This document shows, in pieces, positions 1-61,359 of a DNA stretch of 61,359 bases; the stretch's first letter is position 1, and each line of letters starts with the position of its first letter. Location of the stretch: assembly GCA_017519415.1 (NCBI GenBank), contig JAFWSI010000033.1:1-61359 (forward strand), written 5' to 3'. A program made the translations under genes and the position numbers. The stretch comes from Ruminococcus sp. (GTDB lineage: Bacteria > Bacillota > Clostridia > Oscillospirales > Ruminococcaceae). The notes below the pieces were generated by a model. That model was not told the origin of the DNA. It did not search any database and saw only the letters and a program-made list of their open reading frames with translations.

Positions 1-339
1 ATCTCCGCTAAGGAAGCTTTATCACAGGCAGCCAATCTCCTCAACGAGCATCTGAAGCTGTTCATCGACCTCTCAGAAGAGGCCGGACTGGCTGAGGTCC
101 TTGTTGAAAAGGATGAAAAGGGTAAGGAAAAAATCCTTGAGATGACCATTGAGGATCTTGACTTATCTGTACGTTCCTTCAACTGCTTGAAGCGTGCAGG
201 TATCAATACCGTGGATGACTTGATCAATAAGTCAGAGGAAGAAATGATGAAGGTTAGAAACCTTGGAAAGAAGTCCTTCGACGAGGTCAAGGAAAAGCTC
301 CAGTCACTGGGCTTCGACCTCTCCTCCGAGGAGGAATAA
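1..339 (+). CDS. rpoA: RNA polymerase alpha subunit, C-terminal part (partial)
   Basis: The gene runs in from the left edge; 112 residues are visible, in frame from base 1 to a TAA at 337-339. The visible part is the end of the second N-terminal subdomain helix plus the alpha-CTD, with the helix-hairpin-helix core ([18 protein letters not shown], then [16 protein letters not shown]). This domain contacts UP elements and activators. It is followed by rplQ, the usual rpoA-rplQ end of the large ribosomal protein operon in Firmicutes. The short acidic C-terminus is normal. Confidence 0.97.
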
Positions 340-387
340 ACCATAAAACGTGCGTACAGCGCACCACTATAAAAAGGAGTGAATACA

Positions 388-729
388 ATGCCGGGTACAA
401 GAAAGCTGGGCAGAACATCTGATCATAGAAAGGCTATGCTCAGAGGCATGGTAACTTTCCTGCTTGAGAACGGTCAGATTGAAACTACCGTTACAAGAGC
501 AAAGGAAGTTCGTGCAGTTGCAGAAAAAATGATCACTATCGGTAAAAATGATGATCTGCACTCCAAGCGTCAGGTATTCTCTTACATCACTAAGGAGTCC
601 GTTGCTAAGAAGCTTATCGACGAGATCGCTCCCAAGTATGCAGAGAGAAACGGTGGTTACACACAGATCGTTAAGATCGGTCCCCGCCGCGGCGACGCTG
701 CTGAAATGGCTATCATCAAGCTCGTTTGA
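388..729 (+). CDS. rplQ: 50S ribosomal protein L17
   Basis: Codes for 113 residues starting [18 protein letters not shown], the standard L17 N-terminus, and ending in the conserved [20 protein letters not shown] block. I chose the ATG at 388 because AAAAAGGAG (371-379) sits 8 bases upstream; an in-frame GTG at 379 overlaps that site and is not likely the start. L17 lies near the exit tunnel of the 50S subunit. It is the last gene of the ribosomal operon and is followed by a strong terminator. Confidence 0.97.
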
Positions 730-747
730 TCGCAGATATATCTACAG

Positions 748-776
748 AGCCGTTCCCGAAAAGGGAACGGCTTTTC
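748..776 (+). terminator. Rho-independent terminator after rplQ
   Basis: A perfect 10-bp stem (AGCCGTTCCC / GGGAACGGCT, 748-757 and 763-772) with a 5-base loop is followed by TTTT. It closes the rpoA-rplQ operon. Confidence 0.9.
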
Positions 777-825
777 CTGTATTGCCGTGATTTTGAAAAA
801 AAGCGCATTATCGCGGAAAAAAGAC

Positions 826-854
826 TTGCAAAACCTTCTGATATATGTTATAAT
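826..854 (+). promoter_or_regulatory. Sigma-A type promoter of yajC
   Basis: TTGCAA (826-831), 17-base spacer, TATAAT (849-854), about 43 bases before the yajC start. Confidence 0.8.
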
Positions 855-897
855 AACCATTGTATGAAATACATTTCTTTATGTTAGGAGTAATAAT

Positions 898-1407
898 ATG
901 AATAATAAAAAGTTGATCGGTGCTCTTTCGGCAGCGGTATTTACGGTATCAGCGGCAGGATTTACGGCTTTGACAGCCTTTGCGGACGAAACGCAGGCTG
1001 CGGCGGATCAGCAGGCTGCTGCTCCCGGCGCGGGTTCTATGTTCGGCATGCTTATCCCGCTCGCAATAATGTTCGGACTGCTCTACTTCGTGGCTATAAG
1101 ACCCCAGAAGAAGAGGGACAAGGAGCTCAAGGAAATGCAGCAGAGCCTTCAGGTAGGCGACGAGATAGTTACAGGCGGCGGTATCGTTGGTATCGTTGTA
1201 AGCGTGGGCGAGGACACAGTTGTTATCGAAACAGGCGGTGCAAAGCACAAGCTCAGGATTAAGAACTGGGCTATCACAGAGAATGTGACAGCTGCCGAGC
1301 GTCTTAAGGAGGCAAAGGCTGCCGCAAAGAACAACGCTTCTCTCGAGTCTGCCTCACTTGTGGACGAAGTGGATAAGAAGTCAAAGAAAAAGGACGAAGA
1401 AGAATAA
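898..1407 (+). CDS. yajC: Preprotein translocase accessory subunit YajC
   Basis: 169 residues. Residues 50-68 form the single YajC membrane helix followed by IRPQKKRDKELKEMQ, the family signature, and then the small soluble domain (GDEIVTGGGIVGIV...). YajC associates with SecDF-SecYEG in the cytoplasmic membrane. This copy also has a hydrophobic N-terminal segment with an AFA site near residue 29, which looks like a signal peptide and is absent from short YajC proteins. The C-terminus is a charged Lys/Glu/Asp tail. It has its own promoter and a hairpin after it. Confidence 0.93.
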   Translation: MNNKKLIGALSAAVFTVSAAGFTALTAFADETQAAADQQAAAPGAGSMFGMLIPLAIMFGLLYFVAIRPQKKRDKELKEMQQSLQVGDEIVTGGGIVGIVVSVGEDTVVIETGGAKHKLRIKNWAITENVTAAERLKEAKAAAKNNASLESASLVDEVDKKSKKKDEEE

Positions 1408-1414
1408 AAAACAG

Positions 1415-1458
1415 AACCTCCGCATAGGATATAAGGAATCCTATGGCGGAGGTTTTTT
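1415..1458 (+). terminator. Hairpin after yajC that overlaps the next ribosome binding site
   Basis: A long stem (1415-1430 pairing with 1438-1454, one bulged G) ends in TTTTTT and directly precedes the ATG at 1459. The 3' arm holds GGCGGAGG, the only ribosome binding site for the next gene, and the 5' arm holds the complementary CCTCCGC. It may be both a terminator and a translational lock. Confidence 0.7.
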
Positions 1459-1860
1459 ATGCGCAGATACAGACAAAGCCTTTGGGCAAACGGTCCGCTC
1501 AGCGCTGCCGCAGCGGTGCTGTGCGGACTTGTCTGCATAGCTGCGGCTTCGGTGCTGTCTGCGGTCATCATAGATATTGTAATAAAGGACATACATATGG
1601 CAGGCGCACTTGCTGGAGCCTCCCTTGCTTTCGGCGGTTATATGGGATCCTATATCTTCGGCAGGTACCGCCGCCGGAAGGGGCTTTTCGGCGGCTCTCT
1701 TTGCGGAGCCCTCATTTACTGTGTTTTAAGCGTTGCGGGAGTTATAGTGTTCGGAGCTCCCGCGGGAATAAAAAAACTCCTCCTGCTGACCTTTTCGGGT
1801 GCGGCAGGGGGAGTTGCGGGAGTCAATTCAAAGCGGCCGAAGAACCTGAGGGATCAGTAG
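1459..1860 (+). CDS. Small multi-pass membrane protein, TIGR04086 type
   Basis: 133 residues with four hydrophobic segments (about 14-35, 46-66, 78-97, 105-122) and a basic N-terminus. Its size, four-helix layout and position right after yajC match the TIGR04086 family of Clostridia and Bacilli (YrzE-like), whose function is unknown. Its ribosome binding site lies inside the hairpin after yajC, so expression may depend on read-through or unfolding. Its 3' end overlaps the 3' end of the convergent htrA-like gene by 7 bases with no terminator between them. Confidence 0.75.
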   Translation: MRRYRQSLWANGPLSAAAAVLCGLVCIAAASVLSAVIIDIVIKDIHMAGALAGASLAFGGYMGSYIFGRYRRRKGLFGGSLCGALIYCVLSVAGVIVFGAPAGIKKLLLLTFSGAAGGVAGVNSKRPKNLRDQ

Positions 1861-3506
1861 TTGCCCGAGGTGTCCTCCATGAGCTTGAATTCGATCTCAT
1901 AGTAGGTGATCTTTCCGCCCTTTTCAACGTGAGCGCAGGTAGCGGGAACCTTGTCGCCTGCTTCGTACTGGCTGCTTATGGTATCGTAGAGCTCATCGTA
2001 GGTGCTTACGGTCTTGCCGTTTATGGCAGTAATGAAGTCGCCTTTTTTCAGTTCAGTGTTGGCAATATCGCAGCTCTCGTCAATCTTTTCGATATATATG
2101 CCCTTGAAATCGTCGGGAAGCTCAAAGCCGAGACGGCTCTCGATGTCCTCTATTTTCTTGTCGCTGCCCATATCAAGGAGCTGTATGCCTATCTTGAAGC
2201 GCCCTGCAACAAAGCCGTCGCCTATGAGCTGCTCGATAATGGGAGAGGCCTCGTTTATGGTTATGGCAAAGCCGAGTCCCTCAAAGTCGGCGCTGACATA
2301 TTTGGACGATGTGATACCGATGACCTGACCGTACATATTCACAAGAGCTCCTCCAGAGTTTCCGGGGCTTATCTCAGCGTTGGTCTGTATGCAGTCCATT
2401 TCAAAGCCTGTGGAATCGCTTCTTATCTTGCGGTTTACGGCTGAGATTATGCCGTCGGTAACGGTGCTGTCAAGGTTTGCGGGGTTGCCGATAGCTATAA
2501 CGGTCTCGCCCACCATTGACTCGTCGGAGTCTCCAAGAACAGCGGGAGTGAGCTTGTCGGTGGTGTTTATCTTTACAACGGCAATATCCGTCTTGACATC
2601 TCTGCCGATGATCTTTGCGTCATAGGTATTTCCGTCAACGGTCTCAACCTTGTGGTAGCCGTCTGCTTCGAGTACGTGGGCGTTGGTGACTATATAGCCC
2701 TCCTCGTTCAGAACTATTCCCGAGCCTGTTCCCACAGCCTTTTTGGCGGTATAGCCCGCATAGTCGGAATAGGTGTATATCTTCACGATGGACGGCCTTA
2801 CAAGAGCTGAAACGCCCTCGGGAGTATACTTGCCGTTTTCGTCCTTGAAATTGTCGAGCTCGTTTGCGCCCTCGGGCTTGGATTCCCTGTACAGTATCAC
2901 CTGCTTCTGGGAGCCTATCTTGTCTATGAGGTCATCGCTCTTGATTATATCGTGAACTATACCGAATATGGAAACGCCCAGCGCCACTGCAATAAGGGCA
3001 ACAAAGAGTTTCATTATAACTGACTCGCTGTTGCGGCGTGCTACCTGTTCTGCAAAGGCATTCATTTCTGAGGAGGCACGCTGCTGCTTTTCCAGTTCCT
3101 CAAAGCCTATGGGCTCATACATGAATTTATCGTATACGGGACGGCGGGGCTGATCGTAGCCCTGTTGCCTGTTATAGTTCTGCTGTTGGCCGTAGCTCTG
3201 CTGCTGACCGTAATTCTGCTGCTGGCCGTAGTTCTGCTGCTGACCGTAGTTCTGCTGCTGACCGTAGCTCTGCTGCTGGCCGTAGCTCTGCTGCTGACCG
3301 TAGTTCTGCTGCTGGCCGTAGTTCTGCTGCTGACCGTAGCTCTGCTGCCGGTCGTAGTTCTGCTGCTGACTGTAATTCTGCCCCTCGCTGCTGACTGCAC
3401 CGTCATATGAGCTTTCGGAAGCGGGCTTTTCGTGCTTGGGAACGTAAGGTCCGGGAGCGTCGTCCATATAGGGGCGTCCCTGATACAAATTATCTCTTTC
3501 GTCCAT
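1854..3506 (-). CDS. Membrane-anchored HtrA/DegP-type serine protease with PDZ domain
   Basis: 550 residues. Order: a cytoplasmic N-terminus with about a dozen tandem QQQNYG/QQQSYG units (43-118), one membrane helix (about 164-184), a trypsin-like domain outside the cell with the triad His277 (TNAHVLE), Asp307 (DVKTDIAVV) and Ser384 (ISPGNSGGALVN), and a C-terminal PDZ domain (about 434-530). Such proteins degrade or refold misfolded exported proteins. It is the third gene after a response regulator and kinase, 3 bases after the kinase stop with AAAGGA as ribosome binding site. This suggests the two-component system monitors envelope stress and controls the protease. The Gln-rich cytoplasmic tail is unusual. 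Confidence 0.93.
   Translation of the reverse strand: MDERDNLYQGRPYMDDAPGPYVPKHEKPASESSYDGAVSSEGQNYSQQQNYDRQQSYGQQQNYGQQQNYGQQQSYGQQQSYGQQQNYGQQQNYGQQQNYGQQQSYGQQQNYNRQQGYDQPRRPVYDKFMYEPIGFEELEKQQRASSEMNAFAEQVARRNSESVIMKLFVALIAVALGVSIFGIVHDIIKSDDLIDKIGSQKQVILYRESKPEGANELDNFKDENGKYTPEGVSALVRPSIVKIYTYSDYAGYTAKKAVGTGSGIVLNEEGYIVTNAHVLEADGYHKVETVDGNTYDAKIIGRDVKTDIAVVKINTTDKLTPAVLGDSDESMVGETVIAIGNPANLDSTVTDGIISAVNRKIRSDSTGFEMDCIQTNAEISPGNSGGALVNMYGQVIGITSSKYVSADFEGLGFAITINEASPIIEQLIGDGFVAGRFKIGIQLLDMGSDKKIEDIESRLGFELPDDFKGIYIEKIDESCDIANTELKKGDFITAINGKTVSTYDELYDTISSQYEAGDKVPATCAHVEKGGKITYYEIEFKLMEDTSGNY
3153..3380 (-). repeat. 18-bp tandem repeat encoding QQQ(N/S)YG
   Basis: About twelve near-identical 18-base units inside the htrA-like gene encode the Gln/Tyr-rich hexapeptide. 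The array is a likely site of unit-number variation between strains. Confidence 0.9.
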
Positions 3507-3509
3507 TGT

Positions 3510-4976
3510 TTATCCTTTCTTTTTAGGCTGTTTTTCGGGTATCTGTATAAGGAATTCCGTGTATTCTCCGTATACGCTCTTTACAACTATATGACCGTGG
3601 TGAAGATGCACTATCTTTCTCGATATTGCAAGGCCGAGACCGAGGCCTGTGGTGTCCTTGCCTCTTGAGGAATCGGTCTTGTAGAACCTGTCGAACACCT
3701 GTGTTATCTCGTCGTTCTTCAGACCTTCGCCCGTATTCTTTATGCCTATGGTGCACATACCGTTTACGGATCGTTCAAAGCGGAATGTGAGAGTACCGCC
3801 TTCGTTTACGAATTTTACCGCGTTTTCCACGAGGTTGTATACTACCTGCTGTATGAGATCGGGATCCACGTCTGCGGACATACGCTCGCTTCCGAGTCCC
3901 TCCACCTCAAGGTGCTTGTCCTCGATCTTTTTCTCAAACATGAGGACGGTCTGTATAACTATCTCCGTAAGGTTATAGTCGCGGAAATTCGGACGGAGAG
4001 TGCCCGATTCAAAACGGGACATATTCAGCATTGAGGAAATGAGTATCCTCAGACGCTTTATCTCCTTTGATACAAGGTCAAGGTATTCCACCTGACGGCT
4101 CTTGGGTATGGTGCCGTCGAGGATACCATCCACAAATCCGCCTATGGTAGTGATAGGAGTCCTGAGCTCGTGGGAGACATTGGCTATGAAGGTCTTGCTG
4201 GTCTCCTCGCTCTTGGCAACGTCATCCGCTACAGCGTTGACGTAATCGGCTATTTCGTGGTTGGTATTGGGAACGTCAGTGGGTATCTTCTCCGAGAAGT
4301 CGCGCTTTGCAAACTGCTCACTTATGCGCCTGAATTCGCTTTCGTATGCCGCCAGCTTTGCAAAGCGGTGCTTTATGAGAAGCAGCTGGAGCAGTATGCT
4401 CAGTACGCAGAAAAGCGAGTAGGCAATGGCTATCTTGAAGGAAAACGAATTTATATCATTTGAGCGGCTGTAGATCTTCGCATACATACGGGTGGGTATG
4501 ACCTCGTTCTCGCCCTTTATGAAGAACACCGTACCGTACAGCACATAGGGCTTGTCGGTGGAGATGTTCTGGGTGTCAAAGTCGAGGTAATCCTTGCCGT
4601 CCAGCTTTTTCATCTCATCCACGGACATCTTTTCACTGTTTTTTATGATCTTACGCGGCTCGGGATCGTAATCCGCGTCTGAGAGGACGCAGTTGCCGTT
4701 TTCGTCATAGAGATATATCATCAGGCGGTATTCGGCGGAAAACTCCTCATGCAGGCTTTTCGTCATCTCCGAGCGTATATCCAGAGACTTGGAGTAATCC
4801 TTCTTGACGCAGCTTATGAAAAGGTCGCCTATGGACTGGACCTCGCCGAGCTTTGCGGATTTGTATACAGACGAGCTGACAGTTATAAGTATAACGCCTA
4901 TGAGTATATTTATTGAAAGAACGATAAATACCAGGTATCTGAAAAGCTTGTCGTAGGAGCTCTTTTTCCCTTTCAA
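3510..4976 (-). CDS. Sensor histidine kinase
   Basis: 488 residues. A first membrane helix (about 12-34), an extracellular sensor region (35-177), a second helix (about 178-201), a HAMP-like linker, a HisKA domain with His269 in NVSHELRTPITT, and a HATPase domain with N box (NLVENAVKF), G1 and G2 motifs (TGLGLGLAI). It should phosphorylate the response regulator encoded just upstream. The start is TTG at 4976, supported by AGAGGTGA 7-8 bases upstream; no better ATG is near. A hairpin lies between it and the regulator gene. Layout and gene order resemble PhoR/VicK-type systems coupled to an HtrA protease. Confidence 0.92.
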   Translation of the reverse strand: MKGKKSSYDKLFRYLVFIVLSINILIGVILITVSSSVYKSAKLGEVQSIGDLFISCVKKDYSKSLDIRSEMTKSLHEEFSAEYRLMIYLYDENGNCVLSDADYDPEPRKIIKNSEKMSVDEMKKLDGKDYLDFDTQNISTDKPYVLYGTVFFIKGENEVIPTRMYAKIYSRSNDINSFSFKIAIAYSLFCVLSILLQLLLIKHRFAKLAAYESEFRRISEQFAKRDFSEKIPTDVPNTNHEIADYVNAVADDVAKSEETSKTFIANVSHELRTPITTIGGFVDGILDGTIPKSRQVEYLDLVSKEIKRLRILISSMLNMSRFESGTLRPNFRDYNLTEIVIQTVLMFEKKIEDKHLEVEGLGSERMSADVDPDLIQQVVYNLVENAVKFVNEGGTLTFRFERSVNGMCTIGIKNTGEGLKNDEITQVFDRFYKTDSSRGKDTTGLGLGLAISRKIVHLHHGHIVVKSVYGEYTEFLIQIPEKQPKKKG

Positions 4977-4996
4977 GCAGTATCACCTCTATACAA

Positions 4997-5024
4997 AATA
5001 AGGGGACGGAAGCGTCCCCTTGGT
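4997..5024 (-). terminator. Intercistronic hairpin between regulator and kinase genes
   Basis: On the minus strand AAGGGGAC and GTCCCCTT form an 8-bp stem (5000-5021) followed by ATTTTG. It is a weak terminator or processing site that would lower kinase and protease expression relative to the regulator. Confidence 0.6.
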
Positions 5025-5042
5025 GTTTTGATGTGTGAGAAC

Positions 5043-5750
5043 TTATTCCTCTTCTTCTGCTTCAAATTTATATCCCACGCCCCATACAGTCTTGAGGGTC
5101 CATTTGTCGGAAACGCCTTCGAGCTTTTCGCGGAGACGCTTGATATGAACGTCTATAGTTCTTGAGTCGCCGTAGTACTCGAAGCCCCAGACCTCGTCAA
5201 GGAGCTGATCGCGGGTATAAACTCTGTTCGGATTGGAAGCAAGGTAATAAAGGAGCTCCAGCTCCTTCGGGGGAGTATCGATATTCTTTCCGTTTACCTT
5301 CAGCTCGTAGCTGTCCATATTAACGGAGAGCCTGTCGTAGTGTACTTCCTTTGATTCCGGCTCGGCCATACCTGTTCCCACGCGGCGTGTTACAGCGTTG
5401 ATACGGGCAATGACCTCCTTTGCGTCAAAGGGCTTTACTATATAGTCGTCCGCACCGAGCTCAAGACCTATTACCTTGTCTATGGTCTCGCCCTTGGCGG
5501 TTATCATTATTATCGGAACGTTGGAGATCTTTCTAATCTCGCGGCATACCTGCCAGCCGTCCTTACCCGGAAGCATAATATCGAGCAGCACCATATCGGG
5601 GCTAAGAGCTTTGAATTTAACGACAGCGTCGTCGCCGTCGTGACAGAGAAGAACGCTGTAACCGTCTTTTTCAAGGTAAAGTCTGAGAAGATCGCAGATA
5701 TTTTTATCATCGTCAACTATCAGGACCTTTGGATTTTTTTCGTTGGCCAT
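5043..5750 (-). CDS. OmpR/PhoB-family response regulator
   Basis: 235 residues from the ATG at 5750, which has GGAAGGAAGG 10 bases upstream. An in-frame start 27 bases earlier would put that site inside the gene. The receiver domain holds the acidic pair (IVDDD, 11-15), phosphoacceptor Asp57 (VLLDIMLPG), Thr (MITAKGE) and Lys (IVKPFD). The C-terminal winged helix includes SRTIDVHIKRLREKLE. It is first in an operon with the kinase and HtrA-like protease and has a consensus promoter. Confidence 0.94.
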   Translation of the reverse strand: MANEKNPKVLIVDDDKNICDLLRLYLEKDGYSVLLCHDGDDAVVKFKALSPDMVLLDIMLPGKDGWQVCREIRKISNVPIIMITAKGETIDKVIGLELGADDYIVKPFDAKEVIARINAVTRRVGTGMAEPESKEVHYDRLSVNMDSYELKVNGKNIDTPPKELELLYYLASNPNRVYTRDQLLDEVWGFEYYGDSRTIDVHIKRLREKLEGVSDKWTLKTVWGVGYKFEAEEEE

Positions 5751-5793
5751 TGTATGGATACCTTCCTTCCGTATCAAATATTATATTAAGTTA

Positions 5794-5822
5794 ATTATAC
5801 AGCAAAAAGCGAAAAATGTCAA
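5794..5822 (-). promoter_or_regulatory. Promoter of the regulator-kinase-protease operon
   Basis: On the minus strand, TTGACA (5817-5822), 17-base spacer, TATAAT (5794-5799). It lies just after the end of the Spo0A-like gene. Confidence 0.85.
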
Positions 5823-5840
5823 TCAAAATCCGATAAAAAA

Positions 5841-6557
5841 TTAATACCTCAAGCCGTTTCCGCATACTGCCGGATACATTCTTGCGAACGTATCGCAGAC
5901 GGCGCATATCAGCTCTGTATTTGTCGGTCTTTCGTCAAATCTGCCTTCCGTAAGCCTGTATACCGATGAGGTGAGCGTCATGTGGCTGCCAAGGTTCCTT
6001 AAAGCCCTTTCCACGAGGGAGGGCTTTGTGCCGAAGCTCCCTGCAACCTCCTCGTATATACCGGTCATACCGCCCCACAGTCTTTCGGGAGCCCTGAGAC
6101 AAAGCTCTGATGCCTTTGCAAGGTAGTAAAAGCCCTGAAGATTTCTCGGAAAGCCGTATTCCTCGAGAAATATCTCTATCTGCGTCAGCAGACCGCCATC
6201 GGCGCCGATATATATCATTATTCTGCGGCAGAGCTCGTTTACAGAGCAGGGCATGGTGAAGCAGCGTGCCGCTCCCGCCTTGCGGAATGTATCGTATACG
6301 GCGGGCGACGGATCGTACAGTCCGATAAATACCTTGATCCCCTTCTGTTTCAGGCGTTTTATCAGTTCCGACAGCTTTTTGTCGTGGAAAAACGCGAACA
6401 GCATGACGCTGCTGTAGGAGCGTTCCGTGCATCGTGCCTCTATATCTGACAGAAACCCGCGGCAGCAGTCTGCGGGTATGCCGCTGTTTGTGAACCTGCG
6501 TGCCAGCAGTCTGCCGAGAGAGACGGAAGAGTCGCATATAAGCAGTTTTTTCTCCAT
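5841..6557 (-). CDS. Spo0A-like protein with degenerate receiver domain
   Basis: 238 residues. Residues about 122-228 match the Spo0A C-terminal DNA-binding domain: GFPRNLQGFYYLAKA, GGMTGIYEEVAGSFGT, a recognition-helix region KPSLVERALRN and PTNTELICAVCDTF. The N-terminal 1-115 looks like a receiver fold but keeps only one residue of the acidic pair (CDSS) and has LFAFFHDKK where the phosphoacceptor Asp should be, so it is unlikely to be phosphorylated. A GGGGGG ribosome binding site precedes the ATG. It starts 36 bases after the last Tim44-like gene and may share its promoter at 9320-9348. A true Spo0A could be elsewhere; the target of this one is unknown. Confidence 0.75.
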   Translation of the reverse strand: MEKKLLICDSSVSLGRLLARRFTNSGIPADCCRGFLSDIEARCTERSYSSVMLFAFFHDKKLSELIKRLKQKGIKVFIGLYDPSPAVYDTFRKAGAARCFTMPCSVNELCRRIMIYIGADGGLLTQIEIFLEEYGFPRNLQGFYYLAKASELCLRAPERLWGGMTGIYEEVAGSFGTKPSLVERALRNLGSHMTLTSSVYRLTEGRFDERPTNTELICAVCDTFARMYPAVCGNGLRY

Positions 6558-6593
6558 TATTCCCCCCGGATATTGAAGAAGCTGTGAAAGTCT

Positions 6594-7566
6594 TTATTTT
6601 ATGGTGTGCTGCGACAGGCCGGTGATATTGCTGAGCGCCCAGTTGAACCTGTCGGAGGTCAGGAGAGTTCCGCAGAACTCACACTTTGCCGTCTGATTTA
6701 CCATGACCTTAGCGCCGCATTTCGGGCATGTCACCTCAATTGCCACGGAGGAATCCTCGGTCTTCATGCCCGAGGTCCTTATCATGGTCCATTCGTATAC
6801 CATGTTCTTTCTCGAGGTCTTGTTCCCGCGGATCAGCGCTCCCGTGACGTCGTCCTTGACGTAGTCGATGATATAGGTGCGGAGCTGTACTATTATCATA
6901 TCCTTGCCGCCGTCCTGACGCCAGCCGAGTATCTCTGTGCCGAATACCGAGATCTTTTCGATACAGTTGGTCTGCTTTTTGGTGCGGTATTTATCCAGCT
7001 CCCGTTCCATCTGAGCATAGAACGCGTCTGTCATGTTCGGGCGGAATGAAGATATATCCTTTTCCTGCCAGCCCTTTTGGAGGCTCACATAGAGCTCGGA
7101 GACAGTACTTTTGAAGGCTTCGGGCGAGAAGGAAGGGTCAAGGCTGAGGTATTCGGATATGGGGCGGAGCTTGTGGGAATCGTCGGAAAGCTTTGCTTCA
7201 CGCTCCTTCTTCTTTTCGGCTCTGCGTGCACGGCGCTTTGCCCTGGCTTCATCGATATTCATAATGATTATACCGATAACGGTAACGACAAGCACCACGA
7301 CTAACGCAAGAAGTATGAACTCCTTGTTCTATACCGAAGCAGCCGTCGCAGCCCATACAGCCGCTGCTGTCCTCCTCTGTACTCCCGCTGTATTGGGGAG
7401 CTGTGGTAGGAGTTTCCACCTCCCATATGCTGTCGTAGTCGTAATCGCTTTCGCCTGCGATATTGCCGAAGTCCTTTTCGGGATCGTCTGCGTGAGCGCC
7501 GAGAGGTATAAGGAATATGCTTATGATAAGCAGTAATACCGCAAAAAAACTGCCTTTTTTCTTCAT
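6594..7566 (-). pseudogene. Tim44-like/zinc-ribbon membrane protein, paralog 1 (frameshifted)
   Basis: Two reading frames together make one protein. The first (7566 to about 7330) has a signal peptide, an acidic linker and a Cys-rich CMGCDGCFG. The second, up to the stop at 6594, gives a membrane helix (EFILLALVVVLVVTVIG), an Arg/Lys-rich stretch, a Tim44-like domain (DPSFSPEAFKSTVSELYVSL) and a zinc ribbon (CPKCGAKVMVNQTAKCEFCG). Skipping one base near 7326-7331 joins them. Without that, the first frame runs into 27 unrelated residues ending at 7249 and loses the membrane helix. The second frame could be read alone from GTG 7298. Real mutation, programmed frameshift and sequence error all remain possible. 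The role of the family is unknown; Tim44-like domains bind membranes or translocation partners. Confidence 0.75.
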
Positions 7567-7585
7567 ATTTCCTCCTTTATGTGTT

Positions 7586-8386
7586 TCAGGGAGTTATTTC
7601 CTTTATACTGCTTAGTATCCAGTCAAAATCCGACGATCTTAACATACTGCCGCAGTAGGGGCATTTTGCAGACTGGTTCATTTTTACGTCTGCTCCGCAT
7701 TTCGGACAGGTCTGGCTGGTGATGCCGGAATGCCCCGAGGACTTTGCATCGGAGCTGCGGACGAGCTGCCATTCATGGGTGCTGAATTTTTCCGCTGTGG
7801 GACTGCCGCTGATTACTTTGTCCGTGCCGTCCTGTTTTATATAGTCCACAGCTCTTGTGTTCATACGTATGAACATTATATCCGAACCGTTCACATTTTT
7901 CCAGCCTACAAGATCGGTGCCGAGAACGGCAACGCGCTCTATATAGTTGGTCTAGCCTTTCTGTTTCAGATCAGCGATCATGTCCTTGAGCGAGTTTATC
8001 ATATCTTCCGTGAGGTACGGTGTGAGTTCTTCAACATTCTTATCCTCGATACAGTTCTGCAAACGGATATAGAGATTGGCAACTTTTTCCTTGAATTCCG
8101 AAGGCGAAAAATCAGGCTCCTTTGCCATGTAGGAGTTGATATTGTTCAGCTTGTTTTTGACCATTGACTTGCGGATCTGAAATTTATCTGATTCAATGGT
8201 TTTCTGACTTTTGATATAATAAGCAAAGCCGAATATAACTGCAATAATCATTAAAACGAAAAGAACAAAACCAAAGTCCCTGTCTGTTCCTGACTCATGT
8301 ATGCTGATAATACAGATTATTAACGGTACAATGAAAATACTTATGAATAATATGGCAGTAAGATTATTTTTTCCGGAATTCTTCAT
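7586..8386 (-). pseudogene. Tim44-like/zinc-ribbon membrane protein, paralog 2 (internal TAG)
   Basis: A single frame of 266 codons is interrupted by one TAG at 7952-7954. Before it: two hydrophobic helices (about 10-28 and 38-57) and the Tim44-like half (EPDFSPSEFKEKVANLYIRL). After it: TNYIERVAVLGTDLVGW and a zinc ribbon (CPKCGADVKMNQSAKCPYCG). In paralogs 1 and 3 the aligned residue is Gln in QTNC, so TAG most simply comes from CAG by one C-to-T change. The start at 8386 has AAGGAG and lies 3 bases after the stop of paralog 3. It would be intact if the amber codon were suppressed; otherwise it is a truncated gene. Confidence 0.8.
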
Positions 8387-8389
8387 GAT

Positions 8390-9288
8390 TTACTCCTTGT
8401 TTATCATTGATTTTTTTACTGTACGCTGAGATATTCCTCTGATATTGCGTACTGCCCAGTCGAATTTTTCCGCTTCAATTACGGTTCCGCAGTAATTGCA
8501 GACAGCGGACTGGTTCACGTCCACACGGGCGCCGCATTTCGGGCAGGTCTGTTCCGTAATGCCGGCGGAGCGTGAGGATATGACGCCTGTGGTGCGGACA
8601 AGGGTCCATTCATAGCACATGTATTTTTCTTCATCCCTGCTTCCGCGCACGATGTCGCCGGTATTGTCATCCACAACGTAATCGGTTATTTTTGTATCCA
8701 GCATTACCACCATTATATCCGTGCCTTTTTCCTGTTTCCAGCCTCTTATAAGTACATTGAGCACAGAGATGTCCTCGACGCAGTTGGTCTGACCGTTTTT
8801 GCGGTATTTGTCAAGCTGCCTGTCCATCTGATCGAACAGCGCCGAAGTAAGATAAGGCCTGAGCGATGATATGTCCTTGCGCTGCCATTCATTCTGGAAG
8901 AGAACATACAGCTCCGAGATCTTTGTTTTGAATCTGGCGGGCGAGAAGCTTGGGTCGATCTTATTATAATCGTCTGTTTTTGCAGTCCGGTAATATTAAA
9001 ATCAGACGAGTTATATTCAGCACCCATAAGCCGTTTGTTTTCTTTTTGGCTGTATATAACCAGCGGTATTAAAATGACTGTGCTGCTAAGCATACATAGA
9101 ACGACACACAGCCCCTCTTCAGGGGTCAGGGGCTCGACGTTGCCGCTGCTGTCGCTGTCGCCGCCACCGCCGCCGTAGTCGGAATCGCCGGAGAAGTCGC
9201 CGAAATCAAGTGCCCTGACCCTGACGGGTATGATGACCAGTCCGATCAGGACAGCGATCAGAGGAATGAGCTTAAGTATTTTTTTCAT
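8390..9288 (-). pseudogene. Tim44-like/zinc-ribbon membrane protein, paralog 3 (frameshift in A-run)
   Basis: From ATG 9288 (AGGGGG upstream) the first frame gives a signal peptide, a Gly/Asp/Ser linker, a membrane helix and FNITGLQKQ. The frame then changes at a run of five A (T-run on the plus strand, 8977-8981). One extra A would restore DDYNKIDPSFSPARFKTK, which aligns with paralog 1, and carry on to the zinc ribbon (CPKCGARVDVNQSAVCNYCG) and the stop at 8390. I checked 8827-8971 in that frame and found no stop. It is the first gene of the three-paralog operon. Homopolymer slippage, mutation or sequencing error could explain the break. Confidence 0.8.
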
Positions 9289-9319
9289 AGATATACCCCC
9301 TATATCATATTCATATACT

Positions 9320-9348
9320 ATTATATCATAATTCAGATCGATTGTCAT
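9320..9348 (-). promoter_or_regulatory. Promoter of the Tim44-like operon
   Basis: Minus strand: ATGACA (9343-9348), 17-base spacer, TATAAT (9320-9325), 31 bases before the ATG at 9288. Confidence 0.75.
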
Positions 9349-9456
9349 TTAAATAACAGATGTCATTTTATACAAATTTTATAAGGCCTATTTGGTGATT
9401 ACAATGAAACCGGAGCTGTAATTCTGCGATATATCCTGTTATCCGCATTTATTGAC

Positions 9457-9485
9457 TTGACATTTCGGGCTTTATGTGGCATAAT
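9457..9485 (+). promoter_or_regulatory. Promoter of the cellulase gene
   Basis: TTGACA (9457-9462), 17-base spacer, CATAAT (9480-9485). An 80-base leader follows, with a small CCGC/GCGG hairpin around 9523-9537 before the AGGAGAG ribosome binding site. I see no known operator. Confidence 0.75.
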
Positions 9486-9565
9486 CTAAGATGTATAGCT
9501 ATGGTATACTCGTGAGGAAGCTCCGCTGTATGCGGGGCAATATAAAATGAGAGGAGAGTTTTACT

Positions 9566-12019
9566 ATGCTGAAAAAACTGACAGGCGGAGTTCTTTCCGC
9601 TGTCCTTCTGGCAGCCTCGGCCGTATCGCCGCTACCGACGGGCGTTATGGACGCAGATGCGGCAGACGGAAAATTCAATTATGCAGATGCGCTTGACAAG
9701 TCCCTGTACTTCTATGAGGCACAGCAGGCAGGACCTCTGCCCGAATGGAACAGAGTTGAATGGAAGGCCGATTCCGCTATGCAGGATCCTGTTCTCGGCG
9801 GCTGGTTCGACGCAGGAGACCATGTCAAGTTCAATCTTCCTATGGCTTATTCGGCTTCCATGCTGGCATGGGGACTTTATCAGTATCCCGAGGGCGTAGC
9901 GAAGGCAGGTCTCAAGGAGACATATGTCAATAACCTCGAGTTCGTTCTCGACTATCTTGCAGACTGCGACAAGGGCTCGGAGGTAGTGTATCAGGTGGGT
10001 ATCGGCAAGCATGACCACACATGGTGGGGTCCTGCCGAGCTTCTGGAATACGGTATGGTGGATAACTCACATTCAATTGACGAAGCCCGTGCCGCTCTCA
10101 AGTCTTCAAAGGGCTGTACTGCGGTATTCGGCGAGATGGCAGCGGCTCTTGCAGCAGGTGCGGCAGCCCTTGACGGAGATATTTCCGCAAACAAGAAGGC
10201 TGACTACATAAAGCACGCAGAGAATATATACAATCTGGCAAAGGCTAACCCCAGCGATGATGTATACAACGCAAGCGACGCTCAGGGCTTCTATCAGTCG
10301 AGACATCTTTACGATCAGCTCTTCTATGCAGCAAACTGGATGTACATCGCAACGGGAGACAGCGGCTACCTTGAAGACGCCAAGGGCTATATCCCCAAGC
10401 TTGACAAGATGCTGGGCGAGGGCGATACAATAGCTTACGGCTGGTGCCACTGCTGGGACGATAACCTTCAGGGCGCTATGCTCCTCTATGCTATAAATAC
10501 AGAGGATTCAAGCGCCATTGCACACGTAAAGAAGCACATCGACCGCTGGATAAGCGGCGAGGAGGAGAAGACCGTATCAGGCGGACTCCGCTGGCTTGAC
10601 AGCTGGGGCTCACTCAGATATGCCAATACGGCTGCTTTCCTTGCTTCGGTAGCAAGCGACACTATCCTCAAATCCGAAACCGATAAGTATATGCAGTTCG
10701 CAGAGACTCAGGTAAACTACTCTCTCGGCGACAATCCCGACAAGCGCAGCTATATGATCGGCTTCGGCGATAAGTATCCCCAGAATCCTCATCACCGTAC
10801 AGCTCACGGTTCATGGAAGAACTCGGTATATGATCCTTCACATACACGCCATATCCTCTACGGAGCTCTCGTAGGAGGCCCCAATCAGGACGGCTCATAC
10901 AAGGACAGCCGTGACGACTTCATCAACAACGAGGTGGCTACGGACTACAACGCAGGCTTTACTGCAATGCTCTGCAAGATGATCGACAAGTACGGCGGTA
11001 CAAAGGATCCTTCCTTCCCTCAGCCCGAGACCCACGACGGTCCCGAGTTCTACGTTGAGGTGCTGTCAAAGGGCGGCGATTCAAGCGGACAGACCATAAG
11101 CTTCAAGGTGACAAACCACTCTGCATGGCCTGCAAGAGTTGAGGACAATATCTCTTTCAGATACTTCATGGACCTCAGCGAGGTTATCTCGGCAGGCAAG
11201 AAGCCCGAGGATCTCGTTATCCGCTGCGACCGCGACCAGGCACAGATGTACGCAAGCAAGGGATATAAGGCGGCAGAGATCTCAAAGCCCATTCAGTACA
11301 GCGGAAACATCTATTACATCGAAGTTAAACTTCCCGACGGACGTGTGGTTCTTCCCATATCCGAGGGTCAGCAGCAGTGCGAGATACTCCTTGCGCTTGT
11401 AATGCCCGATTACGGCAGCGGCTGGGATTCCTCCAACGACTTCTCGGCAAAGGCGCTCGGCAAGACTTCCACAGGAGCAGACGGCTCTGTGATTGGTGTT
11501 ATGTCTCCCTATGTTCCCGTTTACCTGAACGGTAAGCTCTACTACGGTGAGGAGCCCGACGGAACAAAGGCTGACGGTATGGGCAGCTCGGGCAGCAGCA
11601 ATCCCAGACCCACGACCACAACTACTACCGCAAAGCCTACCGAGACTACCACAACTACAACTACCACAGCGGAAACAACGACTACTACGAAGGAGACCGC
11701 TACAACTGTTACAACTACCGCGGAACAGGTGACAGTAACCACTACAACTGCCAAATCCGGCGACGACGGTCCCGACAGCGTTACAAAGTACGGTGACGCA
11801 AACTGTGATGACGGTGTGGATATGGCTGACGCCGTGCTTATCATGCAGTCCATCTCAAATCCCAACAAGTACGGACTTGAGGGCTCGGATTCTCACCATA
11901 TCACAAAGCAGGGCAAACTTAACGGCGACGTTGAGGGCAACAGGAACGGTATAACCAATCTTGATGCGGCAAAGATACAGAAGTATCTCCTCGGCGCTAT
12001 AAGCAGCCTTGAAGCCTGA
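9566..12019 (+). CDS. Cellulosomal GH9 endoglucanase with CBM3c and dockerin
   Basis: 817 residues. A signal peptide ends near residue 33 (DADAADGK). The GH9 catalytic domain (about 35-475) has GGWFDAGDH with Asp82 and Asp85 as base/nucleophile-side residues, His410 in PHHRTAHG and Glu456 (NNEVATDYNAGF) as the acid. A CBM3c-type module (about 493-660) gives the theme-B layout typical of processive endoglucanases. A Thr-rich linker (about 681-730) leads to a C-terminal dockerin (742-815) with two calcium-loop repeats (GDANCDDGVDMADAV; GDVEGNRNGITNLDAAK). The enzyme should cut cellulose outside the cell while docked on a scaffoldin. Single-gene unit with its own promoter and terminator. Confidence 0.96.
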   Translation: MLKKLTGGVLSAVLLAASAVSPLPTGVMDADAADGKFNYADALDKSLYFYEAQQAGPLPEWNRVEWKADSAMQDPVLGGWFDAGDHVKFNLPMAYSASMLAWGLYQYPEGVAKAGLKETYVNNLEFVLDYLADCDKGSEVVYQVGIGKHDHTWWGPAELLEYGMVDNSHSIDEARAALKSSKGCTAVFGEMAAALAAGAAALDGDISANKKADYIKHAENIYNLAKANPSDDVYNASDAQGFYQSRHLYDQLFYAANWMYIATGDSGYLEDAKGYIPKLDKMLGEGDTIAYGWCHCWDDNLQGAMLLYAINTEDSSAIAHVKKHIDRWISGEEEKTVSGGLRWLDSWGSLRYANTAAFLASVASDTILKSETDKYMQFAETQVNYSLGDNPDKRSYMIGFGDKYPQNPHHRTAHGSWKNSVYDPSHTRHILYGALVGGPNQDGSYKDSRDDFINNEVATDYNAGFTAMLCKMIDKYGGTKDPSFPQPETHDGPEFYVEVLSKGGDSSGQTISFKVTNHSAWPARVEDNISFRYFMDLSEVISAGKKPEDLVIRCDRDQAQMYASKGYKAAEISKPIQYSGNIYYIEVKLPDGRVVLPISEGQQQCEILLALVMPDYGSGWDSSNDFSAKALGKTSTGADGSVIGVMSPYVPVYLNGKLYYGEEPDGTKADGMGSSGSSNPRPTTTTTTAKPTETTTTTTTTAETTTTTKETATTVTTTAEQVTVTTTTAKSGDDGPDSVTKYGDANCDDGVDMADAVLIMQSISNPNKYGLEGSDSHHITKQGKLNGDVEGNRNGITNLDAAKIQKYLLGAISSLEA

Positions 12020-12036
12020 AAATAACAGATGAAACG

Positions 12037-12066
12037 AAAGCTCCCCGATGATGCGGGGAGCTTTTT
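12037..12066 (+). terminator. Terminator after the cellulase gene
   Basis: AAAGCTCCCC pairs with GGGGAGCTTT around an 8-base loop (stem 12037-12046 and 12055-12064), with TTTTT at the end. Confidence 0.9.
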
Positions 12067-12103
12067 GCGTACTGCGTCCGTGTGTCGCCGCTGAAATAAT
12101 AAC

Positions 12104-12130
12104 AGCCCCGAAGCTTATCGCTTCGGGGCT
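12104..12130 (-). terminator. Terminator of the pspA operon
   Basis: A perfect 10-bp inverted repeat (AGCCCCGAAG / CTTCGGGGCT) with a 7-base loop lies 13 bases after the small membrane protein gene on the minus strand. The tail is only moderately T-rich. Confidence 0.75.
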
Positions 12131-12142
12131 ATTGTGCTTTAT

Positions 12143-12316
12143 TCAGATACCGCAATCCTCATATTCCTTCCACTTTTCGTAGTAGAGCTTATTGCTCCAG
12201 CTGCGGAAGAGAATATATGATACTGAGACTATTACAAGGAATATCGCGCCGAGTACGGGCATCGACTCCCTCAGCATTCTTTTTGCGGAATACTCATTTT
12301 TTTTCCTGCGGCTCAT
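12143..12316 (-). CDS. 57-residue single-pass membrane protein next to PspA
   Basis: Codes for 57 residues: a basic N-terminus (MSRRKKNEYSAKRMLRE), one membrane helix (about 20-38, VLGAIFLVIVSVSYILF) and a polar tail. The ATG at 12316 has AAAGGA 8 bases upstream. It follows pspA by 28 bases and precedes the shared terminator. Psp systems often pair PspA with small membrane proteins, but I do not recognise this one as PspB or PspC. A membrane anchor or sensor for PspA is an inference from context only. Confidence 0.75.
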   Translation of the reverse strand: MSRRKKNEYSAKRMLRESMPVLGAIFLVIVSVSYILFRSWSNKLYYEKWKEYEDCGI

Positions 12317-12344
12317 ATCAACAGTCCTTTTTAATATCTGACGG

Positions 12345-13052
12345 TCACTCAGCGTCCTGTGCGGGAGCGCCTCCGTTCATCTCAGCCATGAGTCTTTCGA
12401 GCTCGGCAGCTACCTTTGCGTCGGACTCAAGCTTCTCGAAGGAATCTGTGAGCTCGTCGCCGCTTCCGCCGTTGAGAACATCGCCTGCGATCTCTGTGAA
12501 TGCGTCAGCCTCAGCTTCCTTGCGGTTAACCTTCTCTTCCATTCTCTGGAATTTCTCGAAGGATGAATTGCCGTCGAAGCTTCCTGCTGCCTTAGCCAGC
12601 TCTTTCTTTGTGTCGGCCATCTGTGAACGTGCGATGAGCATTGCCTGACGGTTCTTTGCCTCTTCAAGCTTTGACTTGAGCACTTCTACCTGATCGCCGA
12701 TAGCGTCTGTCTGTGAGGAGATAGACTCATACATCTCCTTATAGTTTACGAGATCCTCATCAGCCTTGACCTTTCTTGCCAGAGCCTGCTTGGCAAGCTC
12801 CTGATCGCCCTTTGCGAGAGCGTTCTTAGCCTTTGCCTCCCAGCTTTCCGAGATCTTCTGAGCGTCGAGGTACTTCTTCTCGGCGAGGCGCTCGCTTGCC
12901 TTGGCCTTGCCGTAGTTCTGAGTAGCCTTTGTCAGCTCGGTCTGCATATCGATTATGATCTGCTTGACCATCTTCTCGGGATCCTCAGCCCTGTCGATAA
13001 GATCGTTTACGTTTGACTTGAGAAGGTCGCTTAATCTCTTGAATACACCCAT
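12345..13052 (-). CDS. pspA: PspA/IM30 family membrane-stress protein
   Basis: 235 residues, nearly all helical coiled coil. The N-terminus MGVFKRLSDLLKSNVNDLID is the family's amphipathic helix, followed by AEDPEKMVKQIIIDMQ, the conserved motif. PspA/LiaH/Vipp1 proteins are ESCRT-III relatives that assemble on damaged membranes. It has a consensus promoter and AGGAGG before the ATG. It is transcribed with a small membrane protein gene downstream. Confidence 0.95.
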   Translation of the reverse strand: MGVFKRLSDLLKSNVNDLIDRAEDPEKMVKQIIIDMQTELTKATQNYGKAKASERLAEKKYLDAQKISESWEAKAKNALAKGDQELAKQALARKVKADEDLVNYKEMYESISSQTDAIGDQVEVLKSKLEEAKNRQAMLIARSQMADTKKELAKAAGSFDGNSSFEKFQRMEEKVNRKEAEADAFTEIAGDVLNGGSGDELTDSFEKLESDAKVAAELERLMAEMNGGAPAQDAE

Positions 13053-13124
13053 TTTTATAATCCTCCTGTTTCATGTAATAATGTGTAGGGCACTCCCAAG
13101 GCACACCCCTTGTGCCACAAGATC

Positions 13125-13153
13125 ATTATACGATACAGACCTGCGGTTGTCAA
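13125..13153 (-). promoter_or_regulatory. Promoter of pspA
   Basis: Minus strand: TTGACA (13148-13153), 17-base spacer, TATAAT (13125-13130), about 70 bases upstream of the pspA ATG. Confidence 0.88.
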
Positions 13154-13498
13154 GAAAAGTGCTGCCGATTTCATCTGATTTTCATTTATCAGCGGTGTTT
13201 GTGAACGCATTATTACTAAATTATTCCCCGTTTTTTTCCGATTCGTCAACAAACTGTTAGGGCGGAAAAACTGCCTTACAGTCTGTGAACCCGCAGGCTT
13301 CGGAGCGGGGGCGGAGACCGAGAATTTTCTTTCTGCATTCAGGTGCCGAGCTGTACGGCAGGGAGAAATATCCCATAAAAATCCTGCCGCGGAAAGTCTT
13401 TCCCATAAATACAAAAACGATCCCCTTATTACTATTTTAACTTGATCGCAGCCGTTTGTCAATATTTTTTGTGAAAAATAACGTCTGTGGGACTTGTT
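13154..13498. other. Intergenic region between pspA promoter and yqfD
   Basis: About 345 bases beyond the pspA promoter up to the end of yqfD. An open frame crosses it on the minus strand but has no ribosome binding site and no recognisable protein. I see no clear terminator for yqfD, no RNA motif and no repeat. Confidence 0.5.
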
Positions 13499-14683
13499 TT
13501 ATTTCCGCGCAGACAGTTTGTCGATAAAAATGTCCCTTTCCTCGGTGATACTGCCCTCGAGCCTGTACGTCACATCGAGGGTGACCCCGTCCTCTGTGAT
13601 CCTTGGAGCTATTTCGCGGCCGAGTATCTCGGTATCGTCTGCAAGGAAGTTCTTTTCGTAGAGATAGACCCGTTCCATGAGGCGGTCGGTGAGCTCCTTT
13701 TCGGAGAGTTCCGACAGGGCGGTGACGGTCTCCGCGATACGCTCGGTCAATATGCCTATCGGCAGCTCTTTCCCGAAAATATGAAGGTATTTTTCCGAGA
13801 TATGTGAGCGACTGCGTTCAAAACGGCTTTCCCCCAAGGAAAGCGGTATCCTGAGACCGAAGAAACTGAGACTGCGCCTTTTTTCGGCCCTGCCGGTCGT
13901 TACTTGGACTTCCGCGGCAAAGGCTCCCGAAAAGGAGACCTTTTCCTCGTAGATACCGCGGATGTCGCCCATGGCATGGTCAACGAAGGTCCTGTCATGG
14001 GAGTTTGTCCTGACGCCGCTTATGAGGAGGGTGCCCTTCCGGACGTAATCTCCCACCCTGTGCATGAGCATACCGTTCTTAACTATAACGGCGCTTATTT
14101 CCGCGTCACGGCTTGCAACTACATTGCAGGGTACTCTCCCGCGCACCATTTCCGGAGCGGGGACCTTTTCCCGTATCTGTACGGCTATCCTGCTGCCTGT
14201 TCGGTGCATACCCGCCCACGCTATGCCGTCTACCATGGTGCGGAGCTTCTCCTCGCAGTACTTCATATCTATGCTCCGCAGGGGAGTTCCCTCGCTGACG
14301 CCCAGCTCTCCCAGGGCGGCAAGGACTGCCTCGTCGCTTACGGAGGAATTTCCCTCTATATCTATGGTAACGACGACCCTTGAAAAGCACAGGGCTATGA
14401 ATGCGGCCAGAACGGCACCTATTATCAGTCCCGTGCGCTTGCGGTATCGGCGTATGCGTGCGGGAAGGCTGTCGTATTCGGCAGTTTTCAGCTCTATACC
14501 GTATTCGGCGGCTGCTTTTTGCAGCCTGTTCAGGTCGCTTCGCGGAATATCGCAGTAGAGTACACCGCCGCGGCAGTATTCTCTCAGACACTCTATGCGG
14601 CTGTCATGTATGGCGTTGATGAATCTGTAAAGGTCTTTTCCGCTTGCGTTTACCCTCAGTCTGTCCGCCTGTATCAGCTTCAT
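13499..14683 (-). CDS. yqfD: Sporulation protein YqfD
   Basis: 394 residues from ATG 14683 (AAAGGAG 9 bases upstream); an in-frame start 18 bases earlier overlaps that site. Soluble N-terminal part, a basic stretch (ARIRRYRKRTG) and one membrane helix (about 88-105), then a large POTRA/FtsQ-like region with IEGNSSVSDEAVLAAL. Size and pattern match YqfD, a forespore/mother-cell sporulation protein encoded next to yqfC in spore-forming Firmicutes. Its biochemical role is not well defined. Confidence 0.88.
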   Translation of the reverse strand: MKLIQADRLRVNASGKDLYRFINAIHDSRIECLREYCRGGVLYCDIPRSDLNRLQKAAAEYGIELKTAEYDSLPARIRRYRKRTGLIIGAVLAAFIALCFSRVVVTIDIEGNSSVSDEAVLAALGELGVSEGTPLRSIDMKYCEEKLRTMVDGIAWAGMHRTGSRIAVQIREKVPAPEMVRGRVPCNVVASRDAEISAVIVKNGMLMHRVGDYVRKGTLLISGVRTNSHDRTFVDHAMGDIRGIYEEKVSFSGAFAAEVQVTTGRAEKRRSLSFFGLRIPLSLGESRFERSRSHISEKYLHIFGKELPIGILTERIAETVTALSELSEKELTDRLMERVYLYEKNFLADDTEILGREIAPRITEDGVTLDVTYRLEGSITEERDIFIDKLSARK

Positions 14684-14939
14684 TTTTTTGGCTCCTTTCA
14701 AATTCTATATGCTCTATCGAGCCTCTGACCACCAGCCCGCCTGTTCTGAAGTCGTAGGCTCTGAGTCCGCTGCCGCGGATATTTATCCATATTCTCCCCG
14801 TGGAAAGCCGCATGAATACCTCGTTGTATTCCTCAATCCTGCGGCAGTTGTCTATGACCACCTCTCTGTTTCCCGATATGTGTATATCCGTGTCGAGGTC
14901 AAGTGCTTTGCGGGCACGCTCCGAAAAAGCTTCAAACAT
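14604..14939 (-). CDS. yqfC: Sporulation protein YqfC, extended C-terminus
   Basis: 111 residues. The first 82 or so match YqfC (HISGNREVVIDNCRRIEEYN, then GLVVRGSIEHIEFER). The family usually ends around the IEFE block just before yqfD. Here the frame carries on about 27 residues, rich in Lys/Arg, and overlaps the first 80 bases of yqfD, as if the original stop had been lost. The two genes are translationally coupled in order yqfC-yqfD. Confidence 0.85.
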   Translation of the reverse strand: MFEAFSERARKALDLDTDIHISGNREVVIDNCRRIEEYNEVFMRLSTGRIWINIRGSGLRAYDFRTGGLVVRGSIEHIEFERSQKNEADTGGQTEGKRKRKRPLQIHQRHT

Positions 14940-14996
14940 ATCCTCACTCCCGTATATTTTCTCACTTTTAATAATATGATTAACAGGGTGATGATT

Positions 14997-16106
14997 ATGA
15001 GGATATGGGAGGAAAAAGCTCTGAGAGCAGCAGGTATCGCAGGAGCGGCAGTGATGTTCCTGTTCTGTCTCCTTGAACCCGCAGCGGCTGCTGCGGCAGT
15101 CAGCGAAAGTCTCGGGAGGTGCACCGAAGTGGTGATACCCTCACTGTTTGCCATGCTTGCCGCCTCATCGCTGATAGTTAAGTGCGGAGCCGCGGGACTT
15201 GTCCCGAGGCTTACGGGGCGGCTGAGCCGTCTGCTGTTCGGCATGAACAGCAGTGAGCTGCCCGTATTTATTTTCGGTATGCTTGCAGGTTATCCCGTGG
15301 GAGTGAAAATGCTCTGTGAGGCTCATGCTGCGGGGCGTATCGGAAAACGCCGCGGAGAGCTCCTTGCAGGCCTGTGCTACGGAGCCGGGCCTGCTTTTAT
15401 ATCCGGCTTCATATCGCGGCAGCTATACTGCTCTCCCGCGGCAGGAAGGGTCATATTTGTCTCAAATGCAGCCGCAAATTTGTTGCTTGCGGTTTTCATG
15501 TCCCCGTTACTGAGAAAAACGGCAGATGAGACCCAACGGTGCTCTCCCGTAAGGATAACGCCGTACATGCTCAGCGAATGCGTTCTTCGCAGCGGCAGGG
15601 CAATGGCGGATATATGTATGACTATAACTGCCTTTTCTGTTGCTGCCGCATTCTTTTACTGTATTGGAGCCGTGGCAGCAGCCGGGGAGCTTCTCGGGAA
15701 GCTCCCCGGCCTCGGCCGCATAAGCGGCGAGGCGCTGGCCGCCGCATTTCTTGATGTTACAAATATCGGAAGTTTTCCCCGCGGCGACCTGCGGCTGCTG
15801 CCCTATATAAGCGGGCTGACATCGTTCGGCGGAGTATGTGTGCTCTTTCAGCTGAGAGCGCTGACGGCAGGGAGGCTGTCGCTGAAGCCTCTTATAGCAA
15901 TGAGAGCTGCTGCGGCTGTGCTGAGCTTTTTCATATGCCGTACCATAGCTCCCGTGATGACGGCAGGCGAAACACTGGCAGTATCCACGGCTGCCGCGGT
16001 AAAGGACAGATCGCCGGTCCCGTCGCTTCTGCTTGTGGCTATGACGGTAATGGTTATGCGGGAATACGGCGGAAGCAGGTCGGAAAAAGCTGCCATAGAC
16101 ACATAA
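14997..16106 (+). CDS. YlbJ-like sporulation integral membrane protein
   Basis: 369 residues, about eight to nine hydrophobic segments. Signature stretches are VIPSLFAMLAASSLIVK, FGMLAGYPVGVKML and LLAGLCYGAGPAFISGFIS, which align with the PSLFPF, SGYPxGAK and CNNAGPLFI motifs of YlbJ and related nucleoside-gate membrane proteins. YlbJ is needed for spore cortex formation in Bacillus. I chose the ATG at 14997 (AGGG 8 bases upstream). It is divergent from yqfC-yqfD, so three sporulation-type genes cluster here. It could instead be a general transporter of the same fold. Confidence 0.75.
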   Translation: MRIWEEKALRAAGIAGAAVMFLFCLLEPAAAAAAVSESLGRCTEVVIPSLFAMLAASSLIVKCGAAGLVPRLTGRLSRLLFGMNSSELPVFIFGMLAGYPVGVKMLCEAHAAGRIGKRRGELLAGLCYGAGPAFISGFISRQLYCSPAAGRVIFVSNAAANLLLAVFMSPLLRKTADETQRCSPVRITPYMLSECVLRSGRAMADICMTITAFSVAAAFFYCIGAVAAAGELLGKLPGLGRISGEALAAAFLDVTNIGSFPRGDLRLLPYISGLTSFGGVCVLFQLRALTAGRLSLKPLIAMRAAAAVLSFFICRTIAPVMTAGETLAVSTAAAVKDRSPVPSLLLVAMTVMVMREYGGSRSEKAAIDT

Positions 16107-16171
16107 ATTTTCACTAAGAGCGTTCATATTTGTGTACAATGCCAAAAATTGTGAAAGCTTGCAGAAAAGAC

Positions 16172-16199
16172 TTGATTTATTGTAAAAAGGTGGTAAAAT
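16172..16199 (+). promoter_or_regulatory. Promoter of groES-groEL
   Basis: TTGATT (16172-16177), 16-base spacer, TAAAAT (16194-16199). It directly abuts the CIRCE operator. Confidence 0.75.
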
Positions 16200-16203
16200 A
16201 TAA

Positions 16204-16230
16204 TTAGCACTCATAGAGAAAGAGTGCTAA
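16204..16230 (+). promoter_or_regulatory. CIRCE operator (HrcA binding site)
   Basis: A perfect CIRCE: TTAGCACTC (16204-16212), 9-base spacer, GAGTGCTAA (16222-16230). HrcA bound here represses the chaperonin operon until heat stress. Confidence 0.97.
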
Positions 16231-16236
16231 ACATAA

Positions 16237-16542
<306 letters not shown>

Positions 16543-16550
16543 TGCGTAAT

Positions 16551-18312
<1,762 letters not shown>

Positions 18313-18419
18313 GCGGGGAGCCCCCGCTGGCTTGCCACGTTGACGCTTGCAAGCTCGCTTACTCTTAACAGGAATGAGACTTGTACATCGTTTACGGCAT
18401 TTTGATGTTGAAAAATAAT

Positions 18420-18448
18420 AAAGGCGAACCGAAAGGTTCGCCTTTTTG
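18420..18448 (+). terminator. Terminator after groEL
   Basis: AAAGGCGAACC and GGTTCGCCTTT form an 11-bp stem with a GAAA loop, followed by a T-run. Its A-rich 5' side also suits termination of the convergent minus-strand gene. Confidence 0.92.
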
Positions 18449-18450
18449 TT

Positions 18451-19122
18451 TTAGTTTTTATTCAGTTCATCAAATACTTCCGTAAGAAATGAAAACTCCT
18501 CGGGCAATTCATTCCTGAAATTATCATCACAATCTATATGCTTGTAATTATTTACTGTTACAGCCATGTTATCATCGGCAGTAACCTTATAAATATCAAG
18601 ATATGCAGGACTTCCGCAGTCCCGTTCCAGTATGCACACATATACAGTTCCTGTTTTATTGGCTTTGAATGTATACCCGAATTTTTCATGGATATGAGAA
18701 CTGTAGAAAGGCTGATCTATTTCCGTTAAAATACTGTCGTCATAAGCTTTGAAGACATTGCCTTTATATCCAATATCACTTTTTTCAGTGCTTTTAATAA
18801 CGAGGCTGCCGTTTCCCTCTTCTTCCGCAAGAATATATTTAGAGCTGCTTCCCATTGAGCCCGTGCCATTGTTCAGGATAGTTACCATATTATTTTTTAC
18901 CTCAAGGCATGGGATATTTTCAAAAATATGCCTTTTTACAGCGTCATATGCAAATATACCGCCTGCAATTACTAAAAATGCTCCAAGTGGAGTAAATGAT
19001 AACAGGATTCGCTTTTTGTTCTTTTTAACACAGCCGATTATCAGGAGTATCAGCCATATGAATCCGCAGACTGCGCCCACACCAAAAAGCGTTAGATATA
19101 TTATTAATGCCGTACCGTCCAT
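18451..19122 (-). CDS. Hypothetical membrane protein with extracellular domain
   Basis: 223 residues. Two hydrophobic helices near the N-terminus (about 5-31 and 40-60) are followed by about 160 polar residues without a recognised motif. I do not recognise the family. AGGAGG precedes the ATG, and a consensus promoter lies upstream, so it is transcribed on its own and ends at the groEL terminator. Confidence 0.7.
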   Translation of the reverse strand: MDGTALIIYLTLFGVGAVCGFIWLILLIIGCVKKNKKRILLSFTPLGAFLVIAGGIFAYDAVKRHIFENIPCLEVKNNMVTILNNGTGSMGSSSKYILAEEEGNGSLVIKSTEKSDIGYKGNVFKAYDDSILTEIDQPFYSSHIHEKFGYTFKANKTGTVYVCILERDCGSPAYLDIYKVTADDNMAVTVNNYKHIDCDDNFRNELPEEFSFLTEVFDELNKN

Positions 19123-19165
19123 TTTATGGCCTCCTGATTATAAATTATTAAATATATTGGTAATT

Positions 19166-19194
19166 ATTATACAGCAAAGCAGAAGAATTGTCAA
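19166..19194 (-). promoter_or_regulatory. Promoter of the hypothetical membrane protein gene
   Basis: Minus strand: TTGACA (19189-19194), 17-base spacer, TATAAT (19166-19171). Confidence 0.85.
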
Positions 19195-19252
19195 TAGAAA
19201 TACAGGCGCGGCTTTTTGCTGCCCTGATACTGCTCACTGACAACTAACTACT

Positions 19253-19282
19253 AAAAAAGCGCCTGCATATGCAGGCGGTTTT
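19253..19282 (-). terminator. Terminator after purD and its downstream gene
   Basis: A perfect palindrome (CGCCTGCATATGCAGGCG, 19260-19277) is followed on the minus strand by C and six T. It ends the long purine cluster transcript. The adjoining 19230-19252 (ACTGACAACTAACTACTA) resembles short REP-type repeat ends, which I cannot confirm. Confidence 0.8.
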
Positions 19283-19284
19283 TC

Positions 19285-19905
19285 TTAATCGTCAACGAAT
19301 GTACTTTTATATTCCGCAACTCTTGCCCTATCGCCGTGGCAGTCAACGTCGAGGTCCTCGCGCAGGATAAGTCTGCGCATACCGTAGAACAGAAGGGCAA
19401 ATGCTATAGCGTTTGCGATGATGCTGAAATATATCCTTATTCCCAGTATATTGCCGAACATTCCGCCGAACATAATGGCTATGCACAGAACAACAAGACG
19501 TTCCAGCTTCTTGTTGTCCTTTTCCATCTGTAGGAACGAAAGACAAACAAATCCCGATATTCCCGAATGAATTATCGCAAGCAGCAGGGAATAGGGCTTG
19601 TAGAAGGAGAACCTGAAGGAGTTGATCTCCAGCACCATCATAAGAGCCTCAAGGAAGATGTACAGCGTCAGGCACAGCTTCATGATCCCTCTGTCTCTTG
19701 CGGACGTGGATATGAGCCAGTCACCCCAGAGAAGTATGGTGAATCCGCCGAATTCGCAGGCGTAGGCAGTTATCTCCAGAGCCTTTGAGAATACGGAATG
19801 TTCATTGAAGGTCTTGTAATAGATGAAACATATCAGACCGAATAACAGAAACAGCAGATTGCCGATCATACAGTATTTCAGTCCGTTATTAAGCTTTTCA
19901 TGCAT
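19285..19905 (-). CDS. Hypothetical six-helix membrane protein
   Basis: 206 residues with about six hydrophobic segments and a charged C-terminal tail. I do not recognise it. Its AAGGAG site overlaps the purD stop and the ATG is 10 bases after it, so it is translationally linked to purD. Nothing in the sequence ties it to purine metabolism. Confidence 0.75.
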   Translation of the reverse strand: MHEKLNNGLKYCMIGNLLFLLFGLICFIYYKTFNEHSVFSKALEITAYACEFGGFTILLWGDWLISTSARDRGIMKLCLTLYIFLEALMMVLEINSFRFSFYKPYSLLLAIIHSGISGFVCLSFLQMEKDNKKLERLVVLCIAIMFGGMFGNILGIRIYFSIIANAIAFALLFYGMRRLILREDLDVDCHGDRARVAEYKSTFVDD

Positions 19906-19915
19906 AAGCAGCTCC

Positions 19916-21202
<1,287 letters not shown>

Positions 21203-21227
21203 TGGGGTATTCCTCCTGTATGTAAAG

Positions 21228-22211
21228 TTATTTGATATCCTTTATGGTTATGCCGTCAAGCATTTCTTCGATATCGGCTTTTTTCTCATCTGTATCACAT
21301 ACTGCGCTGATGGAGTAGAGAAGATCGCCGTTCCTGAAAAAGTATGCATCGCTGAACAGCTTATAGTCACTTGATTTGGAAGCATATTCAAAATAAAAGC
21401 GCTCGCATTCAAAACCGAACCTGTTTTTTTTCTCTCTTGTCATTACAGAATATTTATCTTTATTTTTGAGTCTTTTATTATAAATTTCATCTGCACGGTC
21501 GGCAGGAGAATCATTATTTTTCTCAACACCTATCGAGACACGCGGAAAAGACATTTCGTCAACGCTGTCAGCCTCTGCATAATATTCCTTGACACAGAGC
21601 AGACCGTTTTCGCGTGAAGCCTGAAAATCTTCCGTTGTGTCGAGAAGGTAATACTTTGATCCCGTATCGACACTGAACCATTCGTAGTCATATACATCCG
21701 GCTTTGACGCGATACGGAAATCGGAGGTATATTCTGCTGATTTTACAACATTGGACATTATCTTTTTTATTATGCTTGCTTTTAACGAGCTGCAAGACCA
21801 ACAGTCTGCCGACAAAAAATAAGTATCTGTTCCAAGCATATAATGCAGATTAGTTTTTGTTTTGCCTGATACAGTTTCTTCCGCTAAATTGAAATAACCT
21901 GTATAAGGACAATCCTCAAGCTTTTCCATCTGCTTGATTATTTCACTGCTGCGGTATGGAAAGAGTTCGTTTATAAGTTCAGGTTTATAGTTCAGATGTT
22001 CATCAGTGATAACGATATCTTCGCCGAGACATTTAAAAGTGAACTCATGATCGCCGTCCTGTTTTTCCAGCTTGAAGCTCTTCGGAACTTTTATGGTGTA
22101 GTTTTCTGTGATGATAGTTTCCGCTTGTCCGGAAAGATACCAGCCATAGCCTAAAAATCCTGCTCCTGCAAGTGCGACAGCTGCCCCTGTGATAATGATA
22201 GCTTTTTTCAT
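21228..22211 (-). CDS. Hypothetical exported or membrane-anchored protein
   Basis: 327 residues. An N-terminal hydrophobic segment (about 4-27) without a lipobox is followed by about 300 soluble residues with many Tyr, Lys, Asp and Glu. I do not recognise the family. It lies 25 bases upstream of purD on the same strand; AGGGGT is the ribosome binding site. Confidence 0.7.
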   Translation of the reverse strand: MKKAIIITGAAVALAGAGFLGYGWYLSGQAETIITENYTIKVPKSFKLEKQDGDHEFTFKCLGEDIVITDEHLNYKPELINELFPYRSSEIIKQMEKLEDCPYTGYFNLAEETVSGKTKTNLHYMLGTDTYFLSADCWSCSSLKASIIKKIMSNVVKSAEYTSDFRIASKPDVYDYEWFSVDTGSKYYLLDTTEDFQASRENGLLCVKEYYAEADSVDEMSFPRVSIGVEKNNDSPADRADEIYNKRLKNKDKYSVMTREKKNRFGFECERFYFEYASKSSDYKLFSDAYFFRNGDLLYSISAVCDTDEKKADIEEMLDGITIKDIK

Positions 22212-22256
22212 TTCTTGATTACCCCTTAGTTTTTCCTTATATCATTTTTGGATTGA

Positions 22257-22778
22257 TCATTTGTACTTGAGATGCTTAACGTGTCTGTCCTCGTCTATAC
22301 CGAGAGCGGCAGCGGTGCATACGAGCACCAGCGCTCCCATAAGGAGCACCGCCAGGAAGAAGGTCACATACTCCGTGCGCTGTATCAGCAATGCTTCGGA
22401 AGCATACTTCGTCATTGACGAGCGGGAGATAAGCAGAGCCAGTATATGCTCTGCAAAGAAAGCGAATACCCACAGCGCAGGAGCTGCCCTGAGGGTGCGC
22501 TTGCAGCGCTTTGCCGAAAACGCCCAGCCTGTACAGCTTATGATATAGGCGATAAAGGGCACCCATACCAGCTCAGTCAGGCAAAGCAGGAACTTGCACT
22601 TTCCCGAGATGATCATTTCGGGATGAGCCTGTCTGAAGTCGTTGCCGGAGCCCGTGAAAGCACCTGATACTGTGCCGGACAGCAGATAAGCCAGTACGGC
22701 AAGAACGATATAAAGGCCGCAGAATACAGCGGCGGTTATGTAAAGCTTTTTCAGCGATATTGAATTATAGCTGCTCAT
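22257..22778 (-). CDS. Hypothetical four-helix membrane protein
   Basis: 173 residues from ATG 22778, which has GGGGGG 7 bases upstream; a longer frame of 32 residues upstream has no such site. About four hydrophobic helices. I do not recognise the family. A consensus promoter at 22846-22874 suggests a new transcription start here within the purine cluster. Confidence 0.7.
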   Translation of the reverse strand: MSSYNSISLKKLYITAAVFCGLYIVLAVLAYLLSGTVSGAFTGSGNDFRQAHPEMIISGKCKFLLCLTELVWVPFIAYIISCTGWAFSAKRCKRTLRAAPALWVFAFFAEHILALLISRSSMTKYASEALLIQRTEYVTFFLAVLLMGALVLVCTAAALGIDEDRHVKHLKYK

Positions 22779-22845
22779 ATTGATCCCCCCGAAACTGTTT
22801 ATATCGTACGATCCGCGTTTTGCGGTTTTATGATCATACAAGTAT

Positions 22846-22874
22846 AGTATAGCATAACATCGGGAATATTGCAA
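22846..22874 (-). promoter_or_regulatory. Promoter upstream of the four-helix membrane protein gene
   Basis: Minus strand: TTGCAA (22869-22874), 17-base spacer, TATACT (22846-22851). It could also drive purD. Confidence 0.75.
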
Positions 22875-22891
22875 GATATTTATTGACTGAT

Positions 22892-23458
22892 TTATGCGAG
22901 CTTTATGCTCCCGAGGAGATCGACGATCTTTCCGTCAACATAGCCGAAATTGGTGCTTTCGGCGTATACGCAGAGGTACCTGCCGTCAATGTCCGAAAAA
23001 TACGTTCTGCCGTGGGTGTTCTCGTCTATCTCCCATTCATAGTAATAGAAATTGAGGCTTGCCGTAGCAAGCGAGCCCGTTGATATTACGGCTTCGCTGT
23101 CAGCCGATGCGACGATCTCCTGTGCGGATTTTCCGCCGTGATCGTCGTTATCGGTGTATACGCTCAGGCCGCAGGTGACGAAGTCCCTGTCCGTTATCAT
23201 TTCCAGATCACAGGGGGCGTCAGCCTGTGAGCCGTTGAATTTCCATATCTTCGGATCGGCATAAAGGGAAAAGCCCTCGCCGCTGTAGGTGCCGTTTTCG
23301 TAGCTCGCATTGCTGCGGACATTTGTGTAAATAACGGCCTTTGAGGTGCTTTCCGTCGTGCTTTCCAAGGGGGAAGCAGGCTTCTTTTCCATACAGCTCC
23401 CCAGTGTGAACAGAAGTGCTGAAGCTGCAATTGCAGCGGTTATCCTGTGTTTTTTCAT
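22892..23458 (-). CDS. Hypothetical lipoprotein
   Basis: 188 residues from ATG 23458 (GGAGAGG upstream). The signal peptide ends in the lipobox LGSC, then a Ser/Thr/Pro-rich spacer and a compact domain (GEGFSLYADPKIWKFNG ... SLNFYYYEWEID). Expected to be tethered to the outer face of the membrane. I do not recognise a function. It follows the AICAR transformylase gene. Confidence 0.78.
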   Translation of the reverse strand: MKKHRITAAIAASALLFTLGSCMEKKPASPLESTTESTSKAVIYTNVRSNASYENGTYSGEGFSLYADPKIWKFNGSQADAPCDLEMITDRDFVTCGLSVYTDNDDHGGKSAQEIVASADSEAVISTGSLATASLNFYYYEWEIDENTHGRTYFSDIDGRYLCVYAESTNFGYVDGKIVDLLGSIKLA

Positions 23459-23515
23459 GTTTTCCTCTCCATAGTATAAGGCTGCGGCCATATCCTGACC
23501 GCAGCCGTTCGTTTA

Positions 23516-24697
23516 TTAGTGGTGGAACAGGCGTATGCCTGTGAATGCCATTGCGATGTTGTACTTGTTGCAGGTCTCGATAACATTGTCGTCTCGGATA
23601 GAGCCGCCGGGCTCTGCGATGTACTCAACGCCTGACTTCTTGGCGCGCTCGATGTTGTCGCCGAAGGGGAAGAAAGCGTCTGAGCCGAGGCAAACGCCGG
23701 TGTTCTTTGCAAGCCATGCTTTCTTTTCCTCCCGTGTGAATACAGCGGGCTTTACCTTGAAGATACGCTGCCACTCGCCCTCGCGGAGAACGTCCTCGTA
23801 CTCGTCGCCGATGTATACGTCGATAGCGTTGTCGCGGTCTGCGCGGCGGATGTCGTCAACGAACTGAAGTCCCATTACCTGCGGGGACTGTCTCAGCCAC
23901 CAGTTATCGGCCTTCTGACCTGCAAGGCGTGTGCAGTGTATTCTTGACTGCTGACCTGCGCCTATGCCGATAGCCTGTCCGTCCTTTACGTAGCAGACTG
24001 AATTTGACTGTGTATATTTAAGAGTAATGAGCGAGATAAGGAGATCGTCCTTCTTGTCGTCGGGAATGTCCTTGTTATCCGTAACGATGTTTGCGAGGAG
24101 CTCACGGTTGATGTCCAGCTCGTTGCGTCCCTGCTCGAAGGATACGCCGTAAACCTGCTTTGTCTCGATGGGAGCGGGCTTGTAGTTCTCGTCCATTCTG
24201 AGTATGCAGTAAGTGCCCTTTCTCTTGGACTTGAGAATTTCCAGAGCCTCCGGCTCGTAATCGGGAGCGATAACTCCGTCCGATACCTCGCGCTGTATCA
24301 TCTTGGCGGTGCATACGTCCACCTTGTCGGAAAGAGCGATGAAATCGCCGTAGGAGGACATTCTGTCAGCGCCTCTTGCTCTTGCGTAAGCGCTTGCAAG
24401 GGGAGTGAGCTCACCGAGGTCGTCCACCCAGTAGATTTTCTTGAGATCGTCAGAAAGCGGTCTGCCGATAGCGGCTCCCGCAGGTGAAACGTGCTTGAAT
24501 GAGGTAGCTGCGCACATACCTGTAGCAGCCTTGAGCTCCTTTACCAGCTGCCAGCCGTTGAAGGCGTCAAGCAGGTTTATATATCCGGGCTTTCCGCAGA
24601 GCACCTCGATAGGGAGCTCGCTGCCGTCAGCCATATAAACTCTTGAAGGCTTCTGATTTGGGTTACAGCCGTATTTTAACTGCATTTCATTTGACAT
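23516..24697 (-). CDS. purH: AICAR transformylase (stand-alone PurH C-terminal type)
   Basis: 393 residues covering only the AICAR formyltransferase half of PurH: LKYGCNPNQKPSRVYMADG, TSFKHVSPAGAA (catalytic Lys-His pair), LASAYARARGADRMSSYGDF and LKYTQSNSVCYVKDGQAIG. The N-terminal IMP cyclohydrolase domain (about 200 residues) is absent. The missing step is supplied by the PurO-type cyclohydrolase at 25667-26380. It converts AICAR plus 10-formyl-THF to FAICAR. A good ribosome binding site, AAGGAGG, lies before the ATG. Confidence 0.93.
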   Translation of the reverse strand: MSNEMQLKYGCNPNQKPSRVYMADGSELPIEVLCGKPGYINLLDAFNGWQLVKELKAATGMCAATSFKHVSPAGAAIGRPLSDDLKKIYWVDDLGELTPLASAYARARGADRMSSYGDFIALSDKVDVCTAKMIQREVSDGVIAPDYEPEALEILKSKRKGTYCILRMDENYKPAPIETKQVYGVSFEQGRNELDINRELLANIVTDNKDIPDDKKDDLLISLITLKYTQSNSVCYVKDGQAIGIGAGQQSRIHCTRLAGQKADNWWLRQSPQVMGLQFVDDIRRADRDNAIDVYIGDEYEDVLREGEWQRIFKVKPAVFTREEKKAWLAKNTGVCLGSDAFFPFGDNIERAKKSGVEYIAEPGGSIRDDNVIETCNKYNIAMAFTGIRLFHH

Positions 24698-24721
24698 TGT
24701 TAATGTCCTCCTTATATTAAT

Positions 24722-24758
24722 TCATAATTCGTAATGCGTAATGCATAATTATCCTGCC
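24722..24758. repeat. AT-rich repeat, palindromic GTAATGCGTAATGC unit
   Basis: Short imperfectly palindromic direct repeat (AATTCGTAATGCGTAATGCA) in the gap upstream of the AICAR transformylase gene. TAATGCGTAATG also occurs next to the element between groES and groEL (16540-16551), so the two may be related dispersed repeats. Confidence 0.5.
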
Positions 24759-24766
24759 CGATAATA

Positions 24767-25660
24767 TCAGTGATCCTCATATTCGTATACGATCTCGGAG
24801 CTGCCCTCGACCTCGCGTATTTTGCGGTCCTGAGCATCATATTCGTAGGATATGACCTTATCTGCTCTGCCGTCGCTGAAGCTTGACTCTTCCATGATAA
24901 GATTGCCGCGGCTGTCGTAATCACATTTGCGGCTGCTTTCAAAAAGAGTTTCTTTTTTTGAATATCTTTTGCGGTTTTCTGTAAGCATATTTCCGTCATC
25001 GTCATAGGTATATGCATACTCTTCTGTCTCACCTTTTGACGTTGAATAATTCACAGTTTTCTTGGCTATGTTGCCCTTGTCGTCGTACTCATACGAATAC
25101 TTGCAGACAGTGCCGATACCGCTGTTAGCTTTGACTTCAAACCACTCGGTCTCATTGCCGTGCTCGTCATACTTCATTTCAAAGTAGAGGTGCTTTTTGA
25201 TTTGACCGTCATCGTTGTAATACACAGTTATACTTGTATTGTTGCCGTTTTCATCATAGGTATTGATAAAAACTCTGTCGACAGTTTTTTCGTCCGAATA
25301 ATACCATATACTCTTTACCAAATTGCCGTCCGAGTCATACTCATTGACGCTTTTTCCGTACATAGCAGGTTTCGGCTCTCCTGATACTATATCAAGATTA
25401 TAATCTGATATAATATGGTCATGCTCATCGTAGAGCTTTTCTTTTTTTTCTTCGAGTTCGCCATTCTCATAATGCGATTCGATGCATTTGTAAGACGGTT
25501 CATTCTCAGCAATGTTCAATTCATCATCAGAAAGAACAACTGGCATAGCAGCGAATCTTTCCGGCATTTCTTTTTTACTGCCCGAAAGCGAAGGAAGGTT
25601 ACAGCCCGAAAGCGAAATAAGCAGTGCTGCTGCAAGGATAAATGCAAATTGTCTTTTCAT
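24767..25660 (-). CDS. Lipoprotein with YD-type tandem repeats
   Basis: 297 residues. The signal peptide ends in lipobox SGC (residue 20). The rest is made of degenerate repeats of about 20-25 residues of the form YDENGN..., YDEHGNETEW, YEYDDKGNIAKKT and CDYDSRGNLIMEE. These resemble YD/RHS and MORN-like beta-hairpin repeats, which often bind carbohydrate or form shells. It begins 6 bases after the purO stop with only a weak ribosome binding site (AAGTAAG). The function is unknown. Confidence 0.8.
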   Translation of the reverse strand: MKRQFAFILAAALLISLSGCNLPSLSGSKKEMPERFAAMPVVLSDDELNIAENEPSYKCIESHYENGELEEKKEKLYDEHDHIISDYNLDIVSGEPKPAMYGKSVNEYDSDGNLVKSIWYYSDEKTVDRVFINTYDENGNNTSITVYYNDDGQIKKHLYFEMKYDEHGNETEWFEVKANSGIGTVCKYSYEYDDKGNIAKKTVNYSTSKGETEEYAYTYDDDGNMLTENRKRYSKKETLFESSRKCDYDSRGNLIMEESSFSDGRADKVISYEYDAQDRKIREVEGSSEIVYEYEDH

Positions 25661-25666
25661 CAGATC

Positions 25667-26380
25667 TTACTTGTTTTTGTTTACGATACGTGTTTCCTCG
25701 GTGTTGTCCTCGAGATTTACATAACGTACAAAGAGGGATACCTTGTTGGCCGCGTTGAGATTGTTCCAGAGCATATCCGTGAATTCAAAGATATTTCCGC
25801 TTATGCCAACGAGCTTGGGCTCGCCCTCAAAGCTCGGCAGCGGATTGCCGTCGCCCATGTAGGTGTGAATGAAGTGACCCTCGCCTGCGATAGGATTTGT
25901 GTAGCTGAAGGTGTATCTCTGACATGAGTCGGGGTTGCCGTTAGCGCTCTTGAGTATGGACATCGCATAGTTGAAGCCGTCCTCGCCGAAGCGGAGTATG
26001 CCCGAGATACGGGGAGTGTAGTTGGGAGCGTCGTCCTCGAACTCCCTTGAGCGGAGAGCCTGCTCGAAGGTGTACTGCTTGTCCATGAGCTCATAGATAG
26101 TATCGGTCTGGTCGCCGTTGGTAACGATGAGCTTGTTGCCGAGAACTCTTACGGGAGCATAGATTATAAGGTGGGGATCGGTGAGCTTTGACGGATCAAA
26201 GGCCTCTGTGCGTATGCCCCTGCCCTCCTCTATGAATACTCTGTTGCGGCTGTTCTCGCTCCTGCCCATGATGAAATAAGCAGTAACAGCGTACTTTCCG
26301 CAGTCCGACTTGCCGATGATTATTCCTCTTCCGGGGTAAGCGTTGGAGCTGAGCTCCTTTGCAAGATCAAGCTTTTTCAT
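25667..26380 (-). CDS. purO: IMP cyclohydrolase, PurO type
   Basis: 237 residues. Shows the PurO signatures YPGRGIIIG, AVTAYFIMGRSENSRNRVF and DPSKLTDPHLIIYAPVRVL. PurO closes FAICAR to IMP, the last step of the pathway, and was first described in archaea. Together with the stand-alone AICAR transformylase downstream it replaces bifunctional PurH. GAAAGGAG precedes the ATG. Confidence 0.9.
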   Translation of the reverse strand: MKKLDLAKELSSNAYPGRGIIIGKSDCGKYAVTAYFIMGRSENSRNRVFIEEGRGIRTEAFDPSKLTDPHLIIYAPVRVLGNKLIVTNGDQTDTIYELMDKQYTFEQALRSREFEDDAPNYTPRISGILRFGEDGFNYAMSILKSANGNPDSCQRYTFSYTNPIAGEGHFIHTYMGDGNPLPSFEGEPKLVGISGNIFEFTDMLWNNLNAANKVSLFVRYVNLEDNTEETRIVNKNK

Positions 26381-26416
26381 GATAATAACTCCTTTCGGAT
26401 AATAGTTTATTTTATA

Positions 26417-26983
26417 TCAGTATCTTAAGATAAGCGTGAGTATGAAGTCCGTCACAACTATCACCAGTACGGTAAGTGTGATGATATTGAGGGTCCTGCG
26501 CTTCGGCTTTGCAAGAAGCCAGTCGTAGAAGGGCTGCACGAAATACATGAACAGCAGTCCGCCCATTCCGAACCTCAGGGAGGGGGAAAGGGCTATCCTT
26601 GCCTGAAAGTTTATATCATAGTCCGCATATGTATCCCACGGCCAGCCGCCCGTGAAGTATTCAAGGACGTATGTGCCTGCAAGCTCCACAGCCGTTGCGA
26701 CTGCCATAGAGCCGAAGAATACAATGAAGGGACGTGAGATCCGGAGGGCAAGGCCTCCTTCCTTTTTCATGAACCGTCCGAAAAACAGCAGGAACAGCAG
26801 CGCTCCCACCGCGTATATCGGGCAGTACGGCCCGAACATTATGCCAAGATTTGTGAAACCCCATTTATAGACCACTACTTCGAGGAATACCTCGTAGCAC
26901 CAGCCCAGTACCGCATACATCCAGAAGCAGAGAAACAGCTTCTGGATAGTCTGCTTTTCCAATAATTCCTTTATTTTTTTCAT
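26417..26983 (-). CDS. CmpB-like putative ABC transporter permease, copy 2
   Basis: 188 residues with about five hydrophobic helices. The FWMYAVLGWCYEVF and GIMFGPYCPIYAVGALL motifs are those of the CmpB-like (PF06541) membrane family of Firmicutes, annotated as putative ABC permease, with no real proof of function. It is a close tandem duplicate of the gene at 27019-27600, and most residues in the first 60 are identical. Confidence 0.85.
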   Translation of the reverse strand: MKKIKELLEKQTIQKLFLCFWMYAVLGWCYEVFLEVVVYKWGFTNLGIMFGPYCPIYAVGALLFLLFFGRFMKKEGGLALRISRPFIVFFGSMAVATAVELAGTYVLEYFTGGWPWDTYADYDINFQARIALSPSLRFGMGGLLFMYFVQPFYDWLLAKPKRRTLNIITLTVLVIVVTDFILTLILRY

Positions 26984-27018
26984 GGTTTTGCCTTTCTGTC
27001 GTTGGTATCTGTCCTGAG

Positions 27019-27600
27019 TTATGCCAGCTTCGGAGTATAGCCCGTTGCCTTAGTAAGTATAAAGTCCGTCAGAACTATCACCAGCACTGTCAGCGCGATG
27101 ATGTTCAGGGTCTTCTTTTTCGGCTTTGAAAGAAGCCGGTCATATATGGGCTGGACTATATACATGAACAGCAGACCGCCGAGTCCGAAGCGGACCGAGG
27201 TATTCAGGGCTATACGCGCCTGGAAATTGTACTTGTACCTTGCGTAGGTCTGCCAAGGCCATGAGCCCTTGGTGTATTCGAGTATGTATGTGGCGGCCAG
27301 CTCAACGGCTGTGGCAACTGCCATACAGCCCAGAAAGATCAGGAGCGGCTTGACTATATTCAGCCATTTTACGTCCTTCTTCTTCATCAGCCGTCCGAAG
27401 CACAGCAGGAAGAGCAACGCTCCCACTCCGTATATGGGACAGTACGGACCGAACATTTCGCCCCTGTTGTGAAAGCCCCAGCGGTAGACCACTACCTCGA
27501 GGAACACCTCGTAGCACCAGCCCAGCACCGCATACATCCAGAAGCAGAGAAAGAGCTTCTGAGGCGTCTGTTTTTCCAATAATTCCTTTAATTTAGCCAT
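27019..27600 (-). CDS. CmpB-like putative ABC transporter permease, copy 1
   Basis: 193 residues, same family and helix layout as its neighbour (FWMYAVLGWCYEVF, GEMFGPYCPIYGVGALL, ARIALNTSVRFGLGG). It starts 4 bases after the purN stop, so it is translated in the purine operon. No ATP-binding partner is nearby. The C-terminus is slightly longer than in copy 2. Confidence 0.85.
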   Translation of the reverse strand: MAKLKELLEKQTPQKLFLCFWMYAVLGWCYEVFLEVVVYRWGFHNRGEMFGPYCPIYGVGALLFLLCFGRLMKKKDVKWLNIVKPLLIFLGCMAVATAVELAATYILEYTKGSWPWQTYARYKYNFQARIALNTSVRFGLGGLLFMYIVQPIYDRLLSKPKKKTLNIIALTVLVIVLTDFILTKATGYTPKLA

Positions 27601-27604
27601 AGCC

Positions 27605-28228
27605 TTATTTTACGTACGCCTTTCCGTCGGTTATCTCTATCCTGTCCTGACAGAAAAGGGATACAGCCTCGGGGAGTATCTTCCATTCGGCCTGCTCCAT
27701 GATACGTCTCTGCAAGGTCTCGGGCGTGTCGCCGTTTTCTACGGGGACTGCCTTCTGCATTATTATCGGTCCGCCGTCACACTCCTCGGTGACGAAGTGT
27801 ACCGTTGCGCCGGAGAGCTTTACTCCCGCCGCGAGCGCAGCCTCATGGACGTGCAGTCCGTAGAAGCCCTTTCCGCAGAAGCTGGGTATCAGTGCGGGGT
27901 GAACGTTCATCATCCTGTAGGGGAACGCCTTTACCACCTGCTCGTCGAGTATGGTCATGAATCCCGCATATACCACAAGGTCTGCCTTTTCCCCGATGAG
28001 AGCGTCTGTGACTGCCTTGGTGTAGGACGCTATGTCAGCGTACTCCTTACGCGGGATAACGCGGCTTTTTATACCGTTCTGCGCTGCCCTTTCAAGAGCG
28101 TATACCCCTTCTTTTGATGAGATAACGCAGGTTATTTTTCCGCCCTTGATGATGCCCGATTTTTCGGCGTCGATAAGAGCCTGCAAATTAGTGCCGCCGC
28201 CCGAAACGAGCACGACTATATTTTTCAT
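27605..28228 (-). CDS. purN: Phosphoribosylglycinamide formyltransferase
   Basis: 207 residues. Starts MKNIVVLVSGGGTNLQALID, with the active-site region VVYAGFMTIL, MNVHPALIPSFCGKGFYG (Asn and His of the N-H-D set) and GATVHFVTEECDGGPII (Asp). Converts GAR to FGAR with 10-formyl-THF. AAAGGAGG precedes the ATG. Confidence 0.96.
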   Translation of the reverse strand: MKNIVVLVSGGGTNLQALIDAEKSGIIKGGKITCVISSKEGVYALERAAQNGIKSRVIPRKEYADIASYTKAVTDALIGEKADLVVYAGFMTILDEQVVKAFPYRMMNVHPALIPSFCGKGFYGLHVHEAALAAGVKLSGATVHFVTEECDGGPIIMQKAVPVENGDTPETLQRRIMEQAEWKILPEAVSLFCQDRIEITDGKAYVK

Positions 28229-28274
28229 GAGGTTTTCCTCCTTTGTTTAAAAGCGGCGGGATATATTCAGCCGC

Positions 28275-29156
28275 TTACTCAGGGAACTGAACGTGTCCCT
28301 GTATTATCTCCGTATCGTCATAGGAGAGAGGTATGTCCCTGTCCACCACTACCTGTCCGTAAATGTCGGTTATACGGAAGGTGAATGGTCCCTTGCCCAT
28401 TTCGCGGGATTCAAAATAATTATAGGGACGGCGCTGTATCTCAACGAATTCGCCGTCGTCATTCAGATATTCCAGCTTTGTTATGGGATAGCGGTGATTT
28501 CTCACCTGTACTCCGCACCAGAATTCGGTGCTGCCCTCCTTGTATTTGAAGCATATGGGAGCATTCTCCGCAGTATCCAGCGGGATTATCTTCCAGCTCA
28601 CGGGAACTCTGCCCTTCTCGACGGGAGCGATAAGGGGAAAAGCGTCCGTATAGAGGTCAAGGTCGCCCTTTTTGCCCTCGGGGAGCTCGTCCGTGACCAG
28701 CATCTTTATGGTGCCCAGCTCGCCGGTTACCTCGATGTAGGCGCCTGCAAGCTGAGCCTCATTGTAGTCGTAATGATTCATGGCGACTATCCAGTAGTCA
28801 TGAGAAACGGGGTCAAGCATAGCGTGACCGCCCGTATAGCCTCCGCCGTAGAAGGTGCCCTCGCCTGTATGTACAGTGCCCTTGGGTTCGAGAATACAGC
28901 TCTCGTCTATGGGCAGGTCGGGGATCTCGAACTCAGTGGGTATCTTGCCGTTTACGCCCAGTAAGAACTTCTGGAGAGCGTTGAGCTCGGCTCTTGATAT
29001 CTCCTTGTTCTTGCGGGCGGTTACAAGGTCAAAGCTGTCCACTCTGCCGTCGGAGTTATAATCCATATCTATCTGCGAAGCAGCTCCGCCGTATAAAGGC
29101 GACACCGAAAGAATGGCGCAAACCATTCCTACAGCCGCAATTTTAACAAATTTCAT
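28275..29156 (-). CDS. Secreted expansin-like protein with N-terminal dockerin-type domain
   Basis: 293 residues from ATG 29156 (GGTG 6 bases upstream). A signal peptide is followed by a short dockerin-like module (about 30-68): one calcium loop (DMDYNSDGRVDSFDL) and a second helix (AELNALQKFLLG) whose own loop is missing. Then come both expansin domains: D1 (about 95-193; TGEGTFYGGGYTGGHAMLDP, VTDELPEGKKGDLDLYTDAF with the catalytic-type Asp) and the CBM63 domain (about 203-278; GSTEFWCGVQVRNHRYPITK, YNYF). The C-terminal GHVQFPE matches Bacillus EXLX1. Expansins loosen cellulose networks without hydrolysis. It sits between purM and purN, and I see no convincing own promoter. Confidence 0.9.
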   Translation of the reverse strand: MKFVKIAAVGMVCAILSVSPLYGGAASQIDMDYNSDGRVDSFDLVTARKNKEISRAELNALQKFLLGVNGKIPTEFEIPDLPIDESCILEPKGTVHTGEGTFYGGGYTGGHAMLDPVSHDYWIVAMNHYDYNEAQLAGAYIEVTGELGTIKMLVTDELPEGKKGDLDLYTDAFPLIAPVEKGRVPVSWKIIPLDTAENAPICFKYKEGSTEFWCGVQVRNHRYPITKLEYLNDDGEFVEIQRRPYNYFESREMGKGPFTFRITDIYGQVVVDRDIPLSYDDTEIIQGHVQFPE

Positions 29157-29275
29157 AAACATCACCGTCTTTAAAAAATTTCCAAATTAATATCCCGTGT
29201 TTTAAGAAATTAAGAGCATTGAATTCGGACATTTTTGCGGTCATTGCTATTATGTTTGAAGTAACTTTTGCTTTA

Positions 29276-30313
29276 TCAGCAGATGATAACGCCCTCTTCG
29301 GACTCAACAAGCTCGCCGAGTACATAGGCGTCCTCGCCGGCAGCCTTTATAGCTGCGACAGCCTTGTCCGCGTCGTTCCTGTCAACGGAAACTACCATGC
29401 CAACGCCCATGTTGAAGGTGTTGAACATATCTCTCTCGGGAATATCGCCCGTTCTCTGTATGAGGTCGAATATGGGGAGTATCTGTACTGCGTTCCTCTC
29501 TATCCTTGCAGCAAGGTTCTTTGGGAGCGAACGCGGTATATTCTCGTAGAAGCCGCCTCCCGTTATATGGGAGATGGATTTTACCTCAACGCTTTCAAGA
29601 AGGCTCATCACAGCCTTTACGTATATCCTTGTGGGAGTGAGCAGGCACTCGCCGAGGGTAGTTCCGAGGTCGTCGAAGTGCATATTGAGATTCTGCTCGT
29701 TCACGTCGAACACTCTTCTTACCAGCGAGAAGCCGTTGGAATGTACGCCGCTGGACTTGATGGCGATGAGAACGTCCCCTGCCTTCTGTGTTTCGGGGCG
29801 GAGGATCTTGTCCTTGTCAACAACGCCTACCGAGAAGCCTGCAAGATCGTATTCGTCCTCTGGCATAAGCCCGGGGTGCTCGGCAGTTTCGCCGCCGATG
29901 AGTGCGCACTGTGCCTGAACGCAGCCCTCCGCCACGCCTGATACGATAGTGGCTATCTTTTCGGGGAAGTTCTTGCCGCAGGCGATATAATCAAGGAAGA
30001 ACTGGGGCTTTGCGCCGCAGCATATAATATCGTTGACGCACATTGCAACGCAGTCGATACCTACGGTATCATGCTTGTCCATGATGAATGCGAGCTTTAT
30101 CTTTGTTCCTACGCCGTCTGTGCCCGAAACGAGAACAGGCTTGCTGATACCTGTCATATCCAGCTCAAAAAGACCGCCGAAGCCGCCTATGCCCGAAAGA
30201 GCGCCCTTTATCATGGTGCGGGCGATATGCTCCTTCATGAGCTCCACCGACTTGTAGCCGGCGGTAACGTCAACGCCTGCCTTCTTGTAGCTTTCGGAAA
30301 AACTGTTGTTCAT
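29276..30313 (-). CDS. purM: Phosphoribosylformylglycinamidine cyclo-ligase (AIR synthetase)
   Basis: 345 residues from ATG 30313 (GGAGG upstream); 60 codons of open frame further upstream belong to the purF end. Shows SYKKAGVDVTAGYKSVELMK, GTDGVGTKIKLAF, DCVAMCVNDIICCGAKPQFF and GGETAEHPGLMPEDEYDLAGF. Makes AIR from FGAM, step 5. Confidence 0.97.
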   Translation of the reverse strand: MNNSFSESYKKAGVDVTAGYKSVELMKEHIARTMIKGALSGIGGFGGLFELDMTGISKPVLVSGTDGVGTKIKLAFIMDKHDTVGIDCVAMCVNDIICCGAKPQFFLDYIACGKNFPEKIATIVSGVAEGCVQAQCALIGGETAEHPGLMPEDEYDLAGFSVGVVDKDKILRPETQKAGDVLIAIKSSGVHSNGFSLVRRVFDVNEQNLNMHFDDLGTTLGECLLTPTRIYVKAVMSLLESVEVKSISHITGGGFYENIPRSLPKNLAARIERNAVQILPIFDLIQRTGDIPERDMFNTFNMGVGMVVSVDRNDADKAVAAIKAAGEDAYVLGELVESEEGVIIC

Positions 30314-30371
30314 TGGTTTACCTCCATAGTCGCCTGTCTCCCTGCCGCAGACAGGGAGACAGAATATAGTT

Positions 30372-31796
30372 TTATTCTTTGCCGTTCCAGCAATATGTGC
30401 AGAGCTTGCAGGCGTCAAGACCCACAGCCTTTTCCGTGCCCTCGAGGGTCTGGAATTCCAGCGATGTGAGGCGGAGCCTCTTGCATATCTCATCTCTGAG
30501 CCTGCGGCCTCTCTCCGTTGCGGAGTTGCTGTACTCCTCTATATGTCTTACGCCTACGGGACCCTCGAATTCGTCGATGATCTGACGGGCGATGAGCTCC
30601 ATTTCGGAGGTGCTGCGGGAGAAGTTGAGGTATTTGCAGCCGTACATTATAGGAGGACAGGCAGAGCGCATATGCACCTCTTTGGCGCCGTGCTCATAGA
30701 GGAACTCCACGGTCTCTCTCATCTGTGTGCCTCTTACGATGCTGTCGTCAACAAAGAGGAGCTTCTTGCCGTTGATAAGATCGTGAACGGGTATGAGCTT
30801 CATCTTTGCCACCTGATTCCTCATGCTCTGGTTTGTGGGCATGAAGCTTCTGGGCCATGTGGGAGTATACTTGATGAAGGGCCTTGCAAAGGGAATGCCG
30901 CTCCTGTTGGCATAGCCTATGGCATGGGGAGTACCCGAATCGGGGACTCCGCATATATAGTCAACGTCGGGGAGCCTTCCGTTGTTTATGTCGTTCTCGG
31001 CCATTATCTCGCCGTTGCGGGTACGCATCACCTCAACGTTCACGCCTTCGTATACAGCATTGGGGTAGCCGTAGTAGGTCCACATGAAGGTGCATATCTT
31101 CATCTTGGAGGGATCGCCCTCTGCGATAGTCTTACATTCGTCTGCCGTGAGCTCTACGATCTCGCCTGCCTCGAGCTCCTTATATGTGGTATAGCCCAGC
31201 TTCTGAAAGGCGAAGGACTCCGTTGAAAGGCAGAAGCCGTCGCTTCTCCTGCCTATGATGATGGGAAGTCTGCCGAACCGGTCTCTTGCGGCGATGATGC
31301 TGCTCTTGGTGAGTATGATAAGGGACATGGTGCCCTCTATCTTCTGCTGAGCGTAGCGGATACCCTCCACGAAGGAGCTCTTCTGTGCGATAAGGGCGCC
31401 GATAAGGTCGCCGGAGTTGATATTGCCGCTGCTCATGGACTCAAAGTTCGCGCAGCCCTTTTCAAGGAGCTCGTTTACGAGAGCGTCCGAGTTGCGGATT
31501 ATTCCCACGGAGCAGATAGCGTAAACGCCGAGCTTGGAGCGGACGAGTATAGGCTGGGGATCCGTATCGCTGATACAGCCGATACAGATCTTTCCGCGCA
31601 TAGTCACAACATCGTCTTCAAACTTGGTGCGGAAGGGAGAATTCTCGATGCTGTGGATATTTCTCTGGAAGCCCTGCTCCTCCGACCATGATGTCATACC
31701 GCCTCTTCTCGTACCCAGGTGCGAGTGATAGTCTGTTCCGAAAAAAACGTCGGTCACGCAGTCATTTTTTGAGGCTGCACCAAAAAAACCGCCCAT
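30372..31796 (-). CDS. Amidophosphoribosyltransferase-like protein lacking Cys1
   Basis: 474 residues. The phosphoribosyltransferase half is intact: YICGVPDSGTPHAIGYA, KLLFVDDSIVRGTQMRE, and cysteines in the iron-sulfur positions, including the C-terminal CKLCTYC. The N-terminal glutaminase half is altered. It begins MGGFFG where PurF needs Cys directly after Met. The Gln-binding RYST and HNGN motifs read ISDT and SVGI. The start is fixed by GGGAGAG 8 bases upstream and the purC stop 3 bases beyond the ATG. It may use free ammonia, pair with another subunit, or be regulatory; a canonical PurF may be elsewhere. It lies between purC and purM. Confidence 0.88.
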   Translation of the reverse strand: MGGFFGAASKNDCVTDVFFGTDYHSHLGTRRGGMTSWSEEQGFQRNIHSIENSPFRTKFEDDVVTMRGKICIGCISDTDPQPILVRSKLGVYAICSVGIIRNSDALVNELLEKGCANFESMSSGNINSGDLIGALIAQKSSFVEGIRYAQQKIEGTMSLIILTKSSIIAARDRFGRLPIIIGRRSDGFCLSTESFAFQKLGYTTYKELEAGEIVELTADECKTIAEGDPSKMKICTFMWTYYGYPNAVYEGVNVEVMRTRNGEIMAENDINNGRLPDVDYICGVPDSGTPHAIGYANRSGIPFARPFIKYTPTWPRSFMPTNQSMRNQVAKMKLIPVHDLINGKKLLFVDDSIVRGTQMRETVEFLYEHGAKEVHMRSACPPIMYGCKYLNFSRSTSEMELIARQIIDEFEGPVGVRHIEEYSNSATERGRRLRDEICKRLRLTSLEFQTLEGTEKAVGLDACKLCTYCWNGKE

Positions 31797-31799
31797 ATA

Positions 31800-32519
31800 T
31801 TACTCTCCCATAAGTCTCTTCATGATTTCCTGATATGCTTCTTCCACGCCGCCCATATCTCTGCGGAAGCGATCCTTGTCCAGCTTCTCGTGGGTGGTCG
31901 AATCCCAGAAGCGGCAGGTGTCGGGAGAGATCTCGTCAGCAAGGATTATTGTGCCGTCGGCTGTCTTGCCGAACTCTATCTTGAAGTCGATGAGGTCGAT
32001 GTTGAGACCCTTGAAGAACTTTACCATGAACTCGTTTACCTTGAAGGCATACTTTGAGATAGTGTCGATGTCCTCCTTGGTAGCGATACCGAGAGCGAGA
32101 GCATAGTAATCGTTGATGAAGGGATCGCCCAGATCGTCGTTCTTGTAGCTGAATTCAAGTATGGGACAGAGGAGCTGTTTTCCCTCTTCAACGCCCATTC
32201 TCTTTGAAAAGCTGCCTGCGGCAACATTTCTGATGATTACCTCAAGGGGAACGATGGAGACCTTTTTTACGATAGTCTCGCGGTCGCTTATCTCCTCAAC
32301 GAGATGAGTGGGAACGCCTTCCTTTTCGAGCATCTTGAACATATAGTTTGTCATCTTGTTGTTGATGACGCCCTTGCCTGAGATAGTGCCCTTCTTCTCG
32401 CCGTTGAACGCTGTTGCGTCGTCCTTGTAGTCAACGATGACGAGGTTCGGATCGTTTGTGGCATAGACCTTCTTGGCCTTGCCCTCATAAAGCTGTTCCT
32501 TTTTTTCGATGTTTTCCAT
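31800..32519 (-). CDS. purC: SAICAR synthetase
   Basis: 239 residues. Starts [18 protein letters not shown], then [26 protein letters not shown] and [14 protein letters not shown], all PurC signatures. Couples CAIR with aspartate. AAGGAGG precedes the ATG. Confidence 0.97.
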
Positions 32520-32625
32520 TTGAAAATTCCTCCTTGAGAATTATATAAATGTTATATGCAATCCCGCATGATAACGGGAATTGTAGGCTTTTCCGATGTC
32601 TGCTCCGCGGCGTATCGGGGGGCGC

Positions 32626-32844
32626 TTATCTGTAGGCGGGATCCACATAGGGCTTGCCGTCCTTGTCGAGTATGGGCACGATACGGGTGCCGCCGTAATA
32701 GGAGTGGGTGGCCGTATAGCATACTCCCGTCATCCTGTCCATGAGGACGTCGTATCTTACGTTGTTTATCACCTGTGACGAGGTGAGCCTGAAGCGCTTG
32801 GGCTTTTCCGGATTTGCGGACTTTTCCGCCTTGCTTCCGAACAT
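32626..32844 (-). CDS. Small DUF6440-type protein
   Basis: 72 residues from ATG 32844 (GGAGGAGG upstream). The MTGVCYTATHSYYGGTRIVP and LDKDGKPYVDP pattern matches the DUF6440 family of short Firmicute proteins, function unknown. No signal peptide or membrane helix. A related, apparently broken copy lies directly upstream. Confidence 0.78.
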   Translation of the reverse strand: MFGSKAEKSANPEKPKRFRLTSSQVINNVRYDVLMDRMTGVCYTATHSYYGGTRIVPILDKDGKPYVDPAYR

Positions 32845-32860
32845 ATCGTTTCCTCCTCCT

Positions 32861-33060
32861 TTATTTTCCGCCGTATCGCGGATCAATATAAGGCTTCCCG
32901 TCTTTGTCAATCAGCGGGGTTATTCTTGTGCCGTCGCCAAGGGGCGCCGTATAGGTAACACCTGTTACCTTGTCTACAAACACCGTGAATATAGTGCCCC
33001 AGTAATTCTGCTCAGATATGAACTCAAAGCGTTCTTCATTTTTTCCTTGCTGACTTTTAC
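32861..33060 (-). pseudogene. DUF6440-type paralog, broken 5' end
   Basis: On the minus strand a frame ending at TAA 32861 reads ERFEFISEQNYWGTIFTVF, VDKVTGVTYTAPL and LIDKDGKPYIDPRYGGK, clearly related to the next gene. It has no ATG, GTG or TTG start in frame. A one-base shift at a run of six A (near 33039-33044) would join it to upstream codons reading SVKVSKEK. That frame also lacks an obvious start codon. It is most simply a decayed duplicate. Confidence 0.65.
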
Positions 33061-33089
33061 ACTTGCAATAATATTTCCCCCTGATTATT

Positions 33090-33746
33090 TTAAACTAAGA
33101 GCAGTATATCCGCTGCGTTGCCGGGCGTTTCCGCTATGAAATCCGCCCCTGCTTCACTGAGCTCCTCAACGGAGCCGTAGCCCCAGAGTATGCCCATGCA
33201 TTTTATACCTGTACTGTGTGCGCCGATAACGTCCTGTCTGCGGTCGCCTATCATAAGGACTCCGCTCCTGTCGGCAATGCCCGCTCTGCCGAGGACGTAT
33301 TCTATGACCTCGTCCTTGTAATCGCGGCTGCCGTCAAGCTCGGCGCCGCCGATCAGCTCAAGGTAAGGCGCAAGGCCGAACCTTTCGCATATACGCACTG
33401 CATAGGCCTCAGGCTTGCTGGTGGCTACCATGAGCCGCCTGCCGTCTTTTTTCAGCCTTTCCAGCATTTCGGGGATACCCTCGTAGACGCGGTTCTCGAA
33501 AAGTCCCACGGTGGAGTACCTTTCGCGGAATATGCTTATCGCCTCTCTTGTCTGCTCTTCGTTCATGCCGCAGAACTCGGCGAAGGAAGAGCACAGGGGC
33601 GGTCCGAGAAATCTGTTCTTATCCTCGGGCACCTCAAAGCCCATACGCTCAAGAGCGTATACAAGGCATTTCAGTATGCCCTCGGTGGAGTCCGTAAGGG
33701 TGCCGTCCAGATCAAACAGAAGCGTATCGTATTTCTTCATCGTCAT
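33090..33746 (-). CDS. HAD-family phosphatase (Gph/PpaX-like)
   Basis: 218 residues. Motif I is LLFDLDGTLTDS with the two catalytic Asp, then a helical cap, motif II VATSKPEA, a conserved Lys (YKDEVI) and motif IV LMIGDRRQDV. The start at 33746 overlaps the stop of the upstream DUF4272 gene in an ATGA junction, so the two are coupled. Substrate not evident; phosphoglycolate, pyrophosphate or nucleotide are options for this subgroup. Confidence 0.9.
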   Translation of the reverse strand: MTMKKYDTLLFDLDGTLTDSTEGILKCLVYALERMGFEVPEDKNRFLGPPLCSSFAEFCGMNEEQTREAISIFRERYSTVGLFENRVYEGIPEMLERLKKDGRRLMVATSKPEAYAVRICERFGLAPYLELIGGAELDGSRDYKDEVIEYVLGRAGIADRSGVLMIGDRRQDVIGAHSTGIKCMGILWGYGSVEELSEAGADFIAETPGNAADILLLV

Positions 33747-34399
33747 GTGTCGAGAGATATATCGTACCAGTCCTCTTCCCCGGAGATGAGCCATTCAAGG
33801 CCGCGGCGGCGTTCAAATACCACCTCGCCGTTAAGGTCTCCCACAGGACAGGAGGGATCGATGTGCTCATGGTGCACCACAGCCCAGTGATAGCGGTAGT
33901 AGAGATCCAGCATATCCAGTATCTCGTCGGTGGTCCTGAGACTGCATCTGCTCATGAAATCGTCGAAGTCCCCGCACTGCGAGACAGCGCGGATAGCTGC
34001 CGTACAGTCGCAGATCTGACTTGCGTCGGAAATATCGCCAATGATACCCAGCGCCCACAGCAGGGACCAGTAGCATTCGTACTCCCACACCACGTCGGTG
34101 ATGTCCTGAGCGTCGGCTCTGCCCCCGCAGACACGCTTTTCCTTGGCATTCAGGGCGCCTTCTGCTCCGAAGTGCTTCATGAGGCCGAGGAACATCTGTA
34201 CATTTTCGGTCTTGCCCTCGCTGAGCTCTATGCCTATCTGAGTTGACAGAAGAGCCGCAATGGCGCGTCTGCATATTTCGTCGGGACTTTTCAGCTTTAC
34301 CCCGGAGGCGGCTTCTGTCATCGGCAGACCGGGGTTTATCCCTATGCCTTTGGCGGCCAGTATCTTCTCCGAGTGTTCTTTTCTTTCGGCAGGTGTCAT
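33743..34399 (-). CDS. DUF4272 protein
   Basis: 218 residues, soluble. RKEHSEKILAAKGIGIN, then SPDEICRRAIAALL and WSLLWALGIIGDISDASQICD match DUF4272. The function is unknown. AAAGGAGG before the ATG. Coupled to the downstream HAD phosphatase by a 4-base overlap. Confidence 0.82.
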   Translation of the reverse strand: MTPAERKEHSEKILAAKGIGINPGLPMTEAASGVKLKSPDEICRRAIAALLSTQIGIELSEGKTENVQMFLGLMKHFGAEGALNAKEKRVCGGRADAQDITDVVWEYECYWSLLWALGIIGDISDASQICDCTAAIRAVSQCGDFDDFMSRCSLRTTDEILDMLDLYYRYHWAVVHHEHIDPSCPVGDLNGEVVFERRRGLEWLISGEEDWYDISLDT

Positions 34400-34438
34400 A
34401 TCTTGCCTCCTTTCAAGGAAAAGGGCGGATGTGCTTTA

Positions 34439-34939
34439 TCAGAGCTTTGCTATCTCTTCCTGAAGCGCCTTGTCCTTTGCGATAACTCCCTCGGCCATGG
34501 CCTTTTTCTCGGCGGCGAGCTTTGCCGCAAGCTCCTCGTCGGCTATGGAAAGCATCTGTACTGCAAGTACGGCTGCGTTCTTTGCTCCGTCTATGCCCAC
34601 TGTGGCAACGGGCACTCCCGGAGGCATCATGACCGTAGCGAGAAGAGCGTCAACTCCCTCGAGAGCCTTTGACTTCATAGGGATACCGATAACGGGAAGA
34701 GTCGTATGTCCGGCGACTACGCCTGCAAGGTGAGCTGCCATGCCTGCGGCGCATATGATTGCTCCGAAGCCGTTTGCCCTTGCGTTTGAAGCAAATTCGC
34801 AGGCCTCTGCGGGAGTCCTGTGTGCGCTCATTACGCGGCACTCGAACTCAACGCCGTATTTTTTCAGCTCTGTGAGAGCCGATTTCACAACAGGGAAGTC
34901 GCTGTCGCTCCCCATGATAACTGCAACTTTTTTAGACAT
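34439..34939 (-). CDS. purE: N5-carboxyaminoimidazole ribonucleotide mutase, class I PurE
   Basis: 166 residues from ATG 34939 (AAAGGAG upstream). [51 protein letters not shown] and [17 protein letters not shown] are the PurE core with the active-site Ser, Asp and His. Converts N5-CAIR to CAIR. First pur gene of the minus-strand cluster. purK is not in this window. Confidence 0.96.
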
Positions 34940-34995
34940 CGTTATTTCTCCTTTATCATCTTTCTTATGTACACGGGAAGGCATTCCCGTTTTTG

Positions 34996-36060
34996 TCACT
35001 GAGCTTCTCCGCCGTCCGTATCTTCCTCCGGCTCGGGATAATCGGGCTTTTCTTCAAGGAACCGTCCCGAGACAGCCCTGAAGCTGTCCGCTGTACTGCC
35101 CGCAAATTCTATCACAGCCTTGTACTCTCCGCGGAGCCCTTTCGGACGGTTATTCTCGTCCCTGTACGTAAGAGAGGTGTCCGCAGTCACCGAGACCGCA
35201 TAATGCTGTGAGCCGTCCTCCCCTCGGACGGAATAAATGTAAATATCGGGTATATCCATGAGCCTTCTTGTGGTTATGGAGGACTCATAGGGGAATATGG
35301 GGATGAAATCGGCGGCAGGATCCTTTTTGATCCTTGATAGACGGTCGCTGTTGCCTGTGAAGGCGTATTCCATGTAAGCGCTGACGGTGCTGTCCATCTG
35401 CTCCAGCATGGGTACGGTGAGCTTTGAGAGCAGCAGTCTGCTGGCTGTTCTGAGCTCGTACTCGTGGGTCATGGCGCTGCCGCTGAGAGCCGCCTCCTTG
35501 AAAACGAAGCCGTTTTCGTTGAGGGCGTAGCAGTAGCTTCCGTTTCCCGATGTCATGGTAAATTCACCGTCGCTCCGGGCGGTGAGCTCGTCCCATGCTC
35601 TCGAAAAGTATGGATTGAACTGAAGATCGTACACCACGGCCGAGCCTCTGTCGGAGGTGCGGGCGATGTATACGGTCTGTCCGTTGGCGTTGAAGCGTTC
35701 AATATCGGAATATATGAAAGGCACCGTGATGTTGCCCTCGTAGTCTATGCAGCCTACCAGATTCTTTCCGCGCAGCCGCTTTGAAGCTATACACATACTG
35801 CCGTCGGTGAAGCTGATGTCCTGCCATTCGGGGGATACGATTATCCTGTCGCTGCTGTCCAGCAGTCCGTAGGAGCCGGAGCTGTCCTGGAACAGGCGGT
35901 TCCCCTCGGAGTCCCTGCCCAGCTTTTTTGATACAGCGGGCTGCGGATCGCCGGTGCCGGGACTTTTCCCCGTGACCGAATAGAACCGGGTTATTGCAAT
36001 GGCGAGTATGATTATGACTATGAAAAGTACGGAGGCTATAAGTCTCATGTGCTTATTCAC
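34996..36060 (-). CDS. Membrane-anchored WG-repeat-like protein
   Basis: 354 residues from a GTG start (GAGGAGGTG 8 bases upstream). One membrane helix (about 6-27), then WG-type repeats (YGLLDSSDRIIVSPEWQDI; VGCIDYEGNITVPFIYSDI) and a C-terminal region of unknown fold ending in an acidic tail. Likely outside the membrane. Role unknown. It follows the glycosyltransferase gene by 21 bases. Confidence 0.75.
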   Translation of the reverse strand: MNKHMRLIASVLFIVIIILAIAITRFYSVTGKSPGTGDPQPAVSKKLGRDSEGNRLFQDSSGSYGLLDSSDRIIVSPEWQDISFTDGSMCIASKRLRGKNLVGCIDYEGNITVPFIYSDIERFNANGQTVYIARTSDRGSAVVYDLQFNPYFSRAWDELTARSDGEFTMTSGNGSYCYALNENGFVFKEAALSGSAMTHEYELRTASRLLLSKLTVPMLEQMDSTVSAYMEYAFTGNSDRLSRIKKDPAADFIPIFPYESSITTRRLMDIPDIYIYSVRGEDGSQHYAVSVTADTSLTYRDENNRPKGLRGEYKAVIEFAGSTADSFRAVSGRFLEEKPDYPEPEEDTDGGEAQ

Positions 36061-36081
36061 TGTCTCCGCACCTCCTCACGG

Positions 36082-37086
36082 TCATTTGCTTTCTTTTTCG
36101 GGAGCTCCGTCCTGCTGAGCCTCGGCTTTGCGCCTGAGGAACAGCTCCTCGGTCTCCTTGGTTATGTAAATGGGACGGTTTTTCGTCTCAAGGTAAGTCT
36201 TGGAAAGGTACTGTCCGAGTATGCCCACGCAGAAAAGCTGCAATCCGCTGAAAAGGAATATCAGACAGAGCATTGTGGGGTAGCCGTCGGGAGCGTCGAG
36301 CCAGCCGAACAGCGATCTGATAATGGTTATCACGATCAGTACGAAGGCGAAAAGACAGGTGATTATGCCGAGGAGAGAGGCTATGGCCAGAGGAGCCGTG
36401 GAAAAGGCCATGATACCCTCCAGGGAATACTTGAACAGTCCCCAGAAGGACCAGGATGACGTGCCTGCGGGGCGCTCGACGTTCTCGTATTCGATATAGC
36501 GGGTGTTGAAGCCCACCCAGCTGAATATGCCCTTGGAGAAGCGGTTGTACTCGGACATATCGAGTATCGCGTCCACCATCTGCCTTGTCATGAAGCGGAA
36601 ATCCTGTGCGCCGTCAACGATCTCGGTCTGTGAGATCTTGTTCATTATCCTGTAGAACAGTCTTGCGAACCATGAGCGTACCTTTGATTCGCCCTTGCGG
36701 CTCACGCGGCGCGTAGTCGCGCAGTCGTATTCGCCGTATCTGACATAGCTGTACATCTCGGGCAGGAACGACGGGGGATGCTGAAGATCGGCGTCCATTA
36801 CGACCACGAAATCGCCCTTTGCGTTCTGGAGACCTGCGTACATGCCTGATTCCTTGCCGAAATTCCTCGAAAAGGAAATATATCTTACTCTTTTGTCCTT
36901 TTCTGCGAGAGAGCGGAGTATCTCAAGGGTCTTATCCTTTGAACCGTCGTTTATGAACAGGTACTCGAAGGTGAGCTCCGTGAAGTCCTTTGACATCTGA
37001 TCCGTCACCTTGGTTATCTCCTCGTAGAACATGGGGAGCACTTCCTGCTCGTTGTAACACGGTACAACTACCGAAACAAGTTTCAC
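36082..37086 (-). CDS. Family 2 glycosyltransferase with two C-terminal membrane helices
   Basis: 334 residues. A GT2 domain: VVPCYNEQEVLPMFYEEI, FINDGSKDKT, FGKESGMYAGL, and the metal-binding DADLQHPP. Two C-terminal helices (about 235-258 and 270-292) end the protein. The layout is that of the GtrB/DPM1-like undecaprenyl-phosphate glycosyltransferases. It probably charges a lipid carrier with a sugar for wall or glycan modification. First gene after the minus-strand promoter at 37161. Confidence 0.92.
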   Translation of the reverse strand: MKLVSVVVPCYNEQEVLPMFYEEITKVTDQMSKDFTELTFEYLFINDGSKDKTLEILRSLAEKDKRVRYISFSRNFGKESGMYAGLQNAKGDFVVVMDADLQHPPSFLPEMYSYVRYGEYDCATTRRVSRKGESKVRSWFARLFYRIMNKISQTEIVDGAQDFRFMTRQMVDAILDMSEYNRFSKGIFSWVGFNTRYIEYENVERPAGTSSWSFWGLFKYSLEGIMAFSTAPLAIASLLGIITCLFAFVLIVITIIRSLFGWLDAPDGYPTMLCLIFLFSGLQLFCVGILGQYLSKTYLETKNRPIYITKETEELFLRRKAEAQQDGAPEKESK

Positions 37087-37160
37087 TTTTTTTCCTCCTT
37101 AATTGAAGAAGCTGAGGCAGACCGGAAGAGCATCTTCCTTCGTCTACCAATACACTTTTA

Positions 37161-37189
37161 ATAATACAACAAAATCAAGGATAATGCAA
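37161..37189 (-). promoter_or_regulatory. Promoter of the glycosyltransferase gene and purine cluster
   Basis: Minus strand: TTGCAT (37184-37189), 17-base spacer, TATTAT (37161-37166). Confidence 0.75.
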
Positions 37190-37449
37190 GAGTAAAATCA
37201 AGATTTCATAATTTTGTACGTCTGTGTAAAATAATGGTTGTTCAATGCGGTAATTTTGGACTATACTGTTAGGGGAAGAGTATCCCGCGGAAAAAACAGA
37301 GCGGACAGAAGGGAAATACTACGTTTTATTTACCTAATTTAACTTAACGCACGTAGGAAGTTTTTGACAAAAAAATCAATAACGATTTGTTATTTTCACC
37401 GAAAATTTTAAAATGGGTATAATTTAGCCCTCCATTTTCCAAGAATGTA
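37190..37449. other. Intergenic region between divergent transcription units
   Basis: About 260 AT-rich bases. It contains a TTGACA (37364-37369) with only a poor partner (TGTTAT, spacing 18) and an isolated TATAAT (37418-37423), so extra plus-strand promoters are possible. No gene or RNA motif recognised. Confidence 0.45.
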
Positions 37450-37478
37450 TTGATTTTTTTTGAAGTATCATGTATAAT
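37450..37478 (+). promoter_or_regulatory. Promoter of the 848-residue repeat protein gene
   Basis: TTGATT (37450-37455), 17-base spacer, TATAAT (37473-37478). A leader of about 150 bases follows; it contains complementary GCCGT/GCGGAGGC stretches that could fold, but no known riboswitch. Confidence 0.8.
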
Positions 37479-37632
37479 ATACTTGTATAGTTGTCGTATA
37501 CGGTGCTTTTTGCGGTTTTTACCCTCCTGCCGTCAAGGCGGAGCCGTAGAGGCTGCCGTTTCGATGTGGGAAATCGGCGTCCGCTGCCGTAAAGCGGAGG
37601 CAGCAGCATTGTGCTGCGGTTGGGAGTGGACT

Positions 37633-40179
37633 ATGGATATTACACTGGTAACGTCTTCGTATGATAAGATCGTTCATGGAACTGAAAATGAGAAGAAGAC
37701 AGGCTGTGGTATAAATCTGCTGAAACCTGAGAATGTTACGCGCTATCACAGAGGCTCGATGATGACAGACCTTAAAGAGATCACCTGTGAGAAGTGCAAA
37801 GCAAGCCTTGCCAAGAAGATGATAAAGGCTGACAAGAAGGAGATGTCCCGTCTGCTCAAGGAGGAGAAGCAGCTTGAAAAGATGGGCATGGGCGACGTAG
37901 GAATCGTACCTCTCGGAAATACCACTGCAAGGATAACAAGAGATCCTGACGCAAGACGCAAGGAGGAAGAAGCGAGAAGGAAAGCTGCGGAAGAGGCAAG
38001 AAGGGCAAATGAAGAAGCAAGACGTGCTGCGGAGGAAGCGGAAAAGGAAGCTATGGCCGCAAAGAACGAGCCGGCAAACTTCATCCCAGGCACGGGCGTC
38101 GAGATAGACGACAGCCTTTCCCAGTTCGCAATAAACGTTCCGCATGAAGAGCCGGCTGCACCGACGGCTGCCGCCGAAGATGATTTCCTTGCACAGTTCG
38201 CTATACAGAAGCCTGATGAAGAGCTGCATCAGAGCGGCGCGGCGGTTTCTCAGCCCCAGGACGATTTCCTTGCACAGTTCGCTATACCTTCCCCTCAGTC
38301 AGATCCCGTCGGACAGCAGGATACTGCCGATAATTACTATAATCCCGCCGAAGAGCCCGAGGAAATGGACGGCCTTGATTTCAGCTCCACAAGCAGTACC
38401 GTTCATGCTTACGGCGTACCCTCGCCTGCGGCTCAGGCCAATGCAGACGACGATATAATGAAAATGTTCTCCATTGACAGTGCTCCCGAGCAGCCCGCAT
38501 ACGGTCAGCCCCAGTACGAGCAGCCCGCATACGGTCAGCCCCAGTACGAGCAGCCCGTATACGGCCAGCCTCAGTACGAGCAGCCTGCATACGGTCAGCC
38601 TCAGTACGAGCAGCCTGCATACGGCCAGCCTCAGTACGAGCAGCCTGCATACGGCCAGCCTCAGTACGAGCAGCCGGTGTACGGCCAGCCGTTCTACGGT
38701 CAGAAGCTGTATGATATAAACGGAAACGAGATCCCCGCTCCCGAATTCGATCCTTCGGCAGTACCTGTACTGGATCAGGATCTTACCCAGAGCACCGAAT
38801 GGGATTTCGTGGCAAATCAGCTCTTCGGAGTTGACGGCGTTATCCCCGACGGAGCGCCTGTGCCCGTTCAGACGGCTCCCGTTTACGGTCAGTTCCCGGG
38901 AGAGCCCTCAGGTGAGATGGAGGAGCTTGATATACCCGCGATAGACAATATCGAAGCTCCGTCAACGGACGCTTTACAGACCGCTTCGGAAGCTGACGCT
39001 CACGTTATTGACGAGATACCGGCAGTTGAAGACATCGCTGCACCCGTCCTTGACGAGATACCGGCAGTTGAGAATATAGCGGCACCTGTTCTTGACGAAA
39101 TACCGACGGTTGAAGATATTGCAGCGCCCGTACTTGACGAGATACCCGCAGTTGAAGACATCGCGGCGCCCGTACTTGACGAGATACCCGCAGTCGAGGA
39201 TATAGCAGTTCCCGTTCTTGACGGGATACCCGCAGTTGAAGACATCGCTGCACCCGTGCTTGATGAGATACCCGCAGGCGAGAGTATCCCCGCACCCGTG
39301 CTTGATGATATAAATGCAGCCGAATACATGGCTGCGCCCATGATCGGTGAGATCTATGAACCAATATTAAATGTGCCCCAAGAGGCGGAAGAGGAGATCG
39401 ATGTTTACATGAACGAATACGATAATAATCTCGGATTAGGCGAAGAGACAAATCAGGCTGCCGAGCAGCCCAAGCAGGCTCAGCCGCAGATCATAAGCGT
39501 ACCTCAGCTTGCAGGCTATGACGCAAACAACCAGCCTGTATACAAGTACGTTCAGATGAAGCTGGCAGGCTACGATCAGAAGGGTCAGCCTGTATATATC
39601 CCCGTTAACGCACAGCCCAAGGCTGCCGCACAGGGACAGAGACCCGCAGCACCCGCTCAGCAGACAGCTGCACAGGCACAGAGCGCAGCAGCAGCTCCCG
39701 TTCAGCAGGCTGCCGTAAAGTCGCCTGTTCCTAAGAAGCCTGTTCAGAGCACAGGTGTTCCGAAGGCGAATATTTCTCAGATCGCTGTTAATCCGCACAC
39801 AAAGTCTACTTCACAGGCATTCATCAATGCTATCGCAAGCTCCAAGGAGTATGCTGACAAGAACCTCATCGACACACAGGGACTCAAGGCAAACAGCCCG
39901 ATCCTTACATCTGTCGAGGACGTTCTCACTACAATGGGCGACGAGACCGCAAAGAGAAAGACAGCCGCAGCTCAGCAGGCCGTACCTGTATTCGATGAAT
40001 ACAAGGCGCCCTCAAGAAGCAGCAGTCCTTTCAGAGGCGGCTCAGTGAACAGAGCCTCGTCCTCTTCTATGCCCACAACCGACGCACGCTACATGACCAA
40101 GTCAGAGCTGAAGGCAAAGAAGAAGCAGGACAAGATTGAAGCCAAGTTCAAGAAGGAAATGTCCAAGAGAGGCTTCTGA
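37633..40179 (+). CDS. Large repetitive, apparently disordered cytoplasmic protein
   Basis: 848 residues from ATG 37633 (GGGAG upstream). A small N-terminal domain with CGINLL and [13 protein letters not shown] is followed by a charged Glu/Ala/Arg helix (about 105-145), short DDFLAQFAI repeats, seven [10 protein letters not shown] units, eight 14-residue [14 protein letters not shown] units, a LAGYD..QPVY pair, a Pro/Ala/Gln-rich linker and a basic helical end. No signal peptide or membrane helix. I do not recognise the family. DDFLAQFAI repeats look like short binding motifs and the whole like a scaffold, but this is inference. A TPR-like protein gene follows 31 bases later. Confidence 0.85.
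38488..38697 (+). repeat. 30-bp tandem repeat, seven units
   Basis: Seven head-to-tail 30-base units encode (Y)[10 protein letters not shown]; the first units are almost identical at DNA level, the last is diverged. A likely site of length variation. Confidence 0.92.
39010..39345 (+). repeat. 42-bp tandem repeat, eight units
   Basis: Eight 42-base units encode [14 protein letters not shown], seven close and one degenerate ([14 protein letters not shown]). Synonymous sites differ more than the protein, which suggests selection on the peptide. Confidence 0.9.
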
Positions 40180-40210
40180 TAATACCCGAACGATGAAATG
40201 AGGAAAACCA

Positions 40211-41302
40211 ATGGCAGATAACAAGATCCTTGAAGAGCTCAGAGCAAAGCTTACAGGCACTCCCGAGGAAAACAGAGAATTTCTCCGCAGTGAGGCAGAG
40301 CGCTTCGCAAAGGAGAGCAGCGCAGAGGGCGTGGAGGCTGCGACCGAACTTCTGGTCGAGCTCATGCCTCAGGAGCAGAAGGACGAGGTGGAGAGACTTA
40401 CTCACCTTGACGGAATGCGCCTCGACGAGATGCACAATAAGATAATCGCGCTCATAAAAGAGAAGAATATTATCGAAGCGAAATCCCTTGCGGAACGGCT
40501 CTACAAGAAGATCACAGTTGATTTTAAAGAGGGCGAGACCGCTAAGTTCGTTTCTCTCAGGAACCCCTTCGAGGATAATCTTTATCAGCTCAGATACAAG
40601 CCCGATAAGGTGCTGAACCGTTCGCCCTTTGATTTTGCGACGTATATAACCACATACGGATATATACTTGTTGAGACAGGTTCGCCGCTGGACGCTATAC
40701 CGGTCCTTGAAACGGCTATAGAGTATAATCCCGTGGACTGCGGACCCAGATTCGAGCTGGCAGAGGTGTATAAGCTTCTTAAGAACAAGAGGATGGTGCT
40801 GGAGGTGTCACGCGAGACCCTTAAGATAGCCTCCTCGCCTGTAGCTATAGCAAGATGCTATGCCAATGCAGGCTATGTGCTGACTGATATGGCAGAGTAT
40901 GACGACGCAGTCGCATTTCTGGCTGCAAGCGTTATGTTCGCTCCCCATCCTGCCATTCCGTATGAACTCAGGGATATAGCACAGCGCAAGGGCAGCCCCG
41001 TAAGGCAGCCTTCACGCGAGGAGATAATAAAGGTAATGGAGAAGTATGACTTTGAATTCGGACCGAATGAGGAGGTCATATCCGTAGCTGCACAGCTTGC
41101 GGCCAAATACCTCGGCGATGATGATATACCAAACGCTCTTATGGCTCTCAAGATGACGTATAATCTCACCCGCGATGAAAAGGTGAAGGACATCATACTT
41201 AAATACGAGCCTGATGCCATGCAGGCAGAACCTGCACGGGAGGAGACTCCCGGTGGCGGACCGAATATCACTCAGACCGTCAACGAAGCTCCCGAAAACT
41301 GA
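40211..41302 (+). CDS. TPR-like helical protein
   Basis: 363 residues, soluble and helical. Residues about 150-240 carry TPR-like helix pairs (YGYILVETGSPLDAIPVLETAIEYNP and AGYVLTDMAEYDDAVAFLAAS). No enzyme motif. GAGGAAAA precedes the ATG. It is in one operon with the repetitive protein and is followed by a terminator, so a partner role is plausible but unproven. Confidence 0.8.
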   Translation: MADNKILEELRAKLTGTPEENREFLRSEAERFAKESSAEGVEAATELLVELMPQEQKDEVERLTHLDGMRLDEMHNKIIALIKEKNIIEAKSLAERLYKKITVDFKEGETAKFVSLRNPFEDNLYQLRYKPDKVLNRSPFDFATYITTYGYILVETGSPLDAIPVLETAIEYNPVDCGPRFELAEVYKLLKNKRMVLEVSRETLKIASSPVAIARCYANAGYVLTDMAEYDDAVAFLAASVMFAPHPAIPYELRDIAQRKGSPVRQPSREEIIKVMEKYDFEFGPNEEVISVAAQLAAKYLGDDDIPNALMALKMTYNLTRDEKVKDIILKYEPDAMQAEPAREETPGGGPNITQTVNEAPEN

Positions 41303-41305
41303 ATC

Positions 41306-41335
41306 AAAGCGCTCCCGTCAGGGAGCGCTTTTCTA
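41306..41335 (+). terminator. Terminator after the TPR-like gene
   Basis: AAAGCGCTCCC / GGGAGCGCTTT stem with a GTCA loop, ending TTTTC. Confidence 0.9.
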
Positions 41336-41388
41336 ATGCCAGAATAAATTGTTCTTCTCCGGAGATAATATCTGCGGGAGATGATGAT

Positions 41389-41574
41389 ATGAAAAAGAAA
41401 AACAAAAAGATACCTTCAGATGAAAAGCCCGAGGAATATATATGCCCCGCAGCTTCTTGGGGAGATATGACGGGACTGATACCCTGTTCCGACGGAAATG
41501 AAGAGAACGGCACCTATGACGAGCTGTACCCTTATCTGCCCGGATACGGCGGAAACGGGAGCATAAAGACCTGA
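41389..41574 (+). CDS. Small hypothetical protein with a CPAASWGDMTGLIP motif
   Basis: 61 residues from ATG 41389 with GGGAG 9 bases upstream. A Lys-rich N-terminus, then EEYICPAASWGDMTGLIPC and an acidic, Tyr/Pro/Gly-rich end. No signal peptide or membrane helix. I believe similar short proteins occur in related Clostridia but cannot verify it. No function can be given. Confidence 0.6.
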   Translation: MKKKNKKIPSDEKPEEYICPAASWGDMTGLIPCSDGNEENGTYDELYPYLPGYGGNGSIKT

Positions 41575-41686
41575 AAAGCTGCGGAGCCTGCTCTGCAGCT
41601 TAAACATTATATACAAACAGAGGAGGCTTAAATTGGCGAAACGTCCAAAATTTTCCGAACCACTTTATTTATTACTTAAAACATGA

Positions 41687-41692
41687 TATAAT
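41687..41692 (+). promoter_or_regulatory. -10 element upstream of the LacI-family gene
   Basis: TATAAT at 41687-41692; the matching -35 (TTTATT near 41664) is weak. It lies about 80 bases before the start codon. Confidence 0.5.
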
Positions 41693-41772
41693 AGTTGAGG
41701 TTAATTTAATTCGTGTATATTTTAACAGGCTGCGGTTTTCAGGAAGCAGCCTGATAAATGAGGGGGCAAATA

Positions 41773-42813
41773 ATGAAGAACGGAGTTAAAATGCTGGACA
41801 TCGCCAACAAGCTCGGCGTAAGCGTTGTCACAGTCTCGAATGCACTGGCGGGACGTGACGGAGTGAGCGAGCAGATGCGCAGGAGAATATGCGAAACTGC
41901 TGAAAAAATGGGCTATAAACCGTCCAATACAAAGAGCGAGAAAAAACGTCCGGTAATACCGAAAACAGGCAAAAACGTAGGCATACTCACCTCCGAGAGA
42001 TTTGTGGGCGCAAGAGGCACCTTCTACTGGGAGCTGACGGCGAGCATATCGAACCAGCTCTCGAATATGAATATCTGTACGGTGTATGAGTGCGTGACTG
42101 CCGAGAATGAAAAGAACGGCATAGCGCCGAATATGGTCACAGACAACAAGGTGGACGGCATCATAGTGATAGGACAGGTGCACAGAAGCTACATAGCCTG
42201 CCTGAGCAAGCTTACGCTGCCGCTCATGTTCGTGGATTTCTACGACAACAGATATACCGTCGATTCTGTCATTTCCGACAGCTTCAACGGCGGATATATG
42301 CTGACGGATTTCCTTGTGGCCAACGGCCACCGCAAGATAGGTTTTTTCGGCACTCTCAACGCCACGAGCAGCATAAACGACCGCTATCTCGGCTATGTGA
42401 AGTGCATAATGGAGAACGAGCTTGAATTCAGGAGAGAATGGATACTGGGAGACCGCGACGAGAGAGGCATACTCTATGACAATATCGACTTCCCCGAGGA
42501 TATGCCCACCGCGTTCGTCTGCAACTGTGACGAGACTGCGTTCAGGGTGATCTCCGCTCTCAAGACCAAGGGCGTGAGAGTCCCCGAGGATATAAGCGTC
42601 GTGGGCTACGATAATTATACTGTTTCCAGTATCTGCATTCCCACGATCACTACCGTAGAGGTGGATATTTCCAAAATGGCAGAGGTGTCAGTGGGCATAA
42701 TGGCAAAAAAACTTGCCGATCCCACCTACACCGAGGGAAGACGCATTATCAGCGGAAAGCTCATCGTCAAGGAGAGCGTGCTGAACATCAACGGCAGCTA
42801 CGGTGAGGAGTAA
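41773..42813 (+). CDS. LacI-family transcriptional regulator
   Basis: 346 residues from ATG 41773, with GAGGGGG 7 bases upstream. An N-terminal helix-turn-helix (MLDIANKLGVSVVTVSNALAGRDGVSEQMRRRI) and a periplasmic-binding-like ligand domain (GILTSERFVG, VDGIIVIGQ, NGGYMLTDFLVANGHRKIGF, DISVVGYDNYTVSSICIPTITTVE). Probably senses a sugar. No sugar operon is adjacent, so its target is unknown. The downstream DUF5662 gene starts 4 bases after its stop. Confidence 0.93.
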   Translation: MKNGVKMLDIANKLGVSVVTVSNALAGRDGVSEQMRRRICETAEKMGYKPSNTKSEKKRPVIPKTGKNVGILTSERFVGARGTFYWELTASISNQLSNMNICTVYECVTAENEKNGIAPNMVTDNKVDGIIVIGQVHRSYIACLSKLTLPLMFVDFYDNRYTVDSVISDSFNGGYMLTDFLVANGHRKIGFFGTLNATSSINDRYLGYVKCIMENELEFRREWILGDRDERGILYDNIDFPEDMPTAFVCNCDETAFRVISALKTKGVRVPEDISVVGYDNYTVSSICIPTITTVEVDISKMAEVSVGIMAKKLADPTYTEGRRIISGKLIVKESVLNINGSYGEE

Positions 42814-42817
42814 GCCG

Positions 42818-43360
42818 ATGCTCATTGAAAATTTCTTCGGCCATCTCAGGACTGTCATGCAGCACAGACATCAGGTGCTGATACACTGTGTAAAAGCCGG
42901 TATCATATGGCGCGGACTTACCCACGATCTGTCGAAGTTCTCACCGACGGAATTTATCCCCGGAGTGCTTTACTATCAGGGAAACCGCAGCCCCAACGAG
43001 CGTGAACGCGAGGTGGACGGCTGCTCGAAGGCCTGGATGCACCATAAGGGACGCAACCGCCACCACTTTGAGTACTGGACGGACTATAACATAAAGACCA
43101 AGCGTATGGAGCCTGTAAAAATGCCCGATGTGTTTATTTTCGAGATGTTCTGCGACAGAGTCGCTGCTTCCAAGATATATAACAAGGGAAATTATAACGA
43201 CGGAATGCCGCTGGAGTATTTCTATTACGCAAGACCCAAGAGAATCATCGAGGAAGAGACCTCGAGGAAGCTTGAGTTCCTGCTGACGATGCTCCGTGAC
43301 AGGGGCGAGGATGCGACGTTCCGTTATATAAGGCATCAGCTGAGGAAAAACAAGCATTAA
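42818..43360 (+). CDS. DUF5662 protein
   Basis: 180 residues from ATG 42818; GAGGAG lies in the end of the lacI-type gene. The motifs GLTHDLSKFSPTEF and KAWMHHKGRNRHHFEYW give a cluster of His and Asp residues like a metal site, typical of DUF5662, function unknown. In-frame upstream GTG overlaps the ribosome binding site and was rejected. Confidence 0.82.
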   Translation: MLIENFFGHLRTVMQHRHQVLIHCVKAGIIWRGLTHDLSKFSPTEFIPGVLYYQGNRSPNEREREVDGCSKAWMHHKGRNRHHFEYWTDYNIKTKRMEPVKMPDVFIFEMFCDRVAASKIYNKGNYNDGMPLEYFYYARPKRIIEEETSRKLEFLLTMLRDRGEDATFRYIRHQLRKNKH

Positions 43361-43380
43361 AAGGGAATGGAGGATCATTT

Positions 43381-44151
43381 GTGAAAGCAGGGATCATAGA
43401 CAGCTGCGACAGAGCAGACTTCTGGGAAAGAGCTCTCGGCAGCGAGTTTGAATGTGTGATAGCATCCGATCCGAAGGAGCTTTCCGACTGCCGTATACTT
43501 TTCGTATCCGAGGAATACTGCGGCGGAGCCACAGACGCGGTAATGGACAATATACTGAGCTCGGAAAAGCTTCGCAGCATACCTGCGGCGGCGGTGACTT
43601 CCGACGGCAGCTGTGAAAATCAGGAGCTTCTTTGCGCCTTCGGATTTGACGACGTTATATGCCTGCCCATGTGCAGGGAGCTGATACTCCGCAGGGCAAG
43701 GGCTCTCTGTGCCATGTATCCGTGCGTGCGCGGAGACAGGAGCTTCAGCTTTGAGAGGCTCGTCTCGCTGACCGACGAAAAGGATCCCGGGGCATATTTT
43801 GTCCGTTCTGCTGATTTTTCAAATATCTACCGCTTTGTGCTGAGAGTCCTTGAAAGAACGGGTAAAAATGCGCAGATGCTGGTGATGACCCTCAGCAGCA
43901 ACGAGGATCACAGGAGAGCTTCGTACAAAAGCGCTATGGATACGCTTTCCGAGGCGGTGCGGCTTTGTCTCAGAAGGGGAGATATGTCCTCTGTCTGCGG
44001 CAGCGATCAGGTACTTGTGCTGCTCATAGGCGCCGACGACGAGGGCGGACATCTTGCGGCAAACCGCATAGTCAGCAGCTTTTACAACGAATGCAGCGAC
44101 GATTCGTTTGAGCTTACATATGACATCAGGGAGATACATTCCGCAGTATAA
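43381..44151 (+). CDS. Degenerate receiver/GGDEF-like protein
   Basis: 256 residues from GTG 43381 (GGAGG 7 bases upstream). The first 115 residues look like a receiver fold (CRILFVSEEY, VTSDGS, FGFDDVICLPMCRELILRR). The second half resembles a diguanylate cyclase domain with R-RGDMSSVCGSDQVLVLLIG where RxGGDEF should be, then AANRIVSSF. The signature Gly-Gly-Asp-Glu-Phe is lost, so catalysis is unlikely. It could bind c-di-GMP or act as a protein partner. Assignment is by pattern only. Confidence 0.6.
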   Translation: MKAGIIDSCDRADFWERALGSEFECVIASDPKELSDCRILFVSEEYCGGATDAVMDNILSSEKLRSIPAAAVTSDGSCENQELLCAFGFDDVICLPMCRELILRRARALCAMYPCVRGDRSFSFERLVSLTDEKDPGAYFVRSADFSNIYRFVLRVLERTGKNAQMLVMTLSSNEDHRRASYKSAMDTLSEAVRLCLRRGDMSSVCGSDQVLVLLIGADDEGGHLAANRIVSSFYNECSDDSFELTYDIREIHSAV

Positions 44152-44232
44152 CACAAAAACAGAGCCCGCGGACGGCGTAATCGCTGCCTGCGGGTTAACT
44201 TATTTCGTTACCGTTTGTAATAGAATTTTATC

Positions 44233-44261
44233 TTGATATTTTTTGCAAATTGCTGTATAAT
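44233..44261 (+). promoter_or_regulatory. Promoter of the lipoprotein-uvrC unit
   Basis: TTGATA (44233-44238), 17-base spacer, TATAAT (44256-44261), 31 bases before the ATG at 44293. Confidence 0.85.
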
Positions 44262-44292
44262 GAAAAAAACAAGCTGTGTAAGGAGGTCAGAT

Positions 44293-44907
44293 ATGAAAGG
44301 ATCCATCGTTTTTGCCGCTTTTTCCGCGGCTTTTGTGCTGGGAGCTTCCCTGCTCTGCGGCTGTACCGACCATAATGCCGACCAGCAGAGAAAGCCCGTA
44401 CAGACCACCACTACCACCGAGGGTATAGTCGAGTGGACGACAAAGGCGCAGAAAACCACCGCTCCGGCTGCCTCCGGAAAAAAGACAGGGACCACCACCG
44501 AAAAGAAGCGCACGGAGAGAACGACTGCTTCAGGGAACAGGAAGGATCCCGGTAAGACGACTAAAACTTCCGCGAGGGAAGAGCCTACGACTACGGTGCT
44601 GTTCGATAACGGTGACGGCTCCTACGTAGAATATCATTTCAGGAACAAGAAGCTCCTTAATCGGCATTTCGAGAAGCACGGCGCAGAATTTGCAGACGAT
44701 TTCGATTACAGGACCGCAAAGGACTATGAAAAGGGCGCCAGCGACGTTATCAACAACTCCGAGGCTCTCCACAAGACCGAGGCCGAGGACGGCGACGACG
44801 TTTATTATATCGAAGTCACCAACGAGTTCGTCATACTGTCCAAGGACGGCTATATCAGGACGTATTTCCGGCCCAACGGCGGACTGAGCTACTATAACAG
44901 GCAATGA
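44293..44907 (+). CDS. Lipoprotein with Thr-rich linker
   Basis: 204 residues from ATG 44293 (AGGAGG upstream). The signal peptide ends in lipobox LLCGC. A Thr/Lys-rich stretch (about 38-100) is like the linkers of the cellulase here, and a small C-terminal domain of about 95 residues follows (DNGDGSYVEYHFRNKKL). The function is unknown. uvrC starts 28 bases after its stop. Confidence 0.8.
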   Translation: MKGSIVFAAFSAAFVLGASLLCGCTDHNADQQRKPVQTTTTTEGIVEWTTKAQKTTAPAASGKKTGTTTEKKRTERTTASGNRKDPGKTTKTSAREEPTTTVLFDNGDGSYVEYHFRNKKLLNRHFEKHGAEFADDFDYRTAKDYEKGASDVINNSEALHKTEAEDGDDVYYIEVTNEFVILSKDGYIRTYFRPNGGLSYYNRQ

Positions 44908-44935
44908 CAGTGCCTGTTTTCCGAAAGGTGCGACC

Positions 44936-46759
44936 ATGAATAAAAGACTTCCTTATCTCCGGGAAAAGACCGCCAGACTGACGGCCTCTCCCGGAGTTTA
45001 TATAATGCGCAGCCGTGATAATTCCATAATCTACATCGGAAAGGCCAAGAACCTGAAAAACCGCGTCAGCAGCTACTTTCGCGAGAATCCCGACCACACC
45101 CCGAAGGTGGCGGCCATGGTCTCGAATGTGTACGATTACGATTTCATCGTCACCGACAGCGAGTTCGAGGCGCTTCTGCTGGAGTGCAGTCTCATCAAGC
45201 AGCATAAGCCCAAGTACAATATACTCCTGAAGGACGACAAGGGTTATCACTATATACGCATTTCCGACGGGGATTACCCCCGCATAACCAACGAAAAGAA
45301 TACAAAGCAGAGCGGCAGCTATCTGGGACCCTATACCAGCGGCTTCATAACTAAGGAGGCTGTGAACGAGGCTAACCGCGTTTTCATGCTGCCCACCTGC
45401 CGGAGGAAGTTCCCGCAGGATTTCGGCAGGGGACGTCCCTGCCTGAATTATCATATAAAGCAGTGTATGGGCGTCTGCCGCGGGAATATAAGCTCCTCGG
45501 AGTACAGAGCCGTAGTGGAGCAGGCTGTGGAATTCATCAAGAGCGGCAGCACTCAGTCCGTGGAGCGCATGGAAGAGGAGATGACCAGAGCCGCGGAGGA
45601 GCTGGACTTCGAGAAGGCGGCTCTGCTCAGGGACCGTATAACTGCGGTAAAAAAGGCCTCGGAGAAGCAGAAGATAATCAACAGCGGAGTGGATTCGGCG
45701 GACGTCATCGGCATTGCCGAGTTTTACGACGGGCTGTATGTCTCGGTGCTGATGTACCGTGAAAACAGGCTTTACGACAAGGCGGTCTTCGAGCTTCAGC
45801 TCCCCGATGAGGGCGACGATATACTCAGTCAGTTCATGCTGCAATTCTACTATAAAAAGCCCGATATACCCCATTCTGTCATAATCGACCATATCCCTGA
45901 TGACGAGGAGCTCCTTACGAAAATGCTGGAGGAGCAGGCGGGACGCAGGGTAAGGCTCCATGTCCCGCAGAAGGGGCGTCAGCTGGAGCTGCTGAAGCTT
46001 GCCAAAAACAACAGCGCTGAGTACGCCGCTGTCAAGAAGGACCGCACGGGCAGGGAGATAATCGCTCTCGAACAGCTGGGACAGAGCCTTGGCCTCCGCA
46101 ATCCGCCGAGGTATATCGAGGCCTATGATATATCCAACCTCTCCTCGGAGTCCATGGTGGCGGGAATGGTGGTGTTCGAGGACGGCAGGCCGCTAAAAAA
46201 GGCATATAAACGCTTTACGATAAAGGAGCAGGAGCTCCAGAACGACTACGGAAGCATGCGCGAGGTGCTGAAAAGGCGGCTCATGCATATCGTGACGGGA
46301 GAGGGCGACGAATACTTCACGAGAAAGCCCGATCTCATACTTCTCGACGGCGGAAAGGGTCATGTGAACGCTGTAGCTCCCCTGATGAAGGAGCTGGGAC
46401 TTGACATACCCCTTTTCGGCATGGTCAAGGACGACAGGCACCGCACCCGTGCGATAGCCACCGGCGGCAGGGAGATACAGATAAACAGCCTGAGGTCGGT
46501 TTTCGACCTTGTTACGCGGATACAGGACGAGGTGCACCGCTATTCCGTAAGCTTCATGCACGCACGCCACAGGAAGAAAACATACAGCTCCGAGCTGCTG
46601 AACGTAAAGGGAATCGGCGAGAAAAAGGCGGCAAAGCTGTTCACAAAATACAAGACCATAGCCAAGCTCAGGGAGGCCACTCCGGAGGAGCTCGCCGCAG
46701 CTGCGGGAGTGAATGCCTCCACAGCCCTCGAGCTGTGGAGGGCGATACAGGAAATGTAA
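44936..46759 (+). CDS. uvrC: Excinuclease ABC subunit C
   Basis: 607 residues, full length. A GIY-YIG nuclease domain (SPGVYIMRSRDNSIIYIGKA), a UVR motif (ELDFEKAALLRDRI), the RNase H-like C-terminal nuclease domain (YDISNLSSESMVAGMVVF; LILLDGGKGHVNAV) and a helix-hairpin-helix end (VKGIGEKKAAKLF). Makes both cuts in nucleotide excision repair. Confidence 0.97.
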   Translation: MNKRLPYLREKTARLTASPGVYIMRSRDNSIIYIGKAKNLKNRVSSYFRENPDHTPKVAAMVSNVYDYDFIVTDSEFEALLLECSLIKQHKPKYNILLKDDKGYHYIRISDGDYPRITNEKNTKQSGSYLGPYTSGFITKEAVNEANRVFMLPTCRRKFPQDFGRGRPCLNYHIKQCMGVCRGNISSSEYRAVVEQAVEFIKSGSTQSVERMEEEMTRAAEELDFEKAALLRDRITAVKKASEKQKIINSGVDSADVIGIAEFYDGLYVSVLMYRENRLYDKAVFELQLPDEGDDILSQFMLQFYYKKPDIPHSVIIDHIPDDEELLTKMLEEQAGRRVRLHVPQKGRQLELLKLAKNNSAEYAAVKKDRTGREIIALEQLGQSLGLRNPPRYIEAYDISNLSSESMVAGMVVFEDGRPLKKAYKRFTIKEQELQNDYGSMREVLKRRLMHIVTGEGDEYFTRKPDLILLDGGKGHVNAVAPLMKELGLDIPLFGMVKDDRHRTRAIATGGREIQINSLRSVFDLVTRIQDEVHRYSVSFMHARHRKKTYSSELLNVKGIGEKKAAKLFTKYKTIAKLREATPEELAAAAGVNASTALELWRAIQEM

Positions 46760-46985
46760 CGGTATATGGCATAAAAACCCTGAGTTTATAAGTATATATT
46801 ATAATAGTATATCCGGCACACGATAAATGTCAAAATTTTAAACTTGTCCACACTGTTCACCACGTTTTTTAAGCTGTGAAAGCCCCTATTTTTGACTTAA
46901 ACGGGCAAAATAACTAAATTAAAGTTTATCAAATTGCCGCAGTATACAATTCTGTAAAAAATCGCAGAAAATATGAGCTTTAATG
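46760..46985. other. Intergenic region after uvrC
   Basis: About 225 AT-rich bases before the first pilus promoter. I see no clear terminator for uvrC, no gene and no RNA motif. Confidence 0.45.
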
Positions 46986-47014
46986 TTGCAATTTGAAAGT
47001 GAGTGTGTTATAAT
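46986..47014 (+). promoter_or_regulatory. Distal promoter of the pilus operon
   Basis: TTGCAA (46986-46991), 17-base spacer, TATAAT (47009-47014). It would give a leader of about 260 bases ahead of pilC. Confidence 0.78.
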
Positions 47015-47189
47015 TATTGTGGAAGTTTAACAATGTTTGGTATCAGTGTGCTTATACCGGGTATTGTACTGCCTTCAAACGTCGGTTTTTGGTGAAATAA
47101 GGGTCGTTTTAGGTTATTGATATTACTGATCGTATAAATCTTGGTAAATATTGATAAAAAACGACAGATTATTTATGTCAAAAAAGAGA

Positions 47190-47218
47190 TTGAAAAGTAA
47201 CTTATAAAATGTTATAAT
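47190..47218 (+). promoter_or_regulatory. Proximal promoter of the pilus operon
   Basis: TTGAAA (47190-47195), 17-base spacer, TATAAT (47213-47218), 60 bases before the pilC ATG. Confidence 0.82.
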
Positions 47219-47278
47219 TGTTATTATTAAGGCAGTGTGAAACGTTCATCACAAGTTATTAATTATGGAGGTGGTTTC

Positions 47279-48478
47279 ATGAAGAGTTTTTCCTATATTG
47301 CTCAGGATGCGCGAAGCAGACAGGTCAAAGCTGTTATTAATGCGGAAAATGAGCAGGAATTCTTACAGAAGGTCAGAGAAAAAGGCCTTGTTGTCAAGGA
47401 TTATAAGGAAATCGATTCAGGTGACGGAAAATCAATCTACAAGTTTAAGACCAAGGAGCTTGCGTTCTGCTGCAGACAGCTCAGCGCGATGCTTACATCG
47501 GGACTTACACTTGTAAAATCCATCGATATCCTGACCAAGGAACAGGAGAACGAAAAGGCGAGAGCTATCTGGCAGGATATTTACGAGAACGTGCAGAAGG
47601 GTGAATCCTTCTCATCGACTCTTGAAATGCATTCGGGTTCATTCCCGGGTCTCCTCATATCGATGGTCGGCGCCGGCGAAACCAGTGGTTCGTTGGATAT
47701 AATCATGACGCGTATGTCGGATCACTACGCAAAGGAAAACAAGCTGAAGAACTCTATCAGAGGTGCTATGATCTATCCTATGATACTTCTGATCCTCTGC
47801 GTTGCCATAACGATACTGCTCTTCACGTTCATCATGCCTCAGTTCATTGAGATGTATGAGGATCCCGCAGACATGCCTTTCCTCACAAAGATACTTGCTG
47901 CGATCAGTAAGTTCCTGAGGACCAAGTATCTGCTCCTCATAGGTATAGTGCTTGCACTTGTCTTTGGTATAAGGTATGCTCTGAAGGTACCGAATATCAG
48001 GAAGAAATTTGACAGAATGCTGATAAAGGGCCCGGGCTTCGGTCCCCTTGTCACAAAGATATACACAGGAAGATTTGCCCGTACACTTTCCTCACTCTAC
48101 TCAAGCGGTATTCCGATGGTAGAGTGTCTCGAGAGAGCTTCCGGAATCCTCGGAAATTCTTATATCGACGAAAAGTTTGAAAGCGTTATCGACGAGGTAA
48201 AACAGGGCGAGACCCTTTCCGCCGCAATAACGAGGACCGAAGTATTTGAGCCTATGTTCTGCTCGGTAATCTACGTCGGCGAAGAGTCGGGTGCTCTGGA
48301 TTCGATCCTTGAGAAAACATCGGATTATTACGAGGACGAAGCTGATTCGGCCGTACAGGATCTTGTACACATGGTAGAGCCCATACTCATCATCTTCATG
48401 GGCGTTATCATCGGATTGGTAGTTATGGGTATTTACCCCGCACTCTACGGCTCTCTGGAGAGCATCGAAAACATGTAA
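47279..48478 (+). CDS. pilC: Type IV pilus inner-membrane platform protein PilC
   Basis: 399 residues from ATG 47279 (GGAGGTGG upstream). Two T2SSF domains: FKTKELAFCCRQLSAMLTSGLTLVKSI with GAGETSGSLDIIM, and KIYTGRFARTLSSLYSSGIPMVECL with VGEESGALDSIL. Membrane helices lie between them and at the end. It is the membrane hub on which PilB and PilT act. First gene of the pilus operon. Confidence 0.95.
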   Translation: MKSFSYIAQDARSRQVKAVINAENEQEFLQKVREKGLVVKDYKEIDSGDGKSIYKFKTKELAFCCRQLSAMLTSGLTLVKSIDILTKEQENEKARAIWQDIYENVQKGESFSSTLEMHSGSFPGLLISMVGAGETSGSLDIIMTRMSDHYAKENKLKNSIRGAMIYPMILLILCVAITILLFTFIMPQFIEMYEDPADMPFLTKILAAISKFLRTKYLLLIGIVLALVFGIRYALKVPNIRKKFDRMLIKGPGFGPLVTKIYTGRFARTLSSLYSSGIPMVECLERASGILGNSYIDEKFESVIDEVKQGETLSAAITRTEVFEPMFCSVIYVGEESGALDSILEKTSDYYEDEADSAVQDLVHMVEPILIIFMGVIIGLVVMGIYPALYGSLESIENM

Positions 48479-48500
48479 TAAGGAAAGGTGGAAAAGATAA

Positions 48501-50105
48501 ATGCTTTCATTTGATATCACTGATAGAAACATTCGAGTTGTTAAGGGTGTTGAGAATGCAGGAAAGATCAAGATCAGCTCTGCTGCTACCGTTAACGTTG
48601 AGGAAGGCCTTATCGTAAACGGACACGTAAGAGACGTTCCCGCAGTTGCAACTCTTATCAACAATGTTCTTAAAATGAACAAGATGCCTGATAAGGAGGC
48701 TATCGTTTCGATTTCCTCCAACCTTACGATCTTCAAGGAAATGACGGTCGCCAAGGGAAGAAATCAGGACCTTCAGAAAACAGTAAAGCTCCAGATGCAG
48801 GCTGAGCTCAATCTGGACGATTCCTACAGCGTATCCTACATTGTTGTAGGTGACGCAGACAGAAGCGAGAGCGGTGAGCCCGCATACAAGATCCTTGCAA
48901 CAGCTTGTCCTTACGAGATCGTAAACAGCTACAGGGAAATGTTCAAGCTCCTTCAGATCTCACTCAGATCTGTTATGATCGGCTGCAACTGTATCACAAA
49001 GGTACTTCTTGCTGATACAAAGATCAGATCCAAGATGCCTCTGCTCGCAGTTCAGATCGACAACAACTTCATCTCGCTCAACCTCTATGAGCAGGGTCAG
49101 CTTTCGTTCTCACGTTTCGCTTCCATTGACGCTGCCGACTACGGTTATTCCGATGACTACGTATTTGAAGCAGTCAACGAGAATATCTTCCGTATGCTCC
49201 AGTTCCATAGAAGCCGCAACACAGGCGAGTCCATCGAGAACGTTATCTTCTACGGCGACACACATGAGTATGTAAGACTTACTGATGAGCTCGAAAAGCT
49301 CGACCTCAAGACAAGCCTTATCAATGTTCCTCCGCAGATCCACGGACACGAAAATCTCGAGTTCTCACTCTATGCAAACGCTATCGGCGCTATGTTCAAG
49401 AGAAACAGAGAGACCGAGAAGATCAACCTCCTCGATACCGATCTCGGAACAGCCGTTAAGAACAAGATAAAGCACAATGAAAGCTCGGGCAATTGGATAA
49501 TGCTCGGTGCTCTTATCGGATCGCTCGTTATCGCCGGCGGCACATGGGGATACTTCCACCTGAAGGATAACGGTATCCAGAAGGATATAAAGAAGTGTCA
49601 AGACTTCATCAACAGCCCCGATACCAAGCAGAAGGAAAAGCATCATGCATACCTTACACAGCTCAGGGAAACTGTAAACAGCTACTATACAAAGATGAAG
49701 AACGCAGACGATGCGTTCCAGTCACAGCCTGCTTTAACAGGTGAAGCATATGATGAGATCGAGAAGATACTCGACAAGACATGCGAGGATAAGAAGCTCG
49801 AGTTCAATGAGATCTCCACACCCACATACAAGGACGGAACGATCTCCTTCAAGGTTACATGCGACGGCAGCAAGGATGATATGTCACAGAAGCTTCCTGC
49901 TGACTTTATAAAGAACCTTGTTGACAGCCCGATGTTCAAGTCTGCTTCATACGGCGGATATAAGCTTGACAAGATCAAGGATCCGGAAAAGAACGACGAG
50001 GAAGTCGAAAGGATAAGCTTCAATGCAGCTGTAAAGCTCGTGAGCGAAAAGAGTGCTTATCAACCCGTAGAGAGCGCAGATAACAAAGAGGAGGCTGAAG
50101 GTTAA
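48501..50105 (+). CDS. PilM-PilN fusion protein
   Basis: 534 residues. Residues 1-300 are an actin-like PilM domain (MLSFDITDRNIRVVKG, then VNENIFRMLQFHRSR and FYGDTHEY). At 308 the INLLDTD motif, which normally sits at the very N-terminus of PilN, begins a PilN-like part: a membrane helix (331-351), a coiled coil and a small extracellular domain. In other bacteria these are two proteins joined by the PilN N-terminus docking into PilM. It overlaps pilO at its stop (TAATG). Confidence 0.9.
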   Translation: MLSFDITDRNIRVVKGVENAGKIKISSAATVNVEEGLIVNGHVRDVPAVATLINNVLKMNKMPDKEAIVSISSNLTIFKEMTVAKGRNQDLQKTVKLQMQAELNLDDSYSVSYIVVGDADRSESGEPAYKILATACPYEIVNSYREMFKLLQISLRSVMIGCNCITKVLLADTKIRSKMPLLAVQIDNNFISLNLYEQGQLSFSRFASIDAADYGYSDDYVFEAVNENIFRMLQFHRSRNTGESIENVIFYGDTHEYVRLTDELEKLDLKTSLINVPPQIHGHENLEFSLYANAIGAMFKRNRETEKINLLDTDLGTAVKNKIKHNESSGNWIMLGALIGSLVIAGGTWGYFHLKDNGIQKDIKKCQDFINSPDTKQKEKHHAYLTQLRETVNSYYTKMKNADDAFQSQPALTGEAYDEIEKILDKTCEDKKLEFNEISTPTYKDGTISFKVTCDGSKDDMSQKLPADFIKNLVDSPMFKSASYGGYKLDKIKDPEKNDEEVERISFNAAVKLVSEKSAYQPVESADNKEEAEG

Positions 50106-50905
50106 TGAAACTTACTTACAGAGATAAGATAATTGCATCGGTACTTATCGTGATAGCAATTCTCGGTATCGGATTTTTCGGCTTTATCAAGCCCAAGAGA
50201 GCTGATATAGAATCGCATGAGAAAACCCTTAAGCAGGTTCAGGAGCAGGAAGCAGCGATCAGAAAGAAGATCGCTGAGATTGAGCCCCTTAAAAAGGAAA
50301 TAACAGACACTTACAATAATACAGGTGTAATCACCGACAATTTCGTTCCTGTTGAAGATGTCGATGACCCTGTTATCATTGATAAGTATATGCAGAAGTT
50401 TGCTGATGACAACAAGGTAAAGATAAAGAGTCTTCAGCTCAATTCCACAACCATGACTCCTATCGAGTATTACTACGATAAGGACAAGGATACCTTTGCG
50501 GAAATCCGTAAGGCTGCCGACGTAAGCGGTAACCTCCAGAAGCAGTACGATCTGGAGAACGCTGAGGGCACGGCTCTTGACCAGCGTACAAAGGAGTCTA
50601 TCATGAAGACACAGTACGGCGTAATCGTTGAGGGTACAAAGTACAATATCTGGAAGTATATCAAAGACCTTAAGGAATTTGACAAGGCCATCATGGTAAA
50701 CTCTTTAAACTTCAGCGACTACACCTTCGGCGAGAAGGCTGCAAAGGAAAACAATGTTGCACTTCCCGAGTCACATGAGGGCGAGGAAGTATCGGTTCAG
50801 GCAGGCGATAAGACCATCACCAACAAGTCTGAAGCTACATTTGTTATCACGCTTTACTCGGTATACGAGATGGAGAAGCCTGAGGTCGACACGGTTCCTA
50901 ACTGA
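50105..50905 (+). CDS. pilO: Type IV pilus assembly protein PilO-like
   Basis: 266 residues: short cytoplasmic end, one membrane helix (about 10-28), coiled coil (about 35-70), then a ferredoxin-like extracellular domain with the pattern seen in PilO. Start overlaps the stop of the PilM-PilN gene. Expected to pair with the PilN part to form the alignment complex. Assignment rests on topology and position, since PilO sequences diverge. Confidence 0.82.
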   Translation: MKLTYRDKIIASVLIVIAILGIGFFGFIKPKRADIESHEKTLKQVQEQEAAIRKKIAEIEPLKKEITDTYNNTGVITDNFVPVEDVDDPVIIDKYMQKFADDNKVKIKSLQLNSTTMTPIEYYYDKDKDTFAEIRKAADVSGNLQKQYDLENAEGTALDQRTKESIMKTQYGVIVEGTKYNIWKYIKDLKEFDKAIMVNSLNFSDYTFGEKAAKENNVALPESHEGEEVSVQAGDKTITNKSEATFVITLYSVYEMEKPEVDTVPN

Positions 50906-50976
50906 TTGGTTGTGGAGGATCCACATCATACGCTATAGTTATTGAGAAGAATATAACTTGAAAGGCGGTTAGAAAA

Positions 50977-53775
50977 ATGAAAACAGAGAATAAGAAAACA
51001 TTACGCGGAACGGTCCTTTTCACAGTTGTAGCGGTAATGGCATTGCTTATAATTTTTCTGACAAGTACGCTTGCTCTTGCCTCAGCAACAGGCAACAGAG
51101 CTCATAAATCGTATGCGTCGGCACAGGCAAGCTATACCGCGAGAGCTGCGATCGACAGCTTCGCACAGTCCATGACGAGAAACGAAGAGATAGCTGCTAT
51201 CGTGCAGAATCTCGGAAACAATCCCACAGCTGACGCGATCCACCCGAAGGTAGAGATCGGTGATCTTTCACTCGGTCAGATCGGCTACTACAATGCTTCA
51301 GGCACATGGGTACCCGACAGGATTGAGATCGCTCCTCTTGAGAATTCCACTTCCTATGCATTTTATGATACAGACGGAGACGGAACGAACGAATGGGGCA
51401 AGGTCGAGGGTGTAAGAGTAACAGTTACCTGCCGCGTAGGTAAGGAAGAAGAGACCGTTTCTGCTTACATCAGAAAATCGGCTGTATCAGCTTCCTCAGG
51501 CGGCGGCGGCAGCGGAGATGTCAAGGGTCTTCAGGAGGCAGGCGGAAATACTTTCTGTAACGGCGCAGAAGTATACGGCGGCCTTGGTGTTGGACTTGCA
51601 GATACGGTATTAACAGAATACCACTATCATAACAATATGCAGATAAAGACATCATTGAATTTTTTCAATTGTAATTTGATAGGTGGAACAAGCTCACTTG
51701 AAATACACGTAGCTAAGCCAGTAAAGGCGGCCGGAGATGTATCTCCTATAAATATGCCTTATTCGGAAACAGTAATTACAGGTTCGTTCATGACTGCAAA
51801 TGATAAGCTGGTAACACTTGATTATACATCGAGTGATGCTGATGTATACGATATTAAAGATGTTCCTTATCTTTATATTAATGAACTTCTTACGGGTCCC
51901 AACGGAACAAGGTCAGAATTTAAAACTGCAAATTTCGGTAACGGAATTAACAGCAGTAATGTAGGGCCTTTTAATGTATATGCAGGTACAGTACATATGC
52001 CTGACGCTGCTGTAAATGTGCAGGGAGATATATACATGATGGATTCCTATGATACAAGCGCACCTAAATACAGTATCCAGAGTGTTGACAGAGACGGTAA
52101 CCATGTTCCGTCAGAAGATGTCAGCAACATAACAAGAGGCGATAATGTTATCGGACATTTTGGCGGCGGACAGCATGCTCTCTATACATGGGCAGGCTCC
52201 GTTGTGAACAGGAATGAGCAGGGAGGCGGTCATTCTTCAACAGGAGGCAGCATCTACTGCAATGGTAATCTTACTCTTGTTAATGTTACAATTAATGGTG
52301 ATGTAAGAGTAATGGGAGATTTTACCTATGACGGTGATCTTAAGATCAATGGTGATCTTGTTGTTCGCGGAACGATCCATGAAGGAAGTAAAACACCCAT
52401 AATAAACGGAACTGTTTACAATGGTACAGGCGGAGGCGGAGGAGTAAAGCTCGGTTATACATACCATGATAACGAGCTTCTTCCCGGATATACAGAGGTT
52501 ATTAACATTAAATTTGAAAACAATGAAGTTCCAAATGTAGTTGAAGATACAGATTCCGAAGGTAAAACAATATACAAAATACTTGACGGTGAGGGCGACG
52601 CTGACGTTTATCCTTCAAAGCCCTATTACCGTATAAATGTAGACGGAACCGAGGATATAAGTGAAATAACCACAGACCAGTTCACAATTTATGAGAGCAA
52701 GAAAGACGGCGAGGATGTAGTTCCTGTTCTTGATGGAGACGGAAAGGGAATCCGTACCAAAGACGATGCGACCTATTATGACGATTTCGGCACTAAGTTA
52801 GACAATAAAGAAGAGGCCTTTGGTAGCTATTATACAGACTCTGAAGGTAATTATGCTCCTGATTCAGATGCTATAGCTCCCATTGCACCAGGACAGAAGC
52901 CTTCATATGCTGCTTATGTAGCACAGAAGCATCAGGAAGCATATCCTCAGTCAATGACACGTGAGAAGATCTACGGTGAGGTAAAGGAAGTAAATGGCGA
53001 GATGAAGTTTGTTCCCGCTGACGAAAAGACTAAGATCATCACAACTCTTAAGGAAGCACGTGAGGCTCTGAATATGGATCCTGTTGACGGAACATTTAAT
53101 TCAAGCGTATATCTCAATGCTGTTCCCGGCGGCGATCCTGTGGCATGGGACGGAAGTGCAACTATCACAAGCTCGTGTACAATCAAAAATACAACGATCG
53201 ATAAGAACATTACTGTTGATACAGCAAGTGAGATATGGATCGTTCTTGATAACTGTTCATTTGCTGATGACAAGGAGATTGTAGTTCAGGAGGATCCCAC
53301 AGGCAAGCATGGTACGGTTAACTTCCTTATAAGAGGAACTGTAACGTTTGGCAATGGAACAAAGATAAGAACAAACACTGTAACAGATGGCTGTACCATT
53401 TCCTATACTAAGGATTTTGGCATAATCTATTATGCAGGCGGACCTAATCCCATACTTGATCTTGGAAGTAAAGATCGTAATATGATATGCGGTTCTGTAA
53501 AGGCTCCGACAATGAATATTATCGCAAGAGAGAGCGGTCCGTGGACAATAAAGTATATTGGCGAATATAGTTCTACACCACAGAATGTTAACCCCAAAAT
53601 ACTTGGAAACGCTCTTGTAAATAAGGTTGAGAGACTGGGAACCCAAGACTTAAGTAACTTTAAGGTTGTTTATACAAAGTCCGGCACAGGTGGCTCAGTA
53701 TCCGGAGGCGGCGGCGGCGGCTTGGTACCGACATCGCTTGGCTATTTCGACATCGGCTACCTTGCAGGTGCATGA
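50977..53775 (+). CDS. Giant PilX-like pilus-associated surface protein
   Basis: 932 residues from ATG 50977. A short basic N-terminus and one helix (about 14-37, VLFTVVAVMALLIIFLTSTL) followed by RAHKSYASAQASYTARAAID resemble PilX/GspK-type pilus proteins without a classic prepilin site. A large extracellular region follows with Gly-rich linkers, a run of short beta repeats (INGDVRVMGDFTYDGDLKI, NGDLVVRGTI) like a beta-helix or bactofilin fold, and an Asp/Glu-rich segment. The middle (about 51600-53500) is more AT-rich than the rest of the operon and uses different codons. Possibly a tip adhesin or wall-spanning pilus component; not proven. Confidence 0.75.
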   Translation: MKTENKKTLRGTVLFTVVAVMALLIIFLTSTLALASATGNRAHKSYASAQASYTARAAIDSFAQSMTRNEEIAAIVQNLGNNPTADAIHPKVEIGDLSLGQIGYYNASGTWVPDRIEIAPLENSTSYAFYDTDGDGTNEWGKVEGVRVTVTCRVGKEEETVSAYIRKSAVSASSGGGGSGDVKGLQEAGGNTFCNGAEVYGGLGVGLADTVLTEYHYHNNMQIKTSLNFFNCNLIGGTSSLEIHVAKPVKAAGDVSPINMPYSETVITGSFMTANDKLVTLDYTSSDADVYDIKDVPYLYINELLTGPNGTRSEFKTANFGNGINSSNVGPFNVYAGTVHMPDAAVNVQGDIYMMDSYDTSAPKYSIQSVDRDGNHVPSEDVSNITRGDNVIGHFGGGQHALYTWAGSVVNRNEQGGGHSSTGGSIYCNGNLTLVNVTINGDVRVMGDFTYDGDLKINGDLVVRGTIHEGSKTPIINGTVYNGTGGGGGVKLGYTYHDNELLPGYTEVINIKFENNEVPNVVEDTDSEGKTIYKILDGEGDADVYPSKPYYRINVDGTEDISEITTDQFTIYESKKDGEDVVPVLDGDGKGIRTKDDATYYDDFGTKLDNKEEAFGSYYTDSEGNYAPDSDAIAPIAPGQKPSYAAYVAQKHQEAYPQSMTREKIYGEVKEVNGEMKFVPADEKTKIITTLKEAREALNMDPVDGTFNSSVYLNAVPGGDPVAWDGSATITSSCTIKNTTIDKNITVDTASEIWIVLDNCSFADDKEIVVQEDPTGKHGTVNFLIRGTVTFGNGTKIRTNTVTDGCTISYTKDFGIIYYAGGPNPILDLGSKDRNMICGSVKAPTMNIIARESGPWTIKYIGEYSSTPQNVNPKILGNALVNKVERLGTQDLSNFKVVYTKSGTGGSVSGGGGGGLVPTSLGYFDIGYLAGA

Positions 53776-53793
53776 TAAGGAGGGGATGTTCTT

Positions 53794-54309
53794 ATGAAAA
53801 AACGTAAAAGATCATTAAAGGGCATGACCCTCTTCGAGATCATCATTTCCATTGCTATCTTTGCAGTAATGGGAAGTCTGCTGATACTCGTCGGCAGACA
53901 TATCGACCGTACAACGAGAGCTGCAAACGTTCTCAAGCAGAAGGTCGTTGAGGAATCACCCTACGCGGCAAACCATGTCAAGAGCAAGGGACTTGACGCT
54001 ATGGGCAATACCATTCCTCTCGCAACAGATGTGATCGATATAAAGATCTCTATGGAAGAGCAGGGCACATACTATGTGACAGAGCCGGTCGATCCCGCTA
54101 ACCCTGCCGCAGGCTTCAACGTGGTTCAGAAGAATTACAATAAGCCTAACGTAGAAATGAAAGCGGATAAGTATAAAACGGAAGAGATCATGCTCGAAGG
54201 CAAGAGTGACAAAGAACAGGAATTTATACAGAACGGCCCGAATAACGGTCTGAATCTTGACTTCTTCGAGGTTCAGCCCACAACGACGGCGGCTCCCGCT
54301 GTACCGTAA
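53794..54309 (+). CDS. Minor prepilin, PilV/PulI-like
   Basis: 171 residues. Type III signal KGMTLFEIIISIAIFAVMGS: cleavage after Gly, Met1 of the mature form and Glu5, then a hydrophobic helix. The C-terminal part is short and polar. Follows the PilX-like gene by 18 bases. Minor pilins prime pilus assembly at the tip. Confidence 0.88.
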   Translation: MKKRKRSLKGMTLFEIIISIAIFAVMGSLLILVGRHIDRTTRAANVLKQKVVEESPYAANHVKSKGLDAMGNTIPLATDVIDIKISMEEQGTYYVTEPVDPANPAAGFNVVQKNYNKPNVEMKADKYKTEEIMLEGKSDKEQEFIQNGPNNGLNLDFFEVQPTTTAAPAVP

Positions 54310-54325
54310 GAAGGGGGCTGACGAT

Positions 54326-55390
54326 ATGAAAAAGATCATGAAAAAGGGCTTTACCCTTGTAGAGCTTATCGTCGTTATGGCAGTATTCTCACTGCTTCTT
54401 GTAGGCGTTATGGCTCTCACGGGACCTGTATCGAGAATGTTCTCGAATACATCTCTTGCCGAGAAAACTTATTCCTATGCAAACAATATTCAGATATACC
54501 TTCAGGGTAAGCTTGAATATGCAGAAGACATCTATGTGTTAACATCCGATAAGATAAATCCTACGGGTGTTGTTACAGACGTACAGAAGGACGCTCTTGC
54601 AGAGCAGTTCAGAAAGGATCATTTCCTGAATACGGTAGTATCCAAGACTGGTTCATCGACGCTTCCTCTTCATGGCAAGATCCATATTTACAGACTTGTC
54701 AATAAGGACGACGGCGAGTTCCAGGCAGGACAGATAACACATCGTATGTATGAGTTCGATTCTGCAAGCCCCATAACCGGAGCTACTCTTATTGACGGAA
54801 GTGATGAGGTCTCTGAGCTCAATCCTACTTTCTTTGATAACAGAGTTTCACCCTACAATTTCAGCTATGCTCTCGGTTCCACCGAGCTTGTAGTGGTTGA
54901 TACTCCTCCCGCTTCACTGGGCGGTCAGCAGGGTGAGGTCTACAGAGCTCTTGAGAACGACTTTACAAACAGTCTTGTCAATATAAGTGCTTCCACCCTT
55001 GCTGTTTCGATAGTTATCGACAAGGGAAACGGCGGTGCGATAGATGTTACAAGCGGAGGACATACCTACAGAGCTTTCAGAAACCCTGTGGCTTTACAGA
55101 TAGCAAATCTGCCGCTTACAAATATTGCATTCAGAGCAAAGAACAGCAATTCAGGTTCGTATAAGGGAGTAAGAAGACCTTATTGTCCCGATATGACAAA
55201 CACTGATGACATCAAGATACAGCTTGATTCAGGCGGAGCTTATGCAGCAACACCTGTTATAGGTAATGCTGGTGTCGCTTATGATGATGCTGGTGATCCA
55301 TCAGATCCCACAAAGTATGGTGCAAATAAGAACGTAGATTTCAATAACGACATCTATTTTGTTTGCTGCTATACTGATGAGCTTGACTAA
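54326..55390 (+). CDS. Minor prepilin, PilW/PulJ-like
   Basis: 354 residues from ATG 54326 (AAGGGGG upstream). Type III signal KKGFTLVELIVVMAVFSLLL with Glu5. A long extracellular domain follows. Size and position after a PilV-like gene suggest a PilW/PulJ role. Last gene of the first pilus operon, ended by a terminator. Confidence 0.9.
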   Translation: MKKIMKKGFTLVELIVVMAVFSLLLVGVMALTGPVSRMFSNTSLAEKTYSYANNIQIYLQGKLEYAEDIYVLTSDKINPTGVVTDVQKDALAEQFRKDHFLNTVVSKTGSSTLPLHGKIHIYRLVNKDDGEFQAGQITHRMYEFDSASPITGATLIDGSDEVSELNPTFFDNRVSPYNFSYALGSTELVVVDTPPASLGGQQGEVYRALENDFTNSLVNISASTLAVSIVIDKGNGGAIDVTSGGHTYRAFRNPVALQIANLPLTNIAFRAKNSNSGSYKGVRRPYCPDMTNTDDIKIQLDSGGAYAATPVIGNAGVAYDDAGDPSDPTKYGANKNVDFNNDIYFVCCYTDELD

Positions 55391-55404
55391 TTGAATAAAT
55401 AAAA

Positions 55405-55445
55405 ACAGGCAGCAGTCAAATGCTGCTGCCTGTAATTATTTTTTT
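55405..55445. terminator. Bidirectional terminator between minor pilin and pilD genes
   Basis: Perfect 11-bp stem (ACAGGCAGCAG / CTGCTGCCTGT, 55405-55415 and 55423-55433). An AATTATTTTTTT tail serves the plus strand. A U-rich stretch from the A-run at 55400-55405 serves the minus strand. Confidence 0.85.
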
Positions 55446-55451
55446 CATTTC

Positions 55452-56300
55452 CTACTCGATAACGAGCAGGCTCGTATACCACTGAGCAATTTTATCTCCC
55501 CACAGTGCTCCGACTGCGATTCCTATCGCAAGGAAGGGGCCGAAAGCAAATTTGGAATCCTTCGTCAGTTTCTTGATTATAAGTCCGCCGACGGCGGCAG
55601 CGACGATTCCGACCAATGTTGAAACGATAACAGCCTGTGTTCCGAGCACAGCGCCCGCAGCGACCATGAGAAGCGTATCACCAAGCTCTATCGCCCTGAA
55701 ATCCTCGCCGAACTTCTTCTTTATGATAGGACGGCTGATCTCACCGATTATGAAAAAGGGAACGCTGATTATGAACGCACCGATTATACGGCTCTTGAGC
55801 GTGACCTCAGGTCCCTCCTCAGGATGATAGAAAAGGTGAAGCGGGATCGCCAGCAGGAATATCAGTCCCACGATGATCATGCTTATCTCCATCGTATCCC
55901 AGTCCATGAAGGCTACAACGATGAGAAGCGACATCAGAACGCAGGTTATTATGGATTTAACATTTATATCCAGTACATAGAATGTGAGTATGTAGAGAAG
56001 TCCATTCAAAGCTTCAACTACAGGATAGCGCGGTGATATTTTCTCGCCGCAGCTGTGACACTTTCCTCTAAGCATGAGCCAGCTGAATACGGGGATCAGA
56101 TCAATGGGTCTGATCTTTGCACCGCAGGTCATACAGTGTGAAGAACGCTTGATGAGCGATTCGCCCTTCGGTAGTCTCAGTATGACCACATTCAGGAAGC
56201 TTCCTATGCAGATGCCGAAGAGGAATACAATGGTGTAAAACATGATCTTGAATGGCAGATCGGTAAATTCACTGTGAAGCATATCTTCAAAGCCAAACAT
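55452..56300 (-). CDS. pilD: Prepilin peptidase
   Basis: 282 residues, about eight membrane helices. An N-terminal region with GSFLNVVILRLPKGESLI and two CxxC pairs (CMTC, CHSC) is the zinc-type N-methyltransferase part. Catalytic Asp lie in VVAFMDWDTMEI and in IELGDTLLM. The second site reads ELGD instead of the usual GxGD. It cleaves and probably methylates the prepilins encoded around it. Transcribed against the other pil genes. Confidence 0.93.
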   Translation of the reverse strand: MFGFEDMLHSEFTDLPFKIMFYTIVFLFGICIGSFLNVVILRLPKGESLIKRSSHCMTCGAKIRPIDLIPVFSWLMLRGKCHSCGEKISPRYPVVEALNGLLYILTFYVLDINVKSIITCVLMSLLIVVAFMDWDTMEISMIIVGLIFLLAIPLHLFYHPEEGPEVTLKSRIIGAFIISVPFFIIGEISRPIIKKKFGEDFRAIELGDTLLMVAAGAVLGTQAVIVSTLVGIVAAAVGGLIIKKLTKDSKFAFGPFLAIGIAVGALWGDKIAQWYTSLLVIE

Positions 56301-56334
56301 GATTTTACCCTCCTTTATTAATGTACATAATATT

Positions 56335-56362
56335 ATTATATCATATATTATGGAAAATTCAA
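56335..56362 (-). promoter_or_regulatory. Promoter of pilD
   Basis: Minus strand: TTGAAT (56357-56362), 16-base spacer, TATAAT (56335-56340), 35 bases before the ATG; AAAGGAGG follows it. Confidence 0.75.
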
Positions 56363-56431
56363 GTAAAATTTTAGAATACTCGGCTGTATGACGGATACGG
56401 CCGGTATTCAGAAAATAAGCGGAGGTTTTTT

Positions 56432-58114
56432 ATGAGAAACGAGAGAATTGGTGACTACTTAGTCAATCAAGGGCTGATCACAAGCGAACAGCTTCAGCAG
56501 GTTCTTGAAGCGCAGAAGGCATCAAACGGTTCGAAGAAATTCGGCGACGTTGTTGTTGAGCTGGGCTACATGTCTGAAGTGAACTTCGCTAAGGCGCTGG
56601 CCGGAAATCTGAGAGTTCAGTATGTTGATCTCGACAATATCGACATCAACACCGAGGCTGTTCAGATGGTCCCCGAGGCACTGGCAAGAAAGCATACCGT
56701 TATTGCTATCAATGTACAGGGCAAGCGTCTCACTGTTGCAACGAACGATCCTGTAAACTTTATCGTCCTTGAGGACATAAAGGTATCAACAGGTATGGAT
56801 ACCGTTCCTGTTCTTGCGACAACATCTGCTATCAACAAGGCAATAGGTAAGTGCTACTCAATGCAGAACGTTGACAGCGTTCTCGAAGGCGTTAGTGCAA
56901 TGGGCGGCGACCTCGGTGAAATGTCTGAGGCTGACCTGGAGTCAAAGGACAGAGTTGAGAGCGCACCTATAGTTAAGCTTGCGACAACCATCGTTGAAAA
57001 CTCATACAGAGCCGACGCAACCGATATTCATATCGAACCTTTCGATAAGTATACAAGAATACGTATCCGTGTAAACGGCGACCTTGTAGAGCTTATGAAT
57101 ATATCAAGTGCCGTACACAGCGCACTTACAACACGTTTCAAGCTGATAAGCGGTATGAACATCGCTGAAAAGAGAATCCCTCAGGACGGCCGTTTCACAC
57201 AGGTCGTTGACGGAGCTACTCTTGATGTCCGTGTATCCTCACTTCCTATGGTACACGGCGAAAAGATCGTTATCAGAATCCTGTCTACCGGCCAGATCGC
57301 ACTTCGTAAGATCACCGAGCTCGGTATGTCGGATTATAACTACAGCCTGTTCGAGTCGATGCTGAGAGTTCCTCACGGCGTTATCCTCGTTACAGGACCT
57401 ACCGGTTCAGGTAAAACTACCACACTTTACGCTGCTCTCGGCGAGATCGCTAAGCCCAACGTAAACGTCGTAACCGTTGAGGACCCTGTCGAAAAGAATA
57501 TCGACGGTATCAACCAGTGTCAGGTTAATATGAAGGCCGGCATGACATTCGCCGCAGCCCTTCGTTCTATCCTCCGTCAGGACCCTGACATCGTAATGAT
57601 CGGTGAGATGCGTGATACCGAGACAGCAGACATCGGTATCCGTGCCGCTATCACAGGTCACCTGGTTCTCTCCACACTGCATACAAACGACGCTGCTTCC
57701 ACAGTTGTTCGTCTTGTTGATATGGGCGTTGCTCCTTACATGGTTGCAACTTCACTCATAGGCGTTATCGCACAGCGACTCGTAAAGGTTCTTTGCCCCG
57801 AATGCAAAAAGCCAAGAATGTCAACTCCCGAAGAAGATGAGCTCATGGGTATCAGTCATCCCATACAGATCTTTGAGCCCGGCGGATGCCCCGTATGCAA
57901 CAATACAGGCTACAGAGGCAGAACCGCTATCCACGAGATAATCCACTGTACAGCTAAGGTATCCTCCATCATCGCCGGCGGCGGCGGTAAGGAAGAGATC
58001 GAGAGAGTTGCGAAGGAACAGGGAACAAAGCTTCTCCGTGAAAACGCTTCCGAACTTGTACAGGCAGGAGAGACCTCGATCGATGAGCTTGTAAGAGCTA
58101 CATATTCTGTTTAA
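56432..58114 (+). CDS. pilB: Type IV pilus assembly ATPase PilB
   Basis: 560 residues. MshEN-type N-terminal domain (RIGDYLVNQGLITSEQLQQVL), then DIHIEPFDKYTRIRIRVNG, Walker A GPTGSGKT (322-329), Asp box TVEDPVEKNIDGINQ, Walker B DPDIVMIGEMRD, His box ATTGHLVLSTLHTND-type motif, and a zinc-binding tetracysteine (CPECKKP ... CPVCNNTGYRGR). The hexameric motor for pilus extension. GGAGG precedes the ATG; no clear promoter in the short gap to pilD. Confidence 0.97.
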   Translation: MRNERIGDYLVNQGLITSEQLQQVLEAQKASNGSKKFGDVVVELGYMSEVNFAKALAGNLRVQYVDLDNIDINTEAVQMVPEALARKHTVIAINVQGKRLTVATNDPVNFIVLEDIKVSTGMDTVPVLATTSAINKAIGKCYSMQNVDSVLEGVSAMGGDLGEMSEADLESKDRVESAPIVKLATTIVENSYRADATDIHIEPFDKYTRIRIRVNGDLVELMNISSAVHSALTTRFKLISGMNIAEKRIPQDGRFTQVVDGATLDVRVSSLPMVHGEKIVIRILSTGQIALRKITELGMSDYNYSLFESMLRVPHGVILVTGPTGSGKTTTLYAALGEIAKPNVNVVTVEDPVEKNIDGINQCQVNMKAGMTFAAALRSILRQDPDIVMIGEMRDTETADIGIRAAITGHLVLSTLHTNDAASTVVRLVDMGVAPYMVATSLIGVIAQRLVKVLCPECKKPRMSTPEEDELMGISHPIQIFEPGGCPVCNNTGYRGRTAIHEIIHCTAKVSSIIAGGGGKEEIERVAKEQGTKLLRENASELVQAGETSIDELVRATYSV

Positions 58115-58147
58115 TGTCTTTGTACTAATATAGGGAGGATAACTAAT

Positions 58148-59245
58148 ATGGCAATTGATATTCATAGAATACTGGACGAGGTAAGACTCCTCGGCTGTTC
58201 TGACCTTCATTTCACAGACAGGATCGCACCTGTCGTTCGTCTCAACGGTACCCTGAGAACAATGCGTTCACAGTACCCCGAAATGGATGAGGAAGAAATA
58301 CTCGATATTGTTCATCAGATGACCAACGACGCTCAGCAGACAAGCGTTAACAATCATCATGATACCGACTTCTCGTTCACAACAAGAAGCGGCTACCGTC
58401 ACCGTGTAAACGTATATTTCCAGAAGGGTAAGCCAGCTATCGCTATCCGTCTTCTGAGAAACGATATACCTACTCTTGAGGATCTCGGACTTCCGCCTGT
58501 GCTTGCTGATTTCGCAATGCGTCCCCGTGGACTCGTTCTCGTAACAGGTCCTACCGGTTCAGGTAAGTCAACGACCCTTGCGGCTATGATCGACTTCGTT
58601 AACCTTAACAGAAGCGCTCACGTTATTACCGTAGAGGATCCTATCGAGTACGTTCACGAGCATAAGAGATGTATGGTAAACCAGAGAGAGATCGGCGACG
58701 ACGTAGGAAACTTCGCCCTCGCTCTGAGAGCTGCTCTCCGTGAGGACCCAGATGTAATCCTCGTAGGAGAAATGCGTGACTTCGAGACTATCCAGGCTGC
58801 CGTAACCGCAGCTGAAACAGGACATCTCGTTATGTCAACACTTCATACAACATCTGCGGCTGATACTATCAACCGTATCATCGACGTTTACCCCGAGCAT
58901 CAGCAGCAGCAGATCAGAACACAGCTCGCAAACAACCTGGTAGCTGTTATCTCACAGACACTTATTCCTAAGAAGGACGGCTCGGGACGTATCGCTTGTA
59001 TGGAAATCCTTAACTGTACAGACGCTATCTCCGCTATGATCCGTGATAATAAGATCCACCTCGTACAGTCCGCTATCCAGACCGGTAAGCAGCAGGGCAT
59101 GATGTCCCTCGATATGGAGCTTGCAAGACTGGTTACAAAGGGTGTTATCAACGAAGTCGATGCGCTTGAAAAGTGCCTTGACAAGACTGAGTTCTATCGT
59201 TTCCTTTCACAGATGGGCGGCGTACCCAAGGGCGGTATGCAGTAA
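58148..59245 (+). CDS. pilT: Type IV pilus retraction ATPase PilT
   Basis: 365 residues. Walker A GPTGSGKSTT (134-143), TVEDPIEYVHEHKRCMVNQREIG-type Asp box, DPDVILVGEMRD, and HLVMSTLHTTSAADTINRIIDVYP, all PilT signatures. No tetracysteine and no long N-terminal domain, which separates it from PilB. It powers pilus retraction, implying twitching or adhesion under tension. Follows pilB by 33 bases. Confidence 0.96.
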   Translation: MAIDIHRILDEVRLLGCSDLHFTDRIAPVVRLNGTLRTMRSQYPEMDEEEILDIVHQMTNDAQQTSVNNHHDTDFSFTTRSGYRHRVNVYFQKGKPAIAIRLLRNDIPTLEDLGLPPVLADFAMRPRGLVLVTGPTGSGKSTTLAAMIDFVNLNRSAHVITVEDPIEYVHEHKRCMVNQREIGDDVGNFALALRAALREDPDVILVGEMRDFETIQAAVTAAETGHLVMSTLHTTSAADTINRIIDVYPEHQQQQIRTQLANNLVAVISQTLIPKKDGSGRIACMEILNCTDAISAMIRDNKIHLVQSAIQTGKQQGMMSLDMELARLVTKGVINEVDALEKCLDKTEFYRFLSQMGGVPKGGMQ

Positions 59246-59260
59246 AAAATGCTTTCAGAG

Positions 59261-59290
59261 ACCGTCGGACATTTGTCCGACGGTTTTTTA
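59261..59290 (+). terminator. Terminator after pilT
   Basis: ACCGTCGGA / TCCGACGGT stem (59261-59269, 59276-59284) with a 6-base loop and a run of T. Confidence 0.92.
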
Positions 59291-59555
59291 CACTTATTTT
59301 TTTCGATTCTGTACTGAAAAATTTCTGATTTTTTTCTGAAAAAAATAAAAAAACGACTCCGAAAAAGCCATATAAAACCTGAAATAACGCTATACATAAA
59401 GTATATTCAACTGTGAATATAACAAAAACAAGTCAAATTATTTAAAGTATTCATAAAAAATTGTGCAATTCGACGGAAACGCCAAAAAAAATGAGCCTAT
59501 TTACCGTTCTAATGTAAAAACTGCCTCTATATATGGATTTTTTTTTCAAAAACTG
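59291..59555. other. AT-rich intergenic region before the pilin gene
   Basis: About 265 very AT-rich bases between the pilT terminator and the pilin promoter, without gene or RNA motif. The A/T tracts could act as an UP-like or curved upstream region. Confidence 0.45.
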
Positions 59556-59584
59556 TTGACATTATGTGAATAAGGTGGTATACT
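59556..59584 (+). promoter_or_regulatory. Promoter of the main pilin gene
   Basis: TTGACA (59556-59561), 17-base spacer, TATACT (59579-59584). A leader of about 100 bases precedes a strong AAAGGAGG site. Confidence 0.85.
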
Positions 59585-59688
59585 ATAATCACAGGGAAGG
59601 GAAAGGGAGAAATGATCCCCGGACCTAAATTAATCGAGTGAAAGTTAAAAACTTTCACAAATCTATATTTTTAAAGGAGGGTTTTCTT

Positions 59689-60189
59689 ATGAAAACTACA
59701 AAGAAAGGCTTTACACTTATTGAGCTCATCGTTGTTATCGCTATCATCGGTGTTCTCGCAGCAATCCTCATTCCTTCAATGCTCGGTTACGTAAAGAAGT
59801 CAAAGGTTTCTTCCGCTAACTCAGCAGCTAACTCACTCCAGAAGGCTATCAATACCTGCCTCGTTGAAATCGACGAAGAGTCACAGAATTCAAGTGACGT
59901 AACAGGTATCTCACACGCTGCTGGTGATACAAGTGTAACAGTTGATGGTATCACATATGACGGTGATGCTGCTTACATTAAGATCCATAACTACATGGAG
60001 AAGATCCAGACCCGTGAGTTTAATTCAGTTTGTGATGGTGGCGTTTGCATCGCTGCTGCTATCGCTATCGACAGCAAGTACACAGGTACAGCTCCTGGCG
60101 GTATCGTAACAGTTGATAACTACCAGACATATTCTAACGCTGTTGATGATGCTCTTGCAGCTGCAGAGGCTAAGGCTCGTGAGTCATAA
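59689..60189 (+). CDS. pilA: Type IV pilin, probable major subunit
   Basis: 166 residues from ATG 59689 (AAAGGAGG 8 bases upstream); in-frame codons before it lack a site. Type III signal MKTTKKG/FTLIELIVVIAI with Glu5, then the long N-terminal helix (ILIPSMLGYVKKSKVSSANSA). The C-terminal domain has two Cys (CDGGVC, plus one at INTC). Its own strong promoter, strong ribosome binding site and short terminator-bounded transcript suggest high expression. Confidence 0.93.
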   Translation: MKTTKKGFTLIELIVVIAIIGVLAAILIPSMLGYVKKSKVSSANSAANSLQKAINTCLVEIDEESQNSSDVTGISHAAGDTSVTVDGITYDGDAAYIKIHNYMEKIQTREFNSVCDGGVCIAAAIAIDSKYTGTAPGGIVTVDNYQTYSNAVDDALAAAEAKARES

Positions 60190-60225
60190 TTGTAAGGCTT
60201 AACAATTAAAAATTGAGCTAAAACT

Positions 60226-60258
60226 AAATGCTCCTTCCGATTGGGAGGAGCATTTTTT
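60226..60258 (+). terminator. Terminator after the main pilin gene
   Basis: AAATGCTCCT and AGGAGCATTT stem with a partly paired loop, then a T-run. Confidence 0.88.
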
Positions 60259-60339
60259 TAGAAAGCCATTAGGGGATGTATGTCGGCTTAATGCACAATA
60301 AATGTGCGGAAATTTTGTAGCCGTGAGTCCGTTTTATTA

Positions 60340-60368
60340 TTGACAAGGAGTAATATTTCTGATATAAT
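60340..60368 (+). promoter_or_regulatory. Promoter of the second pilin gene
   Basis: TTGACA (60340-60345), 17-base spacer, TATAAT (60363-60368), a perfect consensus match. Confidence 0.9.
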
Positions 60369-60403
60369 ATAAACGGAAATTTGTAATGGGAGGTGCATTT
60401 CTA

Positions 60404-61048
60404 ATGAAGGCGAATAGAACCAAAAAGGGCTTCACCCTTATGGAACTCATTATCGTTATCGCTATCATGGGCATACTTATCGCGATAATTGTTCCTTCTT
60501 GGGGCTATTTTATGAGGAGAGCTCATGAAAGGTCTGCCAATGCCAAGGCAAAGGTCGTCTTTAATGCAGCTCAGACTGAAGCGACAAGAATGAGCATAAG
60601 AGAACGCACTTATGTGAATATCTATAATACATCATCTGTTGCAGCCGAAAAGGAAGCAGCAAATCGTAATATCTATATGGGCGACGGTGATTTCTATTAT
60701 TACTGGGACGGAAATTCGGGTACTATGGTCAATGCGTCAGGCGGAACTGTTATTCCCGGTGTTTCGGATGCTCAGAAAAAAACGTTTATGCAGCGGGCTG
60801 ACGCCAAGTTTACGGTTGCTTTGAACGGCATAATCAAGGGCGAGGGCCTTTATAAAATATATATCCATAATTACAATGTACAGTCGGTTTTCTATACAGA
60901 TATGGATACAAGTACTTATAAGGGCGCATACCCTGTATCCTTGGATATGCTTGCAGATAGCGGAGTAAATGTTGATCCAATCAGATCGGCTGATGTACAG
61001 ACAGTTGATATGAGTCAGTTTGTACTTACTCCTCCTGCCGGTACATGA
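60404..61048 (+). CDS. Second type IV pilin-like protein
   Basis: 214 residues from ATG 60404 (GGGAGGTG upstream). Type III signal RTKKG/FTLMELIIVIAIMGI with Glu5. The C-terminal domain is larger than in the main pilin, Tyr-rich, with no Cys. With a perfect promoter and its own terminator it is an independent unit, perhaps an alternative or accessory pilin. Confidence 0.9.
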   Translation: MKANRTKKGFTLMELIIVIAIMGILIAIIVPSWGYFMRRAHERSANAKAKVVFNAAQTEATRMSIRERTYVNIYNTSSVAAEKEAANRNIYMGDGDFYYYWDGNSGTMVNASGGTVIPGVSDAQKKTFMQRADAKFTVALNGIIKGEGLYKIYIHNYNVQSVFYTDMDTSTYKGAYPVSLDMLADSGVNVDPIRSADVQTVDMSQFVLTPPAGT

Positions 61049-61066
61049 TGTATATTAGAAAAATGT

Positions 61067-61093
61067 GCAGCTGCTTATGCAGCTGCTTTTTTT
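61067..61093 (+). terminator. Terminator after the second pilin gene
   Basis: GCAGCTGC / GCAGCTGC stem with a TTAT loop followed by a run of at least seven T. Confidence 0.92.
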
Positions 61094-61148
61094 GCCTCTT
61101 TGATAAGTTTTGAACAGTTTATACATCACAATGTTGAAAATCTTCTGC

Positions 61149-61177
61149 TTGACTTTATAATAAAAAAGAAGTATAAT
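61149..61177 (+). promoter_or_regulatory. Promoter of a probable rRNA operon
   Basis: TTGACT (61149-61154), 17-base spacer, TATAAT (61172-61177), in an A/T-rich setting. Confidence 0.75.
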
Positions 61178-61359
61178 AAATATACTGTCGAACGATGATA
61201 TGTTCAATGATCGTCAGTATCAGCATCTTGAAAATTGAACAATGCGAAGAAAAGTAACGACCCTTGAGATTCCTTTTTCGGATAGAGATATTCGGAAGAG
61301 AAAGGTCAAGAAAAGACTAAAAAAATACGCGAAAGTAATAACGCAAGCGTTATGAAGCA
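61178..61359 (+). other. Probable rRNA operon leader (runs off the window)
   Basis: No reading frame. It contains CTTGAAAATTGAACAATGCG, the sequence type that commonly precedes or separates rRNA genes in Firmicutes, plus an AGAAAAGTAACGACCC stretch. No 16S sequence has begun by the last base. Assignment as leader is by pattern only. Confidence 0.6.

Follow-up and report, generated by a model that had tools for sequence, protein, structure and literature searches.

Three adjacent Tim44-like/ribbon genes of a Ruminococcus genome, each broken by one lesion, are probably young pseudogenes

A stretch of Ruminococcus sp. DNA of 61,359 nucleotides (contig JAFWSI010000033.1 of assembly GCA_017519415.1), which we call the window, carries three tandem genes of one membrane protein family with a Tim44-like domain and a C-terminal zinc ribbon, and each of the three is broken by a lesion of its own. 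We read these genes as young pseudogenes and the function of the family as lost in the window's lineage, a reading to which we assign a probability of about 0.73. The available genome yielded three copies of the family, all broken and none clearly canonical. In the proposed course of events each gene would have taken one inactivating change, namely the loss of one base in a short A-run (P3), a stop codon (P2) or the gain of one base (P1), and translation would then give truncated products without the ribbon. A tandem, membrane-anchored family beside a conserved two-component system would thereby have been left with no clearly canonical copy at its usual place. The lesions, their clustering, the lack of an intact copy in the available genome and the altered P1-type copies of relatives are observed; we infer that the lesions also exist in the organism itself, are of recent origin and leave products without function. 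Gene loss of this kind is ordinary; what makes the case mildly unusual is that every copy of a family kept by relatives would be gone.

The array occupies positions 6594 to 9288 of the minus strand and runs from 9288 towards 6594 in the order P3, P2, P1, with intergenic gaps of about 3 and about 19 bases. P3 (8390..9288, minus strand) and P1 (6594..7566, minus strand) each encode a signal/acidic segment, a membrane segment, a Tim44-like domain and a ribbon, while P2 (7586..8386, minus strand), the second gene, encodes two predicted membrane segments, assigned by reading, together with a Tim44-like domain and a ribbon. All three end in a four-cysteine ribbon of the form C-x2-C ... C-x2-C, and the P1 protein is 52% identical to P3 and 35% identical to P2. 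A frame-aware alignment located one lesion in each gene: a -1 frame loss at a run of five A near 8979 in P3, directly before the Tim44-like domain; an in-frame TAG at 7952-7954 (minus strand) in P2, inside that domain; and a +1 frame change near 7332 in P1, between the acidic and the membrane segments. A reading of the sequence alone had claimed exactly this set, three tandem paralogs with an A-run frameshift, an in-frame TAG and a one-base frameshift, and every gene and lesion was recovered. Its further statement that every break parts the N-terminal membrane segment from the ribbon needs correction for P1, in which the break comes before the predicted membrane segment, leaving it together with the ribbon. 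All three frames are thus interrupted relative to uninterrupted relatives, as expected of pseudogenes. The column of the P2 TAG is Gln in 20 of the 27 aligned rows; among 19 canonical copies it holds Gln in 14, Glu in 3 and Thr in 2. Judging from the structure model, the stop would fall at about the transition between the helical part and the sheet of the Tim44-like domain. Each gene keeps its ATG with a purine-rich stretch ahead of it (GGGGG, AAGGAG and AAGGAGG), and these intact start regions, together with the single lesion per gene, suggest youth.

Profile and structure searches place the proteins in the Tim44-like family (Pfam PF04280, gathering cut-off 29.6 bits). Scores above the cut-off were obtained for the downstream piece of P1 (85.6 bits), the upstream piece of P2 (37.9) and the downstream piece of P3 (45.8), the downstream piece of P2 alone reached 18.4 bits, under the cut-off, and four intact relatives tested scored 64-88.6 bits. 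The ribbon matches all stayed under Pfam's cut-offs, and profile matches against the PDB were all to Tim44 and weak (E 0.008-0.07). For the downstream piece of P1 we predicted a structure from a 4-row alignment (mean pLDDT 78.5, the five models ranging from 51.7 to 78.5; pTM 0.68). A structure search with this model returned as its top match the C-terminal domain of human Tim44 (2cw9, E 4.3e-7, TM 0.53 by query), followed by yeast Tim44 and then a mitoribosomal subunit, and on this basis the P1 downstream piece is predicted to have the Tim44 fold.

The array nonetheless departs from the Tim44-like family as otherwise defined. Its proteins add the four-cysteine ribbon at the C terminus and signal/acidic and membrane segments at the N terminus; its genes are tandem copies beside a two-component system, and nothing in this analysis links the array to protein import. 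P1 also weakly matches the Tim44/TimA family putative adaptor protein (NCBIfam NF033779; 33.9 bits, 2.9e-8), and the scores of 33.9 and 19.0 bits against this model lie far under its curated cut-off of 80 bits. The architecture of the array was absent among the matches listed in literature searches on Tim44/TimA with a zinc ribbon in bacteria or Firmicutes, and a literature search on Ruminococcus pseudogenes or frameshifts in paralogs found nothing. The closest known class is that of frameshifted prokaryotic pseudogenes collected with GeneTack, to which, as far as the accessible part of that paper describes them (PMC3711429), the array is alike in having breaks limited to close kin, no recognised recoding motif and truncated products. 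Relative to that same partial account it differs in that three adjacent paralogs are hit together and that the available genome yielded no intact copy. This combined Tim44-like and ribbon membrane family is little described; close relatives retain it, and its P1-type tandem copies have been altered repeatedly, so that the array lends itself to studying the role of the copies and the conditions under which losing them pays.

The surroundings of the array are intact and largely shared with relatives. Directly downstream lies a gene for a Spo0A_C-containing regulator (5841..6557, minus strand; PF08769, 1.7e-13), which 14 of the 16 relatives checked also have next to the array, and behind it a response regulator with receiver and Trans_reg_C domains (5043..5777, minus strand; 97.5-99.6% identical in 16/16) and a histidine kinase (3510..4976, minus strand; 74-81% identical in 16/16). 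The Spo0A_C gene evolves fast, being 49-58% identical in relatives, and so sits as a variable gene between the array and a highly conserved response regulator. On the other side a long intact open reading frame (9566..12019, plus strand), whose product we take to be a glycoside hydrolase of family 9, is present in the fetched stretches of 11 of the 16 relatives. A search of the same genus matched 24 of 125 genomes, the window's own included; three of these (G022, G082 and G087) match only at about 4e-4 and were left out, giving 20 other genomes with a clear match. All 20 hold an uninterrupted copy of at least 298 aa, and 19 hold a canonical uninterrupted one; only G078 does not, its array being cut off by the end of the contig.

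We then compared the array genes with the copy types of the relatives on a tree built from the Tim44-like and ribbon part. P2 groups with the C-type copies of G101 and G063 (support 99), and P1 with P2 and the C-type and P1-type copies (support 71). P3 joins the second and third copies of G010, that of G078 and the B-type copies of G101 and G063 at a weak support of 54, a group that does not include the B-type copies of G065 and G143. Of the 78 columns that are invariant in 16 canonical copies P3 differs at 11, within the 9-29 of 78 seen in spare copies, whereas canonical copies depart at 0-3 of 67-70 invariant columns in a comparison set that includes P3. These departures and the weakly supported tree place speak against P3 being a canonical copy, and they imply that the canonical copy either is missing or turned into P3 after relaxation; by its sequence P3 looks like a spare copy or a relaxed canonical one. 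Relaxed constraint after the break may underlie these 11 departures, yet intact spare copies depart likewise. Scaled to the histidine kinase, the distance of the P3 downstream half is 2.09, inside the 1.52-2.12 of the other genomes, although in absolute terms it is the most distant of all (0.55 against 0.37-0.44). Going by its sequence, this half does not look old and neutral, which fits a young break and at the same time is a point against the pseudogene reading.

The relatives show that one copy type is altered again and again. The P1-type copy is altered in six of the seven other genomes that have it and whole in G143. It has suffered a deletion with a frame change in G019, two frame changes (reference residues 66 and 76) and a deletion in G035, a deletion, a frame change and the loss of one ribbon cysteine in G064, and a TGA at reference residue 80 with a deletion in G072; in G067 and G071 the deletions are in-frame, and these two copies may still be translated. 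Apart from one place in G072, the other genes in the compared stretches of these six genomes keep their frame. The breaks of G035 and G072 lie close to that of P1 (residue 64) and are unlike it and one another in type and direction (+1, -1 twice, stop). The paired genomes G064 and G072 have distinct P1-type lesions. For this pair dN/dS is 0.16-0.17 in the P1-type pieces and 0.03 in the canonical copy; for each of them against G035 the values are 0.13-0.20 and 0.06, and among G019, G067 and G071 they are mixed (P1-type 0.09-0.44, canonical 0.16-0.28). Of the 20 changes in the G064/G072 P1-type pieces 8 are nonsynonymous, below the neutral expectation (binomial 1.6e-4), so either the losses are recent or the pieces retain some use. 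B-type copies are uninterrupted in G143, G101, G065, G063 and G126, C-type copies in G101 and G063, and the second and third copies of G010 are uninterrupted as well; since these copies are mostly intact, the decay of spare copies is not general and recurs only for the P1 type. It is conceivable, and we hold it to be rather improbable, that losing a spare copy is favoured and not merely tolerated, P1-type copies having been long under selection and broken afresh at the tips in most species that have them. If that were true, an envelope-linked product would at times be a liability, for instance as a phage or bacteriocin target, and the window's lineage would be the extreme case, with no intact family copy remaining.

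The three lesions stand out against an orderly background, which bears directly on the main rival, a local sequencing or assembly error in a draft whose living source has three intact genes. An in-frame test covered 48 window intervals, some of them antisense ORFs, that a protein from a relative spans over 70% or more of their length with an identity of at least 50%; two belong to the Tim44 locus, and frame changes were found in none of the other 46. By reading, the stops flagged in covered intervals fall close to an end of the ORF in the relative, within antisense ORFs or, as at 27142 and 27052, in an out-of-frame extension across a gene that reads intact in its own frame with 88% identity. 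In addition, 43 long open window genes contain 114 homopolymer runs of five or more, and with the 46 intervals in frame this means that the window has no general error problem. A coding-potential scan, which is not fully sensitive as it detects two of the three array lesions, flagged 7 junctions in 255,662 bases of other contigs, and the six inspected were five ordinary ATG starts and one likely break. We reject general assembly error in view of these in-frame genes, the runs in open genes and the few breaks in other contigs. As rough figures that mix detection methods, the Poisson probability of three breaks in 2.7 kb is 8e-7 with a background of 2 breaks in about 314 kb, and 1.6e-5 with the window alone as background. 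The sequence-only reading had also noted one other clear break in the window, and it does exist, in a small gene near 33,050-32,900 (minus strand) too short for the covered-interval test; relative to its L106 homolog (a further one is in L105) the ATG is replaced and an A-run is one base shorter, which gives this gene, too, the look of a young pseudogene. Behind it, at about 32630-32840, comes a related small open frame. Elsewhere, at L080 (G000:C70) near 17300 on the minus strand, an in-frame TAA lies in a putative metallophosphoesterase gene, named by reading.

A local error is nevertheless unlikely to explain the array. The source is a draft of 75 contigs that is 74.87% complete, and the P3 lesion sits in an A-run like the small-gene break at 33 kb, but the lesions differ in kind, one being a stop codon and one lying outside any long run, and the large deletions in the relatives' P1-type copies are no product of base-calling errors. 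The related genome G126 lends the error reading some colour, its third and fourth Tim44 copies being broken by one-base changes in A-runs. G126 shows many apparent frame changes and stops (L054, L081-L086) against its neighbour G063, which is about 95% identical: 14 of the 80 G063 genes found in it are flagged, these two copies and 12 of 78 others (seven with a frame change and five with nothing but a stop, a part of which may reflect ORF ends or ORF overlap), and the reverse comparison flags 7 of 86. G126 is probably a poor assembly, and with 12 of 78 other genes flagged we do not count its two Tim44 breaks as evidence of decay; the case illustrates that assembly quality needs testing before decay is called. 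The same G126 breaks, with the A-run of P3, the tandem arrangement of membrane proteins and the frequent alteration of P1-type copies, could be taken for phase variation, in which slippage or recombination among the copies would switch the genes reversibly. We regard this as very improbable. No homopolymer run of six or more, the repeat looked for as a sign of slippage, was found at any of the three array breaks, which speaks against slippage switching; the run in P3 has five bases, compared with the about nine nucleotides at which, according to the excerpt of PMC1088944 available, selection against A/T runs becomes evident in a large share of genomes. The P2 lesion is a single stop codon with no repeat, the G126 breaks occur in an assembly with numerous further apparent breaks, and exchange between copies is unlikely given the 52% and 35% identity of P1 to its neighbours.

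Recoding, in which P1 and P3 would undergo programmed frameshifting and the P2 stop would be read through, is the least probable of the readings we weighed. In its favour, both halves of the array genes read as good protein, the P2 TAG occupies a column in which Gln predominates, few genes end in TAG (1 of 49 in the window; 3 of 117 long coding ORFs from the window and 255 kb of other contigs), and the G035 and G072 breaks near that of P1 could be put to use for a recoding or hot-spot reading. Those breaks, however, differ in kind and direction, and two of the copies concerned carry large deletions as well; canonical copies have open frames across all three break places, the P1-type copy of G143 is whole, and no break conserved along with a signal, as programmed frameshifting or read-through would show, was found in the relatives. 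We found no coding signal behind the TAG of the three TAG-ended long ORFs and no CUA tRNA among 24 tRNA matches in the incomplete genome, results that also speak against a genome-wide reassignment of UAG. That the pieces work as shorter proteins, the P1 downstream piece resembling relatives naturally without the signal/acidic segment, strikes us as only slightly less improbable than switching or recoding. This piece keeps its membrane segment, Tim44-like domain and ribbon, an AAGGAG lies at the P1 break, three uninterrupted copies lack the signal/acidic segment (the second of G010, the third of G101 and the fourth of G063), and the G064/G072 pieces are on average under purifying selection. On the other hand, the earliest start codon listed for the P1 downstream piece, the GTG at 7298, lies within the membrane segment and about 20 bases past the AAGGAG, and the Tim44-like domains of P2 and P3 are cut short either by the break itself or by the earliest start listed behind it. 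The sequence-only reading had left decay, phase variation and recoding side by side; the repeated alteration of P1-type copies makes decay into young pseudogenes the best supported and leaves the other two unsupported.

In the order as a whole, 85 of 394 genomes match the family profile, many only in the ribbon part. A distant Tim44-like copy occurs within the genus in G067:C15 (L060; 4443-5246, plus strand), on a contig other than that of the G067 array, with 28% identity over a matched part that ends before the ribbon. A possible further broken copy occurs in another taxonomic family, at G276:C107:38962-39905: its two halves are matched separately, in stretches that overlap, and a TGA is present. 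In another genus, G283:C20:32542-37385 holds five consecutive family matches, all of them open frames, so tandem arrays of the Tim44-like/ribbon family are not limited to the genus of the window.
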